Below are positions 1 through 64,000 of a DNA stretch of 64,000 bases, piece by piece. The position numbers and the translations under genes were made by a program. The notes beneath the pieces were generated by a model, which made no database searches, was not told the origin of the DNA, and saw only the letters and a list, made by a program, of their open reading frames with translations. Numbering within the stretch: position 1 is the first letter of the stretch; each line of letters starts with the position of its first letter. The stretch comes from Alienimonas californiensis. GTDB taxonomy: Bacteria; Planctomycetota; Planctomycetia; Planctomycetales; Planctomycetaceae. The DNA lies in the NCBI RefSeq assembly GCF_007743815.1, contig NZ_CP036265.1:3986823-4050822 (forward strand), written 5' to 3'.

Positions 1-46
1 AAGAAACGAGGGGGCGGGAACCGGGCCGGGCGCGACCGTGACGGGC

Positions 47-346
47 TCAGCGGCGCTTCAGCAACCAGCCGAGCAACACGCCCGCGGCCGCAGCGGCGCC
101 AAGCCCGGCGGCCGGATGATTCGCCACCCAGCCGGCGGCGACGTCCTTGATCGTCGGCTCCGGCAGGCGAATCCCCGCCGCGGGCGGCCGCAAACCTGAC
201 AGCGCCGGGCGAACCGGCGAGGCGCCGCCGCCTGCGGTACGGCCCGGTGCGGCCGAACGGGGGCGGGGGGAACCGGCCGCGGGGGAGGGCTGCGGCGGAG
301 GGTTCACAGGCGGGGCGAGGACGGGAGGACGGGGGAAACGGTGCAT
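47..346 (-). CDS. Small membrane-anchored protein, DUF883/YqjD-like C-terminus
   Basis: The 99-residue product starts with about 55 Pro/Arg/Ala-rich residues and ends in a short amphipathic stretch followed by one Gly/Ala-rich membrane segment (about residues 78-95) closing with LLGWLLKRR. That ending is typical of the ElaB/YqjD/DUF883 family, whose members are inner-membrane tail anchors that bind ribosomes in stationary phase in E. coli. The ATG lies one base beyond the stop of the upstream gene, so the two are almost certainly translated from one mRNA. Only the C-terminal anchor resembles the family; the low-complexity N-terminus is not informative. Ribosome binding here is inference. Confidence 0.6.
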   Translation of the reverse strand: MHRFPRPPVLAPPVNPPPQPSPAAGSPRPRSAAPGRTAGGGASPVRPALSGLRPPAAGIRLPEPTIKDVAAGWVANHPAAGLGAAAAAGVLLGWLLKRR

Positions 347-347
347 C

Positions 348-935
348 TCAGCGGGGGCCGCCGAAGGGTCGGTCGGCGTTGCGGGCGGCGCGATCGCGGG
401 AGTCGGGATCGCCGGAGGGAGAACCGGCAGCGGTTTGCGGGGGGGCGTCGGCCTTCTGCTCCGCGTCGGCCATGGCGCCGCCGAACATCGTGCCGGCCTT
501 CTGAGAGAAGTACGCCGTCCCCGCCCGCACCGCGACGTTGCCCAGCACCGCCGCCAGACCCATCCACGGCCCCTTGCCGGAGACGGGGCGTTCGACCGAC
601 TCGGCGGGACTGGCGCCGGAAGCGTCGGACGACCGGCCGGACCCCGCTTTGCGGGAGGACCTCCGCCCCTTCACCCGCACGACTTTCGGCGAGCGCGGCC
701 TCGCCGGCACCACCAGGTAGCCCGCCGCCGCGGCCGCCGCGGCACAGGCCAGCGGGGCGGAGCGGACGTAACTGGTCCAGTCCTTCGACCGGCGGACCGC
801 CTCGGACCACTCCGCCGCGTGGCCGTCCACCCGTTCCCGCACCGCCGCCATCGACGCCAGCAGGGCGGCGGCGTCGTCGGCGTCGGGGCCGGTCCCGGAC
901 GAACCGGGAGCGAGGGGGGAGCGGGGTGAATCCAA
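348..935 (-). CDS. Hypothetical membrane-associated protein
   Basis: The 195-residue product has an N-terminal helix (about 20-50), a short Ala-rich hydrophobic segment (about 57-75), a basic linker rich in Ser/Arg (about 80-105), a second weakly hydrophobic segment (about 122-142) and a polar C-terminus. No family is recognised. It sits between two genes with DUF883-like glycine/alanine membrane segments and is separated from the downstream one by a single base. The context resembles yqjDEK-type operons, where the middle gene also encodes a small membrane protein, but sequence identity to YqjE is not evident. Confidence 0.55.
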   Translation of the reverse strand: MDSPRSPLAPGSSGTGPDADDAAALLASMAAVRERVDGHAAEWSEAVRRSKDWTSYVRSAPLACAAAAAAAGYLVVPARPRSPKVVRVKGRRSSRKAGSGRSSDASGASPAESVERPVSGKGPWMGLAAVLGNVAVRAGTAYFSQKAGTMFGGAMADAEQKADAPPQTAAGSPSGDPDSRDRAARNADRPFGGPR

Positions 936-982
936 GGCGGAAACCGTGCGGCGGACGGGGGGGCGACCGGGTCCGGACGCGA

Positions 983-1312
983 TCAGTCGAGGTAACGGGC
1001 CACGCTGTCCGGCACCACGTCGCGCAGCGAGGCGAGCATTTTCTCGCCCAGCAGCTCCGCCCGGTTGGGCAGGCTCTTCGGCTGCTCGCGGACGATCCGC
1101 CCCAGCGCGAAGCCCAGGGCGGCGCCGAAGCCCACGCCCAACCCGAAGGCGGTCAGCACCGTGCCGGCGGGGTAGTCCGCGGCGGTCTGCTCGAACTGCT
1201 GACGGTAATGGGCCAGCAGTTGCTCGTCGGACACGTCGGCGGAGTTCTGCTCCGCTTCGGAGTCCGGCGTGTACAGGCCGGAGCCGGTTTGATCGAAAGC
1301 GCCTTCAGGCAT
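983..1312 (-). CDS. Small glycine-zipper membrane protein (DUF883/YqjD-like)
   Basis: The frame is open from 1399, but the preferred start is the ATG at 1312 (109 residues) because the upstream residues are low-complexity Pro/Ser. The protein has a polar N-terminus, an acidic helix with DEQLLAHYRQQ, then a Gly/Ala hydrophobic segment (about residues 50-72) containing GLGVGFGAALGFALGRI, a glycine-zipper pattern. The C-terminal helix ends DVVPDSVARYLD. It is the first gene of a three-gene minus-strand run of membrane proteins. A membrane stress role is inferred from the family resemblance only. Confidence 0.6.
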   Translation of the reverse strand: MPEGAFDQTGSGLYTPDSEAEQNSADVSDEQLLAHYRQQFEQTAADYPAGTVLTAFGLGVGFGAALGFALGRIVREQPKSLPNRAELLGEKMLASLRDVVPDSVARYLD

Positions 1313-1564
1313 CGGAAACGTCCGGTGAGAGGGGGGCGGCGGGGGCGACGAAGCTCCGCGCTCGAACCCTATCACACCCATCAGGGGCACGGGGCACATG
1401 AGGGAAAGTCCCAGCCTTCGCCCCGGCCCTCCCCCGCCACGACGGCGGACGCCCGGCCGGGCGGTTTGCGGAGGACGTGACGACTCGTATGAAGACGCGA
1501 CGACGGCCGCCCCGCGGGGAGCGGAACGACCGTCGGGTCTCGATCTGCGGAACGCCGGACCGCC

Positions 1565-2035
1565 TCAGGCCGCCTGATAGGCGTCGCGGAGGTCGCGGAT
1601 CTGGTCGTGGTGGGCCTTCACCTCGGCCAGTTGGCGGTGCAGCACGTCGCTGACGGCGCTGCCCGGGTCGGCCTTCACGGCCTCCTCGTACTGGGCTTTG
1701 ATGTGGTCCTCGCCGCGTTCGGCCTCGGCCAGTACGGCGGCCTTATCGTTGCCGGACAGCTTGCTGCGCAGGTCCAGCCAGGTGCGGTGGAAGGCGGCGG
1801 CGATGCTGCCGCGTTCCTGCGGCTCCTTGTTGTTCAGGGCGACCAGGCCCTGCAGCTCGTCCGCGTTCTTGCTGCGGATCTGGCCGATCTGCCGGAACAG
1901 GGCCGCGATCCGGTCGTCGCCGATCTGCTCGGCGGCCTCGGCGAAGCCGTCCTTGCTGTCGATGTTGATCTGAATCAAGTCCTGCAAGTGCGAGAGCGAC
2001 TCGGCGGACAGGTTCGTTTTCGTTTCGAGCGCCAT
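1565..2035 (-). CDS. PA2169-family four-helix-bundle protein (DUF2383)
   Basis: The 156-residue product is almost entirely helical: it starts with a helix containing LSHLQDLIQINIDSKDGF and continues with EAAEQI, LFRQIGQIRSKNADELQ and a final helix ELAEVKAHHDQIRDLRD. This is the pattern of the DUF2383/PA2169 family, ferritin-like four-helix bundles of about 150 residues found in stress-associated loci. The ExxH/ExxxH metal-ligand pattern of true ferritins is not complete, so iron oxidation should not be assumed. It lies between small membrane proteins and another helical protein on the same strand, with ATG at 2035. Confidence 0.8.
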   Translation of the reverse strand: MALETKTNLSAESLSHLQDLIQINIDSKDGFAEAAEQIGDDRIAALFRQIGQIRSKNADELQGLVALNNKEPQERGSIAAAFHRTWLDLRSKLSGNDKAAVLAEAERGEDHIKAQYEEAVKADPGSAVSDVLHRQLAEVKAHHDQIRDLRDAYQAA

Positions 2036-2131
2036 GGATTGATGGGGGTCAGGGGGGAAATCGGGAGGGGTTCGATCGCGGCAGCCGTTCGGGCCCCTGC
2101 CGCGGCGGGCCGACTGGGGAGGGACGCCGAA

Positions 2132-2605
2132 TCAGGCGACGCCCTCGCTGTACTGTTCGCTGTCGGAGGCGCTCCAGGAGTTGCGGAGCGTTTGCCATTC
2201 CTGGGCCTCCAGCAGGTTCTGGAAGACCGCCTGCACCCGGGGCGGCACCTGGCTGCTCTCCGAGAGCGTGCGGTACATGTCCCGCAGGCGGTCGTCGAAC
2301 TCCACGACCGTGGCGGTCGCTTCGTCCAGCGGCTGGTCCGGGTCGAGGTCGGCCTTCTGAAAGAAGGTGCGGACGTCGTCCTCGCTGGTATGCTGGATCC
2401 AGGTGTCGAGGACGCCGGCGCGTTCGGTTTTGGGGTATTCGTTCAGAATCCGCCCCAGCTCGCGCTCGTGGCCGGCGAAGTAATTCATCATCGCGGAGGT
2501 GCGATCGTTCGCGGAGCGGTCGGCGACGTCCTCGCAGAACTCCTCCACCCGCTTCTGCCAACGCCCGACGTGCTCGAACAGTTCTCGAACGGTCTTGTAC
2601 GACAC
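2132..2605 (-). CDS. Helical ferritin-like hypothetical protein
   Basis: The 157-residue acidic product is predicted to be all helix. It starts with an amphipathic helix containing VRELFEHVGRWQKRVEEFCE, followed by one with MMNYFAGHERELGRILNEYP and a C-terminal helix ending LLEAQEWQTLRNSWSASDSE. Length and helix spacing resemble rubrerythrin/ferritin-like bundles, but I do not see a full di-iron ligand set. It is transcribed toward the DUF2383 gene and divergently from the flavin oxidoreductase at 2808, so the 202-base gap probably holds promoters for both directions. Function is unknown. Confidence 0.65.
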   Translation of the reverse strand: MSYKTVRELFEHVGRWQKRVEEFCEDVADRSANDRTSAMMNYFAGHERELGRILNEYPKTERAGVLDTWIQHTSEDDVRTFFQKADLDPDQPLDEATATVVEFDDRLRDMYRTLSESSQVPPRVQAVFQNLLEAQEWQTLRNSWSASDSEQYSEGVA

Positions 2606-2807
2606 GGGTAGGGGGCCAGTGAGGGGGCGGCGGGCGAATATCGACTGGGATCATTATCCGTCGCGCCGCCAGTGCTCGCCCCGGGCCGAACCCGGGCGCG
2701 ACGACGGGACGATCCCCCCGAGGCCGCGGCCGCTCCGCAATGCATCATGCGGGTCGGCCACGGTCCCCGTTCTTCCTTCCGCCGTCCCTCCTCCCCTGGC
2801 TCGGTCA

Positions 2808-4238
2808 ATGCCCGCAGCGCCCCCGTCATCGCCCGACCTCGCCTCCGATCCGCTGCGCTACGATGTGGTGGTGATCGGCAGCGGCCCTGCGGCGGGGATG
2901 GTCGTCAGCGGGTTGAAGGGCAGCGGGAAACGCGTCGCCGCCGTCGATCGCCGCAGGTTCGGCGGAACTTGCGCCCTGCGGGGCTGCAGTCCGAAGAAGG
3001 TGTTGCTGAACGCTGCCAAGGCCGTCGACTTCGCCCGGCGGGCCGACGGCGTGCTGGTGAGCGGCGGGGCGCGCGTCGGCCTCGACTGGCCCCGGCTGCA
3101 CGCCTTTCAGGAGAGCTTTACCGAACCGGTGCCGCCCAGCCGGCTCGAACAGTTCCGCGATGCCGGCGCCGATTGCTACGCCGGCGCCGCCCGCTTCACC
3201 GGGCCGGATTCGCTGGCGGTCGAGGGAGAGCAGGGGAACGGGGCGGTGACGCTGCGGTTCGATCAGGTGGCGATCGCCGTCGGTTCGGTTCCCGCCCCGC
3301 TGGACGTACCGGGGGAGGAGCTGCTGATCCACTCAGACGAGTTCCTCGCCGCCGCGGACATGCCGGCCCGGGTGGTGATCGTCGGCGGGGGGTACATCGG
3401 GCTGGAGTTCGCCCACGCCCTGCTGCGGGCCGATCGGCAGGTGACCATCGTGGAGACGGGCCGGCATCTGCTCTCCCCGTTCGACTCGCACCTCGCCGAC
3501 CGACTGGCCGAGCGCACCCGGGGCCTCGGCGCTCGGTTTGAGTGTCGGGCGAAACTGACGGGAATCGAACGGGTCGCCGACGGCTCCCTTGCGGCCACGG
3601 CGGAGCGGGAGGACGGCGAATTGCTACGGTTCCTCTGCGACGCCGTGTTGCACGCGGCCGGCCGCGTCCCCGCGGTGAAGGCTCTCGACTGCGACGCCGC
3701 GGGCATTGACTGGGACGAGAAAGGGATCGCCGTCACGGAGCGGCTGGTAAGCGTCTCCCACCCGCGGGCGTTCGCCGCGGGGGACTGCGTCGGCCTGGGG
3801 CACCCGATGCTCACCCCCGTGGCGGAAGCTCACGGCAAGGCGGTGCTTCGCACGCTGCTCACCGGCGACCCCACCGCCCCGGACGTCTCCCCACTGCCCA
3901 GCGCCACCTTCACTGAACCGGAAATGGCCGCCGTCGGTCTGACGGTCGAGCAGGCGGACGAGCAGGGCGTCGCCTACCGGCTGATCGAGGCGGACCTCGG
4001 CACGAAGGGGACGTTCCGCAAACTGTGCGAGCCCTGCGTCGGCTACCGGATGCTGTTGGAGCCGAAGGGCGGCCGGTTACTGGGCGTGCACCTGCTCGGG
4101 CCGGGGATGGCGGAGTTGATCAACCTGTTCGCCGTCGCCCTGCGGCACGATCTGACGCTGTCCGACCTCGCCGCGATCCCCCTCGCCTTCCCCACAGTGG
4201 CCAAGGAGGTCGTCGAAGACGCCGCCGGGAAGGCGTGA
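2808..4238 (+). CDS. FAD-dependent pyridine nucleotide-disulfide oxidoreductase with altered C-terminus
   Basis: The 476-residue product has the class I disulfide oxidoreductase fold: FAD-binding VVIGSGPAAG near the N-terminus, the redox pair C55-x4-C60 in GGTCALRGC, the NAD(P)H Rossmann motif VVIVGGGYIGLEFA (about 183-196), the second FAD motif AFAAGDCVG (about 322-330) and a dimerisation domain. Relatives are glutathione reductase, lipoamide dehydrogenase and mercuric reductase. The C-terminal HPTxxE catalytic segment reads F461-P-T-V-A-K-E, so the active-site His is Phe and the partner Glu is displaced. The substrate is unknown. The frame is open from 2499, but ATG 2808 places the FAD motif normally. 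Confidence 0.85.
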   Translation: MPAAPPSSPDLASDPLRYDVVVIGSGPAAGMVVSGLKGSGKRVAAVDRRRFGGTCALRGCSPKKVLLNAAKAVDFARRADGVLVSGGARVGLDWPRLHAFQESFTEPVPPSRLEQFRDAGADCYAGAARFTGPDSLAVEGEQGNGAVTLRFDQVAIAVGSVPAPLDVPGEELLIHSDEFLAAADMPARVVIVGGGYIGLEFAHALLRADRQVTIVETGRHLLSPFDSHLADRLAERTRGLGARFECRAKLTGIERVADGSLAATAEREDGELLRFLCDAVLHAAGRVPAVKALDCDAAGIDWDEKGIAVTERLVSVSHPRAFAAGDCVGLGHPMLTPVAEAHGKAVLRTLLTGDPTAPDVSPLPSATFTEPEMAAVGLTVEQADEQGVAYRLIEADLGTKGTFRKLCEPCVGYRMLLEPKGGRLLGVHLLGPGMAELINLFAVALRHDLTLSDLAAIPLAFPTVAKEVVEDAAGKA

Positions 4239-4273
4239 CGGAAGAGATTCCGTGTCGGCAAGGAACCACAAAG

Positions 4274-4317
4274 AAGAACCAGGGAGCGAAGGCGTCGGCC
4301 CCCGCACCCTGGTTCTT
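4274..4317. terminator. Bidirectional terminator hairpin
   Basis: An 11-base inverted repeat, AAGAACCAGGG at 4274-4284 and CCCTGGTTCTT at 4307-4317, surrounds a 22-base loop and is followed by TTCC. It sits between the convergent genes ending at 4238 and 4351, so it can stop transcription from both sides. Confidence 0.7.
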
Positions 4318-4350
4318 TCCTCTCGCATCGACGTGATGCCGCGAAGCGAC

Positions 4351-5103
4351 TCAGTACTCGCCGTCGCGGTCGTGCAGGAAGTCGTCCGGGCCCTTGGTGG
4401 TGTAGTAGGGGTACTGGACCATGGGCATCGGACCCATCTTGCCGGGCATGTGCGGGTCGGCGCCGGGCGGGTAGAGCAGGCCCTTGGGCTCGTCGTATGA
4501 GTACTCGTAGCGGTGCTGCGGCACGAAGGTCCCGCCCTGGCGGAACCTGCCGTGGAGGCCGCGGAACAGCCCGCAGGGGGGGCACATCGGCATGCCGTGG
4601 ACGCCGAAGCAGGTCGGGCAACCGCCCTCGGGGCACCGACCGCGGCAGCTGGGGCAGTCGGCGAACCCGCCGTGCGGGGCGCCGTGAAGGACCTCATGGG
4701 CCGGCCGGCCGTCGTAGGACGTCGGGGCGGACGGGGCGCCGTGGGCGGGGCCGGAGCCCTCGACGACCGGGTGGCTTTCCGCCATCCCGGAGACCGGGCG
4801 GACGTGGCCCTGCGGCGAGGCCGGACGAGCGATCGGCGCCACGGGGCGGGCCGCGGGGCTCATGCGGTCGTTGCCGGGGGAGAAGCCGCGGCCGCCCCGG
4901 TTCTGGGCCCGGATCACGACGGCGTCGGCGTCCGCGGACGCCTCGATCGACGGGGCGACCGTCGCGGGGGCGGGGACGCGAATGCGGACGACGCCGTCGG
5001 CGTCGGTCGGGGCGGCGAGGCCGAAGGCGGCCCCGGCGTGCGCCACGGCCAACGCCACGGTCGCCACGGCGGGGGCGGAGAGGGTTGCGGCGAGGCGGGG
5101 CAT
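4351..5103 (-). CDS. Secreted Cys- and Pro/Tyr-rich planctomycete protein
   Basis: The preferred ATG at 5103 gives 250 residues beginning with a signal peptide (MPRLAATLSAP then an Ala/Val core to about residue 28). The middle (about 35-135) is low-complexity Pro/Ala. A Cys cluster follows, DCPSCRGRCPEGGCPTC and CPPCGLF, which could bind metal or form disulfides. The C-terminus is Tyr/Pro-rich with YPYYTTKGPDDFL, a signature seen in many planctomycete secreted proteins of unknown function. The frame is open to 5367, but that part looks noncoding. It is convergent with the oxidoreductase gene. A cell-surface structural role is plausible but unproven. Confidence 0.75.
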   Translation of the reverse strand: MPRLAATLSAPAVATVALAVAHAGAAFGLAAPTDADGVVRIRVPAPATVAPSIEASADADAVVIRAQNRGGRGFSPGNDRMSPAARPVAPIARPASPQGHVRPVSGMAESHPVVEGSGPAHGAPSAPTSYDGRPAHEVLHGAPHGGFADCPSCRGRCPEGGCPTCFGVHGMPMCPPCGLFRGLHGRFRQGGTFVPQHRYEYSYDEPKGLLYPPGADPHMPGKMGPMPMVQYPYYTTKGPDDFLHDRDGEY

Positions 5104-5593
5104 GACGGGGTTTCCTCGGAGACGGGCGACGGACGGACCGATCCGGCGGTCCCGGACGGACCCGGCGGTCGGGGCCGCGGGACAGGGGGCGCTGGATTGG
5201 GGGGGCGCTGCTCGGACCAGTCGGTCCGTCGGTCCGATCGGCAGAACCCGCCAGTCCGCTTGAACCGGCCCCACGTTCCCGACGCTCGCGCCCCACCCCT
5301 TCGCCCGCCCGGCACGTCGCCCACGGTTGCTACGCCCCGTACCCCTCACCCTATTCACCCCCACCACGCCTCACGCCTCGGGGGGCGGACGCCCCCCGCT
5401 CGCCCCGGGCCGGGGGCCGGCGGACCCGCAAACCTTCCCTAACCGTCTTGTCGGTCGGGGGCGGGGCGGATAGCTTCGCCGCTCGTCCCGCGATCCGCCC
5501 CGTGCGATCGACCGGGCCGCCAGTTCGTCTGCCTGTTTGTCAGGAGGCCCGGGTTCTTCCCCCGGGCGACCGGTTTCCACGGAGCGCCCCCCG
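5104..5593. other. Divergent intergenic region
   Basis: This 490-base gap separates the secreted-protein gene (minus) from the epimerase gene (plus). It must contain promoters for both, though no clear -35/-10 pair stands out. It has several GGWCC-rich short direct repeats (about 5130-5245) and one copy of the dispersed palindromic repeat at 5372-5404. No convincing gene is present. Confidence 0.5.
5372..5404 (-). repeat. Dispersed palindromic repeat (GGCGAGCGGGGG family)
   Basis: The sequence reads CACGCCTCGGGGGG then CGGACG then CCCCCCGCTCGCC. The outer G and C runs pair around a short loop. The same core recurs at 13671, 14260, 20930, 34441, 34491, 51017 and 51064. Confidence 0.7.
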
Positions 5594-6352
5594 GTGTACG
5601 TCGCTGTTTCGACCGAGAGTTTCCTTCCCGCCGCGGGGCCGAGCCCCTCGCTGGCGGACCTCTGCGAACGGGCCGCCGAGGCCGGGTTCGACAAGCTCGA
5701 ACTGCACCTGGACGAGGCCGAGAGCCCGCTGAAGCCCTCCCAGATCGCCGCCGCCCCGGAGCGGTTCGTGGCGATGTTTCGGGAGACGACCCGGCTGACC
5801 CCGGTCGCCTTCTGCCTCGCCGACGACGTGTCCCCCTCCGTCACCGCCGGGCTGGCGAAGGCGGCGAAGCACCTCAAGATCGCCCAGCTGACCGTGCCGG
5901 CCTCGCCGCTGGGCACGCCCTTCAACGACGAGGTCGATCGCCTGAAGGCCCACCACGCGGCCGCCTCGCCGGAGGCCGTCCGCGTCTCCGTCCGGGTGCG
6001 GTCCGGCGAACTGACCGAGGACCCGGACACCGCGGTGCAGCTCTGCAAGGCGGTGAAGGGGCTGGGTATCACCTTCGACCCCAGCTACTTCGTCTCCGGC
6101 CCCTACGCCGACGTCGATCGCGAGGCCGTGTACCGGCACGTGTTCCACGTCCACCTGCGGGACACCTCCAAGGATCGCCTGCAGGTGAAGACCGGCCTGG
6201 GCGAAATTGACTACGCCAAGCTGATCGCCCGGCTGGAGCGGGAGGGCTACCGCGGCGCCCTCTCCGTCGATCTGCTGCCCGAGACCGTGACCGCCGAGGA
6301 GCGGGCGCTGGAACTCCGCAAACTGCGGATGCTGCTCGAAACGCTGCTGTAG
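5594..6352 (+). CDS. Sugar phosphate isomerase/epimerase-like TIM-barrel protein
   Basis: The GTG at 5594 is preferred because GGAG lies nine bases upstream (5581-5584); the frame is open from TTG 5537, but the AGGAGG there lies after that codon. The 252-residue product begins VYVAVSTESF and contains the strands of the AP-endonuclease-2/xylose isomerase-like barrel: GFDKLELHLDEA, FHVHLRDTSKD, and YRGALSVDLLPE near the end. Such enzymes isomerise or epimerise small sugars using a divalent metal. The usual Glu/Asp/His ligands are only partly visible (His in HVHLRD, Asp in SVDLL), so the reaction is not assignable. It is transcribed alone. Confidence 0.75.
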   Translation: MYVAVSTESFLPAAGPSPSLADLCERAAEAGFDKLELHLDEAESPLKPSQIAAAPERFVAMFRETTRLTPVAFCLADDVSPSVTAGLAKAAKHLKIAQLTVPASPLGTPFNDEVDRLKAHHAAASPEAVRVSVRVRSGELTEDPDTAVQLCKAVKGLGITFDPSYFVSGPYADVDREAVYRHVFHVHLRDTSKDRLQVKTGLGEIDYAKLIARLEREGYRGALSVDLLPETVTAEERALELRKLRMLLETLL

Positions 6353-6382
6353 AGCCGGTCTCGGGGAGGCGGGTCGTTCCAA

Positions 6383-6446
6383 TGTGAGCCCGAAGCGCAA
6401 GTGAGGTTCGGAGTCGTCCCTGCCTCGCTTGCGCTTCGGGCTCACA
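6383..6446. repeat. Long inverted repeat / terminator, planctomycete type
   Basis: The arms TGTGAGCCCGAAGCGCAAG (6383-6401) and CTTGCGCTTCGGGCTCACA (6428-6446) are perfect complements over 19 bases and extend inward to 24 with one G-T mismatch. It lies between convergent genes ending at 6352 and 6478. The motif GAGCCCGAAGCGCAAGCGAG is, to my knowledge, widespread between planctomycete genes, so it is both a dispersed repeat and a likely bidirectional terminator. Confidence 0.8.
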
Positions 6447-6477
6447 GAGCCCGCGGCGCCGGGCTCCGCGGCGGGGT

Positions 6478-8115
6478 TCAGGACGCGGCCCGGGCGGCGA
6501 CGACCTCCGCGGCGGCCCGGGCCAGTTCGCGGGAGCCCATCGGCTTGAAGAACAGCCGATCGACGCCGAGTTCCTCCAGCCCCTCGTGCAGGCGGGCGTC
6601 CAGCGAGCCGGACAGCACGATGAGCCCCGGGCGGCGGGGCCGTTCCAGCAGTTTCCGACAAAGCGCCCGGCCGTTCAGCTCCGGCATTTGCAGGTCGGTG
6701 ACGACCACGTCGCACTCCAGGCCGGCGTCCAGCAGCTCCAGCGCCTCGCGACCGTTCTGGGCGGTGCGGCACTCAAAGCCCTGCTTCGTCAGCCCCCGGG
6801 CCGTCACCAGTCGCTCGGCGACATGGTCGTCCACCACCAGCGCCCGGAGGGCCGGTCGCCCCGCCTCCCCGGTGACGGTCCGGCTCGCCTCGGAGGGTTC
6901 CCCCTCGGACGGGGGCGGGGACGCGGCGGGCAGTTCGAGGCCGACGTTCGTGCCGGTGGGCGTGGTGTCCAGCGTCACGCGGCCGCCGTGGTGTTCGGCG
7001 ACGCCCTGCACGACCGCCATCCCCAGCCCCGTGCTCCGGGCGGGCGGCCTGGCGGTGACGAAGGGGTCGAACATCTGGTCGCGGATCGCGGCGGGAACGC
7101 CGGGGCCGGTGTCGGAGACCTCAAACCGCACAAAGTCGCCGGCCGGCACCTCGGGCGGCGCCACGTCCGCCGGGACGCGGCGGGCGGCGAGCGTCAGTCG
7201 GCCGCCCCCGCGGGCCTCCATCGCGTCCCGGGCGTACAGGCAGAGGTTCAACAGGGCCTGTTGAAGCTCCGCCCGATCGGCGTGCACCGTGCCGGGGGGC
7301 TCGGGGACGTCGTTGAACCGCAGGTCGATCTGATCGCCGAACAGCGGCCGGATCAGCGAGAGCAGTTCGCACAGCTCCTCCCGGGGGTCGAGCGTCGTCG
7401 GCGCCGCCAAGGGTTGGCGACTGAGGTTGAGCAGACGGTGCGTCAGCGTCGAGGCCCGGTCCGCGGCGGCCCGGATGCGTTCGAGGTCCGCGACGAGCTC
7501 CGGCGTCGCCGCCCCACGGTCGGGGGCGCCGGCGTGGCGGGAGATCGTATCCAGCAGGTGGCGGAACTCCTGGGCGACGCCGCCGGTCAGAGCGCCGAGC
7601 GTTTCCCGCCGGCTCCGGCGGCGGATCGTTTCGCCCAGCACCCGCAGTCGGGCTTCGGCAAGGCGACGGGCCGTGCTGTCGGCGTAGGTTCCCACCACGC
7701 CGACGATCGCCCCGTGGTCGTCCCGCAGCGGCGCCTTACGAATCTCCAGCCAGCGTTCGCCGCCTCGCGGCGACGTCGCCGCTTCCACGACGATCGCCTC
7801 CGGTTGGGCGTCGGCCAGTAACGCCGCGTCGTCGCTTCGCAGCCCCTGAATCGGCCCCGCCGGCCACGGCAGTTCCTCGTCGGTGCGACCCGCCACCTCC
7901 TCCGGCCGGGCGACGCCCGCGTCCTCCGCGAACGCCCGGTTGCACCCCAGATACCGCCCGTCGGCCGTTCGCCAGAAGACCCGCTGGGGGAGTTCGTTCA
8001 GGACCGACTGAAGCACGCAGCCGTCCACCTCCTGCCGATCGGCGGCTCTCCCGTGGGCGGCTCTCCCTGGGGCGGGGGGCGGCGGGGCGGGCGGTTCGGT
8101 CGGGTCGGTTCCCAT
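6478..8115 (-). CDS. PAS / degenerate histidine kinase / receiver protein
   Basis: The 545-residue soluble protein has a PAS domain (about 33-150), a dimerisation-like helix pair (about 160-235), a GHKL ATPase-like domain (about 240-397) and a C-terminal receiver (about 423-543). The receiver looks functional: acidic pair D429/D430, phosphoacceptor D474 in VTDLQMP and K524 in FFKP. The kinase core does not: the H-box reads GGVAQEFRHLL with Gln182 (CAG) where His is expected, and the N-box reads NLCLYARDAM with Tyr294 in place of the Mg-binding Asn. The G1 (DTGPGV) and G2 (GLGMA) motifs remain. It probably cannot autophosphorylate by the usual route. No membrane segment is seen. Confidence 0.85.
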   Translation of the reverse strand: MGTDPTEPPAPPPPAPGRAAHGRAADRQEVDGCVLQSVLNELPQRVFWRTADGRYLGCNRAFAEDAGVARPEEVAGRTDEELPWPAGPIQGLRSDDAALLADAQPEAIVVEAATSPRGGERWLEIRKAPLRDDHGAIVGVVGTYADSTARRLAEARLRVLGETIRRRSRRETLGALTGGVAQEFRHLLDTISRHAGAPDRGAATPELVADLERIRAAADRASTLTHRLLNLSRQPLAAPTTLDPREELCELLSLIRPLFGDQIDLRFNDVPEPPGTVHADRAELQQALLNLCLYARDAMEARGGGRLTLAARRVPADVAPPEVPAGDFVRFEVSDTGPGVPAAIRDQMFDPFVTARPPARSTGLGMAVVQGVAEHHGGRVTLDTTPTGTNVGLELPAASPPPSEGEPSEASRTVTGEAGRPALRALVVDDHVAERLVTARGLTKQGFECRTAQNGREALELLDAGLECDVVVTDLQMPELNGRALCRKLLERPRRPGLIVLSGSLDARLHEGLEELGVDRLFFKPMGSRELARAAAEVVAARAAS

Positions 8116-8330
8116 CGCGGCGGGGCGGCGGAAGGGGGGCGGGAAATAGCGGCGACGCGAACCGGCCCGGTTTCGACGGCCGAACCATGCAGCGCCGCCC
8201 CCGGCGAAGGAAGGGCGACCCGGGCGAACGCATAGGAATCTGTTGAAACTTTATCCGTTGAGCCGGACGAACGCTCGGAACCGCGTCGTCCCGGCGGTTC
8301 CCGCGTGAACCCCGGCCGGCCGGATCGGTC

Positions 8331-8336
8331 TATACT
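8331..8336 (+). promoter_or_regulatory. Putative -10 element giving a leaderless sufE mRNA
   Basis: TATACT lies eight bases before the sufE ATG (8344), so transcription would begin at or next to the start codon. A weak -35 candidate, GTGAAC at 8305-8310, is 20 bases upstream, and no Shine-Dalgarno sequence is present. This fits a leaderless transcript. Confidence 0.45.
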
Positions 8337-8343
8337 CCCCCCC

Positions 8344-8826
8344 ATGACGTTTCCGACCACGCCTCCCGCCAGACCGGCCCCCGTGCCCGCCAAACCGGCC
8401 TCCGTCGTTCCCCCGCTGGACGAACTCCGTGAGGAGTTCGAGTTCCTGGGGAACTGGGAGGACCAGTGCGAGTTTTTGATCGACGTCGGCATGGACCTGC
8501 CCCGCCTGCCGGAGCAGGACAAGACCGAGGAGACCCGCGTGCACGGCTGCCAGAGCCTTGTCTGGATGACCGTCGGCGAGCAGGACGGCCGCCTCCGCAT
8601 CGCCGCCGAGAGCGACGCGATGATCGTCAACGGCCTGATCGCCGTGCTCTTGGCGACCTTCGACGGCAAAACCCCCGCCGAGGCCCTCGCCGTGGACGTG
8701 GACGAGGTCTTCGCCTCCCTCGGCCTCGACGAACATCTGTCGTCCGCCCGCAAAAGCGGCTTGGCGGGGATGGTTCAACGCATCCGCGGCGAAGCGGCGA
8801 GGTATCGAGTGGAGGGGGCGGAATGA
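8344..8826 (+). CDS. sufE: SufE, cysteine desulfurase sulfur acceptor
   Basis: The 160-residue product takes the persulfide sulfur from SufS and passes it to the Fe-S scaffold in the cytosol. The family core starts at LREEFEFLGNWEDQCEFLID and includes the conserved acceptor Cys69 in VHGCQSLVWM and the FDGKTPAEAL segment. A Pro/Ala-rich extension of about 30 residues precedes the core. The frame is open from 8305, but ATG 8344 is the first methionine and follows a good -10 element. The stop overlaps the sufS start as ATGA, implying translational coupling. The usual order sufCDSE is not seen nearby, so the scaffold genes must be elsewhere. Confidence 0.93.
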   Translation: MTFPTTPPARPAPVPAKPASVVPPLDELREEFEFLGNWEDQCEFLIDVGMDLPRLPEQDKTEETRVHGCQSLVWMTVGEQDGRLRIAAESDAMIVNGLIAVLLATFDGKTPAEALAVDVDEVFASLGLDEHLSSARKSGLAGMVQRIRGEAARYRVEGAE

Positions 8827-10121
8827 ACCAGACATCCCCCGCCCCGGAGGCCCGGGTCTCCCAGGTCATCGACGCCCCGCCGCCGAACACGCCGCTGGAC
8901 GTGGACGCCGTTCGGGCTCAGTTTCCGATCCTCAACCGGCCGCTGCCCAACGGGAAGGCGCTGACGTACCTCGACAGCGGCGCCACCGCCCAGAAGCCGG
9001 CCGTCGTGCTGGACGCGATGCGGGAGTGCTTCGAGAACTACTACTCCAACGTCCACCGCGGCAAAAGCACGCTCGGTCGGCAAGTGACCGGCGCCGTGGA
9101 GCAGGCCCGCGAGGACTGCCGCCGGTTCGTGGGCGCCGCCGACGCCTCCGAGATCGTCTTCACCGCCGGCACGACCGCGGGGATCAACCTCGTCGCCGAC
9201 ACCTGGGCTCGGGCGAACCTGCAACGGGGCGACGTGATCGCCACCACGCTGCTGGAGCACCACGCCAACCTCGTGCCCTGGCAGATGGTCGCCGCACAGA
9301 CCGGCGCCGAACTGCGGTTCCTGCCGCTCACCGACGACGGCCGGATCGACATGAGCCGTCTAGACGAGGCGCTCACGGACCGCACGAAGCTGCTGGCGGT
9401 GACGGCCTGCTCGAACGTCCTCGGCACGCTGCCGGACGTGAAGGCGCTGTGCGACGCGGCGAGGGCTGTCGGGGCGGTCAGCGTGATCGACGCCGCCCAG
9501 TTCGTGCCGCACCGCCGCACCGACGTCCGTGCCTGGGGCTGCGATTTCCTCACGTTCAGCGGCCACAAGCTCTACGGCCCCACCGGCGTCGGCGTGCTGT
9601 ACGGCCGGCGGGACCTGCTGGAGGCCATGCCGCCCTGGCAGGGCGGGGGGAACATGATCCACCGGGTCTTCGCCGACCGCAGCGAATGGGCGCCGCCCCC
9701 GGCGAAGTTCGAGGCCGGCACCCCGCCGATCGCGGAGGTCATTGGGCTCGGCGCCGCGGTAAACTGGGTCGAATCGCTCGACTGGGAGGCGATCGAACAG
9801 CACGACGCCGAACTCGCCGCCTACGCCCTCGAACGCCTGCAAGAGGTGCCCGGCCTGACCGTCTACGGCCCGTCGGCGGAGCATCGGGCCGCCCTCGCCA
9901 GCTTCACGGTCGAGGGCGCCGCCGCGGAGGACCTGAACTTCCTCCTCGATCGTCGCGGCATTGCCGTCCGCCACGGCCACCACTGCACGATGCCGCTGCA
10001 CGATCTGCTGGGCGTCCCGGCGACGACCCGGGCCAGCTTCGGCGTCTACAACACGCCGGCGGAGGTGGACGTGCTCATCGAAGCCCTCCTCGCCGCCCGC
10101 ATCCGGCTGCGGTTGGGGTAA
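8823..10121 (+). CDS. sufS: SufS, cysteine desulfurase
   Basis: The 432-residue PLP enzyme releases sulfur from L-cysteine as an enzyme persulfide, making alanine, for Fe-S cluster assembly. Family marks are YLDSGATAQKP near the N-terminus, NVHRGKSTLG, the PLP lysine K249 in FSGHKLYGPTG, and the active-site Cys388 in RHGHHCTMPLH. A non-homologous stretch of about 30 residues precedes the core. The start ATG at 8823 overlaps the sufE stop by four bases, so the pair is one operon. The length and the RxGHHC motif mark the group II (SufS) type rather than IscS. Confidence 0.95.
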   Translation: MNQTSPAPEARVSQVIDAPPPNTPLDVDAVRAQFPILNRPLPNGKALTYLDSGATAQKPAVVLDAMRECFENYYSNVHRGKSTLGRQVTGAVEQAREDCRRFVGAADASEIVFTAGTTAGINLVADTWARANLQRGDVIATTLLEHHANLVPWQMVAAQTGAELRFLPLTDDGRIDMSRLDEALTDRTKLLAVTACSNVLGTLPDVKALCDAARAVGAVSVIDAAQFVPHRRTDVRAWGCDFLTFSGHKLYGPTGVGVLYGRRDLLEAMPPWQGGGNMIHRVFADRSEWAPPPAKFEAGTPPIAEVIGLGAAVNWVESLDWEAIEQHDAELAAYALERLQEVPGLTVYGPSAEHRAALASFTVEGAAAEDLNFLLDRRGIAVRHGHHCTMPLHDLLGVPATTRASFGVYNTPAEVDVLIEALLAARIRLRLG

Positions 10122-10168
10122 GGCTGACTTAGTTGACCGGGACGCAAACTGGCCGACGGTGTTCTCGG

Positions 10169-11218
10169 CTAATTGGCTTCCTGCATGGCGGCGATGACTA
10201 AGTCTCGCACAAAGGAGTTGAGTTCCGTTATTAGCTCCTCCGGTTTCTGGCCGCGCCCGGAATTACCTTCGTGGACGAGTTTGCTACGAATCGAATAACA
10301 TTGCTCGAAGAACTTGCCCGCGGCTTTTCCGTTATAGGTCTTTCCGGCAAGGAGCGACTCAGCCAGCTTCCTGCCGGAGCGTCCAATGGAGTCGCGGAAC
10401 AGCCAGTCAAGGCTCCCGCAGATTGACTGTTTCTCGTCTTGCGGAAGTTCTGACTCTCGAGTTTGCGAAATCAACGACCGGACGTGGCTTTGCACTACGT
10501 CTGACCTTTCCGACGGTTCGAGGATTGCCTCGACGGCCATGACAAGTGCGAGAAATCGACTACGGATCGACGATTCAAAATAAGAGGCGTTCAAAAGCTC
10601 GCAGGCAATCTCCTGTCTTGCGGTCGGCTTAAGGTTCATTGCGTGAGCTTTCTGAAGCTTCAGAATGAAATCCTCCCCGTCATGCTCGCCAGTCAGCCGT
10701 CCACAAGTACTAGCGAACCGGGTGGGGAGGCTGCTGTTGTAAACGAGAAGCCCGTGCACATCGTTTAGGACGGTCACTCCAGTTCCACGGCGAACTTTGT
10801 CTCTTAGATAGTCCGAGATTCCGCCTGAAGCGACGTTCTTGCCCAAGTCGACGCCCATCCCGGTGCTAATCGAACAGCCGATCAGTGCGGCCCGAGCCTT
10901 TCTTCCCTCTATTTCGGCGGAGGCTTTCGAACGGAACGGCCCTCCCGAGAGTATAAGACAGGAACTGTCCGCGATCGGTTCGCCGGTGCAGGATCGAAGC
11001 GTCAATTGTGGCTCGCCTGCGTTGGCAGGTATTGCAACCTCTCGCTGTTTAATCCCGATCCTGCGTTGCGAAGGCAGGAGAAACCGCACTCTGAAGGAAT
11101 ACTCCGGATTCGGCAAATTCGACGGCACCGAGGTCGGTGGGGCGTGATCCGGCTGCGGCACCTGCTTATTGAGCAATCTCCCAATGAATCTGACAGCAGC
11201 GGCCACTAGTTTCAGCAT
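10169..11218 (-). CDS. ApeA-like HEPN domain protein, candidate RNase/defence gene
   Basis: The 349-residue product has a long N-terminal region of unknown fold (about 1-190) and a helical C-terminal domain (about 195-345) resembling Apea-type HEPN domains: RFLALVMAVEAILEP early and YSIRSKLVHEGN late. The latter gives the RNase-type motif R311-x4-H316. Such HEPN proteins commonly act in abortive phage defence or toxin systems. The gene has about 55% G+C in the 360 bases I counted, well below its neighbours. ATG 11218 is chosen because the upstream open frame overlaps the ThuA gene. No partner gene adjoins it. Recent acquisition is inference. Confidence 0.75.
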   Translation of the reverse strand: MLKLVAAAVRFIGRLLNKQVPQPDHAPPTSVPSNLPNPEYSFRVRFLLPSQRRIGIKQREVAIPANAGEPQLTLRSCTGEPIADSSCLILSGGPFRSKASAEIEGRKARAALIGCSISTGMGVDLGKNVASGGISDYLRDKVRRGTGVTVLNDVHGLLVYNSSLPTRFASTCGRLTGEHDGEDFILKLQKAHAMNLKPTARQEIACELLNASYFESSIRSRFLALVMAVEAILEPSERSDVVQSHVRSLISQTRESELPQDEKQSICGSLDWLFRDSIGRSGRKLAESLLAGKTYNGKAAGKFFEQCYSIRSKLVHEGNSGRGQKPEELITELNSFVRDLVIAAMQEAN

Positions 11219-11298
11219 TGTCGGCAGGCCCTTCGAAGATCTTCCGGGAGGGTGGACGAGATCGCGAGCAGAACGGCCGGGGCCGGTAGATGGGGCCC

Positions 11299-12312
11299 CT
11301 ACCTTGCCTCGATCAGCTCGTCCAACTCGAACGGGCGGGAGGAGGTCGCGTCGGCGGTGGGGAAGTCCTGCGGGACCGGCAGGGTCACCTCGCCGGTGGC
11401 GGCCCACTGGGCGCCGCGGTTGAGGGTGAGGATGAAGTCCACGCTTTCGCAGGCCTCGGCGCTGTGGCCGAGCGTCGTGTGAAACACGCGGCCCTCGCCG
11501 TAGCGGATGGTCATCAACATCGGTTCGTGCTTGCCGGTGGGGGCGTTGTCCGTCTGATCCTTGCCGGTGGCCAGCACGGTCAGGCTCTCCGCCGGGCCGC
11601 GGAGGCGGGCGTAGCACTCGTCCGCGGCGTGCTGCCAGCGGTCGGGCAGGCCGGCGACGATCGGGTGCTCGGCCCGCTTGACGATCGGGAAGGGCAGGCG
11701 GGCGCCGTGCGTGCCGGTGCCGCCCTTGCCGGAGTCGTCGCGGACCAGTTCGCCGGCGTCGCTGTAGTAGAGGTGCACCCCCGCGTCGGCGGAGCGACCG
11801 CCCCAGCCGCCGACGCCGATCATGCGGTTGTACTCCGGCCAGTCGCCGAAGCTGTTGTCGGCCGCGTGCACGCTGACGAACCCGCCGCCGTTCTTCACGT
11901 ACTCCTCGAAGGCCGTCTTCGTCTCCTCCGGCCAGGGGGCCGCGGTGTTGCCGAAGTTGGAGACCACCACGTCGTAGTCGCTCCAAGTTGGATTGAACCG
12001 CGGGTCGGCCTTCGGCTGGGGCAGATCGACGGACTCCCCGGCCCCGGCCCGCGGCAGCCACTCGGCCCGTTTGTCGCCCCGCCAGGTGAACCGGGTGCGG
12101 GCCACGTCGACCGTGAACAGCCCGGTCTCCTCCAGGTACTGCTTCATCATCACCGTGATGAGCGGCCAGTCGGTGTGGTTGTTCTGCCCGTCGACGATGA
12201 GGGCCCGCAGCGGCGGGGTCCGTGCCTCGGTCGTCTCCTGAGCGACCGCGGCCGGGGCGAACGACAGCAGCCCGGCGAGGGCCGCGAGCAGACAGCGACG
12301 GGAGACGAACAC
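11299..12312 (-). CDS. Secreted ThuA-like domain protein
   Basis: GTG 12312 gives a 337-residue product with a clear signal peptide (SRRCLLAALAGLL, cleavage after AVA); an ATG at 12378 would add 22 unlikely residues. The mature part is a ThuA/glutamine-amidotransferase-like fold: RALIVDGQNNHTDW at the start, DYDVVVSNFGN, GGGFVSVHAADNSF, then KRAEHPIVAGLP and GRVFHTTLGHS. ThuA-like proteins occur in sugar-utilisation loci and are abundant in planctomycetes as exported proteins; the true reaction is unknown. The protein probably acts in the periplasm. It follows a small membrane-protein gene on the same strand. Confidence 0.85.
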   Translation of the reverse strand: MFVSRRCLLAALAGLLSFAPAAVAQETTEARTPPLRALIVDGQNNHTDWPLITVMMKQYLEETGLFTVDVARTRFTWRGDKRAEWLPRAGAGESVDLPQPKADPRFNPTWSDYDVVVSNFGNTAAPWPEETKTAFEEYVKNGGGFVSVHAADNSFGDWPEYNRMIGVGGWGGRSADAGVHLYYSDAGELVRDDSGKGGTGTHGARLPFPIVKRAEHPIVAGLPDRWQHAADECYARLRGPAESLTVLATGKDQTDNAPTGKHEPMLMTIRYGEGRVFHTTLGHSAEACESVDFILTLNRGAQWAATGEVTLPVPQDFPTADATSSRPFELDELIEAR

Positions 12313-12399
12313 GGCGGGGGAACCTTCGGCGGGGGGGCGAGCGCCGCCATCGTCGCCGCGACCCGCCGCCCCACGCAACGCGGGCCGGAGCGGGGGGCG

Positions 12400-12645
12400 T
12401 TAGCCTGCTGAGCCGGGCGGATCGGCGGGCGGATCGTCCCGCCCGGGGATGCCAAGCAGCCAGAGCACGAACAGACCGAGCCACCCGGTCAGGACGAGGA
12501 TGCAGGCGAGCGAGACCCGCCCCGCCGTCGAGCGCCCCGCCGCCCACCGCCACCCGATCGCCGCCGGCACGGCCGACCAGAGCCCGAGCACGACGATCTC
12601 CGGCACGCCGCCCATCATGAACCCAGCGTCGTCGTCGAAGGGCAT
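12400..12645 (-). CDS. Small two-helix membrane protein
   Basis: ATG 12645 is chosen because GGGGAGA lies upstream at normal distance; the frame is open to 12684. The 81-residue product starts with acidic PFDDDAGFMMGG, has two membrane segments (about 14-32 and 42-63), and ends in a polar Asp/Pro-rich tail. No family is recognised. It lies 87 bases before the preferred ThuA start on the same strand, so the two may share a transcript. Confidence 0.6.
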   Translation of the reverse strand: MPFDDDAGFMMGGVPEIVVLGLWSAVPAAIGWRWAAGRSTAGRVSLACILVLTGWLGLFVLWLLGIPGRDDPPADPPGSAG

Positions 12646-12818
12646 CGTGGTCTCCCCGAGGTGTAATGAACCTGGGGCGCCCACCCGCCGCCCCGGCCGG
12701 CAGAGGATGCCGCCCGCCCGCCGCCGCGTTCAAGCGAAGCGGGCCGGCGAGCGGCCGAACTCCGGGCCGTTCAGCGGGCTCCCGCCCCCCGCCGGCGTCG
12801 CCCCTCACTCCTCCCCCC

Positions 12819-13535
12819 TCACTCCTCCCCCAGCGCCGCCGAAACCGGCTCGGTCGCGTCCGCCCGGGACGCCGGGAGGTAGTAGGGCACGCCGCTGTGC
12901 TGGTAGGCGACGTAGCGGTCGCCGTAGGCCTCGCGGAGGCGGGCTTCCTCGTGCAGGGAGCCGACGACGAGGTAGAGCGTGGTCGCGGCGTTGAAGGCGG
13001 CGAGGTTCGTCGTCATCCGCGGGTTCAGCCACAGGATCGGCAGCGGGGCGAGGTTCAACGGGTGCCGGCTCCAGGCGAACGGCCCCGCGGCCCGGCGGAG
13101 CCCGACCGCGTCCAGCGCCGGCCCCTGACCCTCCGGCGGCTCCGGCACCGGCCCCCCGGCCAGCCACGCCGCGGCGCTGGGCAGACCGAGAAACCGCGTC
13201 ACCCCCACCTGCCGCAGCGCCGCCAGGGCGAACAGCGTGCCCCCCAGTTGCCCGACCCGCAGCGCCCCGGCCTGCGGGCCGCGGACGTGGTACAGCTCCC
13301 GCCCCGGCGCCCGCACGGCGACCACGGCGATCAGCCCCGCCCCCGCCACGGCCGACCCGTTGAACAGCACGCGGTACAGCCCGGCCCGGTTCCGCTCCCC
13401 CACGGCCCGCCCGACAGCCCGCTTGACGGTCCGCGAGGCCAGCAGGCTGTGCACCGCCGCGAACGCCGCCGTCGCCGCCGCCACCCGCACGGCGCCGCCC
13501 AGAGCGGTCCGTTCCCCGGCGATCCGACGCGGCAT
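12819..13535 (-). CDS. NnrU/isoprenylcysteine methyltransferase-like membrane protein
   Basis: The 238-residue product has four to five hydrophobic segments. The C-terminal half carries the marks of the PEMT/ICMT methyltransferase superfamily: SRHPLNLAPLPILWL and the ending HEEARLREAYGDRYVAYQ, which form the S-adenosylmethionine pocket. In the related NnrU and MddA proteins this fold methylates small thiols or has an unknown role in denitrification. Here the substrate cannot be named. The ATG at 13535 starts a basic N-terminus. The gene is in line with, and downstream of, the GNAT gene on the minus strand. Confidence 0.75.
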   Translation of the reverse strand: MPRRIAGERTALGGAVRVAAATAAFAAVHSLLASRTVKRAVGRAVGERNRAGLYRVLFNGSAVAGAGLIAVVAVRAPGRELYHVRGPQAGALRVGQLGGTLFALAALRQVGVTRFLGLPSAAAWLAGGPVPEPPEGQGPALDAVGLRRAAGPFAWSRHPLNLAPLPILWLNPRMTTNLAAFNAATTLYLVVGSLHEEARLREAYGDRYVAYQHSGVPYYLPASRADATEPVSAALGEE

Positions 13536-13626
13536 GACGAACGCTCCGAGGAGGAATGGAAGGGAACCGCCCCGCGGCGAGCCCCAATGCTGCGACCCCG
13601 CCCCCGGCCCGTCAACGCAGTGCCCT

Positions 13627-13676
13627 GTTCACGCCGCCCCGCTCACGCCGCCCCGCTCACGCCGCCTTGTTCACGC
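13627..13676. repeat. 14-base tandem repeat
   Basis: Three copies of a 14-base unit, consensus GCTCACGCCGCCCC, lie at 13627-13640, 13641-13654 and 13655-13668, followed by a partial fourth. They adjoin the palindromic repeat at 13671. The GNAT stop codon (13657-13659) lies within the third unit. Confidence 0.75.
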
Positions 13677-14166
13677 CTCGGGGGACTGACGTCCCCCGCT
13701 CGCCGGGGGGCAGGGCGAGTTCCATCTGCACGTCGCCGCGGGCGTAGCCGGTCACGCCGGCGCCGGCGACGCGGCGGAAGCCGAGGCGTTCGTACAACCG
13801 CACGGCGGCGGCCAGCTTGGTGTCGGTCAGCAAGCGGACGCGGTCGGCCCCGGCGGCGGTCGCGTGGGCGATGACGGCCTCGGCCAACGCCCGCCCGACG
13901 CCCCGACCCTGAGCGGCCGGGGCGACGGCCATCTTCGCCATTTCGAAGACGAGCGGCCCCCCGCGGATCGCGGCGACCGTCCCCACGGCCCGGCCCTCTT
14001 CCAGAGCGAACCAGATCGCCCCGCCGGGCTCCAGAATCCGCCCGACCGGATCGGCGAACAGGGCTTCGTCCAGCGGTTCCACGGAGAAATCCCGCTCCAA
14101 CCACTCCCGATTGAGCGTTTCGAAGGCCGGCGCCCATTCCGCCGCCCACGGCACGATCTGAACCAC
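13657..14166 (-). CDS. GNAT-family N-acetyltransferase
   Basis: GTG 14166 is preferred: GGGAG lies seven bases upstream and the product then begins VQIVPWAAEW; the frame is open to 14208. The 169-residue protein has the GNAT core, with KMAVAPAAQGRGVGRALAEA (acetyl-CoA pyrophosphate loop, Q/RxxGxG/A form) and LLTDTKLAAAVRLYERLGF (motif B). The family transfers acetyl from acetyl-CoA to amines; the substrate is not predictable. The last 15 residues (ERGTSVPRGVNKAA and neighbours) are encoded by a dispersed palindromic repeat and a tandem repeat, so the original C-terminus was probably replaced or extended. Confidence 0.85.
   Translation of the reverse strand: MVQIVPWAAEWAPAFETLNREWLERDFSVEPLDEALFADPVGRILEPGGAIWFALEEGRAVGTVAAIRGGPLVFEMAKMAVAPAAQGRGVGRALAEAVIAHATAAGADRVRLLTDTKLAAAVRLYERLGFRRVAGAGVTGYARGDVQMELALPPGERGTSVPRGVNKAA
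13671..13704 (-). repeat. Dispersed palindromic repeat inside the GNAT 3' end
   Basis: Reading plus, TCACGCCTCGGGGGACTG is followed by ACGTCCCCCGCTCGCC. This is a full copy of the family with GGGGGAC/GTCCCCC arms. It lies inside the coding sequence of the GNAT gene. Confidence 0.75.
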
Positions 14167-14259
14167 GCACGCACTCCCGACGGCGAGAACCCCCCGCCCC
14201 CAAGACACCGCCCGCTCCGCCGCGGTTCAAGCCCGACCGGCGGGAAGGGGGAGGGAGGA

Positions 14260-14290
14260 GGCGAGCGGGGGACGTCAGTCCGCTGAGGGG
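14260..14290 (+). repeat. Dispersed palindromic repeat, degenerate copy
   Basis: GGCGAGCGGGGGACGTCAGT followed by CCGCTGAGGGG matches the family on the plus strand with one damaged arm. It is upstream of the GNAT gene in the intergenic space. Confidence 0.65.
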
Positions 14291-14316
14291 GTGCGAACGG
14301 GCGACTCACGGGCGGC

Positions 14317-14376
14317 GAAGACGCCCAAGGCGCCCGGCCTCGGGGAGGGGGCGTCTTGGGCGTCTTGGGCGTCTTC
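14317..14376. repeat. GACGCCCAAG inverted repeat, downstream of hypothetical gene
   Basis: Arm GAAGACGCCCAAGGCGCC (14317-14334) pairs with GGCGTCTTGGGCGTCTTC (14359-14376), 17 of 18 bases. The right side also holds three direct GGGCGTCTT-type units. It is just beyond the stop of the gene at 14393 and can act as its terminator. Confidence 0.7.
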
Positions 14377-14392
14377 GAGGGCGGTCGGATCG

Positions 14393-14902
14393 TCAGTCGA
14401 CCGGGGCGGCGTCGCGGTCGGGCGCCCGCGGCCGGGATCGGTCCCCCCTTCGCTCCAAATCGGCGAGTTCTTTCTCGGTGAGCTTCCGGGAGGAGAGCTT
14501 CTGGTCGCGGATGCGAAAGTTGTAGCCGCCGCCGTCAGGGTCGTAGATCCCTAAATCCGCCCACCACACCGTGATGGCGTAGCCGCCGATGTAATGCGTC
14601 GTGTTGCTGTGAAGTCTCGCCCCCGGGGGGAGCACGCCGGTTTCGGCGATTTGCAAATACTGCCGGTAGCGTTCGTCGCTGACGGCCGGCCCGTACTTCG
14701 GCATCCAACTGCGGATCGCGGCGACGACTTCGTCGGTCGTCAGCGGGGGTTGCGTCTTACCGATCGGACTCTCGGCGGCCTCCTCGTTGAACTGGTCGAC
14801 CGCCGCGGCCAGCGACGTTCGTTTCGCCCCGTCGGCGCCCGTCGCGTCGTCCGCGACGGGACCGGGAAGGGCCAGAAGCACGGTCAGCGGGAAAGCGATC
14901 AT
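14393..14902 (-). CDS. Secreted hypothetical protein
   Basis: The 169-residue product starts with a short signal peptide (MIAFPLTVLLALPGPVA). The mature part contains SPIGKTQPPLTTDEVVAAI, a segment I associate with planctomycete exported proteins, then HYIGGYAITVWWADLGIYD and a charged C-terminus rich in Lys/Arg/Glu. No enzyme motif is visible. The gene is flanked on both sides by the same 18-base inverted repeat (14317-14376 and 15000-15051), which isolates it as a single transcription unit. Function is unknown. Confidence 0.65.
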   Translation of the reverse strand: MIAFPLTVLLALPGPVADDATGADGAKRTSLAAAVDQFNEEAAESPIGKTQPPLTTDEVVAAIRSWMPKYGPAVSDERYRQYLQIAETGVLPPGARLHSNTTHYIGGYAITVWWADLGIYDPDGGGYNFRIRDQKLSSRKLTEKELADLERRGDRSRPRAPDRDAAPVD

Positions 14903-14999
14903 CAGGAATCTCGTCCGTGGGAAGCGGGGGAGAACCGACAGCGAACCGGGTCACTCTACCGAACCGTCCCCCGGGCAACCTCCCGCCCGCCGATGTCGC

Positions 15000-15051
15000 C
15001 CAAGACGCCCAAGACGCCCCGTCCGGGGGGAGGGCGCCTTGGGCGTCTTCG
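15000..15051. repeat. GACGCCCAAG inverted repeat, second copy
   Basis: Arm CCAAGACGCCCAAGACGCC (15000-15018) pairs with GGCGCCTTGGGCGTCTTCG (15033-15051) with mismatches near the ends. It lies between the stop of the ATPase gene (15063) and the hypothetical gene, as a probable terminator. Confidence 0.7.
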
Positions 15052-15062
15052 CAGGTTTGGGG

Positions 15063-16778
15063 TCAGTCCTCGGAGGCGACGTCAGGCAGGGAGAGCGTCC
15101 AGCCGCTGTCGAAACCGGCCTTCGCGGCCCGCACGCCCAGCACCGTGCGAGCCCGGCGAACCTGCTTCTCCGTGAACCCCGCTTCCCGGGCGGCGTCGGC
15201 GACGGCGCTGCTGGGGGCGGCGCCGCCGTGGCTCAGCAGTTCGGCCCGGAGCCAGGTTTCGCAGCGCTCGTTCTCGTCCTCCGTCGGGCCGCGGTCGGCG
15301 GAGGAGCCGGCGGACAGCACCGCGGCGGCGGTCGTTTCCACCGGGGTCGGGTCCCACCAGACCCGCGGCGGGGCGGGATCGGGGGAGGGGGCATGAGGGA
15401 GGGGGGAGGAGGAGCCGGCGAAGTTCGCCCCCTCGAAGCCCGGCTGGTCGGGGAGCGGATCGGCGTCGCGGCAATCCCCTCCCTCATCACCCCTCACTCC
15501 TCCCTCCTCACCCCATGCAGCGTCCGGGTCGGCGCCGCTGATGCGGTAGGCCAGACCGCCGGCGTTGGCGGCGAGGTTGTTCTTCAGGCTCACCAGCAAC
15601 CGCCGCGGGGGGCGGCCGAGTTCCGCGGGGGCGTCCGGATCGGAACCGGCCAGCCAGGCACAGCGGGCGGCGGCCCCGATGCCGCCGCTGCCGGTGATGC
15701 GGCTCAGCGGGGTGCCGCCGTGGTTCCCCTTGTTCAGGTGGCACACCAAAATCACCGCCACGTCTCGGCGTTCGGCGAGGCGGGCCAGCGGGGCGAGCAG
15801 GCCGCGAACCTCGGCGTCCTTGTAGCTGTCGGAGCCGCCCATGTAGGCGCCCCGCGGGTCGATCACCACCAGCCGCGGCGGGGCCGTGCCGTCGGGGTGC
15901 AGGGCGGCCAGGCGGTCGAGGGCGGCGTCCAGGCGGGGCAGGTCGCGGGAGAGGTCGAAGGTGCGTTCGGGGCGGCCGGGGTCTCGAACCGCCTCCAGCA
16001 CCGCCAGCCGGGACGGGTCGCCGCCGGCGGCGTCGAAGCGGGGGCCGAGCGTGTCGTCGGCGGCGTCCTCGGCGTTCAACATCAACGCCGTGCCGAGCGG
16101 GGCGTGACCGCGTCCGTCCGGCCACGGCAGGCCGCGGGTGACGCGGGCGGCCAGATCACAGGTCAAAAAGCTCTTCCCGCGGTCCGGCTCCCCGGCGAGC
16201 AGGTTCAGCTTGCCGACCGCCAGCCGGTCCGGCCAGAGCCACCGCACCGGGCGGCGGGGCACGTCGCAGAGCATCCGCAGGGTCAGCTCCCCGCTGCGGT
16301 CCGCGGAGCCGGCCAGCGGGGGGAAGCGGGCGGCGACCTTGGCGAGGGCGGCGGCGAGGGCGTCCGGGTCGTCGCCCTGATGCTCCGCGAGGATATAGCG
16401 GGCGGCCCGGCGGCGGCTGTGCTCCCGCAGGATCGCGGCGTACTCCCGGCCGTGGGCGGGGTGGGGCGTTTCTTCCAACAGGGTGTCGAGATGCAACAGG
16501 CCGCCGGCGGCCTCCAACTGGTTCGAGCGGACGAGGTCGTCGGCGACGGTGACGAGGTCGATCCGCCGACCGGCCTTCGCCACCCGGTGCAGGCTCTGGA
16601 AGACGGCGGTGTTGCGGTCGGAGAAGAAGTCCTCGGCGGTGAGGTTCGCGGATTCGTCGGTCGGCAGCGTGCCGGTCAGCAGCACGCTGCCGAGGAACCC
16701 GCGTTCGGCCATCTCGTCGCGGGAGGGGCCGTCGTCGACGACAGAGGCGGGGAGCCGGGAAGGGGAAATGGCGTTCAA
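15063..16778 (-). CDS. DnaB N-domain / RepA-type AAA ATPase (helicase-like)
   Basis: The frame is open from 17069, but conserved sequence begins near TTG 16778, giving 571 residues. A DnaB-N helical domain comes first (about 20-125: AERGFLGSVLL, FFSDRNTAVFQSLHRVA), then a hexameric RecA/RepA-like ATPase with Walker A GEPDRGKS (196-203), Walker B LVVIDPRGAYMGG and sensor VILVCHLNKG. A low-complexity linker leads to a C-terminal helix-turn-helix-like segment (VADAAREAGFTEKQVRRAR). Similar architectures serve as replicative or plasmid/phage helicases; here no replication partners adjoin. The chromosomal replicative DnaB is expected elsewhere, so this is an accessory copy. The start is uncertain. 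Confidence 0.75.
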   Translation of the reverse strand: MNAISPSRLPASVVDDGPSRDEMAERGFLGSVLLTGTLPTDESANLTAEDFFSDRNTAVFQSLHRVAKAGRRIDLVTVADDLVRSNQLEAAGGLLHLDTLLEETPHPAHGREYAAILREHSRRRAARYILAEHQGDDPDALAAALAKVAARFPPLAGSADRSGELTLRMLCDVPRRPVRWLWPDRLAVGKLNLLAGEPDRGKSFLTCDLAARVTRGLPWPDGRGHAPLGTALMLNAEDAADDTLGPRFDAAGGDPSRLAVLEAVRDPGRPERTFDLSRDLPRLDAALDRLAALHPDGTAPPRLVVIDPRGAYMGGSDSYKDAEVRGLLAPLARLAERRDVAVILVCHLNKGNHGGTPLSRITGSGGIGAAARCAWLAGSDPDAPAELGRPPRRLLVSLKNNLAANAGGLAYRISGADPDAAWGEEGGVRGDEGGDCRDADPLPDQPGFEGANFAGSSSPLPHAPSPDPAPPRVWWDPTPVETTAAAVLSAGSSADRGPTEDENERCETWLRAELLSHGGAAPSSAVADAAREAGFTEKQVRRARTVLGVRAAKAGFDSGWTLSLPDVASED

Positions 16779-17156
16779 CGGTTGGGGGCGGGTTGGGGTT
16801 CGGAGATCGGGAAGGGGGGGCGGCCGGGAATCGACCTCCCCCCCAAGACCCCGATCCGGGACGGGTCGTGTCCGCACGGACCCCCCCCCGCCCCTTTCCC
16901 CGCACCGCTTCGGCGCTGACGTCGGGGGGACGAACTTCCCGCCGCTCGCTCGGGCCGCCGGGCCTTGCGGGGCAGGGGTTCGGCGAATCTTGAGGGCAAG
17001 GTTTACAATTCCGGTTTGCAAGTCTGGACGGCGGAAGCAGGCACGAACTACACCCCCGCCCGTCGTCACTCCCTCCGCCGGTCACGCCGGCGGACGCGAC
17101 TCTCCACCCCAACTCGTTCGCTTCGAAACGACCCCGCAAGGGTCGCCGCCCCCGGT
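16779..17156. other. Divergent intergenic region upstream of flhA
   Basis: This 378-base gap lies between the ATPase gene (minus) and flhA (plus). It contains a relatively AT-rich stretch near 16985-17030 with TTTACAATT, the best candidate promoter area. Apparent coding here is an N-terminal extension of the ATPase frame that looks like noncoding Pro/Arg-rich translation. Confidence 0.45.
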
Positions 17157-19394
17157 ATGCCCGCCGCGTCCCTCCCTGCCGCCGGTTCTTCGCCGTTCGC
17201 GGCGGGCGGGGCGTTGGGCGGGGCGGTGGCGAGCGGACGGGCGCTGCTGTTTCCGGTGCTGCTCTGCGGGGCGGTGCTGGTCATCATCGTGCCGCTGCCG
17301 GCGGCGATTCTCGACCTGATGCTGGCGGCGAACGTCACCCTCGCCACCGTCATCCTGCTGGTGACGGTCTACGTCCGCCGGCCGCTGGAGTTCAGCGTGT
17401 TCCCGGCCGTGCTGCTGGGCACCACGCTGAGCCGTCTGGTCCTGAACGTCGCCAGCACCCGGCTGATCCTGTCCCGGGCCGCCGAAGACGGCACCGGGGC
17501 CGCCGGCGGGGTGATCGAGGCCTTCGGGGCCTTCGTCTCCGGCGACAACCTGGCGATCGGGCTGATCCTGTTCGTGATCCTCGTGGCGATCCAGTTCCTG
17601 GTCATCACGAAGGGCGCCACCCGCGTCGGCGAAGTCGCCGCCCGGTTCGCCCTGGACGGGATGCCGGGCAAGCAGATGGCGATCGACGCGGACCTCTCCG
17701 CCGGCCTGATCGACCAGGCCGAAGCCAAGAGACGCCGCGACGACGTGACCAGCCAGGCGGACTTCTACGGGGCCATGGACGGCGCCGGCAAGTTCGTCCG
17801 CGGAGACGCGATCGCGGGCATCGTCATCACCTGCATCAACATCGCCGGCGGGCTGTACGTCGGCGTGATTGAAGAGGGCATGGCGGTCGGCACGGCGGCG
17901 ACGGTCTTCACCACGCTGACGATCGGCGACGGGCTGGTCTCGCAGGTGCCGGCCTTCCTGATCTCGCTGGCGGCGGGCCTGATCGTCACGCGGTCCAGCA
18001 ACAGCACGCACCTGCCGACGGAGATCATCACCCAGCTGTTCCGCTACCGCGAGAGCATGATCCTGGCGGGCGGCTTCCTGGTGGCCCTGGCCTTCACCGG
18101 CCTGCCCAAGGCCCCGCTGCTGAGCCTCGCCGCCGTCTGCGGGATCGTCGGTTGGACGTTGGGCGGGAAGAAGGACGTGGACGCCAAGGCGGACGCCGAC
18201 GCCGACGCCGTCGACTCCCCCTCCAAGAAAGAGGGCAAGGCCGACGGCAAGGCCCCGGAACGCAAGCCCGAGGACGAACTGGAAGTCGAACCGCTGGCCC
18301 TGGAACTGGGCGTGAACCTGCTCAAGCTGGTCGATCCCACCGCGGGCGGCGACCTGCTGGACCGGGTGGCGAAGGTGCGGCGGAACATCGCCGGGGAACT
18401 GGGCGTGATCCTGCCGAAGGTGCGGTTCCGGGACGTGCCGACGATGGACCCGAACAGCTACCGGGTGAAGATCCGGGGCGTGGTGATCGCCACCGGCGAG
18501 TGCCACGCCAACGCGAAGCTCGCGGTGGACACCGGCTCCGCCAGCGGGTCGCCCCCGGGGATGCCGACCGTCGATCCCGCCTTCGGCCGCCCGGCCGTGT
18601 GGGTCGACCCGACCGCCGCCGAACGGGCCGCCCTCATGGGCTACCACGTCGTCGAGCCGGCCGCGGTGGTCGTCACCCACCTGACCGAGATCGTCCGCGA
18701 TCACGCCGCCGAACTGCTGACCCGCACCCAGGTGCACGGTCTGCTGGATCACCTCAAGGAACGCTGCCCGGAACTGGTGGGCGAGGTCGTGCCGGACCTG
18801 CTGCGGGCCGGCCAGGTGCAGGCCGTGCTGGCGAACCTCCTGCGGGAGCGGGTGCCGGTGCGGGACCTGGAAGCGATCCTCGAAGCCCTCGCCGACCACG
18901 CCGGCCGCACCAAGGACCCGCACTTCCTCACCGAATGTGCCCGTCACGCCCTGGCCCGCACCCTCTGCGAGCTGCACCGCGACGACAGCGGCGTGCTGCA
19001 CGTGGTCTCCCTCGACCCGGCCGCCGAGGAACTGATCGCCAGCAAGAGCGAGTTCCGCGAGGGCGGCTTCGTCCTGACCCTCCCGCCGCTCGTCCGCGAC
19101 GCGGTGGTGCGGGGCCTGAAGAACGAACTGAACAAGCTGACCGCCGCCGGGCACGCCCCGGTCGTGCTGGTCGGCCCGCAGGTCCGGCTGGGACTGCGGG
19201 AGATCGTCCGCGACAAGCTGCCGAAGCTGACGGTGATGAGCCTGACGGAAGTGACCCGCGACACGAACCTCGAGGTCCACGGCCAACTCGCCGCGGAGAG
19301 CCTGCGGTCCGGTCCGAAGGGGCCGCCCGCCCCCGGCACGCAGGCCCCCGGCTCGCCCCCGCCGCCGAAGTCGCCGCTGGCCGCCTTCGCCTGA
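17157..19394 (+). CDS. flhA: FlhA, flagellar type III export gate protein
   Basis: The 745-residue protein forms the nonameric export gate of the flagellar secretion apparatus. The N-terminal half has about eight membrane segments (from about residue 28 to 330) and includes the conserved cytosolic FHIPEP-region, seen here as ATRVGEVAARFALDGMPGKQ with VTSQADFYGAMDGAGKFVRGD. The C-terminal cytosolic half binds export chaperones. A charged linker of about 45 residues rich in Lys/Asp/Ala joins the halves. ATG 17157 precedes MPAASLPAAG; no strong Shine-Dalgarno is seen. It leads the flhA-flhF-fliA set. Confidence 0.95.
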   Translation: MPAASLPAAGSSPFAAGGALGGAVASGRALLFPVLLCGAVLVIIVPLPAAILDLMLAANVTLATVILLVTVYVRRPLEFSVFPAVLLGTTLSRLVLNVASTRLILSRAAEDGTGAAGGVIEAFGAFVSGDNLAIGLILFVILVAIQFLVITKGATRVGEVAARFALDGMPGKQMAIDADLSAGLIDQAEAKRRRDDVTSQADFYGAMDGAGKFVRGDAIAGIVITCINIAGGLYVGVIEEGMAVGTAATVFTTLTIGDGLVSQVPAFLISLAAGLIVTRSSNSTHLPTEIITQLFRYRESMILAGGFLVALAFTGLPKAPLLSLAAVCGIVGWTLGGKKDVDAKADADADAVDSPSKKEGKADGKAPERKPEDELEVEPLALELGVNLLKLVDPTAGGDLLDRVAKVRRNIAGELGVILPKVRFRDVPTMDPNSYRVKIRGVVIATGECHANAKLAVDTGSASGSPPGMPTVDPAFGRPAVWVDPTAAERAALMGYHVVEPAAVVVTHLTEIVRDHAAELLTRTQVHGLLDHLKERCPELVGEVVPDLLRAGQVQAVLANLLRERVPVRDLEAILEALADHAGRTKDPHFLTECARHALARTLCELHRDDSGVLHVVSLDPAAEELIASKSEFREGGFVLTLPPLVRDAVVRGLKNELNKLTAAGHAPVVLVGPQVRLGLREIVRDKLPKLTVMSLTEVTRDTNLEVHGQLAAESLRSGPKGPPAPGTQAPGSPPPPKSPLAAFA

Positions 19395-19462
19395 CGCTCT
19401 GACTCCTCCCTCCTCCCCCGTCACCCCTCCCTCTCCTCCTTCCCCCGTCCGCGAGAACCCCG

Positions 19463-20563
19463 ATGAGTGAGATTCGCACCTTCCGTGCCGCCACCATGCG
19501 GGACGCCCTCCGCCGGGTGCGGGACGAGTTCGGCCCCGACGCCGCCCTGCTGAGCAGCCGCACGCTGCCCGGGGCGAAGCGGGAGGTCGAGGTGACCGCC
19601 GAGGCGACCGTCTCGTCGGCGAGCCGGGGGCGTCAGCCCTCGGAGAAGCTGGACCCGCGGACGGCTCACGCCGCGAACATCGTGCGGGAACTGACCCGCA
19701 CCGGCGCCCTGCCGACCGCCCCGCCGGCGTCCCAGCGGGCGCTGTTCGCCCGGCTGACGGCCCGCGACTTCGCCCCGGCCTCCGCCCAGTACTACGTGGA
19801 CAACCTCGGCGACGCCCCGCTGGCCGACGTGGCCGCCGTGCTGGCCGAGGACCTGCCGATCTGCGGCGGGATCGCGTCGAACCCCCACCGCCGGACCGTC
19901 GCCGCCTTCGTCGGCCCGACCGGCGTGGGCAAGACAACGACCCTCGCCAAACTCGCCGCCCGCCTGAGCCTCCGTAGCGGCCGCAAGGTGGGCCTGGTCA
20001 CCGCGGACACCTACCGCATCGGGGCGGTCGAGCAACTCGCCACCTACGCCCGCATCCTCGCGGCGCCCTTCGAGGTCGCCGCCGACGCCGCCGCCCTCAC
20101 GAGGGCTCTGTCCAAGCTCCGCGGCTGCGACGTGGTCCTCATCGACACCGCCGGCCGGGCGCCGCGGGACGACGCCCACCTGTCCGAACTGGCCGCCCTG
20201 CTGTCCGCCTCCGCCCCGGACGGCGCCAGGGTGGAGGCTCATCTGGTGCTCTCCGTGGCGGCCGGCGAACGGGCGCTGCTGCGGGCGGCCCTGCGGTACG
20301 GGCGGCTGCGGCCGGCCTCCCTGGTGCTCTCCAAACTGGACGAGGCCGAGGGCGCCGGGGCGGCGGTCGAACTGCTGCGGACCGCCCCGCCCGCCCCGGT
20401 CAGCACGCTGACCTTCGGGCAGGACGTGCCGGACGACCTTTGCGAAGCGACCCCGGCGAATCTCGCCGCGGCCTGCCTCGGCGACTGGGAACCCCTCCTG
20501 ACCGATGCCGCCCCCGGCGGCCGGTCGGTTCGCTCCGCACGGACCTGGGAGGGGGTTTCATAA
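19463..20563 (+). CDS. flhF: FlhF, SRP-type GTPase for flagellar placement
   Basis: The 366-residue protein sets the number and position of flagella. It begins with the basic B domain start EIRTFRAATMRDALRRV, followed by a helical N domain (about 70-140) and the NG GTPase: G1 GPTGVGKTTT (about 150-159), TADTYRIGAVEQL, G3 DTAGRAPRD and G4-like LSKLDEAEGAG. Length fits the family. It is 68 bases after flhA. The companion MinD-like gene flhG/fleN, usually next in line, is absent; a small membrane protein gene stands in that place. Confidence 0.93.
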   Translation: MSEIRTFRAATMRDALRRVRDEFGPDAALLSSRTLPGAKREVEVTAEATVSSASRGRQPSEKLDPRTAHAANIVRELTRTGALPTAPPASQRALFARLTARDFAPASAQYYVDNLGDAPLADVAAVLAEDLPICGGIASNPHRRTVAAFVGPTGVGKTTTLAKLAARLSLRSGRKVGLVTADTYRIGAVEQLATYARILAAPFEVAADAAALTRALSKLRGCDVVLIDTAGRAPRDDAHLSELAALLSASAPDGARVEAHLVLSVAAGERALLRAALRYGRLRPASLVLSKLDEAEGAGAAVELLRTAPPAPVSTLTFGQDVPDDLCEATPANLAAACLGDWEPLLTDAAPGGRSVRSARTWEGVS

Positions 20564-20723
20564 CCGCACGGTTCGGGCGGCCGTGACGGCCGGTCGAACT
20601 TTGCTCAAGCGGCGGACCCCCCGGTGACGATACCAGCGGGGTCCGCGGGAACGGTCCGCGCGGAGCCTTGCTGGACGTCGTCCGGCCTCTGGCCCACCAC
20701 GACGGACGCACGGGGAGAACGAC

Positions 20724-21056
20724 GTGGCGGCGGCCTTTGGCGTGCGGCTGGCGACGGTGGTGTTCGTGGCGAGCGTCCTGCGGGACGCGGCCCGGGGAAC
20801 CGACGCGAACGCCGCCCTCGTCTCGGCTCTGCTGGCGGCGGCCTTCGGGTACCTCCCGGGACTGGTCGCCGGCGGCGCCTGCGGACGCCTCGCCACGGAA
20901 GTGGCCCAACGCGAGTTGGACGCGGACGAGGCGAGCGGGGGATCTCAGTCCCCCGAGAAAGAGATTGCGAACACGGCGACACGGACTGCGGCGACACGGA
21001 ACGCGGCGACTCGGACTGCGGCGACACGGAGCAAGGCGGCCCCCGCGGCCGCCTGA
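20724..21056 (+). CDS. Small membrane protein with Arg-rich repeat tail, in flagellar operon
   Basis: GTG 20724 is preceded by GGGGAG at 20712-20717, a good ribosome site. The 110-residue product has one or two hydrophobic segments (about 3-20 and 30-55) and a polar tail. The tail begins within a dispersed palindromic repeat (20930-20957) and continues through a 15-base tandem repeat that encodes TAATR-type pentapeptides four times. No family is recognised. Its position between flhF and the FliA-type sigma gene is where flhG is usually found, but it is unrelated to that ATPase. The tail may be recent and dispensable. Confidence 0.6.
   Translation: MAAAFGVRLATVVFVASVLRDAARGTDANAALVSALLAAAFGYLPGLVAGGACGRLATEVAQRELDADEASGGSQSPEKEIANTATRTAATRNAATRTAATRSKAAPAAA
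20930..20957 (+). repeat. Dispersed palindromic repeat inside coding sequence
   Basis: The copy reads GGCGAGCGGGGGATCTCAG then TCCCCCGAG, with GGGGGA/TCCCCC arms. It lies inside the small membrane-protein gene and encodes SGGSQSPE. Confidence 0.75.
20973..21032 (+). repeat. 15-base tandem repeat, four units
   Basis: Four 15-base units, consensus GCGGCGACACGGACT, run without gaps. The period is a multiple of three, so the reading frame is kept and the protein gains T-A-A-T-R repeats. Confidence 0.8.
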
Positions 21057-21125
21057 GGCGACACCACCTGACTCGCCGGGGACGGACCCCGGCGAACCCG
21101 GAACTTTTAGACCACGGAGCGGTCG

Positions 21126-21950
21126 ATGGCGTTACGGACGACTGGCCTGCGAGGATTGACCTCCCGCACTGAAAACAGCGCCCTGGGCCCTGAGGAAACG
21201 GCGGCCCTCTGGACGGCCTACAAAGCCGACCAAACCAACCGGGAGGTCCGCAACACGTTGGTGGAACGCTACCTGCCCCTGGTGCGGTACAACGCCGAGA
21301 AGGTCTGGCAAAAGCTGCCGGACGGCGTCGATATCGCCGACCTCATGAGCAGCGGCGTGTTCGGCCTGATGGACGCCATCGAGGCCTTCGACCTCGATCG
21401 CGGCGTCAAGTTCGAAACCTACTGCGTGCCCCGCATCCGCGGCGCCATGCTGGACGAACTCCGCAGCATGGACTGGGTCCCCCGCCTCGTCCGGTCCAAA
21501 GCGACCAAGCTGGAGAACGCCCGCAAAGCCGCCGAGGCCGAAGCCGGCCGGCCGCCCACGGACGCCGAAATCGCCCGCAAAATGGAGCTGGACGCCAAGG
21601 AGTTCGCCAAGCTCAAGACCGAGGCGAACGCCGTGGGCCTCGTCTCCCTCAACAAGAAGTGGTACGAGACCGACGGCTCGCGGGACGTCTCCGAAATCGA
21701 CGTCCTCGAGGACGACCGCAGCGACGATCCCACCGGCGGGATCCAGAAGCGGGACGTCATGAAGATGGTCACCAAGGGTCTGAACCGGAACGAGCGCCTG
21801 ATCGTCATCCTCTATTATTATGAGGAACTGACGATGAAGGAGATCGGCGGCACCCTCGGCCTGTCCGAGAGCCGCGTCTCCCAGATGCACAGCAGCATCG
21901 TCGCCCGCCTGAAGGAACAACTCGCCCCCCGCCGCCCCGAGTTCGGCTGA
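21126..21950 (+). CDS. fliA: FliA/WhiG-type RNA polymerase sigma factor
   Basis: The 274-residue sigma factor probably drives late flagellar genes. Region 2 is clear (VERYLPLVRYNAEKVW, DLMSSGVFGLMDAIEAFD, RGVKFETYCVPRIRGAMLDELRS, split here for length), region 3 includes GRPPTDAEIARKMEL, and region 4 has the helix-turn-helix MKEIGGTLGLSESRVSQMHS. The DELRSMDWVPR segment is typical of the FliA/WhiG group. ATG 21126 has GGAG nearby. Position downstream of flhA-flhF supports a flagellar role. No anti-sigma FlgM gene is visible in the window. Confidence 0.93.
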   Translation: MALRTTGLRGLTSRTENSALGPEETAALWTAYKADQTNREVRNTLVERYLPLVRYNAEKVWQKLPDGVDIADLMSSGVFGLMDAIEAFDLDRGVKFETYCVPRIRGAMLDELRSMDWVPRLVRSKATKLENARKAAEAEAGRPPTDAEIARKMELDAKEFAKLKTEANAVGLVSLNKKWYETDGSRDVSEIDVLEDDRSDDPTGGIQKRDVMKMVTKGLNRNERLIVILYYYEELTMKEIGGTLGLSESRVSQMHSSIVARLKEQLAPRRPEFG

Positions 21951-22010
21951 ACCCGCACACGGCAGAGCCGGGCTCCGGCCGAGCCGTCGCCAATCCGTCG
22001 TCGCCACCGC

Positions 22011-22043
22011 AGCGTCCCGGACCCGCACAGGGTCCGGGACGCT
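22011..22043. terminator. Bidirectional terminator hairpin
   Basis: A perfect 14-base stem, AGCGTCCCGGACCC (22011-22024) and GGGTCCGGGACGCT (22030-22043), encloses a five-base loop. It lies between the convergent sigma-factor and NYN genes, with TTCGCG after it. Confidence 0.8.
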
Positions 22044-22073
22044 TCGCGTTCGGGCGGGCCGCACTCGCCGCGG

Positions 22074-23756
22074 TCAGTCGTCCTCGTCGCCAGTGGCGGC
22101 GACGACCAGTTCCGGGGAGCGGTCGTCCGCGTCGTCGTCCTGGCGGTCGTCGTCGTCCCCGTTCTGCTCGTGTCGTGCGGAGGGGGATGCGGCCACCGCC
22201 GGGCTGCACTGGGCGGCCCGGGCGACGGCGGCGACGCGGACCATGTCCGTCGGGCTGGGGTCCGGGCCGCAGAGCAGCTCGGCGAGGAAGCCGACGTGCA
22301 TCGACCCGTCCATCCCGTGCTCCCGCAGCTTCTCGCTGAGGGCGCCCGTCACGAACCGCCACACCCGGTCGCGGACGTGCTCGTAGCTCGGCAGGGCCGG
22401 GTCGAGCACCGCCGGGCGGGACCAGTGGAAGTCCCGGTGGCCGCGACGGGGGCCGTGCTCGTCGCACAGGAAGCAGCCGGCCTTGAACATCTGAAACAGG
22501 GCGCTGCGGACCTTCGCCGCGGCGTCCTGGATGCCGGCCTCGGCGCAGACCTCCGTGATGTCGGAGACCAGGTCCTGATGATAGATCCGCGGCCGGTCGT
22601 CGCCCTCCTGCTGAGCCGCCACGCGGGCCACCACGGCGCTGGCGATCTCCTGCCACGCCGCGGCCGGCACCAGGGCGATGCGGGGGTGTCCGTAGAGCAA
22701 CAGCCGCCGGTACAGCGCCGGGCTGTGCTCCGGGGTCGCCCGGATCGGCCGGTGCCCGTTCAGGCTGATCCGCACCACGCCCTCCGCGGCGTCCGCCGGC
22801 GTGCCGTCGGAGCCGGGCGAGCCGTTGAGGCGAAACCCGTTCGCCGTGACCGGAGCGGACGACGGCTCCTCCGCCCGGGCGACGACCTGCACGCCGCCCA
22901 TCCGTTTCAGCACCAGCCCGGCGTCCTCGCCGTGCCGTTCGATCAGTTCGGCGGAACTGCCGCAGCCGAACCGCATCGGGTCGAACTGAATCGGCTCCCC
23001 GGCGGTCCCGTCGCCGGCCGTCTCGCGGCTGGTGTGCTCCACCAGCGTCCGCACGCTGCCGACCCGGATCGGACCGTGGCGGTCGACGAGTTTGCCGACG
23101 GCCCGCAGCAGGCCGAGCCGTTCCTCCGCCTGCCGTTCGTCCAGCAAATCGCGGGCGGCCCGCAGGTCCTCGAAGTACTCGAACCGATCGCAGAACCGCT
23201 CGAAGACCGGCTTCGTCTTGTCCTGCACGCCGATCACCACCACCTCCGCCCCGGCCCGGCGGAGTTCGAGACTCAGCGGGATGAAGTCGCTGTCGCTGGT
23301 GGCGAGGATGAACTGCCCGTAGTGCCCGCCGCCGAACTTCCCGGCGAGGTGCGGCCCGGCTTCGGCGGCGAGGGAGGCGGCGTCCATCGCCATCCGCAGA
23401 TCGCTGGCGTTCTTGTTCTTCCCGCCGGGGAACCGGAATACCTGAATCGGCTCCACCCCCAACCCCAGCAACACGTTCGGCACGCCCTGCAGGTAGTAGT
23501 CCCACCAGCGCTCCGAGTTCAGGTTCTCCCGGCGGACGTTGTAGTTCGCGTAGGCCCGCTTGACCGCCAGGCTGCGGGGACCGGCCAGCCGGGTGGCGAA
23601 CGTGATCAGGTCGCGAAGGTCCTCGGCGCAGTCGTAGTCGTCGGCGTCCTCGCCTGGGTGGCGGTCCTGTTCCAGCCGCCAGTTCTCCTCCCGCCCCAGC
23701 ACGAAGTTCTCAAGGTCAATGAAGAGGGCGCTCTGGCCGTTGATGGAGCCGGACAT
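22074..23756 (-). CDS. NYN (PIN-like) ribonuclease domain protein
   Basis: ATG 23756 gives 560 residues starting MSGSINGQSALFIDLENF. The N-terminal NYN domain (about 8-180) has the acidic residues of the PIN/NYN nuclease centre: D14 in FIDLENF, D119 in NASDLRMAMDA, and D155/D157 in LATSDSDFIPL, followed by AEVVVIG. The middle (about 200-260) has a helical segment RAVGKLVDRHGPIRVGSVR that could be a winged-helix/LOTUS-like domain. The C-terminal half is unrecognised and ends with an acidic Asp-rich tail. Bacterial NYN proteins are thought to process RNA. The frame is open to 23885, but those residues look noncoding. Confidence 0.8.
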   Translation of the reverse strand: MSGSINGQSALFIDLENFVLGREENWRLEQDRHPGEDADDYDCAEDLRDLITFATRLAGPRSLAVKRAYANYNVRRENLNSERWWDYYLQGVPNVLLGLGVEPIQVFRFPGGKNKNASDLRMAMDAASLAAEAGPHLAGKFGGGHYGQFILATSDSDFIPLSLELRRAGAEVVVIGVQDKTKPVFERFCDRFEYFEDLRAARDLLDERQAEERLGLLRAVGKLVDRHGPIRVGSVRTLVEHTSRETAGDGTAGEPIQFDPMRFGCGSSAELIERHGEDAGLVLKRMGGVQVVARAEEPSSAPVTANGFRLNGSPGSDGTPADAAEGVVRISLNGHRPIRATPEHSPALYRRLLLYGHPRIALVPAAAWQEIASAVVARVAAQQEGDDRPRIYHQDLVSDITEVCAEAGIQDAAAKVRSALFQMFKAGCFLCDEHGPRRGHRDFHWSRPAVLDPALPSYEHVRDRVWRFVTGALSEKLREHGMDGSMHVGFLAELLCGPDPSPTDMVRVAAVARAAQCSPAVAASPSARHEQNGDDDDRQDDDADDRSPELVVAATGDEDD

Positions 23757-24003
23757 GGGCGGCGGTGGGCTGCGAGGTGAGGCATTGATCGATAATCCGA
23801 AAGCGGCCCGAGCGCCGGGTGCGGCGCCGGGCGCCGATACGCGATCCGCCCCCTGCGTTCGGGGTGCCGGGGGCGAGGATCGCACCCCTCACCTTCCGCG
23901 GCGTCGACCGGGCGGTCAACCAGCGACTCCGACGAAGCGGGCTGGGGAACGACCTGAGCCTCGCCGGGCGAGCGGGCCGGACGGCGCCGGCCGGGATCGC
24001 CCG

Positions 24004-24450
24004 TCACCGACGCCGGGCCGACCCCCGCCGCGACCGGCGGAACAGCCGTTTCGTCCCGCCCGCGACCGCCCGGCGAAACGGCGGCGAGAAGTACATGCCC
24101 AGCCCCAGGCCCACGGCGATCAGGGCGAAGGCGCCCGCGGTCCATAGACCGGCGGTGACGAGCCAGGCGATGCCGTCGCCGAACAGCTGCCAGATCATCC
24201 AGGCCGCCGCCACGGCGAGGGCGAGGCGCACGGTGCGAACCAGTTCCCCCAATCGCCGCTCGATCGCCGCGAGGGAGACCGCCTCCGCGGGCGGGGGGAC
24301 GAGCGGTCGGCTGTGCGACGCGGGGAATTGCACCGTCTCGACGGCGCCGCGGGCGTCCTGTGCCGGGTCGTCGTGCTGCGGGGCGTCGTGCAGTTGTGCG
24401 GCGGGGCGGGGCATGGCGGACGAAACGGGAGGGGCGGCCGGGCGGTTCAC
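24004..24450 (-). CDS. Hypothetical two-helix membrane protein
   Basis: The 148-residue product has a Pro/Ala-rich N-terminus, an amphipathic helix with AIERRLGELVRTVRLA (about 61-77), two membrane segments (about 78-93 and 96-118) and a strongly basic C-terminus rich in Arg. ATG 24414 would remove 12 residues and is an equally possible start. No family is recognised. It lies 33 bases downstream of the vWA gene stop reading direction and could be in one transcript with it. Confidence 0.55.
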   Translation of the reverse strand: MNRPAAPPVSSAMPRPAAQLHDAPQHDDPAQDARGAVETVQFPASHSRPLVPPPAEAVSLAAIERRLGELVRTVRLALAVAAAWMIWQLFGDGIAWLVTAGLWTAGAFALIAVGLGLGMYFSPPFRRAVAGGTKRLFRRSRRGSARRR

Positions 24451-24483
24451 GCGGGGGCGCCCGCCGCGACCGACGGAGCCCGC

Positions 24484-26517
24484 TTAGAGTTTCGGCACGT
24501 TCTGGGGGCCCTGCTCACCCTGCATCTGCCGCCGCATCCGTTCCCGTTCCTCCTCGGGAGCGAACATCTTGGCGGCCTCCGCGGGCGAGACGCCGCTCTC
24601 GACCGCCCGCAGCACCTCATTATTCCGCTCCCTCCACTCCCAGCCGAGGGGGGTGGCGAGTTCCTTCTCGGCGAGGCGGGCCCACGGGGTGCCCGGGTGC
24701 TCGTCGATCACGCGGGACAGCAGTTCGCTGCTCTGGCGGATCAGCTTTTTGACCTCGCTGCCGGCGTCGGACTCCGGGGCGCCGCGGAGAATCCACTCGT
24801 TGCTGTTTTCCCGCTCGAAGGGCAGGGGATCGCTTTTCATCTGGGCGAGGACGGTGTTGTAGCCCAGCGCCCGGGCCTGCTGGGCGTAGACGCGGCCGAG
24901 GGCGAGGTCGAACCCGGCCCGCCACCGCGGTTCCTCGACCTTCGGCCGATCCGGCAGGCCGGCTTCCAGCTTGGCTTGCAAGGCGCTGAGGCGATAGCTG
25001 ACGACGGCCATCGGCTTCTGGGCCTCGGTGATCTCCCGCCGCAGGCGGGTGTCGTCCACGGCGGCGAAGACCAGCTGCGGATTGGGGATCTCCTCGGCCG
25101 TGCTCATCTGAGCGGCTTCGATCAGCGCCCGCTTGGCCCCGTTGGCCATCACGTCGCGGGTGTAGTCCTTGATCGGGCGGTAGTCCGGGCCGTAAGACCG
25201 CATCAACTGCGGCTCGAACTTCCGCTGATTGGTGTCGTCGGCGACGAGGTACATCCCCCCGGTCTCCACGCACAGCCGGGTCAGGGCGTAGGGGCCGTAG
25301 CCGCTGGAGAGCCGTTCGTTCTCGACCTCCCCGCCGGGGCCCCAGAAACCGAGGCGGATGCGTTCCGGCATCACCGTCTCCGGGCCGGCGTCCACCGGGA
25401 TGGGCAGCCGGAACTCCCGCTCGCCCTCTTTCCACCGGTAGGTCACGTAGCCCTTATCGCGGCCGAAGGGGGCCGCGTTGCCGACGACGTACACGGGCAC
25501 CCCGTACCGTTTGAACTGGGCGATGACGTTCTCCAGATCGCCGTCGTCGTCGCCCTTCTCGTCGGTGACGATCACGAACATCAGCGTCCGCTTCTCGCGG
25601 GTGCGTTCGGGCAGCATCTGGCTGCCGACGGCCTTGAGGGCCGTGAAGACGTTCTCTTTGCCGCTCTCGTCCGGCGGGACCTCGCGGATCATGGCGACCA
25701 GCGGGGCGACGTCCACGACCGCCTCGGTCGTCAGCAGGTTCACGCCCTCGCCGAAGGTGGCGACGGCGGTCCGCAGGTGATTCGTATCGACGTCGCCGGT
25801 GTTCCCGAGTTGGGCGTAGACGGCCTCGAATCGCTCGGCGAGGGCGTTGCGGCGATCCTCCAGCGACAGGCTGGCGTCCAGCATCCAGACGACCGTCGTC
25901 TCGTTCTCCCGCAGATGGCTGGCGATCTCGCGGGTGAGGACGTCGATCGCCCCCTCCACGCCGCCGGTGTTTTCGGTCATGCCCTCGGCGTCGAACATCG
26001 TCGTCAGCACCTCGTTGTTCGGCACCTCGACGGCGTTCGCGGTCGGCAGGGAGGCGTCGAACCGGACCATTTCGACCTCCTGCTGGAACTCCTGCTCGAT
26101 CGGCCGATCCATGCTGCTGGCCGCCATCGAGGGGCTCAGCACGTTCACGGAGCTATCGTTGCCGACCTCCGGCGTGAGGACGTTATCGACCTTGAACTGG
26201 TCGATGTCCTCGGGGGTGATCTCGCTTTCGATGATCGTCCTGAGGGCGTCCGTCGGCACGATGATCGTGATGCCGGCCAGGAACACCAGCACCGCCACGT
26301 GCACCGCGAGGCTGACCAGCCAGGCGGGGGCCGTGCCGATCCGCTCCCACAGCGAGGGCGTCTCCACCGGCGGCAGGGCGACCAGTTCCAGCGGCACCTT
26401 GCGCCCGGCCCAACGATTCGACCCGGGAGCGGCGATCGCGGCAGCGGACACGGGCGGGCTCCGGAATAGCGGGACACAGGCAGTCACGACGTTACGTCGC
26501 GCAGGACGGCGTCGCAA
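24484..26517 (-). CDS. Membrane-anchored von Willebrand factor A domain protein
   Basis: The 677-residue product has a cytoplasmic N-terminus, one membrane segment (about 65-87, SLAVHVAVLVFLAGITIIV) and a large outer part. A vWA domain starts near residue 212 with the metal-dependent adhesion motif in VVWMLDASLSLEDRR (DxSxS) and continues to VTDEKGDDDGDLENV and VPVYVVGNAAPFG. The C-terminal third is helical and charged. Planctomycetes carry many such proteins; the role is unknown, with binding of a partner through the metal site likely. ATG 26517 is used; a GTG at 26487 is possible. Confidence 0.75.
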   Translation of the reverse strand: MRRRPARRNVVTACVPLFRSPPVSAAAIAAPGSNRWAGRKVPLELVALPPVETPSLWERIGTAPAWLVSLAVHVAVLVFLAGITIIVPTDALRTIIESEITPEDIDQFKVDNVLTPEVGNDSSVNVLSPSMAASSMDRPIEQEFQQEVEMVRFDASLPTANAVEVPNNEVLTTMFDAEGMTENTGGVEGAIDVLTREIASHLRENETTVVWMLDASLSLEDRRNALAERFEAVYAQLGNTGDVDTNHLRTAVATFGEGVNLLTTEAVVDVAPLVAMIREVPPDESGKENVFTALKAVGSQMLPERTREKRTLMFVIVTDEKGDDDGDLENVIAQFKRYGVPVYVVGNAAPFGRDKGYVTYRWKEGEREFRLPIPVDAGPETVMPERIRLGFWGPGGEVENERLSSGYGPYALTRLCVETGGMYLVADDTNQRKFEPQLMRSYGPDYRPIKDYTRDVMANGAKRALIEAAQMSTAEEIPNPQLVFAAVDDTRLRREITEAQKPMAVVSYRLSALQAKLEAGLPDRPKVEEPRWRAGFDLALGRVYAQQARALGYNTVLAQMKSDPLPFERENSNEWILRGAPESDAGSEVKKLIRQSSELLSRVIDEHPGTPWARLAEKELATPLGWEWRERNNEVLRAVESGVSPAEAAKMFAPEEERERMRRQMQGEQGPQNVPKL

Positions 26518-26795
26518 CGAGCGGCGGACTCACTCAAATTACCCGCCGCGGTCGCGTCAGGTTCGTCGCCAATCGGGCCGGCCGGAACAAATCAGCGAAA
26601 TCCCACCAGTCCGGGGAACTGGGCGGCCGATGGAGGGGTGGAGAGGCGGTTCGGCGACCCGGGGACGACCCGTCGACGCCGCGTTCGCCGCCCTCACGCT
26701 GGACGAATCGACCGAACGCGACACGCGGAGACGGACCGACGAACCCCGCCGCGACCCCCGCCGTTCGCCTCGGTCCGCCGTCTCTCCGGCTGACC

Positions 26796-27743
26796 GTGCA
26801 CGCCGTCGGCGACGCCGAGCGGAGCGCTTCCCCCCGCTGCGTGCACCAGGTCGTCGCCCGGGACGGCGTGGCCCTGCACGTCCGCGAGTACCCCGCGGTT
26901 CCGGCGGCCGGCTCGGGGCTGCTCACGGCGCCGCGGACCCTCCTGCTGGTGCACGGGGCGTTTGAGCATGGGGAACTGTACGACCACGCCGCCCGGTACT
27001 TCGCGGCCCGCGGGTGGCGGGTCCTGCTGCCGGATTTGCGGGGGCACGGCCGCAGCGGGGGGACCGCGATGCATGTGCGGCGGTTCGTGGAGTACGTCGC
27101 CGATCTCCGCGGTCTGCTCCGCGAGTTCGACGCCGACCCGGCCCGCACGGCGCTCGTCGGGAACAGTATGGGCGGTTTGGCGACGGCCCGGCTGATTCAG
27201 AACGCCGACCGCGGCGGCCCCGCCCCGGCGGCGGCCGCGGCGCTGTGCAGTCCGCTGCTGCGGATCGTCACGCCAGTGCCGATCCCGAAGCTGCTGGCGG
27301 GAAAGGTCTGCCGGCTGCTGCGGCCCCGCACGCGGTTCGCGGCGCCGCGGAATGCGCACGACCCGGTCGCCGCGGCCCGGCCGCACGATCCGCTGCGGCG
27401 GACCGCGGTGACGGCCTCCTGGTTCTTCGCCGTCCGCCGGGCGGTGAAAGCGGTGTGGAAGGACGCCGACCGCATCGCCACCCCGCTGCACGTGATGCAG
27501 AGCGGGGCCGACCGGGTCGTCTGCCCGCTGGCCCCGGGGGTATGGATCAACGAGGTCGGCGCCGCGGACCGCAGTTGCGAGGTGCTGCCCGGGGCGAACC
27601 ACGAGGTGTTCCAAGAACCCGACTGGCGCCGTCACGCCGCCCGTTTGGCGGAGTGGTTCGAAACCCGCGTGCCCGCCGCTGAGGGTCTTGCCGCCGCAGG
27701 ACCTGCGGCAGAACTCGCCCCCGCGGCCCGCCGCGCCGCCTAA
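26796..27743 (+). CDS. Alpha/beta hydrolase, lysophospholipase-like
   Basis: The 315-residue protein begins with GTG 26796. It has the oxyanion-hole motif LLLVHGAFEHGELYD, the strand LPDLRGHGRSGG, the nucleophile Ser in VGNSMGGLA, the acid Asp in QSGADRVVCP and His in PGANHEVFQEP. That is a complete catalytic triad of the serine hydrolase/monoacylglycerol lipase (S33-like) group. A low-complexity Ala-rich C-terminus follows the core. The substrate is unknown. It is divergent from the vWA gene and convergent with the kinase gene, and so is transcribed alone. Confidence 0.85.
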   Translation: MHAVGDAERSASPRCVHQVVARDGVALHVREYPAVPAAGSGLLTAPRTLLLVHGAFEHGELYDHAARYFAARGWRVLLPDLRGHGRSGGTAMHVRRFVEYVADLRGLLREFDADPARTALVGNSMGGLATARLIQNADRGGPAPAAAAALCSPLLRIVTPVPIPKLLAGKVCRLLRPRTRFAAPRNAHDPVAAARPHDPLRRTAVTASWFFAVRRAVKAVWKDADRIATPLHVMQSGADRVVCPLAPGVWINEVGAADRSCEVLPGANHEVFQEPDWRRHAARLAEWFETRVPAAEGLAAAGPAAELAPAARRAA

Positions 27744-27773
27744 AAGCGAAGGTCGCCCGGGGGCGGCGCCGCG

Positions 27774-30482
27774 TCAGGGTTGGGCGGTGCGGATGCCGGG
27801 GGTCGGCGGGAGCCGGTCCACGTCCACGCCGGGCGGCGGTTCGTCGAGAATCGCCGGCGGCACGCCCCCGGAGTCGGGGTCCGCGTCCCGGTCGACGGGC
27901 GGGACCGCCGCCGATTGACTGCTGCGGGGCTCCACGTCCTGCCGGGAGATCAGGTTGGGGAAGCGTCCGCGGTAGTCCGGTTCCAGTTCCACGCCCCGGT
28001 GGCGGGCGCCCATGTCCATGACGGGCGAGTTGGAGTTCTCGGCCAACGCCTGCCAGTCGGAGAAGGCGTCCGCCGGGTTGTTGATCTCGGTCGTGGTGCC
28101 GGAGGCGATCCAGAAACGGTCCAGCAGATAGCGGTTCGTGCCGGCCCCGGTCCACTCGAGGCGGCTGAGGAACTCCTGCTGATCGGCGCCGCCGCGGGTG
28201 CGGATCAGCACGCCCTCGCCGGCGGCGTCCACGAACAGGCTGTCGCTGGCGAAGACGGTCAGCGGCAGGGGCGGGCGTTCTTCCAGCATCGCCTTCCAGC
28301 GCAGGTCCAGCAGGGCCTCGCCGAACAGCATCGTGCTGCGTTGCAGTTTGAAGTGCACCCGGCCGGCGCCCTCCCCGGGCGGGGGGCCCTCGGCGTTGGC
28401 GCCGCCCATCCGCAGCGCCGCCGACTGCACGGCGGCGGCGGTGTGGGAGAAGTCCAGCATCCCCGCCCGGTCCGGTTCGACCCGCACCAGATCGCCCTGC
28501 CCGCGGAGCAGGCAGCGTTCGGCGGTGACGTAGAACTCGCCGTCCGCGGCCCGTTCCTTACGGTCCGGATCGGCCAGTTCGCCCAGGCTGCTGGGCTGCT
28601 GGTATCCGCGGACGAGCAGCAGGGAGTTCGCGTCGGCCCGCTCCTCCGCCCCGTTCAGCGTGACGGTGCAGTCCCGCATGGTCAGGCGATCGCCGGCCCC
28701 GACGGAGAACATCGTCCACCCGTCCGCCCGGCTGGGCAGATCGAAGGAGAGCGACAGGTTCTCCAGCGTGAGGTCCGCGGCCCCGGTGAGGTGAATCAGG
28801 GACTGCGGCGCCTGATAGTTGGCGAAGGCCTTGAGCCGGGGTTGATACAGCGTGCCGTCGGACCGGGTTCCGGCCCGCAGCGTGAGGGTCTTGCCGATGA
28901 GGGTGATCGGCTTTTTCAGCACGAAATCCAGCGGGCCGTCGACGTTGATCGTGACCACCTCGCCGCGGGAGGCGTCCTCCACGGCGGCGTCCAGCGAGGA
29001 GAATCCGCGGGGGGCGGCGCCGTCGCCGCCGACCTCGAACCGCGACGGCTCCGCCGGGCGGGCCGCGACCGCGGGCATATTGGCCCCGCTGGTGACGGTG
29101 CGCGGTTCGTCCTCCTCATCGACCGCCGGCGGCGTCGGGACGACCGGGGGCGGGGCGGGCGTCGGTTCGACGGGGCGCGGCGGCGTCGTCGCGGACGCCA
29201 ACTCGGCGGCGTTCGCCTCCGCGATCGGCGCCGGCATGTAGGCGTAGCCGGTCGGCCGCTCCTCCGGCCAGCGGACCCAGGCGATCAGCACAAGCGCGGC
29301 GGCCAGCGCCGCGGTGCCCACGGCGTTCAGCAGCGGCACGCCCCGCAGTTGCCGACGGGGCCGCAGACCGCGGACGCGGGGCAGGTCGTCCAGTTCGTCC
29401 AGCAGGATCTCCGGCGTCTGCGGACGCTGGGCCGGGTCGCTGGCCATCATAGATTTGCACAGAGCCGCCAGCGGGGCGGGGACCTTCGCATTGAAGTCCC
29501 TCACGTCCGGCGTCTGCGGGTTCTGGTGATCCAGCAACTTCTGGAGCACCGTGCCCTCCGGATACGGCGGGCGCCCGGTGAGCATGTGGAACAGCGTGCA
29601 ACCCAGCGAATACAGGTCGCTGCGGACGTCCGCGACCCGCGGGTCCTTGGCCTGCTCCGGGGCGATGTAGTCGAAGGTGCCCAGCGTGGTGCCTGCGACG
29701 GTCAGATCGCCCACGCTGTCCGCGGCTTCCTTCCGGGCCAGGCCGAGGTCGACTAGTTTGACGATCCCGTCCGGGGTGACGATCACGTTCGACGGCTTCA
29801 CGTCCCGGTGCACCACGCCGGCGGCGGCGCAATGGTGCAGGGCCTCGGCGACCTGCCGCGTGATGGAGACGGCGTCCGGCGGCGACAGCGGCCCGTGCGT
29901 CTCCAACAGGTCGCGGACCGTCCGGCCGGTGACGAACTCGAAGGCGATGAAGTGCAGCCCGCGATCCTCGCCCACGTAAAAGGCGCGGGCGATGTTGAGG
30001 TGATCCAGCCGGGCGGCGCTGCGGGCCTCGTTCCGGAACCGCAGCACGCTGGCGCGGTCCTTGGAGTGGGCCGGGCTGAGCACCTTCAACGCGACGGTGC
30101 GTTGCAGGCGTTCGTCGACCGCCTTGAAGACGGAGCCCATCCCGCCGTGACCGATGCGCTGCTCGATCCGGAAGTGATCCAGCACGCAGCCGGTGAGGGC
30201 GGGGTCGGCCTCGCCGACGGCGGGGAACAGCCGCCGCCGCAGATCGGCGCCGTCCAGCAGCGTCCCGCCGGACTCCGGCAGAACGGTGGCGGCCGAGTCT
30301 CCGGAGCGCTCCTCCGGGGGCGGGCGGAGGACCGTGTGCGAAACGGCGGCCCAGGGCGGGGCGGGGGGCGCGTCCACGGTGTGCGTCCCGCCGTCGTCGT
30401 CTTTGGAGAGCAGAATTCCGCCCGCCGCCCGGACCAATGACGTCTGCGATCGTCCGGGGCGGGGAGTAGCGGCGCGCGTCAT
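27774..30482 (-). CDS. Membrane Ser/Thr protein kinase with exported C-terminal region
   Basis: The 902-residue protein has an N-terminal linker (1-100), a Hanks-type kinase domain (about 104-370), a membrane segment (about 384-404) and a long exported region. Kinase marks: glycine loop IGHGGMGSVFK (110-120), K133 in VALKVL, catalytic HRDVKPSN (225-232, Asp227), DLG at 245-247 in place of DFG, and APEQ. The exported part has a Pro-rich stretch and then beta-helix-like strands with ITLIGKTLTL and DLTLENLSLSF. It may sense an external ligand and phosphorylate cytosolic targets. A perfect 16-base palindrome lies upstream (30532-30547). Confidence 0.9.
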   Translation of the reverse strand: MTRAATPRPGRSQTSLVRAAGGILLSKDDDGGTHTVDAPPAPPWAAVSHTVLRPPPEERSGDSAATVLPESGGTLLDGADLRRRLFPAVGEADPALTGCVLDHFRIEQRIGHGGMGSVFKAVDERLQRTVALKVLSPAHSKDRASVLRFRNEARSAARLDHLNIARAFYVGEDRGLHFIAFEFVTGRTVRDLLETHGPLSPPDAVSITRQVAEALHHCAAAGVVHRDVKPSNVIVTPDGIVKLVDLGLARKEAADSVGDLTVAGTTLGTFDYIAPEQAKDPRVADVRSDLYSLGCTLFHMLTGRPPYPEGTVLQKLLDHQNPQTPDVRDFNAKVPAPLAALCKSMMASDPAQRPQTPEILLDELDDLPRVRGLRPRRQLRGVPLLNAVGTAALAAALVLIAWVRWPEERPTGYAYMPAPIAEANAAELASATTPPRPVEPTPAPPPVVPTPPAVDEEDEPRTVTSGANMPAVAARPAEPSRFEVGGDGAAPRGFSSLDAAVEDASRGEVVTINVDGPLDFVLKKPITLIGKTLTLRAGTRSDGTLYQPRLKAFANYQAPQSLIHLTGAADLTLENLSLSFDLPSRADGWTMFSVGAGDRLTMRDCTVTLNGAEERADANSLLLVRGYQQPSSLGELADPDRKERAADGEFYVTAERCLLRGQGDLVRVEPDRAGMLDFSHTAAAVQSAALRMGGANAEGPPPGEGAGRVHFKLQRSTMLFGEALLDLRWKAMLEERPPLPLTVFASDSLFVDAAGEGVLIRTRGGADQQEFLSRLEWTGAGTNRYLLDRFWIASGTTTEINNPADAFSDWQALAENSNSPVMDMGARHRGVELEPDYRGRFPNLISRQDVEPRSSQSAAVPPVDRDADPDSGGVPPAILDEPPPGVDVDRLPPTPGIRTAQP

Positions 30483-30531
30483 GCGTGTCGACTCGGGGCG
30501 TAACTGGGGAGGCCGGCGGCAGGATCCATGC

Positions 30532-30547
30532 GACCGACCGGTCGGTC
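30532..30547. promoter_or_regulatory. Perfect palindrome upstream of the kinase gene
   Basis: GACCGACCGGTCGGTC is self-complementary over 16 bases and lies 50 bases before the start of the kinase gene (minus strand). It could be an operator for a dimeric regulator; no regulator gene adjoins. Confidence 0.4.
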
Positions 30548-30602
30548 ACACTCTAGTGGCAGACGGCAGGACGCCACAGGGGCAATCCTGACCGGAGGGG
30601 CG

Positions 30603-30971
30603 TCATTTCGGTTCGCCGGCCAGTTCTTCCCGCATCGTCTGCCGGATCGATCGGCAGTATTGTTCCAGCCGAACCCGTTTGGCGCTGGCGAACCGATCCG
30701 CCTCCAGCAGGACGTCGACGGCGTGCCGCACCGCCCGGTCGCGTTGCTGCGGGCTGGCCTCCTCTTCCTCCGCGGCGACCTTCAGCGTGCCGGCGCCGCC
30801 CCCGCGGCGATGGGCCGGGGACACGTCTTCCTCCGCCGCCCGTCGCACCCGCTGCGACGCCGGGATCAGCGTCTGCCGCAGGTGCTCGTCGAGTTCCCGG
30901 CTGAGTTTCATCGCGGTGTCGACCCGCTCTCGCAGCGTGCGGTCGTCCGGGGGCGGGATGTGTTCAAGCAC
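30603..30971 (-). CDS. Small helical hypothetical protein
   Basis: GTG 30971 gives 122 residues; an ATG at 31073 would add 34 residues that look noncoding (Arg/Pro-rich). The product starts VLEHIPPPDDRTLRERVDTA and is charged and helical, with LSRELDEHLRQTLIPAS, a Gly-rich break and a final helix ADRFASAKRVRLEQYCRSI. No known family is recognised. It lies upstream of the kinase gene on the same strand, 120 bases away with a palindrome in between, and divergently from the phosphoesterase at 31124. Confidence 0.5.
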   Translation of the reverse strand: MLEHIPPPDDRTLRERVDTAMKLSRELDEHLRQTLIPASQRVRRAAEEDVSPAHRRGGGAGTLKVAAEEEEASPQQRDRAVRHAVDVLLEADRFASAKRVRLEQYCRSIRQTMREELAGEPK

Positions 30972-31123
30972 GACGGCGAACTCGGGTCTGGGGGACCGGC
31001 GGACCGCGGGGCGCCGGCTCGCCCCGTTGACGGGCCGACGCCGACGGCACAGGGTACCTCCCGATCGCGGCAATCGGGAGCGTCCCGCCCCCCGCGTCGC
31101 CCCCGCCCCGACCGGACGCGCTC

Positions 31124-31906
31124 GTGCGGACCCTCGTTCTCGGCGATCTCCACTCCAACTGGTGGGCCTTGGAAGCGGTCCTCCGGGCCGCGGGCCCCGT
31201 CGATCGGGTGCTCTGCACCGGGGACCTGGTCGATTACGGCCCGGCGCCGCGGCCGTGCGTGGAGTGGGTGCGGGAGCACGCCGACCGGGTCGTGCGCGGC
31301 AATCACGATCACGCCGTGGCCCAGCGGGTGCCGGCCGCGGGGGAGGACGGTCTGCGGGGCCTCGCCGCCTTCGCCCGCGCCCGACAATGGGAGGAGTTGG
31401 GGCCGGAGCTGCTCCGCTACCTCGCCCGGCTGCCGGTCTGTGAGACGTTCGATCTCGACGGCCGGGAGACGCTGATGGTGCACGGCTCCCCCCGCGACCC
31501 GCTGGACGACTACGCCCCCGCCGACGCCGACGGCTGGCGGGATCGGCTGACGGACGTGTCCGCGGAGCTGGTGCTCGTGGGGCACACCCACATCCCCTAC
31601 GCCGTCGCCGTCCCGCGGCCGGACGGGGGCACGACCACGGTGCTCAACCCCGGCAGCGTCGGCCAACCCCGCGACGGCGACCCGCGGGCCGCCTACGCGA
31701 TCATCGAGGGACGCGACGTCCTTTTACATCGCGTCGCCTACGACCCGACCCCGGTGATCGCCGCCCTGCGAACCTGCGGACTGCCCGAGGAGGCGATGGA
31801 AACCGCCGAGGCCCTGTTGCGGACCGGCCGCCGGCCGTGCGGCCGAGGGGCCGCCCTCCGCGACGCAGTCCCGAGCCTGCGCAACACGGCGATCTGTCCG
31901 GGCTGA
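31124..31906 (+). CDS. Metallophosphoesterase (calcineurin-like, YfcE/MJ0936 type)
   Basis: The 260-residue protein shows the five calcineurin-type motifs in order: GDLHSNWWAL, GDLVDYGP, GNHDHAVA, VHGSPRD and GHTHIPY, which supply the two-metal site. A typical NPGSVGQPRDGDPRAAY segment follows. Members hydrolyse phosphodiesters such as cyclic or dinucleotides; the substrate is not known. The start is GTG 31124. A C-terminal extension of about 40 residues after the barrel looks unconserved. It is divergent from the small helical gene and upstream of the zinc-ribbon gene. Confidence 0.88.
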   Translation: MRTLVLGDLHSNWWALEAVLRAAGPVDRVLCTGDLVDYGPAPRPCVEWVREHADRVVRGNHDHAVAQRVPAAGEDGLRGLAAFARARQWEELGPELLRYLARLPVCETFDLDGRETLMVHGSPRDPLDDYAPADADGWRDRLTDVSAELVLVGHTHIPYAVAVPRPDGGTTTVLNPGSVGQPRDGDPRAAYAIIEGRDVLLHRVAYDPTPVIAALRTCGLPEEAMETAEALLRTGRRPCGRGAALRDAVPSLRNTAICPG

Positions 31907-32067
31907 ACGGGCCAAATCCGCGAACCTCGCAGCGATCGGCCGTGGGCGTTCGAGAGGGGATGAATTTCGAGCCGACCGCGGGCAAGATAGGCCTCCGCCC
32001 CCGCCCGCCCGGCCCGGTTCGCTTCGAACCGCACGTTTTGCCGGCCCCCCGACCGCCCGCCGCCCGA

Positions 32068-32781
32068 GTGACCGAGACCGCCGCCGGACTCTCCCGCCTG
32101 CATGCCGTCCACCGGGAGATCGCCCGGGTGCGTGAGGAGTTGGACCGCGGCCCGCGGCAGGTCCGCGCCCGCCGCAAGGCCGTCGCCACGAAGACCGACG
32201 AGATCGCGGCGCTGAAGGAGCGGCTGGTCGCTCTGAAGAAGAGCGGCGACGCCAAGAACCTCCAACTCCGGACCAACGAAGAGAAGATCCTCAACCTGAG
32301 GGCGAAGCTGAATCAGGCGGACAACAACGAGGTCTTCAACGCGCTCCGGAAGGAAATCGACGCCGACACCGCCTCGAACGCGGTTCTGGAAGACGAGATC
32401 CTCGAAACGCTGGACCGCGTCGACGCCTCCGGCAAAGAGATCAAAGAGGCGGAGGCTGACCGCGACAAACGCTCCGCGGATGCGGACGCCTTGGAAAAAA
32501 AGGTCGCCGAGGAGCGGGCCGGGCTGGAAGCGGAACTGACCGCGTTGGAGAAGCGGCTCGCCCAGTCCGAGTCGATCATCCCCGCGAAACTGCAGATCGA
32601 TTACCGTCGGCTCGTCGAGCGGCACGGGGCGAACGCGATGGCGCCGGTGGAGGACCGCGTGTGCACCTCCTGTCAGACCACAGTCAGCCCCCAGCAGAAG
32701 GTGCAGCTGAATATGGGCGAGTTCGTTTTCTGCCGGAGCTGCGGCCGGCTGCTGTACCGCGGCGACGACGCCGGGGCCTGA
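32068..32781 (+). CDS. Coiled-coil protein with C4 zinc ribbon (DUF164/CdsZ-like)
   Basis: GTG 32068 gives 237 residues starting at the point where family homology should begin (LSRLHAVHREIARVREEL); ATG 31960 would add 36 residues of doubtful coding. The bulk is a long coiled coil (about 10-175), with repeated Glu/Lys/Leu heptads. The C-terminal zinc ribbon has two Cys pairs, CTSCQTTV and CRSCGRLLY. This family (zf-RING_7) is found in many bacteria and may act with ribosomal or membrane partners. The function here is unknown. Confidence 0.85.
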   Translation: MTETAAGLSRLHAVHREIARVREELDRGPRQVRARRKAVATKTDEIAALKERLVALKKSGDAKNLQLRTNEEKILNLRAKLNQADNNEVFNALRKEIDADTASNAVLEDEILETLDRVDASGKEIKEAEADRDKRSADADALEKKVAEERAGLEAELTALEKRLAQSESIIPAKLQIDYRRLVERHGANAMAPVEDRVCTSCQTTVSPQQKVQLNMGEFVFCRSCGRLLYRGDDAGA

Positions 32782-32810
32782 GGCCGCCGGCGTCGCGGGA
32801 CCGCGTCGGT

Positions 32811-32987
32811 TCAGTCGCGCGGCAGCAGGCGGTCGGCGATGCTGTGGGCCGTCAGGAGGATGCCGGCGAGGCTTACCCCGGCGGCGAACGCGGCGGCCTC
32901 CATCGTCAGCAGGCCCAGCCCGTAGGCGGAGGTGCTGACGACGGAGTCAGTCAGGATCAGGCCCACGCCGCAGAGGTGGCGATTCAT
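32811..32987 (-). CDS. 58-residue membrane protein
   Basis: A short open frame from ATG 32987 to TGA 32811 encodes MNRHLCGVGLILTDSVVSTS followed by AYGLGLLTMEAAAF and AAGVSLAGILLTA, ending HSIADRLLPRD. It has two short hydrophobic segments, suggesting a small hairpin membrane protein. GGAG lies 11 bases upstream on the minus strand. Codon use (mainly G/C in third position) fits the genome. It falls between the convergent zinc-ribbon gene and the aminotransferase. No homology is recognised. Confidence 0.5.
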   Translation of the reverse strand: MNRHLCGVGLILTDSVVSTSAYGLGLLTMEAAAFAAGVSLAGILLTAHSIADRLLPRD

Positions 32988-33146
32988 CCGTGCGTTACTC
33001 CAAGCGGGATCGTTCGGGGTCCGTGCGGTCGCCGAGGAAGGGCGACGACCGCTGCGACCGATGCTACCGGCCCCCGAATCCCGTTGGGAGATGCTACCCG
33101 CGTTCCGATCTGGGGGTTTCCCCGCGACCGATCGGCGGCCGGTGCG

Positions 33147-34430
33147 TCAGAGCACGGACCGCACCGCCCGTCCCAGCCGGGCCGCCGCTTCCCGCAGGCC
33201 GGCGGCATCCAGCACGCCGAAAGAGAGCCGCATGTCGTGCGCCGGCCGCGGAGAGCCGTCGGCGGACTCGGGGGCGAAGCAGAGTTCTCCGGGCACGTAC
33301 ATCACCCCCTCGTGCTGGGCCGCTTCCGCCAAGGGCGAGCCGAAGCTGGTCGAGACGCCCTCCGGCAGCGTCGCCCAGACGTACAGCCCCCCGGCGGGCG
33401 TCCGCCAGGAGACGCCCGGCAGGCCGCCCAGATGCTCGTCCAACGCGGCGAGCAGCACGTCGCACTTCCGCCGGTAGCCGTCCCGCACCTCCTCGACGTG
33501 GGCGTCGTACTTGCCGCTCTCCAGCACCTTGGCGAGCAGGTGTTGGTTGAAGTGGGCGGAGCCGAAGTCCTCGTTCCCCTTCCGGTCGATCAGCGGTTGG
33601 ACCAGTGCCCGCGGGGCGATGCCGTAGCCAATCCGCAGGCCCGGCGCGAAGGATTTGCTGAAGGTGCCGGCGTAGATCACCCGGTCGCCGGGATCGCGGC
33701 CCCACAGGCTGGCGGAGGGGGCGCCGTCGAAGCTGAGTTCGCGGTACGCCGCGTCCTCCAGCACATGGATGCGGCCCCCGGGATCACGGCGTTCGAGCAG
33801 CTCCAGAATCGCGGTGCGTCGCTCCTGAGAAAGCACCACGCCGCTGGGGTTTTCGAAGTCCGGCACGAGGTAGACCAGCTTCACCCGCGCCAGTTCGCCG
33901 GCCTGCTCGAAGCGGTCCAGCGCCCGCTCCAGCCCGGCGGGGACCATGCCGTCGCCGTCCGTTTCCACCCGCACCGCCCGGGCGCCGACCCCGGCGAGGG
34001 TGCCCAGCATCACGAAATACGTCGGCCCCGCCACCAGACAAATGTCGCCCGGGTTCAGCAACACCTGAGCGATCAGCGAGAGGAACTGCTGCGAACCGTT
34101 CGTCAGCAGCACCCGACCGGCGGTCAGGCCCTTCGTTGCGGCGAGTTCCTCCGTCGGCACGCCTTCCAAGGTGGCGAAGCGTTCCAGCACTTCGATCCGC
34201 AACCGGCCGGCGCCGGCCGGCGTGCCGTATTGCAGCAGGAGGTTCGCCCGCGGCTCCGCCAGCACGTCCGCCGCCGCGGCCCGCACCAGCTCGACCGGCA
34301 GGGTCGCCGGATCGACGAACCCCGCCGCCAGCGACAGGCAGTCCGGGTTCTCGATGGCCTGGGCCATCAGCGTGCTGATCGCCCCGTCGGCGGCCCAGCC
34401 GGCGCGGTCGGAGAGCGGGAGGTCGGACAT
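33147..34430 (-). CDS. PLP-dependent aminotransferase, class I/II (2-aminoadipate/valine-type)
   Basis: The 427-residue PLP enzyme has LSLAAGFVDPATLP near the N-terminus, LLTNGSQQFLSLIAQVLLNP in the cofactor-binding region, YLVPDFENPSGVVLS (binding-site Asn), EDAAYRELSFDG (Asp/Tyr contacts) and the Schiff-base Lys in YAGTFSKSFAPGLRIGY. This is the group that contains LysN-type 2-aminoadipate aminotransferases and the catalytic domain of MocR proteins, without the DNA-binding part. Transaminates an amino acid with 2-oxoglutarate; the exact donor is unknown. The gene is in line with pgi and separated from its neighbour by inverted repeats. Confidence 0.88.
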   Translation of the reverse strand: MSDLPLSDRAGWAADGAISTLMAQAIENPDCLSLAAGFVDPATLPVELVRAAAADVLAEPRANLLLQYGTPAGAGRLRIEVLERFATLEGVPTEELAATKGLTAGRVLLTNGSQQFLSLIAQVLLNPGDICLVAGPTYFVMLGTLAGVGARAVRVETDGDGMVPAGLERALDRFEQAGELARVKLVYLVPDFENPSGVVLSQERRTAILELLERRDPGGRIHVLEDAAYRELSFDGAPSASLWGRDPGDRVIYAGTFSKSFAPGLRIGYGIAPRALVQPLIDRKGNEDFGSAHFNQHLLAKVLESGKYDAHVEEVRDGYRRKCDVLLAALDEHLGGLPGVSWRTPAGGLYVWATLPEGVSTSFGSPLAEAAQHEGVMYVPGELCFAPESADGSPRPAHDMRLSFGVLDAAGLREAAARLGRAVRSVL

Positions 34431-34440
34431 AAATCCTCAG

Positions 34441-34467
34441 GCGAGCGTGGGGCGTGAGCCCCGTGAG
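34441..34467 (+). repeat. Dispersed palindromic repeat, first of an inverted pair
   Basis: GCGAGCGTGGGGCGTGAG followed by CCCCGTGAG is a copy on the plus strand. It lies 24 bases before a second copy of opposite orientation at 34491, forming a facing pair between the aminotransferase and pgi. Confidence 0.7.
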
Positions 34468-34490
34468 CGGAAACGGCGTGCGAGCGACGA

Positions 34491-34518
34491 CTCAGGGGAC
34501 TGACGCCCCCCGCTCGCC
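34491..34518 (-). repeat. Dispersed palindromic repeat, second of an inverted pair
   Basis: The copy CTCAGGGGACTGACG then CCCCCCGCTCGCC is oriented opposite to 34441. The pair resembles the paired REP units (BIMEs) known in enterobacteria. Confidence 0.75.
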
Positions 34519-34527
34519 TCGGTTCGC

Positions 34528-35898
34528 TCAACCCTTCGAAAGAATCGCGTTCATATTCTTCTTGTAGGCCTCCACGCCCGGCTGGCCGTACGGGTTGATG
34601 CCGATCAGCCGGCCCTCGACCGTGGTGGCGAGCATCAGCATTTGCAGGAGTTGGCCGACGGCGTAGGCGTCGAGCGTCGGCAGCACGATGTCCGCGGTCG
34701 GGCGGTTGTCCTCGGCGTAGGCCTGATCGGTGCCCTCACGGGCGGCGGTCAGCACGTCGAACACCGTCTTCCCGGCGTACTTGTTGAGCTGATCCTGGTC
34801 GGCGTCCGACTCCGGGATCGTCGGGTTCGCCCCGCTGGGGTCGGCGGCGTAGAGGTTGTGAATCAGCTTGTCCCGCTTGCCCTCCTGGTGCTGCTGGCCG
34901 CGGGAGTGCAGGTCGCGGGTGTTGACGACCGTGAGGGGCAGGGCGCCGCGCTGCTCCTTGCCGAGGCTCTCGGCGAGCAACTGGTCGTACCACAGCCCGA
35001 CCGCCTCCAGCCGATCGCCCCAGGTGGAGAGAATTCGCACGTCCATCGAGAGGTGCTTCTCGAAGAGGTGGCAGGTCGTGACGTAGTCGAGGACCGGGTT
35101 GTCGCCGGGCTCGGCGGTGCGGAAGCGTTCCGTCATGTCCGCGGCGCCTTGCAAGAGGGCTTCCACGTCCAGCCCGAGGATCGCCGCCGGCACCAGCCCG
35201 ACGGCCGACAGCACGCTGAACCGCCCGCCGACGCCGTCCGGGACCGGGAAGACGTCCGCATAGCCCTTCTCCTGGGCCAGCGCCCGCAGTTTGGAGCCCT
35301 CGCCGCCGGTGACTGGGATCACCCGCTTGGCCGCTTCGTCGGCGCCGACACTCTCCTCCAGGGCCTCGCGGAACAGGCGGAAGGCGAGGGCGGTCTCGAG
35401 GGTGCCGCCGCTCTTGGAGATCACCACGATCCCCCAATCGACGCCGCTGTCTTCGAGGTGATTCAGCAGGTTGGCCGTGACCGCCGGGTCGACGTTGTGG
35501 CCGCCGTAGTAGAACTTCGGTCCCTCGCGGTGGCTGGGCGGCTTCTCGTTGTGCAACGAGTCGCCGAGGGCCTCTTGCAAGGCCCGCAGGCCCATGTAGC
35601 TGCCGCCGATGCCGAGGGAGACGAAGGCGTCCACCCGCTCCCGGAAGCGATCCGCGGCGGCGAGCAGATCCGCCAGTTCGCCGCTCTCCTTCGTCGCCAG
35701 CAGCTTGGCGGGCAGTTCGATAAAGCCGGCGTCCAGCGGCTCCTTCTCCGCGGGCACGTCCCCGCCGGAGTTGAACAGCTCCACGTCCGCGAGCGTTTCC
35801 TCGCGGGCCTTCAGCAGATCCGGCCGCAACGCCTCGGCGGCGTTCGCCGGCAGCAGTTCGAGGGCGGAGCTGTTGGAGTAGGAAAGCGGTTCGGGCAT
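34528..35898 (-). CDS. pgi: Glucose-6-phosphate isomerase
   Basis: The 456-residue enzyme interconverts glucose-6-phosphate and fructose-6-phosphate in glycolysis and gluconeogenesis. The start ATG 35898 gives MPEPLSYSNSSALELLPANA; the frame is open to 36027 but the extra residues look noncoding. Sugar-phosphate binding marks are LGIGGSYMGLRALQEAL and VISKSGGTLETALAF, and a later GGRFSVLSAVGL (phosphate-binding loop and catalytic Glu region). Length near 450 matches the short bacillus-type Pgi. The C-terminus ends with NPYGQPGVEAYKKNM. It is upstream of the aminotransferase on the same strand. Confidence 0.95.
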   Translation of the reverse strand: MPEPLSYSNSSALELLPANAAEALRPDLLKAREETLADVELFNSGGDVPAEKEPLDAGFIELPAKLLATKESGELADLLAAADRFRERVDAFVSLGIGGSYMGLRALQEALGDSLHNEKPPSHREGPKFYYGGHNVDPAVTANLLNHLEDSGVDWGIVVISKSGGTLETALAFRLFREALEESVGADEAAKRVIPVTGGEGSKLRALAQEKGYADVFPVPDGVGGRFSVLSAVGLVPAAILGLDVEALLQGAADMTERFRTAEPGDNPVLDYVTTCHLFEKHLSMDVRILSTWGDRLEAVGLWYDQLLAESLGKEQRGALPLTVVNTRDLHSRGQQHQEGKRDKLIHNLYAADPSGANPTIPESDADQDQLNKYAGKTVFDVLTAAREGTDQAYAEDNRPTADIVLPTLDAYAVGQLLQMLMLATTVEGRLIGINPYGQPGVEAYKKNMNAILSKG

Positions 35899-36023
35899 CG
35901 GTGGGCGGCAGGAGCGGTCGACGGAGCCGGCATCATGCCGCCGGCCCGCCCGCTTCGCCACGGCGGCGCCCGGTCCGGGCCCCGGGCGTCGCCCCCAGAT
36001 CGACCCTGTAAAACCTCCGCCGC

Positions 36024-38315
36024 TCACTCTCCGCCGAGCGGCAGCGGCTCGCCGAAGGGGGCGGCCGCTCCGCCGTCCACGCCCTTCGCCGGGGCGATGG
36101 AGGAGGGCAGGGGACGGATCGCCCCGGGCGTCTCGAAGGCCGGCGGCGGTTCGACCCCTTCAGCGGCCTCCACGGCCTTCACGGCCTCCACGGCCTCCGC
36201 GGGGGCCGGTTCCTTGAAGTGGGCCTGACGAACCTGGTTGCGGACGATGTCCGCCGCCGTTTGCGGGTCGCCGGGGGCCTCGGCCGTCATCGTCGTCTCA
36301 CCCTCCGCAGGCTCCTCGTAGCCCACGGTCCGCACGCGGGAGGCCGTCGGGGCGCCCGCGGGGGCGGGCGACATCGGCTGGGCACCGGCCTGCGGGACTT
36401 TGGCGGGGGCGAAGGAGTCGGCGATCCGCAGATCGCCGCCGGCCATCTGTTCGCGGATCACCTGTTTGAGCGCGACGCGGGCGTCGGGGTGCACGCCGGC
36501 GACCAGTTCCACATCGTCGACGACCAGCCGGCCCTTCTCGCGGACGAGGTGCAGCTCCAGGCCGTCGTTCGGCGTGCCGTAGTGCAGCGTGCAGCGGGCG
36601 CCCTCGCCCTTGGTCAGCGTCGTGGCTTTGGCCAGCGGGGCGTCGAGCCGCTTGCCGGCGGCGCTCGCCGCGGCGGGGACGGAGCGCAACTGATGCCAGA
36701 CGAGGCGGTTGAACGCGGCGCTGCTGGTTTTGTTCAGCCCCGGCAGATCGCCCTGCGCCAGACTGCCGGCGAAGGCCCGGGCCGGTAGGATCAGGGCGCA
36801 GGTGTCTTTGAAGCTCTCCGGCAGATCGAGCGAGGGGGCGAGCACGTCGTCCACCTTGGAGGCGCCGCCCTCCTCCTTCAGCACGAACGTGCGGTCGCCG
36901 ACCGCCGTGACGATGGTGATCTCCGTGACCGGGCCGGCGTGCCGTTCGGCCAGCACCTTGCCGTTCGCCGCGGCGGCGGCGTCGGCGAGCGGCAGGGCGG
37001 GCAGGTCGGTCGGCTCGATCTGGGACCAGACCGTCTCCGACAGGTCCCGCGTGCTGGCGGCCGTGAGCGCGTGCAAATCGCCTTCCGCGGCGGCGGCGGC
37101 GAAGGCCGCGACGGCGGCCCGGGCGGTGAAGATCGTGGACAGCATCCGCTGCTCGCCGTCGCCGTTGCGGATCGTCACCTCTTCGACCAGGAACTCGCCG
37201 GTGCGGCGGTCGGCGTCGTAGCGGTGCGGATCGGTCAGCGAGAGCGTGTAGACGCCGGCCTCGGTGGTCACGACCACCTCCGCCCGGTCGCCGTGAATCT
37301 GAAAGGAGCTTTCGCCGTCGAGGTCTGCGGCGGTGGGCAGCGGCACGCCGGAGAGGTCCGCGGTCCGCAGGCAGCCGTTGTAGAGCTCGGGGAAGACGGT
37401 GGACTCCAGCCCCTCCCGATTGCCGCTCTCGTAGGCGGTGAGGAAGTTGGAGACGCCCGTCAGCGCCAGGCAGGTGCGTTCGAGGCTGGGGATCTTCGGG
37501 CCGAGCCCGCGGTTCTCCGCGGCGGCGTCCTTCACCAGCCAGGCGTCGCCCCGCTTCTCCAGGCTGACCAGCAGCGTGTAGCCGCGGCCGGCGAACTGGA
37601 CGGCGGCCTCCTCCGCGTCCATCTGGGTTTTGGGCGTGAGTTTGTCGACGCGGTCGGCGTCGACCACCCAGCCGGCCAACTCTTCGAGCCGTTTTGGCGA
37701 AAGGGCGGAGAGGTCCTCCCGCAGTTCCGGCGTGACGACCGCGAGGCGTTCGTCATGCGTGCCCTTGCCCCAGGCCCGGGTGAAGCCGCGGACGGCGGCG
37801 AGCAGTTCGAGCTGCTCCGTCACGCTCATCACCGCCTTCACCCCGCCCTTGGTCTGCTTGAGCAACACGTCGTCCACCAGCCACTGTCCGGCCTCGGCCC
37901 GCACCAGCTTGAACCGGGCGCGGCGGGTCGGCGGGGGCGTCTCGACGATGACGAGGCACTCCGGGACGTCCGCCGATTTCCATTCCTCCTCCGGCACGTC
38001 GGTGACGGCGACGACCTTCAGTTCTTCCTTCGGCAGACGGAGCAGGCGGAGGTCCTCCATCGCCGTGTCGTGCTCCAGCGCCTTGCCGCGGAAGTTGTCC
38101 GTGGTGGCGTCGGAGAGGGCGGCGAGGCTTTCCTCGGAGAGCGCGTCCCCGAAGCGCCGTACGGCCCGCTGCTCCGCGAGGTTGCGGCAGCCGACGACGC
38201 ACAGGCTGGCGGCGGCGACCGTCAGCAGCGCCGTCGCCGCCCATTTGGATCGCCCGCGGCCCAAATCGGCCTGGTCGTGGCGCTCGCGTCCGGGGCGGGA
38301 CAGGGGTGCGGACAT
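36024..38315 (-). CDS. Lipoprotein with five internal repeats
   Basis: ATG 38315 gives 763 residues with a basic start, a hydrophobic segment and lipobox VVGC, so a lipoprotein anchored outside the inner membrane is likely. The mature part holds about five related units of roughly 120 residues. Each starts with a helix of the type xxFxxAxxxGdxxxL (for example FTRAWGKGTHDERLAVV, FLTAYESGNREGLE, FAAAAAEGDLHALTAA and FAGSLAQGDLPGLNKT), and later has VDDVxL-type strand segments. The pattern suggests NTF2-like domains. A Pro/Ala-rich C-terminal 150 residues follows. No enzyme motif is seen. The role is unknown. Confidence 0.7.
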   Translation of the reverse strand: MSAPLSRPGRERHDQADLGRGRSKWAATALLTVAAASLCVVGCRNLAEQRAVRRFGDALSEESLAALSDATTDNFRGKALEHDTAMEDLRLLRLPKEELKVVAVTDVPEEEWKSADVPECLVIVETPPPTRRARFKLVRAEAGQWLVDDVLLKQTKGGVKAVMSVTEQLELLAAVRGFTRAWGKGTHDERLAVVTPELREDLSALSPKRLEELAGWVVDADRVDKLTPKTQMDAEEAAVQFAGRGYTLLVSLEKRGDAWLVKDAAAENRGLGPKIPSLERTCLALTGVSNFLTAYESGNREGLESTVFPELYNGCLRTADLSGVPLPTAADLDGESSFQIHGDRAEVVVTTEAGVYTLSLTDPHRYDADRRTGEFLVEEVTIRNGDGEQRMLSTIFTARAAVAAFAAAAAEGDLHALTAASTRDLSETVWSQIEPTDLPALPLADAAAAANGKVLAERHAGPVTEITIVTAVGDRTFVLKEEGGASKVDDVLAPSLDLPESFKDTCALILPARAFAGSLAQGDLPGLNKTSSAAFNRLVWHQLRSVPAAASAAGKRLDAPLAKATTLTKGEGARCTLHYGTPNDGLELHLVREKGRLVVDDVELVAGVHPDARVALKQVIREQMAGGDLRIADSFAPAKVPQAGAQPMSPAPAGAPTASRVRTVGYEEPAEGETTMTAEAPGDPQTAADIVRNQVRQAHFKEPAPAEAVEAVKAVEAAEGVEPPPAFETPGAIRPLPSSIAPAKGVDGGAAAPFGEPLPLGGE

Positions 38316-38497
38316 GACGGGGCCGGGGCAAGGCGGACGAACGGACGACACAGGCGCGGGGTGTCGCACCGGCCGCGTTCGGCGGTCAAGACGGGTCTGC
38401 GGCAGGACGGCCCCGGGGGCGCCTCCCATCCGCGGTCCCCGGGCGGGGCGGGGGCGTTAGAATGGGACGTCCGCCCCCTCCCCGACGGAGCGTCGTG

Positions 38498-40273
38498 ATG
38501 CCTGCCCAATCTGCAGCCGGTTCCGTCTCGACCGACGCCCCCGGGGCGACCGACGCTTCGGGGGAGCGTGACCCGAAACGAACCCCCGGCGACCGCGTCG
38601 TCGCCGACGTGCAGCTCCCCATGGCGGACCTGTCGGTGCCGCCCAACAGCATCGGCGGCTATCTGATCCGTCGGCTGTGGGACTACGGGGTGCGGGACGT
38701 GTTCGGCATCCCCGGGGATTTCGTGCTCCAATTTTACGGAATGCTGGAGGGCAGCGATCTGCGGGTGATCGGCGCCACCCGCGAGGACAACGCCGGCTAC
38801 GCCGCCGACGCCTACGCCCGCGTCCACGGCATGGGGGCGTTGTGCGTGACCTACTGCGTCGGCGGGCTGTCGACCTGCAACAGCGTCGCCGGGGCGTTCG
38901 CGGAGAAGAGCCCGGTCGTCGTCATCACCGGCAGTCCGGGGGTGAAGGAGCGGGAGAGCGACCCGCTGCTGCATCACCGCGTCCGCGATTTCGACACCCA
39001 ACGCAAGGTGTTCGAGACGATCACCGTCGCCAATACGGTGCTGGACGACCCGCTGACGGCCTTCCGGGAGATCGACCGCTGCCTCGCCGCCGCCCATCGG
39101 TTCAAGCGGCCGGTTTACATCGAACTGCCCCGGGACTGCGTGCGGCTGGAGCCGCCCTATCCGCACGAGCCCCGCCGGGACGAGCAGCGCAGCGACCCCG
39201 CCGCCCTCTCCCACGCCCTCGCCGCGGCCAAGGCGATGATCGACGCGGCCAAGAAGCCGGTAATCGTCGCCGGGGTGGAGATGCACCGCTTCGGCCTGCG
39301 GGAGGAGGTCGTCAAGCTGGCGGAGGCGAACGAGATTCCCATGTGCTCCACCCTGCTGGGCAAGAGCGCTGTCTCGGAGACGCACCCGCTGCACGTGGGC
39401 GTCTACGAGGGGGCGATGGGCCGGCCGAGCGTCACGGAGTACGTCGAGGACAGCGACTGCGCGATCCTGCTGGGGACGTTCATGTCGGACATCAACCTCG
39501 GCATCTTCACCGCCCGGCTGGACCCGGGGCGGTGCATCTACGCCACCAGCGAGAAGCTGCGGGTCGGGCACGGCCACTTCCATGACGTTGTCCTCTCCGA
39601 TTTCGTCCGGCAACTGGCCGACACGGAACTGGCGCCCAAAAAGCGACCCCTGCCGAAGGAGCGGGGCAGCGTGCACGCCGGCTTCGTCCTGCAGCCGAAA
39701 AACCCGCTGACCAGCCGCCAGCTGTTCGGCCGGGTGAATCGCCTGCTGGACGAGGAGAAGTTCGTGGTGGTTGCGGACGTCGGCGACTGCCTGTTCGGCG
39801 CCAGCGACCTGACTATCAAGGGGCACACGGAGTTCCTCTCCCCCGCCTACTACACCAGCATGGGCTTCGCGATCCCGGCGAGCGTCGGCGTGCAGGCGGC
39901 GGACCCGTCGTTCCGGCCGCTGGTGCTGGTCGGCGACGGGGCCTTCCAGATGACCTGCCTCGAACTGGCGACCGGGCTGAAGCTGGGCTTCAACCCGATC
40001 GTCGTGGTGCTGAACAACCACGGCTACACCACGGAGCGCTTCCTCGCCGAAGGGCCGTTCAACGACATCCCCAACTGGAGCTACCACCGCCTGCCGGACC
40101 TGCTGGGCGACGGCTGGGGGTTCGAATGCGAAACCGAGGGCGACCTCGACAAGGCCCTCAAGGCCGCCCTCGCCAACCGGGACAGCTTCACGCTGATCAA
40201 CTGCCACCTCGACAAGACCGACGTCAGCCCCGCCCTGATCCGCCTGGGCGAGCGGATGTCGGAGTCGGTTTAG
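38498..40273 (+). CDS. Thiamine diphosphate-dependent 2-oxo acid decarboxylase (pyruvate/indolepyruvate type)
   Basis: The 591-residue ThDP enzyme has the PYR domain with [20 protein letters not shown] and the catalytic Glu in [15 protein letters not shown], a central domain, and the PP domain with the GDG-to-NN cofactor motif [20 protein letters not shown] then VVVLNN. The order fits pyruvate, indolepyruvate and phenylpyruvate decarboxylases, which turn 2-oxo acids into aldehydes. An N-terminal extension of about 35 residues precedes the core. ATG 38498 has GGAG eight bases upstream. The substrate is not determined. No alcohol dehydrogenase gene adjoins. Confidence 0.9.
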
Positions 40274-40284
40274 GGCGGAGCTTC

Positions 40285-40347
40285 AAGGCCAAGAAATCAA
40301 GAACCAAACGGCGAAGACGCACCTTTAGTTCTTGAGTTCTTGGTCTT
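40285..40347. terminator. Bidirectional terminator inverted repeat
   Basis: The arms AAGGCCAAGAAATCAAGAAC (40285-40304) and GTTCTTGAGTTCTTGGTCTT (40328-40347) pair at 18 of 20 bases and sit between the convergent genes ending at 40273 and 40358. Confidence 0.7.
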
Positions 40348-40357
40348 GGAATTTCAT

Positions 40358-40636
40358 CTACGAAAACCGCTCGTTGATGGCGCTGGCCAGTTCCTCACGG
40401 CGATCGGCGTCGCAGACGAGGAACAACCGCACGACGCCCGTGCCGCTGTAGCCGTTGAGGTGTAGCCCGGCGTCGGTCGCCCGCTGCACCGACAGGCAGC
40501 CGGGGGAGCGTCTGTGGCGACAGGCTTCTGACAGCCCCAGCACGATCTTCCGCACCCCCGGCCGGTTCTCCAACCAGCCGACGGAGCGTTTCAACCCCTT
40601 GGAGAGCGACTGGTGCTTGCCGCGTTTGCCGGACAT
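40358..40636 (-). CDS. Small basic protein, DUF2103-like
   Basis: ATG 40636 gives 92 residues. It starts SGKRGKHQSLSKGLKRS, then VGWLENRPGVRKIVLGLSEA, a Cys/Arg segment CRHRRSPGCLSVQ, LHLNGYSGTGVVRLFLVC and ends with REELASAINERF. The order of segments resembles the DUF2103 predicted metal-binding family, and the CRHRRSPGC pair could bind a metal. I am not certain of the family. The open frame continues far upstream only as an uninterrupted shadow of the baeRF gene. It is convergent with the decarboxylase. Confidence 0.6.
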   Translation of the reverse strand: MSGKRGKHQSLSKGLKRSVGWLENRPGVRKIVLGLSEACRHRRSPGCLSVQRATDAGLHLNGYSGTGVVRLFLVCDADRREELASAINERFS

Positions 40637-40786
40637 GGGAGGGGAGGGGGGAGGACGGCCGAACGCCCGGGGGCGGACGCCGCCCGGGTTCGGGTGGCGC
40701 CGGTTATGCGGGCGATCGGCGAGGGTTCCCCATTCTATCGGCGAGCGAACTGACGTTCCGCGGGGAAGGGCGTCGATTCGGCAGGG

Positions 40787-41242
40787 GTGAAGCCCTTCCA
40801 CCCGCGCCGCCGCCACGACCGGCCCCGGACCCTTCGCGCCTTCGGGGCGTTCCTCCGCCCGGCCCTCTGCCTCGCGGCGCTCGCCCCGGCACTGAGCGGG
40901 TGCGTTTGCCATGGCGAGTTCGTCACGAAGCGGGTCGCCGCGGAGCGACATCCCCTCGGGCTGAAACAGTTGGTGGTGACCGCCAGCGGGCAGCAGGCCC
41001 CCCCGGCCCGGGAGGTCCACCATGCCCGTCGGAATCACGGCGCCCCGCGGGCCCATCAGCCGCCGCGGCCGGTGGCCGTGCCGGTTCCGTCCTGCCCGAC
41101 CGGCGAGCGCTACGCCGCCGCGACCTGGGCCTATCTCGCGAATCAGCCGGCGGAGGGGGCCCCCGTACCGTCGAACGCGTTCTGCACCGACGGCTTCCCC
41201 GCCGGCCCGGTCCCGCCGCCCTTCGCCGAACCCGCCGACTGA
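40787..41242 (+). CDS. Putative lipoprotein, hypothetical
   Basis: The 151-residue product starts at GTG 40787 with a long basic region, then a hydrophobic segment ending in a lipobox-like SGC (PALCLAALAPALSGC, about residues 25-39), so it is probably a lipoprotein. The rest is Pro/Ala-rich with three later Cys. No domain is recognised. It is divergent from the DUF2103-like gene and convergent with the baeRF gene. Confidence 0.5.
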   Translation: MKPFHPRRRHDRPRTLRAFGAFLRPALCLAALAPALSGCVCHGEFVTKRVAAERHPLGLKQLVVTASGQQAPPAREVHHARRNHGAPRAHQPPRPVAVPVPSCPTGERYAAATWAYLANQPAEGAPVPSNAFCTDGFPAGPVPPPFAEPAD

Positions 41243-41292
41243 GGCGGGGCGGCGCAGGCGGCGGACGGCCGAGACCTCAAGCAGCCGGGGCG

Positions 41293-42573
41293 TCAGGCGG
41301 CGCCGACTGTCCTGGCGGCGTCGGCGTTCGCCTCCTGCGGCCGGGGGTAGCGGAAGGTGGCGGCGATCATCGAGTCGCCCGGCATCCGCTTGCGGGGCAA
41401 CACGAACACCCGCCCGCTGTTGGCGACGACGTCGCCGGCCGCCACGCTCAGCAGGTTGACCGCGGCCGGGTCGAGGCTCCGCGGCGGCTCCGGGTCCGCG
41501 GCCCGTTCCCCCTCGGCGACGAACAGCGTCTCCACACGCCCGCTGCGGGCCGCCTCCAGGATCGTGGACAGGTCGTCGGATTTCAGGGCCGGGTCCTTCT
41601 CCGAGTACGCCGTCCGCTCCCGGTCCGCGGGGGCCTGGAAGAAGGCCTCGGCCAGCGGCCAGGCCTTGGCGTGCAGTTCGTTCGCCGGGAGGGCGTCCAC
41701 GTTGCCGTGGATCGCGTCCGACAGCAGGTTGGGATAGTTCCAGGCCTCTTTCAGCATCGGGAACAGGTAGTCCACCCCGGCGAACACCACCGGCGGGTTG
41801 AACGTGCCCGGCGGCACGGGCTCGCTGCTGTGCGTCGGCGGGGTGGGATCGCGGAAGAACTCCTCCAGGCCGGCACCGATCCGCCGGAAGTATTCCGTGA
41901 GTTCCTGCTGCTTGACGGTGCTCTGGTTGGCCGCGCCATGGCCGTGGAAGTTGGCCTGCCCGCCGACGTCCCCGCCGACGCCGCTGGCCTTGTTGCTCCG
42001 CCAACCGAGGTAGCTCTGGTACTCGTCGATGTTCAGAGCCTCGCGGAGGTTCTGCGGCAGGGCCTCCGGATTGCGTTCCAACACGACGGCCCGGGTGCCC
42101 TCCAACAGGCGGACGTGATTCTGGCTCACGGCCAGCACAAAGAACCGCCCCTCGCCGGAGACCAGCGGCACCAGCGGGAGCACCTCGAAGCGATCGCCCA
42201 GCGCGACCCGCTCCGGCACGGCATGGGACAGCCGGAACGTGCGGAGTTGTCCGTCGGTCTTCGCGGACTCCTCCGGGGGGGGCGTGAGAAACAGCGCCAG
42301 CCCTTCCGCCTGATGCTGCCAGAACCGCTCGTCGTTGCGGAGGGCGTGCAGCGGGGCGAGCGCGTGCTGGAGCCGCACGCCGGTGACGCCGTCCTCCTTC
42401 AGCAGGCGTTCCGCTTCGCCGAGGAGGTTCTTGAACCGGATCGCGTCCTCCCGCAGCCCCTGGGCGCCGCTGCGATGGGTGGGCATCGTGAGCGTCAGCC
42501 GCGGGCCGTCCCCGGGGGCGGCCAACTCGCGGACGGTCTCGCGGGTGACGGGATCGATCGGTGCGACGTTCAT
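41293..42573 (-). CDS. baeRF-family protein (bacterial archaeo-eukaryotic release factor-like)
   Basis: ATG 42573 gives 426 residues. It starts MNVAPIDPVTRETVREL and has LTLTMPTHRSGAQGLREDAI, then RFKNLLGEAERLLKEDGV. The order matches the N-terminal part of the baeRF3 group. Further marks are FFVLAVSQNHVRLLEGT, PPVVFAGVDYLFPMLKEA, and a C-terminal region RKRMPGDSMIAATFRYP. Proteins of this group share the fold of eukaryotic release factor 1 and are predicted to act on ribosomes or tRNA, perhaps under stress. The gene has no partner in line apart from stress-related small genes nearby. Confidence 0.8.
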   Translation of the reverse strand: MNVAPIDPVTRETVRELAAPGDGPRLTLTMPTHRSGAQGLREDAIRFKNLLGEAERLLKEDGVTGVRLQHALAPLHALRNDERFWQHQAEGLALFLTPPPEESAKTDGQLRTFRLSHAVPERVALGDRFEVLPLVPLVSGEGRFFVLAVSQNHVRLLEGTRAVVLERNPEALPQNLREALNIDEYQSYLGWRSNKASGVGGDVGGQANFHGHGAANQSTVKQQELTEYFRRIGAGLEEFFRDPTPPTHSSEPVPPGTFNPPVVFAGVDYLFPMLKEAWNYPNLLSDAIHGNVDALPANELHAKAWPLAEAFFQAPADRERTAYSEKDPALKSDDLSTILEAARSGRVETLFVAEGERAADPEPPRSLDPAAVNLLSVAAGDVVANSGRVFVLPRKRMPGDSMIAATFRYPRPQEANADAARTVGAA

Positions 42574-42869
42574 GGACCCTGAGAGCTGATAGGGGAAACG
42601 GACGAACGCTCCCACGGTGATCGATGGGCGGCCGCTTGCCCTCGGGGAAAGCCCCGTCCCCCCGCCCGGCGATCCCGGCGACCCCACAGCCCTGTCCGAA
42701 CGCCCCGGAACGGTCCAAGCCGGTCCTCACTGGGCAGCGTCGTCCCGAACTGAGCGGGGAGGCGGTGGGGAAGAGCCTGAAGTGGGCGTGCTCAGCTCCC
42801 CCCGCTCGCTGGGCGGGCGGCGGGGTGTTCAATCCAACTCCACCTTCACCGCTGAACGGAACCGCTCCC

Positions 42870-43184
42870 ATGTCCGCTTCCACCGTCTCCGCCGACGCCG
42901 CCCCCAGCGGGCCGGACGGCGAGAAACTGCTCGCCGCCGGCGACAAGGTCGCCCTCCGCCTCTGGGATGAAGGTCCGGTCTCGGGGAAGAAACCGCACAA
43001 GAACCAATATGAAACCGTCGGCTACGCCATCGAGGGCGAAGCCACACTGACCCTGGGCGGCAGCGAAACGAAGCTGACACCGGGCCTCTCCTGGGTGGTG
43101 CCGGCCGGGGCGGAGCACTTCTACAGCGTCGACGGTCACTTCAAAGCGGTCGAAGCCACCAGCCCGCCGGCCCGCCCCCGCTGA
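42870..43184 (+). CDS. Small cupin-domain protein
   Basis: The ATG at 42870 (GAACGG upstream) gives 104 residues with a single cupin beta-barrel: KKPHKNQYETVGYAIEGEAT and LTPGLSWVVPAGAEHFYSV. The cupin metal motif is partly present: one His in KKPHKNQ, Glu in YAIEGE, and His in GAEHFY. The protein may bind a metal or small ligand; no reaction can be inferred. The frame is open from 42624 but without support. The TUDOR-domain gene follows 49 bases later on the same strand. Confidence 0.8.
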   Translation: MSASTVSADAAPSGPDGEKLLAAGDKVALRLWDEGPVSGKKPHKNQYETVGYAIEGEATLTLGGSETKLTPGLSWVVPAGAEHFYSVDGHFKAVEATSPPARPR

Positions 43185-43233
43185 AACCCCCGTCCGGTCT
43201 TCCCGTCCGAATCCGCCCCCGCCGCCCGGTCCC

Positions 43234-43452
43234 ATGAGCAAGAGCTACTCCAAAGGCACGAAGGTGAAGTGGAAGTGGGGCGACAACTGGGCCCACGGCA
43301 CCGTCGACGAGGTGTTCACCTCGAAGGTGAGCCGCACCATCAAGGGGAACGAAGTCACCCGCAACGCCAGCGACGACGAGCCGGCCTACCTGATCGAAAC
43401 GGACAGCAGCCGGGCCCTGAAGTCCCACAGCGAAGTGCAGAAAGACTCCTGA
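43234..43452 (+). CDS. DUF2945 / hypervirulence-associated TUDOR-domain protein
   Basis: The 72-residue protein begins MSKSYSKGTKVKWKWGDNW and has AHGTVDEVFTSKVSRTIKG then PAYLIETDSSRALKSHSEVQ. That is the compact five-strand TUDOR-like fold of DUF2945, found widely in bacteria and fungi. Length is right for the family. Its biochemical role is unknown; it may bind nucleic acid or protein. It forms a short operon with the cupin gene. Confidence 0.85.
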   Translation: MSKSYSKGTKVKWKWGDNWAHGTVDEVFTSKVSRTIKGNEVTRNASDDEPAYLIETDSSRALKSHSEVQKDS

Positions 43453-43470
43453 CGGCCGGCAGCAGGCCGG

Positions 43471-44688
43471 CTACACCGTCTCCTGCCGTTCGACGGCGTG
43501 GCCGGTGGCGTCCAGCCGGTCGCCGCGGCGGTCCTCGCGGATCCCTGGCAGGTGCCTCGGGGCGATGAGCCCCAAGTCGGCCGCGTGATTCGCGGCGGCG
43601 ACGGTGTCCGGCACCAGGACCATCGGCACTCCCTCGTCCGAGACCTCCTTGGCGATCCGCCGCACGTCGAACCGCGTGCGGTCGCGGACGTCGCGGATAT
43701 AAACGGCCTTCACCCGCCCCGGGTACTCCCGCACGGCGTCCCGGTACAGCTTCGGGTCGTCCTGGCCGCTGTCGCCGATGAGGACGAACGGCAGGTCGCC
43801 GGTAGAGTCCATAATCCGTTCAATTTTCTCCAACTTGTGATCGTGTCCGCCGGCCACGAACTGTTTGGAATCGACTCCCATGTCCCGCAGCAGGATCGGC
43901 CCGTCCGGCAGGCCGTTGACCCGCAGGAAGACCCGGAATAATTCGTAGAGGTTCCAGGCGCTGCTGGAGACGTAATAGATCGGATTGGGCGGGGCGACCG
44001 GGTCGTCTTCAGGCTCCAGCGACGCCGGGGAGCGGGACCAGTCGCCGGTCGGCCCGGCGGCGAGGGCGTTATAGAAGGCGCTCACGCCCTCGAACGGCAG
44101 CCGCGTGCGGGCGTTCTTGAGCAGCGTCAGCCGGGCAATCTTCCAGAAGTTGCTGGCGTAGGACCGGATCACGGTGTCGTCCATGTCCGAGATGATCCCG
44201 AACCCGGCGTCGGCGGCCGGCACGAGGTTAAACGCGGTGGCGAATACCGGCCCCCCCTGGCGGATCGCCTGCGGCGGCAAGGACAGCGTCGCGGTGTGAT
44301 AAACGCCGGTCGGCAGCGGTCTGGTCGGGCGGAAGCGAAATTCGAAATAGCCCTCTTCGTCGCTGAGGGCAGTCTGCCGATGGCCCGCGAACTCGCAGGC
44401 GACGCGGCAACCGGAGACCTCGTCCGTCTGCCAGTGGTGGTACATCGCCGTCAGGTTCCGCCACCACGGATCCTCCTCGGCCGGGTCGTGGACCGGCTTG
44501 TCCTCCAGCACCCGCCCGCTGACCCGCACGTCCTTCGCCGAGCCGAACCCGCGGTAGGTCTGGATCTTCAGCGGACGCCGGAAGCCAACGGCCGCCTTCA
44601 CGTTGCGTTTCAGCAAGTCGTACCGGCCCTCGAGGATCTGCGCGGCACGCTTGAGCTGGTCGGCGGAGGGAAGCGAACCGGACGGCAC
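43471..44688 (-). CDS. App1-type phosphatase (DUF2183)
   Basis: GTG 44688 is preferred because the open frame upstream runs into the next gene. The 405-residue product has an N-terminal beta-rich region (about 30-170) and a HAD-like phosphatase domain with FGIISDMDDTVIRSYASN (DxDxT motif), PIYYVSSSAWNLYELFRVF, and VLIGDSGQDDPKLY. This is the catalytic core of yeast App1, a phosphatidate phosphatase, and its bacterial homologues. The substrate here is probably a phospholipid, by inference. It lies downstream of the HPF-like gene on the same strand. Confidence 0.85.
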   Translation of the reverse strand: MPSGSLPSADQLKRAAQILEGRYDLLKRNVKAAVGFRRPLKIQTYRGFGSAKDVRVSGRVLEDKPVHDPAEEDPWWRNLTAMYHHWQTDEVSGCRVACEFAGHRQTALSDEEGYFEFRFRPTRPLPTGVYHTATLSLPPQAIRQGGPVFATAFNLVPAADAGFGIISDMDDTVIRSYASNFWKIARLTLLKNARTRLPFEGVSAFYNALAAGPTGDWSRSPASLEPEDDPVAPPNPIYYVSSSAWNLYELFRVFLRVNGLPDGPILLRDMGVDSKQFVAGGHDHKLEKIERIMDSTGDLPFVLIGDSGQDDPKLYRDAVREYPGRVKAVYIRDVRDRTRFDVRRIAKEVSDEGVPMVLVPDTVAAANHAADLGLIAPRHLPGIREDRRGDRLDATGHAVERQETV

Positions 44689-44800
44689 GGGGCGGCGGGG
44701 CGGGCAGGCGGGAGGGACGGGGCAAGATAGAACGCCGCCGCCCGCCGCGCCCCCCGAAGGGAGCCCGGCGGGCGGCGGGATCGGGAAAACTCCGGGCGGT

Positions 44801-45688
44801 TCAGCGGGGTTTCGCGGCCGCCTCCGGCAGCGGGGCGACGTCGGTGCCGCCGACATGGCGATGGCCGGGCTCCGCGTTGGTCGGATCGTCCGCGTCCGGA
44901 TTCTTGCCGCCGGGGCCGGTGTGCACCTCGGAAGTCTCCATCTCCCGCAGGGTCCGGGCGAAGCTGATCTCCTCCGCCTCCTCGTCCGGGTGGCGGAGCA
45001 GGTTGCGGATGCCCGGGTCCACCAGCCCCTCCAGCCAGTCGCCCAGCCGCATCTCCGTGGGCCGTTCGAGGAACTGGTCGTAGGCTGTCAGGTACACCTC
45101 CTCCATGATATCGGCGACCGGCAGGGTCTCGCCGATGGCCCGGTCGAGGTCCGGGTAACGCTGCACCCACCGCCCGACGCGGTCCCGCAGCGACCCGTCG
45201 AACCCCGCCATCTCCTGACGGAACGCGAGATAGTCCCGGGCGTGGATCGCCTTCTCCAGCGTCGCCAGTTCGGGAACCACGTCCGGCGTCACCTCCTGCA
45301 CGGTGCCCTCCGCCAGCCGGGACCGGCGGTTGTCCTGCGTTTCCATCCGGTTCTTATAGGCCTTGAGCTTCTGCACAAGCTTCCGCACGCACTTCTGATA
45401 GGCCGGATGGGCGACGCTGTCGTGCTCCCCGGTGAACAGGGTTTTGCCCGGCGTGATCAGGCTCGTTTTGACGTGATATTCCTGACTGTGCTCGAACCAG
45501 GCGATCGTCACGAGCAGGTCGGAGACCGGCATCTTTTCGGTCAGCTTGGCGAGGGCGTCGAGGTCCTCCTCCATCTGTCGCAGCTCCCCGGAGCTGATGG
45601 AGCAGTTCTTCGTGACAAGCTCCAATTTCAGGTTGTATTTCTGATCGCTGAACGACTCGTTTTTACGTGCGGCGGCGGCGGCAGGCAT
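44801..45688 (-). CDS. HPF/RaiA-like ribosome-associated protein with sigma-like C-terminal region
   Basis: ATG 45688 gives 295 residues. The N-terminal domain (about 15-115) resembles HPF/RaiA: NLKLELVTKNCSISSGELRQ, DLLVTIAWFEHSQEYHVKTS, and GEHDSVAHPAYQKCVRKLVQ. The later part, ETLPVADIMEEVYLTAYDQF, resembles region 2 of sigma-70 factors, with WLEGLVDPGIRNLL. HPF proteins hold ribosomes in hibernation; whether the extra domain binds RNA polymerase or is a remnant is unknown. A Pro/Asp-rich C-terminus follows. The first 30 bases upstream hold no clear Shine-Dalgarno. Confidence 0.75.
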   Translation of the reverse strand: MPAAAAARKNESFSDQKYNLKLELVTKNCSISSGELRQMEEDLDALAKLTEKMPVSDLLVTIAWFEHSQEYHVKTSLITPGKTLFTGEHDSVAHPAYQKCVRKLVQKLKAYKNRMETQDNRRSRLAEGTVQEVTPDVVPELATLEKAIHARDYLAFRQEMAGFDGSLRDRVGRWVQRYPDLDRAIGETLPVADIMEEVYLTAYDQFLERPTEMRLGDWLEGLVDPGIRNLLRHPDEEAEEISFARTLREMETSEVHTGPGGKNPDADDPTNAEPGHRHVGGTDVAPLPEAAAKPR

Positions 45689-46144
45689 GATCGGTTCCTG
45701 AAAGATGCGGCGAGCTGTGGTCAATGCGTCGGGGCAACGGCCCGGCGACAAGGAATGCGTTCGAACAGCTAGGCAACTGCCGTGCCGTCCGCCGGCGGCA
45801 CCGCTTTTGCCGGATCTGAAACCGCCGGCTGGGTGGGGAGCGGTCAGTCCGAACCGACGCACGCCACTTCTGCGCGTTCTTGCCCCTTCACCCATTGGTG
45901 ATGGATTCGTTGGATTCCAGCGGTCCGCCGGCGACGCTCCCGGAATTGCTGGGGAGAACGCCCATTCGACGACGGCGACCGGCGACCGGCGCCGATTGCC
46001 GCGCGGCCGCCGGCGGATCGTCGGGTTGCGCCGGTCGGTCCCGGGGCGCCCCCGCAGCCGCACAGCCGTAAATCGCCCGGCGGACATCGCCCGCCGCCGG
46101 CGTACCGTTCTGCCGGTGGGGTCGCCGTATCCGGAGCACTGAAG
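45689..46144. other. Divergent intergenic region
   Basis: This 456-base gap separates the HPF-like gene (minus) and the topoisomerase gene (plus). Open frames cross it, but their products are Arg/Pro-rich with no recognisable domain. No tRNA, hairpin or repeat of note was seen; the region should contain both promoters. Confidence 0.45.
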
Positions 46145-47215
46145 TTGTCCGTCCGCCTGATCGAACGCGCCGCGGTTGCGTCCATCGACGCCGTCGAGGA
46201 CCCGCTCCGCCTGGCCAAGCGGGCCGGCCTGCATCACCTTGCAGACGACACGCCGGGCATCGTCCGCGTTCGCTGCGGCACGGGGTTCACCTTTCGCACC
46301 CCGGAGGGGGAGACGCTCGACCGAACCGGCGAGGAGCGGGCGCGGATCGACGCCCTCGCCATTCCCCCCGCCTGGGAGGAGGTCTGGGTCTCGCCAGACC
46401 CGATCAGCCACCTCCAGGCGACCGGTCGGGACGCGGCGGGCCGGAAGCAGTACCTCTATCACCCAAGCTGGGCGACCGCGGCGGGCGAGGCGAAGTGGCT
46501 GCGACTGGCCGCCTTCGGAGCCGTGCTGCCGCGGATGCGACGCCGCATCCGCCGCGACGCCCGCCGCCTGCGGATGGACAAACGGAAAGCTTGCGCCCTC
46601 GCCGCCGGGCTGCTGGACGCCGCCGCGATCCGCGTCGGCGGCGCCGACTACACCCGCGATCATCAGACGTACGGCCTGACCACGCTCCGGCCGGAGCACG
46701 TCGTCGTCCGCGGCGGGCTGATCCGGCTGTCGTTCCTTGGCAAGCACGGGGTGCAGCGGGACGTGGAATGCCGCCGCCGTTCGTTGGCCCGGTCCCTCAA
46801 GACGCTCAAGGCCGCCGGCGGCGACACCCTGCTGAAGTACCGCGACGGCGCCGGCGTCTGGCGGCCGCTGAGCAGTTCCAAGGTCAACGCCTACCTGTCG
46901 CACGCCGCCGCCGGGAAGGTGACGGCGAAAGACTTCCGCACCTGGCACGGCGCCCGCGTCGCCTTCGAAGCGGCGCTGGCCGGACCGGCGGATCCGAAGA
47001 CCGATCCCGTGCGAGCCGCGGTCGTGGCGGCCAGCGAGTACCTCGGCAATACCGCCGCCGTCTGCCGCGAGTACTACGTGCACCCCGCCGTCACGGAGTT
47101 CGCGGCGGAGGTGGCGAACGGCGCCCGCCCCCCGCGGCCGGTGCGTCTGCGGGGCCTGCGGCGGTCGGAGCGGCGGTTACTGGCCCTGCTTCGTCAATAC
47201 GCGGCGGAGGAGTGA
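46145..47215 (+). CDS. DNA topoisomerase IB (poxvirus-like)
   Basis: The 356-residue enzyme relaxes supercoils by a transient 3'-phosphotyrosyl bond. Marks: IRVGGADYTRDHQTYGLTTL (first catalytic Arg), FLGKHGVQR (Lys), DFRTWHGARV (second Arg), and YLGNTAAVCREYYVHPAV with nucleophile Tyr311. TTG 46145 has GGAG seven bases upstream (46134-46137). Bacterial TopIB of this type is found in many proteobacteria and planctomycetes. The last 125 bases overlap the opposite-strand membrane-protein gene at 47091, so both C-termini share the same DNA. Confidence 0.92.
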   Translation: MSVRLIERAAVASIDAVEDPLRLAKRAGLHHLADDTPGIVRVRCGTGFTFRTPEGETLDRTGEERARIDALAIPPAWEEVWVSPDPISHLQATGRDAAGRKQYLYHPSWATAAGEAKWLRLAAFGAVLPRMRRRIRRDARRLRMDKRKACALAAGLLDAAAIRVGGADYTRDHQTYGLTTLRPEHVVVRGGLIRLSFLGKHGVQRDVECRRRSLARSLKTLKAAGGDTLLKYRDGAGVWRPLSSSKVNAYLSHAAAGKVTAKDFRTWHGARVAFEAALAGPADPKTDPVRAAVVAASEYLGNTAAVCREYYVHPAVTEFAAEVANGARPPRPVRLRGLRRSERRLLALLRQYAAEE

Positions 47216-48704
47216 CCCGCTCGAAGATCACCGCCGTCTGGTCCCCGTAGACCTGCCGCCAACGGGAGGACCGGCGGGCGGCCACCAGCAGCGCCGGCTG
47301 CTCACGCGGGGAGAGCATCAGCGTCGTCACCCCGTAGAGCTCGAGTCGGTCCTCCCACCCGGGGGCCGCGGTGGAGAGGGCACGGGCATCGTTCCAGACC
47401 TGCGGCGGGATCAGGTGGGCGTGGGAGCCGACGAAAATCGCCACGTCCGACGGCCCGGCCACGAGTAGGAAGTCGCCGAAGGCGTGGGCGTGAAACAGTT
47501 GCGCGGCCGGGGGATGCGCCCGCAAATAGGCCGCCGCCCGCACCGGCGTGCCGAAGGCGAGGCTGTCCGCCGTGGCGCGTTCGCCTCGCGCCAGATTCCA
47601 CGAGGGCGGGCTCAACGCCACGCCCAGCACCAGCCCGGCCGCCCAGGCCCAGGAACTCCCGCGGCACCGAGTCGCCCTGAGCGCCTGCGGCCATCTTGCC
47701 TGCACGATCGCCGCGACGTGCACGCCGAGGAACAGCGCCGCCGGCCCCGCCCACCACAGCAGCCAGCGACTTGTCCGGCAGGCCGCCAATGCGAAGCCGA
47801 CCAGCACGAGCGCCTCGCCCCACCCGATCCGCCGCGGGCTGAGCCGGGCCACGACCGCCAGCAGCGCCGCGGCGAGGAAGAACGCCCGTCCCTGATTCAT
47901 CTCCCAGGTCAGCGGTCGCCACTCGATCACGTCCGCCAGGTTCGGATGCCCGCCGAACGTCAGTGCCTCGACGTACGCCCACGGCCCCAGCGGGTTTACG
48001 CAGCAGGCCGCAGCGCAGAGGGCGACCAGCCCCGCCGCCCGCCGCATCCGGCCGCTCCGCCACGCGGCCGGGCCCAGCCGTCCGATGCGGTTCAGCAGGT
48101 CCGCCGCCAGCCAGACCAGCCCCAGCGGCCAACTGCCGTGCAGGTTCGTCCACAGCAGAAAGACGAGCGGCAGCAGCGCCCACCGCCAGCCCGGCCGCCG
48201 CGGGATCGGCGTGGCGGCCAGCAGCGCCGCGAACAGCACGACCCCAAGCGTTTGCGGTCGCAGCATCTGCGGTCCCAGCGGGGCGGACCACGGGGGGAAG
48301 GCGAACAGCTGGAACCAGGCCACGAACAGGAACGCCGCCCCCGCGATCCACCCGGCCCACGGTGCCCGCGCCCGCCGACGGGCCGCGGGGCCGACGCCGC
48401 CCACGGCCAGCGCCGTCAACAGGCCGCCGGCCAGCCGCAGGCCCTCCGGCCCCGCGAGGTCGTACAGCCACGACCCGAATACCCCCGCCAGCCAAGCGAA
48501 GTTCACGAACGGCTCCCCCGCGCTGAGCGGCATCAGCGGTTCGGTCGCCGGGACCTCGCCCGTCGCCCGGATGTGCCGGCCGTAGGCCAGATGCGCCCAT
48601 AGATCCGCGTGGTACAGGGGGCGGGCGGCGGTCGTCGCCAGCGTCGCGGCGAGCAGCCCGGCGGTCACGACGCACGCGACGACGGGGGCGACGCGGCTGT
48701 TCAC
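47091..48704 (-). CDS. Polytopic membrane protein, GT-C glycosyltransferase-like
   Basis: The 537-residue protein has about ten membrane segments. After the first is a loop YHADLWAHLAYGRHIRATGE, and later PFVNFAWLAGVFGSWLYDL; an acidic residue in such a first loop (DLWAH) is common in GT-C-type transferases that use lipid-linked sugars. A C-terminal exported region follows (about 395-537). The last part is Pro/Ala-rich and antisense to the topoisomerase gene. The family is not certain. The gene is divergent from rodA by 90 bases. Confidence 0.65.
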   Translation of the reverse strand: MNSRVAPVVACVVTAGLLAATLATTAARPLYHADLWAHLAYGRHIRATGEVPATEPLMPLSAGEPFVNFAWLAGVFGSWLYDLAGPEGLRLAGGLLTALAVGGVGPAARRRARAPWAGWIAGAAFLFVAWFQLFAFPPWSAPLGPQMLRPQTLGVVLFAALLAATPIPRRPGWRWALLPLVFLLWTNLHGSWPLGLVWLAADLLNRIGRLGPAAWRSGRMRRAAGLVALCAAACCVNPLGPWAYVEALTFGGHPNLADVIEWRPLTWEMNQGRAFFLAAALLAVVARLSPRRIGWGEALVLVGFALAACRTSRWLLWWAGPAALFLGVHVAAIVQARWPQALRATRCRGSSWAWAAGLVLGVALSPPSWNLARGERATADSLAFGTPVRAAAYLRAHPPAAQLFHAHAFGDFLLVAGPSDVAIFVGSHAHLIPPQVWNDARALSTAAPGWEDRLELYGVTTLMLSPREQPALLVAARRSSRWRQVYGDQTAVIFERVTPPPRIDEAGPVTAAPTAAGPADAPAAGGGRRSPPPPRTP

Positions 48705-48794
48705 GGCGGGAGTCTACGGTCCTTCGCGGGCGAATCGCAGTTCCGCCCACCGCCTCGCGGCGACTAGAACCCGGCTTCCCCCGGAAGAATCGCC

Positions 48795-49964
48795 GTGTCC
48801 CGCATCCCCCTGTCCCGCCTCCCCTGGGCGGCGGCGCTGAGCGCCGCCGCGCTGGCGGCGATCGGTCTGCTGGCGATCGGCCGCGGGGACGAACTGGCTG
48901 GCGTCTCGCCCGACGCCGTCGGTTTCGCCGCCAAGCAGCGGGTCTGGGCGGCGTTCGCGGCGGTCGCCTGCGGCGCCGTCGCCGCCGTGCCGACGCGGCT
49001 CCTCAAGTCGCTGGCCCTGCCGTCGTTCGCCGCGGCGGTGGGGTTGCTGATCCTCGTCTACGCTTTTCCGGCCCGGAACGGCTCGCAGCGCTGGATCCCG
49101 GTGGGGCCGGTCCTGCTGCAACCCTCGGAGTTCGCCAAGCTGGCTGTGTTGCTGGCACTGGCCCGGTACCTGTCGCATCGCCGCAATCACCGCACCGTCG
49201 TCGGGCTGATCCCGCCCTTCCTGCTGACCGTCGTCCCAGTGGGTCTGATCCTGAAGGAACCGGACCTCGGCACGGCGTTGGTGTTCCTGCCGATGCTCGG
49301 GGCCGTGCTGATCGCCAGCGGGGCGCGGGGTTCCCACCTCGCCGCCGCGGCCGTGCTGGGGCTGGCCTGCCTGCCGGTCCTGTGGCTCGGCATGAGCGCG
49401 GAGCAGCGCAGCCGCGTCACCGCCGTCTTCACCCAGCGCCCGCTGACGGAACTGAGCGAACCGGCCCCGCCGGGCGACGGCTATCACCTGCATCGGTCCA
49501 AACAGGTGCTCGCCCTCGGCGGGGCGGGGGGCAGCGCCGGGCTGTTCGGCGGCGGCTCCGACCTGGAGGAACGCGACGCCCTGCAACTGCCCGCGGCCCG
49601 GACGGACTTCGTGTTCTGCCTCGTCGCCGAACGCTTCGGCCTGCCGGGAACGCTCGCCGTGCTGGGGCTGTTCGGCACGCTGGTCGCCAGTTGTTTGCGG
49701 GTGGCGGCCCGCTGCGGCGATCCGTTCGGCCGGCTGACCGCCGCCGGGGTGGGGGCGTTGTTCGGGACTCAAGCGGTCATCAACACGGCGATGACGGTCG
49801 GGCTGATGCCGATCACCGGGCTCGCGCTACCGCTGGTCTCCTACGGCGGCAGCAGTCTGGTCGCCTGCGGGGCGGCGGTCGGGCTGGTGATCGGCGTGGC
49901 GCTCCGCGGTCGGGTGGAGGTCCGTCCGGACCCCCTCCACTTCGGCCCCCGCTTCGACCGCTGA
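48795..49964 (+). CDS. rodA: RodA/FtsW-family peptidoglycan glycosyltransferase
   Basis: The 389-residue SEDS protein has about ten membrane segments and the family marks GSQRWIPVGPVLLQPSEFAK (loop 2 and start of next helix), LKEPDLGTALVFLP (catalytic-loop Asp), and GLALPLVSYGGSSLVACGAA at the end. It polymerises glycan chains with a partner penicillin-binding protein. RodA fits elongation and FtsW division; no neighbour decides this, so the symbol is a best guess. Planctomycetes lack FtsZ but keep SEDS proteins. The start is GTG 48795. The last 138 bases overlap the opposite hydrolase gene. Confidence 0.85.
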   Translation: MSRIPLSRLPWAAALSAAALAAIGLLAIGRGDELAGVSPDAVGFAAKQRVWAAFAAVACGAVAAVPTRLLKSLALPSFAAAVGLLILVYAFPARNGSQRWIPVGPVLLQPSEFAKLAVLLALARYLSHRRNHRTVVGLIPPFLLTVVPVGLILKEPDLGTALVFLPMLGAVLIASGARGSHLAAAAVLGLACLPVLWLGMSAEQRSRVTAVFTQRPLTELSEPAPPGDGYHLHRSKQVLALGGAGGSAGLFGGGSDLEERDALQLPAARTDFVFCLVAERFGLPGTLAVLGLFGTLVASCLRVAARCGDPFGRLTAAGVGALFGTQAVINTAMTVGLMPITGLALPLVSYGGSSLVACGAAVGLVIGVALRGRVEVRPDPLHFGPRFDR

Positions 49965-50996
49965 GCCGTCGTCGGCACAGGCCGGTTCGTCGCAGAGTTC
50001 CCGCACGACCGCCAGCAGGGCCTCCCACTTCGGCAGGATCGCGGGGAAAGCCTCCACTCCCACGGCGAAGTGGGTGACACCGGGAACCGTGTGCAGGGCC
50101 GTCCAGCCGCGGGTCTTGAGTCGGTGCAGTTCTTCCACCTGATCGCCCAGCGTGAAGCGATCGCCCCGCTCCCCGGCGGCGAACAGGATCGGTCGGTCCT
50201 CCGCTTTCACCACGTCGCGCAGCTCCGTCTCGTCGAAGCTGAGGCCGGCCCGGCGGATCGCCTCCGTCACGCCGAGCATCAGCCAGCGTTCGGCGATTTG
50301 CGGGGCCGCCATCCCCCGGAACCACCGCACGCCGCGACGCAGCGAGATCATCGGCGCCAGCGCCGCACACCCCGCGACCCGGGGACCGGGGCCGTCGGAA
50401 CTGGACCGCGCACGGTCCACGGCGAGGTGCGCCAGCACGGCGACCGCCCCCGTGCTGAAGCCGACGGTGATCACCGGCGGCTCGAACCAGCCCCGCTCCG
50501 TCGCAAGGTCGATGAGCGTGTCCACGTCGTGCCGTTCCTTCACCCCGAAGGTCACGAACGGGCCGCCGCTGTCGCCGTGGTGCCGCAGATCGCCCATCAA
50601 CACCGGATGACCCAGCCCGGACAGGGTGCGGGCCGTCTCGGCGTGGGTCTCCTTCGTCTCCATCCAGCCGTGCAGGTGCACCACGCCGGGCCGCCGCGGG
50701 GCTCCGGCGGCCGGGGGCACGTAGCAGTAGCCGATCGGCACGCCGTCCGCGGCGAGGGTCGTGCCGTAGGTGGCCCCGTCGTTCTGGAGTTGGGGCCGCT
50801 GCCGCTTGCGGGTCAGGCTGAACCGCGTCAGCCAGGGCAACCGCAGCATCTGACGGCCGACCCACACCCCCAGCCAATGCCCGACCCCGGCGCGTCGGCG
50901 GATGCGTTGCAGGCGGCTGACTTCCTCCGCATCGACCGGCGGCTCGTCCGGCTCGCGCTCCGCGGCGATCTCGGCAGGGGTGGGGGGAGGATTCAC
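49827..50996 (-). CDS. Alpha/beta hydrolase
   Basis: The 389-residue protein has an N-terminal helical region (about 1-70), then the hydrolase core: RPGVVHLHGWMETKETHAE (oxyanion strand-turn), LMGDLRHHGDSGG, the nucleophile Ser in VGFSTGAVAVL, a possible acid in LFAAGERGDR and His in PGVTHFAVG. The family has esterase, lipase and peptidase members; the substrate is unknown. The final 40 residues lie antisense to rodA and look unconserved. It is separated from the next minus-strand gene by an inverted pair of palindromic repeats. Confidence 0.8.
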   Translation of the reverse strand: MNPPPTPAEIAAEREPDEPPVDAEEVSRLQRIRRRAGVGHWLGVWVGRQMLRLPWLTRFSLTRKRQRPQLQNDGATYGTTLAADGVPIGYCYVPPAAGAPRRPGVVHLHGWMETKETHAETARTLSGLGHPVLMGDLRHHGDSGGPFVTFGVKERHDVDTLIDLATERGWFEPPVITVGFSTGAVAVLAHLAVDRARSSSDGPGPRVAGCAALAPMISLRRGVRWFRGMAAPQIAERWLMLGVTEAIRRAGLSFDETELRDVVKAEDRPILFAAGERGDRFTLGDQVEELHRLKTRGWTALHTVPGVTHFAVGVEAFPAILPKWEALLAVVRELCDEPACADDGSAVEAGAEVEGVRTDLHPTAERHADHQPDRRPAGDQTAAAVGDQR

Positions 50997-51016
50997 GCCG
51001 GGAGTGTAGCCCGACG

Positions 51017-51044
51017 GCGAGCGGTGGGCGTCAGCCCTCCGTGT
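51017..51044 (+). repeat. Dispersed palindromic repeat, first of an inverted pair
   Basis: GGCGAGCGGTGGGCGTCAG followed by CCCTCCGTG is a plus-strand copy. It faces the copy at 51064 across 19 bases. Confidence 0.75.
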
Positions 51045-51063
51045 TCTCGGACGCCCTCGATCG

Positions 51064-51092
51064 CACGGGGGGCTGACGCCCCCTCGCTCGCC
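51064..51092 (-). repeat. Dispersed palindromic repeat, second of an inverted pair
   Basis: CACGGGGGGCTGACG then CCCCCTCGCTCGCC is oriented opposite to 51017. It ends five bases before the DUF1501 stop. Confidence 0.75.
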
Positions 51093-51096
51093 TTCG

Positions 51097-52521
51097 TCAC
51101 GCCAGCAGTTCGCCGATCACCTCGCCGCCGAACTGCGAGAGCTGCTTGAACCGGCCGGAACTGAAGTAGGTCAGCCGGTTGTCGTCCAGGCCGAGCAGGT
51201 GGAGCAGGGTGACGTGCAGATCGCGGATCGGGTGGACGCACTCGACCGCCTCCGCCCCCAGTTCGTCCGTCGCCCCGACGGTCGCGCCGGCGTTCACCCC
51301 GCCGCCGGCCAGCCAGACAGTCATCGCCTTGGCGTTGTGGTCCCGCCCGTAGGCGATGCCGCCGCGGGGGGCGTTGTCCGGGGAGCGGCCGAACTCGCCG
51401 GTCCAGACGACCAGCGTTTCCTCCAGCAGGCCGCGACGCTTCAGGTCCGTCAGCAGGGCCGCGATCGGCTGGTCCACCTGCCGGACGAGGTTCCCGTGGG
51501 CCCGGCCGATCTGGTCGTGGGAGTCCCAGGTGCCGTGGTAGAGCTGCACGAACCGCACGCCCCGCTCCACGAGCCGGCGAGCCAGCAGGCACTTCCGGCC
51601 AAAGGCGTCGGTGTCGGCCCCGCCGACGCCGTAAAGATCCCGCGTGGCCTGATCCTCGTCCTCCACGTCGATCAACCCCGGCACCCGGGCCTGCATGCGG
51701 AAGGCCAGTTCGTAGCTCGCCACCCGGGCCGACAGCGTCTCGGCGAACGGATCGCCCGCCGCGACGCGGTCGGCGGCGTGTCGACGGTTTAACTCGGCGA
51801 GTAGGTCGAGGTTCCGCCGCTGGTGGTCCCGCGTGATCCCGGCGGGCGGGGCGAGGTTCAGGATCGGCGACCCCTCCGCCCGCAGCGGGGTGCCTTGGTA
51901 GCGGGCCGGCAGGAAGCCGGCGCCCCAGTTCGCGGCGCCGCCCTGCGGATGGCTCACCTCCGGCAGCACGACGAACGCCGGCAGATCCGCGTTCATCGAA
52001 CCCAGCCCGTAGGTCACCCAGGCCCCCACCGCCGGGTCGCCGCCGAAGCGGTTCCCGGTGTTGATGTGGGCCATCGCGGTCGGGTGGTTCACGCTCTCCG
52101 CCTGACAGCCCCGGTAGAAGCAGAGGTCGTCCGCCACCTTCGCCAGATGGGCCCAATCGGTGGACATGTCCGCCCCGCTGGCGCCGGCCTGGGCGAAGCG
52201 GAAGGGGCTCTCGACGTAGTACCGCGTGCCGGATTCCATCGCGGAGAAGTTCTCGCCCTCCCGCTTGAACTGCTTCAGGTGCAGGTCGCGGAGCTTCGGC
52301 TTCGGGTCGAACGTGTCGATATGGCTCGGCCCGCCCTCCATCGTGAGGAAGATGCAGCGTTTCGCTTTTGCCGCCCGGTGCGGCAGGGGCGCGGCGTTCG
52401 ATCCGTCGGCGCCGCGGGCCTCCTCGGCGAGCAGCGCCGAGAGGGCCAGCCCGCCCACGCTGGCGCCCAGCGAAAACAGGGCGTCCCGGCGGGGCACGGC
52501 GGCGGGCGGGGGGATCGTCAC
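51097..52521 (-). CDS. DUF1501 secreted protein
   Basis: The 474-residue protein has a twin-arginine-like signal (PRRDALFSLGASVGGLALSA) and the DUF1501 body, related to sulfatase/alkaline phosphatase-type folds: CIFLTMEGGPSHIDTFDPKP (metal-site start), WVTYGLGSMNADLPAFVVLP, and LVVWTGEFGRSPDNAPRGG, RDHNAKAMTVWLAGGGVNAG near the end. It is one of the most abundant planctomycete families. It is almost always next to a DUF1549/DUF1553 cytochrome gene, as here (six bases apart). It probably acts in the periplasm on a polymer, but no reaction is proven. Confidence 0.92.
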   Translation of the reverse strand: MTIPPPAAVPRRDALFSLGASVGGLALSALLAEEARGADGSNAAPLPHRAAKAKRCIFLTMEGGPSHIDTFDPKPKLRDLHLKQFKREGENFSAMESGTRYYVESPFRFAQAGASGADMSTDWAHLAKVADDLCFYRGCQAESVNHPTAMAHINTGNRFGGDPAVGAWVTYGLGSMNADLPAFVVLPEVSHPQGGAANWGAGFLPARYQGTPLRAEGSPILNLAPPAGITRDHQRRNLDLLAELNRRHAADRVAAGDPFAETLSARVASYELAFRMQARVPGLIDVEDEDQATRDLYGVGGADTDAFGRKCLLARRLVERGVRFVQLYHGTWDSHDQIGRAHGNLVRQVDQPIAALLTDLKRRGLLEETLVVWTGEFGRSPDNAPRGGIAYGRDHNAKAMTVWLAGGGVNAGATVGATDELGAEAVECVHPIRDLHVTLLHLLGLDDNRLTYFSSGRFKQLSQFGGEVIGELLA

Positions 52522-52527
52522 GTCCGC

Positions 52528-55338
52528 TTAGTCCAGGTAGAGGAATTCGTTCGCGTTCAGCAGCACGAGGGCCACCTCCGCCAGACCGCGGGTGCGGGCG
52601 TCGGCCTCGGCGGGGCCGAGGTCCGGGATGAAGTCCGCGGCCTGCTCGAGCGTTTCCACATACGAAAACCGTTCGCCGGTGTTCTCCTCGACGGCGTCTC
52701 GCAGCACCTCGGACGGCGGGCGGACGGGATCGAAGTGCAGGCTGGCGTGGCGGGCCGTCATGGCGTGCCAGTGCGACAGGCAGGCGGTCCGCTCCGCGTC
52801 CGTCGGCGGTCGGCTGAACGCCCGCCGGAACAGGGCGTCGACGGCGTCGGCGTCCCGCTCCGGTTCGTCGGCCAGCGCGGCCGCCGCCGCGGCGAGGGCG
52901 CGGCCGAGAGTGTTGCGGCCGTTCAGCAGGGCGAGGGCCTGCGGGGCGACGATGCTGGTCTCCCGCCGTTCGCAGGGGGCGTCCGGCGTGGGGGCGTTGA
53001 AGGTTTCCAGCAGCGGATCGCGGAGTCCCCGCAGCTTCAGGGCGTAGAGGGTGCGGCGGTGCCGCCGCCGCGGGTCCGGGTCCGGCTGCCAGGCGGGGGC
53101 GAAGGTGCCCATCACCTGCCGCGGTTGCAGGGCGACGTCCGGTTCGATCTCCGGCCGGACCGGCACGCCGCCGACCGCGGGATTCAGTTCGCCGGAGAAC
53201 GCCAGCATCGCGTCCCGCAGCTCCTCCGCGGTGAGCCGGCGGGGGCGGGCGACGGCCAGCAACTCCCCGTTCGGATCAGCCGCCGCGACGGCCGCCGGGT
53301 CCGGGTGCAGCGAACGCCGGGCGTAGGCGTCCGACAACAGCAGCGCCCGCACCAGCGGCTTCGTTCGCCACCCGCCCTCGACCAGACGCACGGCGAGGTA
53401 ATCGAGCAGTTCCGGGTGCGTCGGCTCCGCCCCGCCGCCGCCGAAGTTGTTCGCGTTGGCCGCCAGCCCGCGACCGAAGACCCACTGCCACAGCCGGTTG
53501 GCGTACACCCGGGCGGGCAGCGGGTTCGCCGGGTCGGTCAGCCAGCCGGCGAGGACCAGCCGACGCCCGGTCGGCGCCTCCGGCACCGGGTCGGCGGCGG
53601 CCGGATCGACGGACAGCAGCGCGGCGCTCAGCACGCCGGGTTCGACCGGCTCCCCCGGGCTGAACGGGTCGCCGCCGGTCAGGATGGCGGAGCGTTCGAT
53701 CTCCCCCCGTGCCCGGTCCTCCGGCAGGCGAAGCGGCGCCGTCACCGGTTTCATCGGCGGGCTCGCCCCGCTGTAGACGGTGAATGCGTAGGGTTTGAAG
53801 GCGTCCAGTTCCCACTGATGACGTTGGATCGCCTTCCGGGCAACGCGTTCCAGACCGAAATCAAGCGGGTCCAGATCGACCGTCTTCGGGGCGATCTCAG
53901 CCTCCGGCACGCCCTGCTTCTGCTTCTGCCCGCGGGGGGCGTACTTCAGGCCGCGTTCCGCGTACCACCGCTTTTCCAGCTCGATCTTCTTCTGATCGAC
54001 GCGTCGCTGGACCGCCTGCGCCGCGGCGATCCGTTCCCGCAGATAGCGGGGTTCGTCGTGGTCCCGCGGGTCTTCCCGCGGGTGGAGCGGGACGGCTCGC
54101 TCGGCGAACTGGGTCGTGGCGAAGCTGGCCTGAATCGCGTAGTAGTCGCGGGTCGGAATCGGGTCGAACTTGTGGTCGTGGCACTTGGCACACTGGAGCG
54201 GCTGGGCCAGAAACGTCTGGCCGACCGTGTCCGTGACGTCGTCCAGGAACTGTTGGCGGGCGACCTTCGCGACGCTCATCCCGGTGTGCTCCCACGGCCC
54301 CATCCGCAGGAATCCGGGGGCGATCAGGGCGTCGATCCCCTCCGGCGAGCCCGCCGCGAGCGCCCCGGAGTCGACCAGTTCGTCCCCGGCGAGCTGCTCC
54401 GTGAGGAAACGGTCGAACGGCTTGTCGTCGTTGAAGGCCCGCACCACGTAGTCGCGGTAACGCCAGGCGTTCGGGCGTTGGAAGTCGTTGGCGAGGCCGC
54501 CGCTGTCTGCGTAGCGGACCACGTCCAGCCAGTGCGTCGCGAACCGCTCGCCGTAATGCGGGCTGGCCAACAGGCGGTCCACGACCGCGGCGAAGGCGGT
54601 CCGGTCGTCCCGCGGGTCGGCGAGGAAGGCGGCGACTTCCGCCGGCGCCGGCGGCAGGCCGGTCAGATCGAATGTCGCCCGGCGGAGCAGCGTCCGCCGG
54701 TCCGCCCGCGGGGCGGGGGTCAGCCCGGCCTCCGCCAGCTTCGCGTTGAGGAAGGCGTCCGCCGGATCGGCCGGCGGGGCGAACCCGGGCGGGTTCGGCG
54801 GGGGCGGGGGAGCGGCGATCGGGCGGTAGGCCCAGACGTCTGCGGGCTCGTAGCGGCGATCGGTCCAGTCGTCAGAGAGCCCGCCGCTGGTGGGCACCCG
54901 CACGCCGGCGGCGTGGGCGGTGCGGATCGCCGCCACGGTCGCCGCGTCCGGCCAGGGGGCCCCGGCGTCGATCCAATCCCGCACCGCCCACCGCTGCGCC
55001 TCGGTCAGCCGATCCGCCTCCTTCGGCGGCATCCCGTAGCCGTCGTCCCACTTCAGCAGGGCGTAGAGGCTGCCGGCCGCGTGGTCGCCGGGCGTCACGC
55101 CGGGGTCGCCGCTCTCCCCGCCCGCTAGCAGCCCGGCCCGCGTCGACAGGTCGAAGGCCCCCTTCAGATCGTCGCCGTCCGCCCCGTGACAGGCGAGGCA
55201 CTTCGCCGCGAACATCGGCTGCACCTCCAGGGCGAACAGCCGTTCCCCCTCCGTCCACCCGTCCGGTTCCGCCGCCGTGGCATTCGCTCCGCACCACGCC
55301 GACGCGGCGAGCAGATAGCGGAGGAGGACGCGGTTCAC
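52528..55338 (-). CDS. Planctomycete cytochrome c / DUF1549 / DUF1553 protein
   Basis: The 936-residue protein starts at GTG 55338 with a signal peptide (RVLLRYLLAASAW), then a PSCyt1 cytochrome c domain with heme site C47-x2-C50-H51 and a later YGMPPKEADRLTE that gives the Met ligand region. A DUF1549 domain (from about 190: DAFLNAKLAEAGL) has DLTGLPPAPAEVAAFL and LASPHYGERFATHWLDVVRY; it is followed by a DUF1553 domain ending near FSRPPTDAERTACL. It is the standard partner of DUF1501 genes, lying six bases upstream in the same direction. A redox role on external polymers is inference. Confidence 0.93.
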   Translation of the reverse strand: MNRVLLRYLLAASAWCGANATAAEPDGWTEGERLFALEVQPMFAAKCLACHGADGDDLKGAFDLSTRAGLLAGGESGDPGVTPGDHAAGSLYALLKWDDGYGMPPKEADRLTEAQRWAVRDWIDAGAPWPDAATVAAIRTAHAAGVRVPTSGGLSDDWTDRRYEPADVWAYRPIAAPPPPPNPPGFAPPADPADAFLNAKLAEAGLTPAPRADRRTLLRRATFDLTGLPPAPAEVAAFLADPRDDRTAFAAVVDRLLASPHYGERFATHWLDVVRYADSGGLANDFQRPNAWRYRDYVVRAFNDDKPFDRFLTEQLAGDELVDSGALAAGSPEGIDALIAPGFLRMGPWEHTGMSVAKVARQQFLDDVTDTVGQTFLAQPLQCAKCHDHKFDPIPTRDYYAIQASFATTQFAERAVPLHPREDPRDHDEPRYLRERIAAAQAVQRRVDQKKIELEKRWYAERGLKYAPRGQKQKQGVPEAEIAPKTVDLDPLDFGLERVARKAIQRHQWELDAFKPYAFTVYSGASPPMKPVTAPLRLPEDRARGEIERSAILTGGDPFSPGEPVEPGVLSAALLSVDPAAADPVPEAPTGRRLVLAGWLTDPANPLPARVYANRLWQWVFGRGLAANANNFGGGGAEPTHPELLDYLAVRLVEGGWRTKPLVRALLLSDAYARRSLHPDPAAVAAADPNGELLAVARPRRLTAEELRDAMLAFSGELNPAVGGVPVRPEIEPDVALQPRQVMGTFAPAWQPDPDPRRRHRRTLYALKLRGLRDPLLETFNAPTPDAPCERRETSIVAPQALALLNGRNTLGRALAAAAAALADEPERDADAVDALFRRAFSRPPTDAERTACLSHWHAMTARHASLHFDPVRPPSEVLRDAVEENTGERFSYVETLEQAADFIPDLGPAEADARTRGLAEVALVLLNANEFLYLD

Positions 55339-55435
55339 GGGCGGAAACCATCAACGTTCGGGGATGGGTGCACGATCCCCGGCCTCCTCGTCGCTGTCAA
55401 TGTGCCGCGGCGTCCCGCGGGAGCCCAGCCGGGGC

Positions 55436-57259
55436 TCAGCGGGGGTGGGGCATCAGGCGGGCGAGGCGGTTCCGGGCCTCCGCCTCCTCTTTGGAGCCCG
55501 GGGCGAGCCGGAGCGGTTCGACGGTGAGGGGGGCGAGGTTGTGGTGCGCCCGCTGTGCGCCGTTCGTCCCGGGGGCGAGGGCGCGGTGGGCGGTGACGTG
55601 CGGGGCGTTCCGTTCGTCCAGGGAGATGTGCACCGTCACCGGGCTGCGAACCGGCAGGCCGGGGGGAAGGCCGGTGATGCGGTACTCGCCGAGGCGGTCG
55701 CAGTCCGCCGCCTCCGGGCGTTCGCCCTCGACCAGCCGCAGCCGGATACCCTCGGCGTCCGCGACGGTGGTGCCGAAGGTCATCTGCACGGCGGTCGGCA
55801 GCCGGACGCCGCGGGGCAGGACGACGTGGTTCAAGCGGCGGCCCGGCACGTTCGCGTCCTCGATCTCCACGCCGACGGAGTGGGCGCTGACCTCCTCCAG
55901 CGTGATCGCCCGCAGGCGGCGCCGGACGCGGGCCGGGACGTCCGGCGGGGGGCCGTCGCCGTTGGCCCCGGCGGTGGCCCGCAGCATCGCGGCGTAGACC
56001 GCTGCGCCCTCCGCGACCGCGGTGCGGGGGTCGGGAAACGCCTTACGGGCGGCGTGGTCCGGCGTGGCCCGCGGGCCGAACAACTCGCCCAGCATCCGCC
56101 GAACGGCCGGCATCGCCGCCGCCCCGCCGACCGGCAGGATCACGTCCAGATCCTCCGGCTCCAGCCCCGCGTTCTCCAGCAGGAACTCCGTCAGATCGCG
56201 GGTGCGGCGGAGCAGGTCCTGCGTGAGCCCCTCGAAGCGATCGCGGGTGACTTCGAACACGTCCTGCCGGCCGGCGGCGATGACCGGCACGTCGCTGACG
56301 GGCCGCTGCGAGAGCCGCAGCTTGGCCCGCTCGCACTGGCCCAGCAGCCGTTGCCGCGCGCGCCAGCGGGTGAAGGGGTTGTGGTCGTGCTTTTCGCGGA
56401 AGCGCTCCGCGACGTCCTCCGCCAGGGTTTCGGTCCAGTCGCGGCCGCCCAGATGCGGGTCGCCCTCGGCGGCGACCACGTGCAACTCGTTCCGGCGGGT
56501 GCGGACGATGGCGGCGTCGAAGGTGCCGGCGCCGAGGTCGTAAATCAGCGCGTGCCGGGTCCGGCCGACGGCCTGCCCGTCGGCGGCGGTGTCCTTCCAG
56601 AGCCAGGCGAGAGCGGCGGCGCTGGTTTCCGAGAGCGTCTCCGCCACGTTCAGCCCCGCGATCCGGCCGGCGGCCCGCACGGCGTCGCGGGGGGTGCGGG
56701 TGAAGGCGTGGGGGACCGTCATCACGACGGGGGCGTCCTCCGGCCGATTGCCGGCGGTCTCCCGGGTGAAGCCCCGCAAAAAGGCCGCCCCGAGGAGCTT
56801 CGGCGTCACCGGCCCGCCGCCCGCGGTGATCGCGGCGCCGCCGCGCTGAAAGGTGCCGCCGGAATCCTGGTACATCCGCTTGAAGCCGGCCATGGAAATC
56901 GGGCAGCCCTCGGCGTTGCCGGATTCGGGTTCGTCCCCTTCGAACTGCGTCTCGTCCGCGTCCTGATCGTCGCCGAAGGGAGTGCCGAGCGTGAGGCAGT
57001 TGGGGGAGACGTTGACCGCGGAGGCGGTGCGCAGCTCGCCGCGGGCGTTGGGTTGGACGTGCGGGGCGCCGTCCGGGCCGAAGTCGGCGAGGGAACTACT
57101 GTCCGTGCCGAAATCGATGCCGACGGGCAGGGGCCGCGGGCGCCGGGGGCCGTTCCCGCGCCGGTTGCGGCGCCGGTGCCGCTGCCGTCCGCCCCCGCCG
57201 GCGTCGTTCGCTCCGTGAGATCGGTCGGCGGGCCGTGAAGAGTCGGCTTCGGCCGTCAT
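55436..57259 (-). CDS. Hsp70-family (DnaK-like) protein
   Basis: ATG 57259 gives 607 residues with a basic N-terminal 45 residues before the ATPase core. Phosphate 1 motif VGIDFGTDSSSLADF (about 46-60), phosphate 2 LIYDLGAGTFDAAIVR, and adenosine motif LPVGGAAAMPAVRRML match Hsp70 actins. The substrate-binding part is shorter than in DnaK, and the lid is missing, so it is an accessory Hsp70 rather than the housekeeping DnaK. No grpE or dnaJ gene is near. Arg-rich N-terminus may bind RNA or membranes, by inference. It is followed on the minus strand by the cytochrome gene. Confidence 0.85.
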   Translation of the reverse strand: MTAEADSSRPADRSHGANDAGGGGRQRHRRRNRRGNGPRRPRPLPVGIDFGTDSSSLADFGPDGAPHVQPNARGELRTASAVNVSPNCLTLGTPFGDDQDADETQFEGDEPESGNAEGCPISMAGFKRMYQDSGGTFQRGGAAITAGGGPVTPKLLGAAFLRGFTRETAGNRPEDAPVVMTVPHAFTRTPRDAVRAAGRIAGLNVAETLSETSAAALAWLWKDTAADGQAVGRTRHALIYDLGAGTFDAAIVRTRRNELHVVAAEGDPHLGGRDWTETLAEDVAERFREKHDHNPFTRWRARQRLLGQCERAKLRLSQRPVSDVPVIAAGRQDVFEVTRDRFEGLTQDLLRRTRDLTEFLLENAGLEPEDLDVILPVGGAAAMPAVRRMLGELFGPRATPDHAARKAFPDPRTAVAEGAAVYAAMLRATAGANGDGPPPDVPARVRRRLRAITLEEVSAHSVGVEIEDANVPGRRLNHVVLPRGVRLPTAVQMTFGTTVADAEGIRLRLVEGERPEAADCDRLGEYRITGLPPGLPVRSPVTVHISLDERNAPHVTAHRALAPGTNGAQRAHHNLAPLTVEPLRLAPGSKEEAEARNRLARLMPHPR

Positions 57260-57457
57260 TCGCTTGCCTGTTCGTCCCCCCGAAACCCCGCCGACTCGTC
57301 GGTCCGCGGGGGCGCCGCCGTTCCGTGGCGGCCGGTCGAACTTAGGGGGCGCGCGCGGGGCTGTCCAACCTCCGCGGCGAGTGAAATTCGATCGCTGTCG
57401 ACGGTTGCAAACCGGACCACGGGGCGTCATGGGGCCGGGGTTCCGCCGGCCCCGGGG

Positions 57458-58876
57458 TCAGTTCAGACCCCACTCCTTGAGCTTACGATAAAGGGTCCGT
57501 TCGCCGATCCCGAGCAGTTTGGCGGCGTCCTCCCGCTTGCCGCCGGTGACCTCCAACGCCCGCTCCGCGTAGAAGCGTTCGACCTCCGCGAGCGGCCGTC
57601 CGATCAGGTGGTCCGACCCCCCGCCGGCGCCGCGGGCCGCGACAGCGTCGTCGCCCTCTTCCGGGGCCAATCCGGCAACCTCCTCCGGCAGATCGCCGGC
57701 GTCCAGCAGGCCGTCCGTGTCGAGCACCACCATTCGCTCCACCACGTTCCGCAACTGACGAATGTTACCCGGCCACTCGTAGCTCATCAGAGCGGTGCGG
57801 GCGCGGCGGGTGAAGCCGACCACGTCCTTGCCGTACCGCTCCGTCAGATCGCGGAGGAAGTAGTCGAGCAGCAGCGGAATATCGCCCCGCCGGTCCCGCA
57901 GCGGCGGCAGGCGGATGCTGATGACGTTCAGGCGGTAGTACAGGTCCTCGCGGAACGCCTTGTCCGTCACCATCCCCAGCAGGTCGGCGTTCGTCGCGGC
58001 GAGCAGGCGGACGTTGATCGGGATCTCCGCGTTGGAGCCCAGTCGCGTGACCTTCCGGTCCTCCAGCACGCGGAGCAGTTTGACCTGGATGTCGGCGGGC
58101 ATCTCGCCGACCTCGTCCAAGAACAGCGTGCCGCCGTTGGCGTACTCGAACTTGCCGATCCGTTTGCTGCTCGCCCCGGTGAAGGCGCCGGCCTCGTGGC
58201 CGAACAGCTCGCTCTCGAGGATGTCCTTCGGCAACGCGGCGACGTTCAGGGAGACGAACGGCTTGTTTTTGCGGGGGCTGTTCTGGTGCAAGGCCCGGGC
58301 GACGAGTTCCTTGCCGGTACCGCTCTCGCCGGTGATGAGGACCGTGGAATCCGTCGGGGCGACGTTCCTCAGCACCTCGATCACCTGCCGCATCGGGCCG
58401 CTGGTGCCGACGACGCCCTCGAAGCCGAAGCGCTCGTCCAACCGGCGACTCAGCTCCGCATTTTTGCGGGCCAGCCGAATCCGCTTGGCCGCCTGGGCGA
58501 CCGCGGCCCGCAGCCGGGCGACGTCCAGCGGCTTGGCGAGGTAGGTGAAGGCGTCCCGCTGCATCGCGTCGACGGCGCTGTCGACCGTGCCGTAGCCGGT
58601 GACGACGATCACCTCCGCGTCCGGCAGCTCCTCCTTGGTGCGTTCGAGCACTTTCAGCCCGTCGGCGCCCTCCATCTTCAAGTCGGTGACGACCACGTCG
58701 TACACCTCGGCCGCCACCGCGGCGACGCCCGCCTTCCCGCCCGCCGCCACGGTGCACTCGCAGCCGACCGGGTCCAGGACGTCGGCGACGGTCTCCGCGT
58801 GGGCTTTGTCGTCGTCCACGATCAGCACGCGGATCGGAACGCCGGAGAGGTCGTCGTCGGGGGGAGAATCAGGCAT
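57458..58876 (-). CDS. NtrC-type sigma-54 response regulator
   Basis: The 472-residue protein has a receiver (about 15-130; phosphoacceptor D65 in [12 protein letters not shown]), an AAA domain with Walker A GESGTGKE (183-190) and the sigma-54 contact loop GAFTGA (230-235), and a C-terminal Fis-type helix-turn-helix ending [15 protein letters not shown]. It activates sigma-54 promoters on phosphorylation. The histidine kinase gene lies 89 bases upstream on the same strand, forming a two-component pair. The target genes are not visible. Planctomycetes hold many such pairs. Confidence 0.93.
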
Positions 58877-58965
58877 GGTCGAACTAGGGCGTCAGGGGGC
58901 GCACACGCTAACGGGTTCGGACGTCGCTTGCGGTTTCGCGGCCCGTGAAACCGCGAGCGGCAGTC

Positions 58966-59688
58966 TCAGCGAGCCGTGGGGAGCGCGATCCGGAACGTGG
59001 TGCCGGACGGGCCGCTTTCGCAATGCACGCGGCCGCCGTGGGCCTCGACGATCTTTCGGACGGTCGGCAGGCCGAGCCCGCTGCCGCCGGGTTTGGTGGA
59101 GAAGAACGGGTCCCACATCGTGGCGAGGGCGTCGGCCGGCACGCCAGGGCCGTTGTCGGCGACGCTCAGTTCCACCGCCCCGCCGGCGGGGCCGACGAGG
59201 ATCGGCCGGGTCGCCACCTCGATGTGCGGCAGCGGCGTGCCCTCGCCCACGAGCGCCTGCTGGGCGTTCAGCGCCAGGTTGAGCAACGCCTGCCGCATCA
59301 ACCGGACGTCCAGCCGCACCGGCGGCAGGTCCGCGGCCGGCAGGAGGGTGAGCCGCACCCCAGCGGCGGCGGCGGCGGGGCGAAAGAACTCCGCGAATTC
59401 CCGCACCAGCCGGTTCAGGTCCGCCTCCTTCAGATCCGGCTCGCCGGCCCGCGCGAAGGCGAGAAAGGCGTCGAGGATCTCCGAAAGGTGCCCGCACTCC
59501 CGCTGCACGGTTCGCAGCATCCGCTTTCGCCGGGCGGTGGGACGATCGTCGGCTTCGTCCGGCTCCGTCCCCCCCAGGCTTTCCGCCAGCAGTTCGAGAT
59601 TCAGCCCGATCGTGGAGAGCGGGTTCCGGATCTCGTGCGCCAGCCCCCCGGCGAGGACGGCGATGTCGTGGGGCGTGTCGTCGGACAT
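58966..59688 (-). CDS. Short soluble histidine kinase (NtrB-like)
   Basis: The 240-residue kinase has no sensor domain or membrane segment. The H-box LAGGLAHEIRNPLS places the phosphorylated His at residue 18; the N-box QALLNLALNAQQAL and G boxes VADNGPGVP and GSGLGLPTVRKI are intact. So it is a minimal catalytic core. Input must come from a partner protein or from its stability. It is first in line with the NtrC-type regulator. ATG 59688 is just beyond the terminator of pnp on the same strand. Confidence 0.9.
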   Translation of the reverse strand: MSDDTPHDIAVLAGGLAHEIRNPLSTIGLNLELLAESLGGTEPDEADDRPTARRKRMLRTVQRECGHLSEILDAFLAFARAGEPDLKEADLNRLVREFAEFFRPAAAAAGVRLTLLPAADLPPVRLDVRLMRQALLNLALNAQQALVGEGTPLPHIEVATRPILVGPAGGAVELSVADNGPGVPADALATMWDPFFSTKPGGSGLGLPTVRKIVEAHGGRVHCESGPSGTTFRIALPTAR

Positions 59689-59710
59689 GAATGAAGAACC
59701 CGGAAACGGG

Positions 59711-59743
59711 AGCGACCCGGACGCTGGGAGCGTCCGGGTCGCT
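59711..59743 (-). terminator. Terminator of pnp
   Basis: A perfect 15-base stem AGCGACCCGGACGCT (59711-59725) and AGCGTCCGGGTCGCT (59729-59743) with a three-base loop follows the pnp stop (59767) and precedes the kinase start, separating the two transcripts. Confidence 0.75.
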
Positions 59744-59766
59744 AAATCACAGGGACGCCGCGGGGA

Positions 59767-61917
59767 TCACTCGTCCTCGTCCTCGCCGTCCTCATCGTCG
59801 TCGACGAGCAGGGCCTTGCGGGACAGCTTCACGCGGCCCTGGTCGTCCACGGCGATGACCTTGACCTCGACCGTCTCGCCCACCTTGACGATGTCCGAGA
59901 CGTTCTTCACGAAGCCTTCGTCCAGCTCGCTGATGTGGCAGAGGCCGTCCTTGCCGGGGGCGATCTCGATGAAGGCGCCGAAGTCCTTGATGCTGGTCAC
60001 CTTGCCGTTGTAGACGCGGCCGACCTTCACGTCTTCGCCCATCGCCTCGACGCGGGCCAAGGCGGCCTCGGCGCCGGCGGCGTTGTCGCTGGCGATGACG
60101 ACCGTGCCGTCGTCCTGCACGTCCAGCGTGGCGCCGGTCTCTTCCTGCAGCGCCCGGATGTTCTTCCCGCCCGGGCCGATCAGCAGACCGATCTTGGAGG
60201 GGTCGATCTTCGTGGAGAGCAGGCGCGGCGCCGTCGGGGCCAGTTCGGCCCGCGGGCGGCGGATGCCGCCGAGCATCGTGCGGAGCAGCGTGATGCGGGC
60301 TTCCTTCGCCTGGGCGAGGGCGTCCCGGATGATCGCCTCGGAGATGCCGTCGATCTTCAGGTCGAGCTGAATGCCGGTGATGCCCTTCTGGGTGCCGGCG
60401 ACCTTGAAGTCCATGTCCCCGAAGTGGTCCTCGTCGCCCATGATGTCGGTCAGGAGCGTGTACTTCTTGTCGGACTCCTTCACGAGGCCGATGGAGATGC
60501 CCGCGACCGGCTGGGTGATGGGCACGCCGGCGTCCATCAGGCCCAGGGTGGCGCTGCACACGCTGGCCATCGACGACGAGCCGTTGCTCTCGAGGATGTC
60601 GCTGATGCAGCGGATCGTGTACGGGAACTTCTCCGGGTGCGGCAGGACCGGGTAGACGCTGCGTTCGGCCAGCACGCCGTGGCCGATTTCCCGGCGGCCG
60701 GGGCCGCGGATCGGGCGGGTCTCGCCGACGGAGTAGCTGGGGAAGTAGTAGTGGAGCATGAAGCGCTCGCTGTGCTCCCCGAACAGGCCGTCGACCCGCT
60801 GCTGATCGCGGGTGTTGCCCAGGGTGATGGTGCACATCGACTGCGTTTCGCCGCGGGTGAACACGGCGGAGCCGTGCACCTTCGGCAGCACGCCGACCTT
60901 CACGTCCAGGGCCCGCAGCTCGTCCGGGGCCCGGCCGTCGATCCGCTTGCCTTCCAGCAGCAGATCGCGGACGACGTCGTGCTCAAGCTGATAGAACGCC
61001 GCTTTGAACTCCGCCCGGCTGCCGCCGTTGGAGGCCTCCTCGGCGTCGCCTTCGAAGTGGTCCGCCATCAGCTCGTTGCGGAGCTCTTCGACGGCCTCGG
61101 ACCGGTCCGCCTTGTCGCCGCTGGTCTTGGCCTCCTTCAGACGGTCGTAGCCGTCCTTCTTCAGGGCCTTGGCGAAGACGTTCTCGATCGGCTTGGCGAA
61201 GGCGGTTTTCTTCACGCCGAGCTTCTTGCACAGTTCGTCCTGCATCTCGCACAGCTCGACGCAGGTCTTGTGGGCGAACATGATCGCCTCGACCATTTCG
61301 TCCTCGGGGATCTGGCCGGCGAAGCCCTCGATCATCAGGACGCTGGTCTTGGACCCGCCGACGATCAGGTCGAGGTCGCTCTGAGCCATCTCCGCCTGGG
61401 TCGGGAAGAGGACCAACTCGCCGTCGACGCGGCCGACCCGCACGCTGGCGATCGGGCCGTCGAAGGGCACCGGGGCGATCATCAGCGCCGCGGAGGCGCC
61501 GAAGGAGACCAGCGGGGCCGGGTCGTTCGCGCCGTCGCTGGACAGCACGTTGGCCTGCACCTGGATCTCGTCCTTGTAGCCCTTCGGGAAGAGCGGACGG
61601 ATCGGCCGGTCGGTGACGCGGGCGGTGAGGATTTCCTTGTTGGTCGGCCGACCCTCGCGCTTGAGGAAACCGCCGGCGAAGCGGCCGGCGGCGGCGAGGC
61701 GTTCGCGGTAATCGACCTGCAGCGGGAAGAAGTCGATCCCCGGCCGCGGCGCGCCCCGCTGGGCGGCGATGAACAGCACGGTATCCGCGAACTGCAGGCG
61801 GACGGCGCCGCTGGCCTGACGGGCGAGATCGCCCGTGCTCAGCGACATCTTGCGACCGCCGATCTCTCGTTCGACGGAAACGGGGGTCAGGTCCAGCGAC
61901 TTCGGCTTCGACGGCAT
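59767..61917 (-). CDS. pnp: Polyribonucleotide nucleotidyltransferase (PNPase)
   Basis: The 716-residue enzyme degrades RNA 3' to 5' with phosphate. Two RNase PH domains (first from EIGGRKMSLSTGDLARQ; second with FTRGETQSMCTITLGNTRD and GPGRREIGHG) are followed by a KH domain (IGLLIGPGGKNIRALQEET) and an S1 domain (GRVYNGKVTSIKDFGAF). Its C-terminus is acidic. It follows rpsO, a conserved order in bacteria. The leader (61947-61963) holds a GC hairpin, perhaps a target for self-regulation as known in E. coli. Confidence 0.96.
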   Translation of the reverse strand: MPSKPKSLDLTPVSVEREIGGRKMSLSTGDLARQASGAVRLQFADTVLFIAAQRGAPRPGIDFFPLQVDYRERLAAAGRFAGGFLKREGRPTNKEILTARVTDRPIRPLFPKGYKDEIQVQANVLSSDGANDPAPLVSFGASAALMIAPVPFDGPIASVRVGRVDGELVLFPTQAEMAQSDLDLIVGGSKTSVLMIEGFAGQIPEDEMVEAIMFAHKTCVELCEMQDELCKKLGVKKTAFAKPIENVFAKALKKDGYDRLKEAKTSGDKADRSEAVEELRNELMADHFEGDAEEASNGGSRAEFKAAFYQLEHDVVRDLLLEGKRIDGRAPDELRALDVKVGVLPKVHGSAVFTRGETQSMCTITLGNTRDQQRVDGLFGEHSERFMLHYYFPSYSVGETRPIRGPGRREIGHGVLAERSVYPVLPHPEKFPYTIRCISDILESNGSSSMASVCSATLGLMDAGVPITQPVAGISIGLVKESDKKYTLLTDIMGDEDHFGDMDFKVAGTQKGITGIQLDLKIDGISEAIIRDALAQAKEARITLLRTMLGGIRRPRAELAPTAPRLLSTKIDPSKIGLLIGPGGKNIRALQEETGATLDVQDDGTVVIASDNAAGAEAALARVEAMGEDVKVGRVYNGKVTSIKDFGAFIEIAPGKDGLCHISELDEGFVKNVSDIVKVGETVEVKVIAVDDQGRVKLSRKALLVDDDEDGEDEDE

Positions 61918-62161
61918 GGAGATTTCTTCTGCGTGCTTCTTCGTGACCTCGGCCCGGCCGAGGCGGTTTGGTAAGGGGCGGCGCGAACCCGTGGGCCGGG
62001 TTCGGCGTCCGCAATCAGGTGACGATCAAACGGCGATCCACGAATCCGTCCTGACGAACGACGGCGGCCGACGTCGCGGACGTCGGCGCATCGGGAATCC
62101 GGCGATCCCTCGCCGCGAGAAACGGCCGACGCTCCCGTCGGCCCGACTTCCAACAGACGAA

Positions 62162-62186
62162 CGTCCCCGCGACGGGCGCGGGGACG
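62162..62186 (-). terminator. Hairpin after rpsO
   Basis: CGTCCCCGC (62162-62170) pairs with GCGGGGACG (62178-62186) around a seven-base loop just beyond the rpsO stop (62197). It may end transcription partly before pnp or be an RNA-processing site in the rpsO-pnp gap. Confidence 0.65.
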
Positions 62187-62196
62187 CCTGCCGGAA

Positions 62197-62466
62197 CTAC
62201 TTCCGCAGGTTCAGCCGGGTCAGCAGTTCCCGATACGTGGCCGGCTTGGTCCGCTGCATGTAGCGGAGCAGGCGGCGGCGGGTCGACACCAGCGCCAGCA
62301 GCCCGCGGCGGCTGGTGTGGTCCTGCTTGTGCTCACGGAGGTGCTCCGTGAGGTTGTTGATGCGCTCCGTCAGGACCGCGATCTGCACTTCGCTGGACCC
62401 AGTGTCGGCGTCGGTGCGGCGAAAGTCGGTGATGACTTCGTCTTTACGGTCTCTCGTGATCGACAT
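62197..62466 (-). CDS. rpsO: 30S ribosomal protein S15
   Basis: ATG 62466 gives [20 protein letters not shown] and 89 residues, the usual length of S15. Conserved parts are [36 protein letters not shown] and [13 protein letters not shown]15 binds 16S rRNA early in 30S assembly. The frame is open to 62541, but the family begins at this Met. It is upstream of pnp and downstream of a DEAD-box helicase gene, each with hairpins between. Confidence 0.97.
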
Positions 62467-62554
62467 ACGGGCCGGGGGCGGGGCGTCTGCAAGCGTGTTA
62501 CGGGAAGCGAACGATGGTAGCGAGATGGTCTCGATCCGCAACCGAACGCGCCGG

Positions 62555-62583
62555 TTCGCCGTCCTCTTGAAGAGGACGGCGAA
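62555..62583 (-). terminator. Terminator of the DEAD-box helicase gene
   Basis: A perfect 13-base stem TTCGCCGTCCTCT (62555-62567) and AGAGGACGGCGAA (62571-62583) with loop TGA follows the helicase stop at 62596. No T-run follows on the minus strand, so it may need a factor. Confidence 0.7.
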
Positions 62584-62595
62584 CGGACCTTTCGC

Positions 62596-63996
62596 TCAAC
62601 TCCCGCCGAACAGCGGACTCGTCACCTTCTTGACGGGGATGATCGTCGCGTCGTGGTCCTGCACCGTCTTGCGGATCACCGGGCGGGCGGCCTCGAAGTC
62701 CTTTAGCGGGTAGGTCGGCAGCACCTGGGAGACGCGGATCTCGATCTTCGTCAGCTGATCGCCCTGATCGCGGCAGACGAAGGTGATCGCCCGGCCGTTG
62801 GTGTCGCTGCTCATCCGGCCGGTGCGGCCGATGCGGTGGACGTAGTCGTCCTGGAATTCCGGGACGTCGAAGTTGACGATGTGGCTGATCCCGGAGATGT
62901 CGATCCCGCGGCCGACCACGTCGGTGGCGACGAGCATCCGGATCTTGCCCTCGCGGAAGGCCTGGAGCGTCTTCTCCCGCTTACGCTGCTGCAGGTCGCC
63001 GTGCATCATCGCGCAACTGGGCAGCTTGCGGCTGAACCGCTCGTACAGCTTCTCGGCGCCCCGTTTGGTGCGGGTGAACACGAGGCACTGCTTCGGCTTT
63101 TCCTGCTTCAAAACGTGCAGCAGGGCGCCGAACTTGCGGTCCGGGTCCACCGTGAGCACAAACTGCTCGATCATCTCCGTCGCCACAAGGGCGTCCTCGG
63201 ACATGTCGACCCGCTCGGGGTTCTTCATGAACTTGGCCGCCAACTCCTCCACCTCGGGGGGCATCGTGGCGGAGAGCAGCAGCGTTTGCCGATCCTTCGG
63301 GCACTTGCGGAGGATTTTCTCGATGTCCGGGCGGAACCCGTCGTCGAGCATCCGGTCGGCTTCGTCCAGGACGGCGAAGGCAACGTTCTCCAGACCCAGC
63401 TGACCGCGGCCCATCAGGTCCATCACCCGGCCGGGGGTACCGACGACGACCTGAGCGCCGCGTTTGATAGCGTCCACCTGCGGCCCCATCGGGCGGCCGC
63501 CGACGATCACGACGGTCTTCACGCGACCGCCGGAGAGCTTCCGCATTTCCTGGCTGACCTGCTCCGCCAACTCGCGGGTCGGCGCGAGAATCAGGCCTTG
63601 AATGACGGTGCGGTCGAGGTCCAGCTTTTCGAGCATCGGCAGCGTGAACGCCGCCGTCTTGCCGGTGCCGGTGCGGGCCTGACCGCTGCAGTCGCGGCCG
63701 GAGAGGGCGATCGGCAGGAAGGTCGCCTGAATCTTGCTGGGCCGCTCGAACCCGATTTCGTCCAGCGTGGCGAGCGTCTTTTTCGACAGGCCGAGGTCAG
63801 CGAAGGTCGGGCCGCTCTCGGCGGCTTCCTTTTCGTCCTTGGACCGGCTGCGGGTCCGCTTCGCGTTCGCCGGCGTCTTCGACGAAGACGCCCTGGGGGG
63901 CGGCGAATCGTCCGCGGAGCGGCGTTTGTCGGCGGCGGGGGAGGTTTGAGCGGTGCGGCGGGCCGCGGGCCGTTTGGCCCGGGTGGTGGTGGGCAT
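62596..63996 (-). CDS. DEAD-box ATP-dependent RNA helicase
   Basis: The 466-residue helicase has an Arg/Lys/Ser-rich N-terminus (about 60 residues), then TFADLGLSKKTLATLDEIGF and the Q motif, Walker A ARTGTGKTAAF, APTRELAEQ, GTPGRVMDL, DEAD in VLDEADRMLD, SAT in LLSATMPPEV, and later ATDVVGRGIDI and HRIGRTGR. It unwinds short RNA duplexes in ribosome assembly or mRNA decay. It is of the RhlE/CshA size class. The ATG at 63996 is four bases from the window edge, so the gene is complete but its upstream region is not seen. Confidence 0.94.
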   Translation of the reverse strand: MPTTTRAKRPAARRTAQTSPAADKRRSADDSPPPRASSSKTPANAKRTRSRSKDEKEAAESGPTFADLGLSKKTLATLDEIGFERPSKIQATFLPIALSGRDCSGQARTGTGKTAAFTLPMLEKLDLDRTVIQGLILAPTRELAEQVSQEMRKLSGGRVKTVVIVGGRPMGPQVDAIKRGAQVVVGTPGRVMDLMGRGQLGLENVAFAVLDEADRMLDDGFRPDIEKILRKCPKDRQTLLLSATMPPEVEELAAKFMKNPERVDMSEDALVATEMIEQFVLTVDPDRKFGALLHVLKQEKPKQCLVFTRTKRGAEKLYERFSRKLPSCAMMHGDLQQRKREKTLQAFREGKIRMLVATDVVGRGIDISGISHIVNFDVPEFQDDYVHRIGRTGRMSSDTNGRAITFVCRDQGDQLTKIEIRVSQVLPTYPLKDFEAARPVIRKTVQDHDATIIPVKKVTSPLFGGS

Positions 63997-64000
63997 GTAG

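Follow-up and report, generated by a model that had tools for sequence, protein, structure and literature searches.

The window analysed here is a stretch of 64,000 nucleotides from the genome of Alienimonas californiensis. On its reverse strand, at positions 6478-8115, lies an open reading frame that starts with ATG and runs through 545 codons without a stop or frameshift. From the reading frame and its Pfam matches we annotate the 545-residue product as a pseudo-hybrid histidine kinase (hereafter the pseudokinase) with the domain order PAS-HisKA-HATPase_c-REC. Pfam models detect, each above its cut-off, a PAS_4 domain (residues 40-151, positions 7663-7998; 57.3 bits), a HATPase_c (CA) domain (residues 280-397, 6925-7278; 64.5 bits) and a Response_reg receiver domain (residues 426-534, 6514-6840; 64.3 bits), all on the reverse strand. 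The DHp (HisKA) region (residues 160-236, 7408-7638, same strand) falls below the Pfam cut-off, the HisKA model scoring 16.1 bits over residues 175-233 against a required 26.9. GC content at the three codon positions is 0.795, 0.54 and 0.888, a pattern shared with the five genes compared, and the values at the first two positions are the highest in that comparison. A scan for sigma-70 promoters and terminators returned none of either.

The predicted structure of the pseudokinase has a mean pLDDT of 74.3, with residues 171-183, which contain the H-box, scoring below 50. The model gives fair support to the CA and receiver folds, not to the H-box. Histidine kinases and their relatives predominate among the 50 Foldseek matches listed for this model. 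The tenth-ranked match is NifL in its complex with NifA (9qq6), at a TMq of 0.34, which indicates low global fold agreement with the predicted structure. NifL combines a PAS domain with a kinase-like core and exerts its control without phosphotransfer; it is not known to carry a receiver and acts on a dedicated partner, NifA.

The pseudokinase gene lies between two Pfam-annotated genes on the forward strand, one encoding a xylose-isomerase-like TIM barrel protein (5537-6352) and the other SufE (8305-8826), which is followed by a SufS-like aminotransferase (frame 8466-10121). The isomerase and pseudokinase genes converge, and a near-perfect palindrome (6383-6446) lies between their 3' ends; its 24-nucleotide arms are 96% complementary (TGTGAGCCCGAAGCGCAAGTGAGG). 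Within the window, the 18-base core of this element is confined to the two arms when up to two mismatches are allowed, and the palindrome is perhaps a REP-like element or a terminator. A second histidine kinase is encoded in the window at 58966-59688 on the reverse strand; it comprises 240 residues with HisKA and HATPase_c domains and has both His and Asn.

Where the phospho-accepting His of the H-box is expected, the pseudokinase has Gln182 (CAG, 7570-7572, reverse strand), and where the N-box Asn is expected it has Tyr294 (TAC, 7234-7236, reverse strand). The initial annotation had already read Gln182 in place of His and Tyr294 in place of the Mg-binding Asn, and the codons and an HMMER alignment to the DHp-CA chain of CckA (5idj, an ADP/Mg complex) confirm both readings: Q182 stands opposite the H of GGVAHDFNN and Y294 opposite the second N of NLAVNARDA. 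E183, next to Q182, is retained. CckA (5idj, 5idm) is the best solved sequence match to the pseudokinase (103 bits over residues 168-387) and shares with it the GGVAHDFNN and NARDA box types, but unlike the pseudokinase it retains the His and the Asn. The pseudokinase was not identified as CckA itself: its matches to the NCBIfam CckA equivalog models, at 163 and 155.7 bits, fall short of the cut-offs of 1000.

We assessed the conservation of these positions in an alignment of 64 homologue rows, made up of the best frames of 49 loci (L021-L051, L141-L150, L152-L159) minus L033, which belongs to another subfamily and retains both His and Asn, plus L209, L210 and 14 loci from the class of G460, a distant genome of the same phylum. 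The rows are best-match loci, and 78 loci (L052-L129) of one 80-locus search stand outside the count. The H-box His is present in all 64 rows (absent in 0/64) and the N-box Asn in 63, the one row lacking it (1/64) being L209. The 14 matches other than L209, from 12 genomes of the class of G460, all retain His and Asn. The Asn residues at +3 and +4 from the H-box His (positions 185 and 186) are found in 64/64 homologues.

The same residues are kept within the genome that carries the pseudokinase. Thirty of its 44 HATPase_c matches were fetched; inspection by eye assigned 25 of them to other HisKA-type kinases, all of which retain His and Asn. The remaining five include the window gene, a HisKA_3-like frame and a fragment that has no DHp region, and two more are presumably topoisomerase subunits, which they resemble. 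One own-genome kinase (L178; G000:C1:3524654-3524965) has the H-box AHEVRHP, in which a second His stands at +4 beside the normal His. In a published census, the His was missing in 722 of 76,471 HisKA domains (0.9%; PMC12632262). Loss of the HisKA His is therefore uncommon, but precedented.

The pseudokinase also has a His of its own at +4. His186 (CAC, 7558-7560, reverse strand) occupies the phosphatase position at which Asn is expected, one helical turn past Gln182, and could in principle substitute as phospho-acceptor or serve a rewired phosphatase. It would lie on the same helix as Gln182 in the predicted structure, although model confidence is low there, and a like proposal has been made for H151 of the Caulobacter protein CCNA_03265 (PMC11481889). 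However, we regard the chance that His186 acts in this way as remote. The residue is not conserved, position 186 being Asn in every homologue, and only 3/64 homologues have His at position 194, so that no other conserved His emerges in this helix, an outcome that favours the initial annotation. The Mg-binding Asn and residues of the lid are also changed, such that ATP would hardly be presented to His186, and the own-genome kinase with a His at +4 still retains its normal His.

The changes in the transmitter go beyond Q182 and Y294. They include N185R, N186H and G193R in the DHp region and F353V, T355A, K356R and G361S in the ATP-lid stretch (residues 353-361, 7033-7059, reverse strand). With L033 dropped and a conservation threshold of at least 95% of homologues applied to the alignment columns, the pseudokinase has lost 4 of 11 in the DHp region (H182, N185, N186 and G193) and 5 of 23 in the CA domain (N294, F353, T355, K356 and G361), or 9 of 34 across the transmitter with 25 kept. 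None of the 13 receiver columns conserved at this level is lost (one-sided Fisher p = 0.038). At a 90% threshold the losses are 11 of 45 in the transmitter versus 1 of 15 in the receiver, and the contrast is not significant (p = 0.13). The G1 motif (DTGPG) is retained, as are D335, G337, G339, F349/P351/F352 and most of GTGLGL, whereas changes have reached the lid and, at G361, the entry to G2. These changes were missed by the initial annotation, which had described the PAS domain, G boxes and receiver motifs as kept.

The extent of these changes bears on whether the two unusual residues might reflect an error in sequencing or assembly, or a misalignment of the boxes. A single base change in a normal His or Asn codon would give Q182 or Y294, which would suit an error. 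However, the changes affect twelve of the columns conserved at 90% rather than two, the registration of the boxes agrees with CckA 5idj, and the genome is a single contig that is 97.77% complete. An artefact is thus scarcely credible.

The H-box His, the N-box Asn and the +4 Thr/Asn, all of which are expected in a functional HisKA hybrid kinase, are replaced in the pseudokinase, and the +4 Thr/Asn is reported to be needed for HisKA phosphatase activity (PMC3510030). The autokinase and phosphatase activities of the transmitter are, to judge from these residues, very probably both dead. The claim of the initial annotation that this is not a normal autokinase is borne out at the sequence level by Q182 and Y294, and a residual phosphatase role is disfavoured because the +4 Asn has been lost. 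Nucleotide binding, which the initial annotation had also proposed, is doubtful because the protein has lost the Mg-binding Asn together with several residues of the lid, although D335, G337 and G339 are kept. The protein has the sequence features by which a pseudo-histidine kinase has been defined, namely a kinase by sequence that is without the residues for at least one function (PMC12632262).

The receiver, by contrast with the transmitter, retains its active-site set: the acidic pair D429/D430, the predicted phospho-acceptor Asp474 (6694-6696, reverse strand), S502 and the conserved Lys524 (6544-6546, reverse strand). By homologue alignment, it keeps the residues known to be necessary for accepting a phosphoryl group. 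The observation itself, Q182 and Y294 in the transmitter with a retained receiver, is confirmed, and the interpretation given to it by the initial annotation is borne out in part; its proposal that the protein controls its own receiver is an inference.

The explanation that we tentatively favour, with confidence just short of even, is that the pseudokinase combines a dead transmitter with a PAS-gated receiver that is charged in trans and damps or redirects a phosphorelay. The dimer would neither autophosphorylate nor dephosphorylate. The PAS domain would sense a ligand or redox state and, acting through the non-catalytic DHp-CA core, would set the accessibility of Asp474. Because the autokinase is very probably dead, the protein's own receiver, if used, would have to be charged in trans, and this might be done by a hybrid kinase bearing an Hpt domain or by a heterodimer partner. 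The sensor-gated receiver could then serve as a phosphate sink or decoy. Several observations count against this explanation. The receiver as a whole has, like the DHp region and CA domain, the lowest mean identity of 43 rows compared (0.274 for the receiver), so that fast evolution extends beyond the transmitter, although some of the other rows are closely related among themselves, and the comparison is tilted in their favour. The contrast between transmitter and receiver losses is not significant at the 90% threshold. In addition, no two-component or Hpt domain was detected by Pfam in 14 neighbouring frames between positions 341 and 23505, of which 7 have a Pfam match (one under its cut-off) and 7 have none.

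The fast evolution of the pseudokinase could instead mean that a hybrid kinase gene is drifting after loss of function, and that the frame and receiver residues persist as the decay is recent. No orthologue was found, with the Q/Y combination or otherwise, among the sampled genomes of relatives (40 genomes, 1e-30), the genus (2, 1e-8), the order (170, 1e-55), the class (397, 1e-66), the phylum (392, 1e-62) and the class of G460 (12, 1e-75, searched with a two-row alignment). These samples overlap, each count includes the genome at the centre of its search, and the first-look candidates scored per genome numbered 8 for the order, 3 for the class and 3 for the phylum. In the sole congener compared, which is 97% complete, the best match to the pseudokinase is only 26% identical. 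The isomerase and SufE genes, whose proteins are 84% and 77% identical to their congener counterparts, are adjacent there: the matched stretches lie about 140 bases apart, and no DNA match to the pseudokinase was found. Beyond the genus, 19 SufE loci were compared, whose flanks reached about 1.5 kb at most and were in several cases cut off by contig ends; neither the isomerase nor the pseudokinase was found there at 1e-6.

Absence from the congener is one of several features that point to decay. The terminal branch of the pseudokinase is the longest in both the full-length and DHp-CA trees (1.38 and 1.29), albeit in a near tie with two others at 1.37 in the full-length tree. In a leave-one-out comparison of the 49 homologues, with L033 kept, the pseudokinase has lost 12 of 58 columns at 90%, while 48 of the 49 have lost 0 to 10 (L050 being highest, with 10) and L033 has lost 25; at 95% the figures are 8 of 43 for the pseudokinase, 0 to 4 for 48 of the 49 and 15 for L033. 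Its codon-use score of 0.444 is the second lowest of eleven window frames. However, that score is still inside the range of the other ten (0.371-0.622), the frame is uninterrupted, and at 95% the conserved columns of the receiver are all kept, together with most of those in the transmitter. Nor is PAS identity low, 26 of the 43 rows having a lower mean. The pattern speaks for relaxed constraint everywhere except in the PAS domain and the key receiver residues. The long branches and the low identity of the DHp, CA and receiver domains lead us to treat decay as the main rival explanation, if a somewhat unlikely one. The initial annotation, made from the sequence alone, could not have revealed that the gene evolves fast, stands as a singleton, has no counterpart in the compared congener and may be decaying.

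Pseudo-histidine kinases are a recognised group, of which few members have been worked out. The pseudokinase is, on the residues it has lost and kept, a further example of them and not a new system. A close parallel is the Caulobacter hybrid kinase CCNA_03265 (CC3162), which is described as lacking the His and having the receiver Asp (PMC11481889). In both proteins the H-box His is absent, the receiver Asp is kept and another His lies a few residues downstream. Charging by an Hpt protein, a heterodimer and a displaced His are named as possibilities for CCNA_03265 by the authors of that study, which concerns Hmr (PMC11481889). Unlike the pseudokinase, which is known from sequence alone, CCNA_03265 has mutants that are linked to adhesion and motility (PMC11481889).

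A different mode of action is offered by DivL of Caulobacter, in which the phospho-accepting His is likewise replaced, by Tyr550. DivL is described as binding TNP-ATP weakly and as neither a kinase nor a phosphatase, yet it binds DivK~P (PMC4211667). By analogy, the dead transmitter of the pseudokinase could be a scaffold that binds and modulates a phosphorylated regulator or another kinase, with its own receiver secondary. Further precedent comes from a laboratory-evolved, truncated and inactive ChrS, which is reported to promote, directly or indirectly, phosphotransfer by another kinase (PMC9491836). However, DHp positions +3, +4 and +11 are altered in the pseudokinase (N185R, N186H and G193R), and the scanned neighbouring frames include no regulator. 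We take the +4 and +11 positions to lie near the regulator-docking face. DivL differs in acting through DivK~P binding and the steering of CckA, and the account of it drawn on here mentions no receiver of its own (PMC4211667). No DivL model is among the 25 of 108 NCBIfam matches listed for the pseudokinase. We consider a scaffold role improbable.

The subfamily II ethylene receptors of plants also resemble the pseudokinase in joining a sensor to a degenerate kinase domain, in some isoforms with a receiver (PMC4730734). They differ in being eukaryotic membrane sensors of ethylene for which Ser/Thr kinase activity has been reported in vitro (PMC4730734).

If the favoured trans-charging explanation holds, a phosphate donor would be needed, and four Hpt matches were found in the genome that carries the pseudokinase, each within a large open frame. 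One is a 1091-residue frame (L232:103-3378; G000:C1:3823302-3826577) with an ETR1_N match (92.9 bits), two PAS stretches and HisKA, HATPase_c, REC and Hpt domains. Over 124 residues, the first of these PAS stretches shares 40% identity with the PAS region of the pseudokinase. Because of this PAS similarity and the presence of an Hpt domain, and on these alone, we would guess that this ethylene-receptor-like kinase is the likeliest donor in the genome. As a separate observation, two open frames of 492 and 284 residues (L184 and G000:C1:5439016-5439964) share a single HATPase_c match between them, and the second also has a receiver-like match; this is possibly a frameshifted hybrid kinase.

Outside its own genome, the best match to the pseudokinase by E-value in searches with that sequence alone is L209 of G460 (L215:5595-7229; 38% identical), a PAS-HisKA-HATPase-REC protein of 544 residues that is 37-38% identical to it. 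L209 is like the pseudokinase in size, domain order and replacement of the N-box Asn, but it retains the H-box His and the +4 Asn. Its N-box carries N290H and N294H, and its lid and G2 are altered (GAGLSL). Judged by these residues, the CA domain is altered elsewhere too in a compact protein of the same build. L209 was considered as a sister of the pseudokinase but is not put forward as one: the two pair in the full-length tree, with no support value shown at that node, but not in the DHp-CA tree, and the branches are long.

A bolder version of the trans-charging explanation would have the pseudokinase be a fully disarmed hybrid kinase, its kinase, phosphatase and Mg-ATP sites abandoned and its receiver kept, that acts as a tunable sink for a relay headed by the ethylene-receptor-like tripartite kinase with a similar PAS. 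L209, with its CA domain broken independently or jointly, would then mark a recurrent route in the phylum. We hold this combination to be decidedly improbable. As a compact PAS protein with an intact receiver and neither a phosphatase residue nor a Mg-binding Asn, the pseudokinase would nevertheless offer a clean test of the idea of a sink charged in trans; if it is drifting instead, it would show which parts of a hybrid kinase fail earliest.

In G460, two frames lie upstream of L209 on the same strand, at 7396-8628 and 9469-10680. Read by eye, both resemble FHA/Ser-Thr kinase proteins, which we presume them to be.
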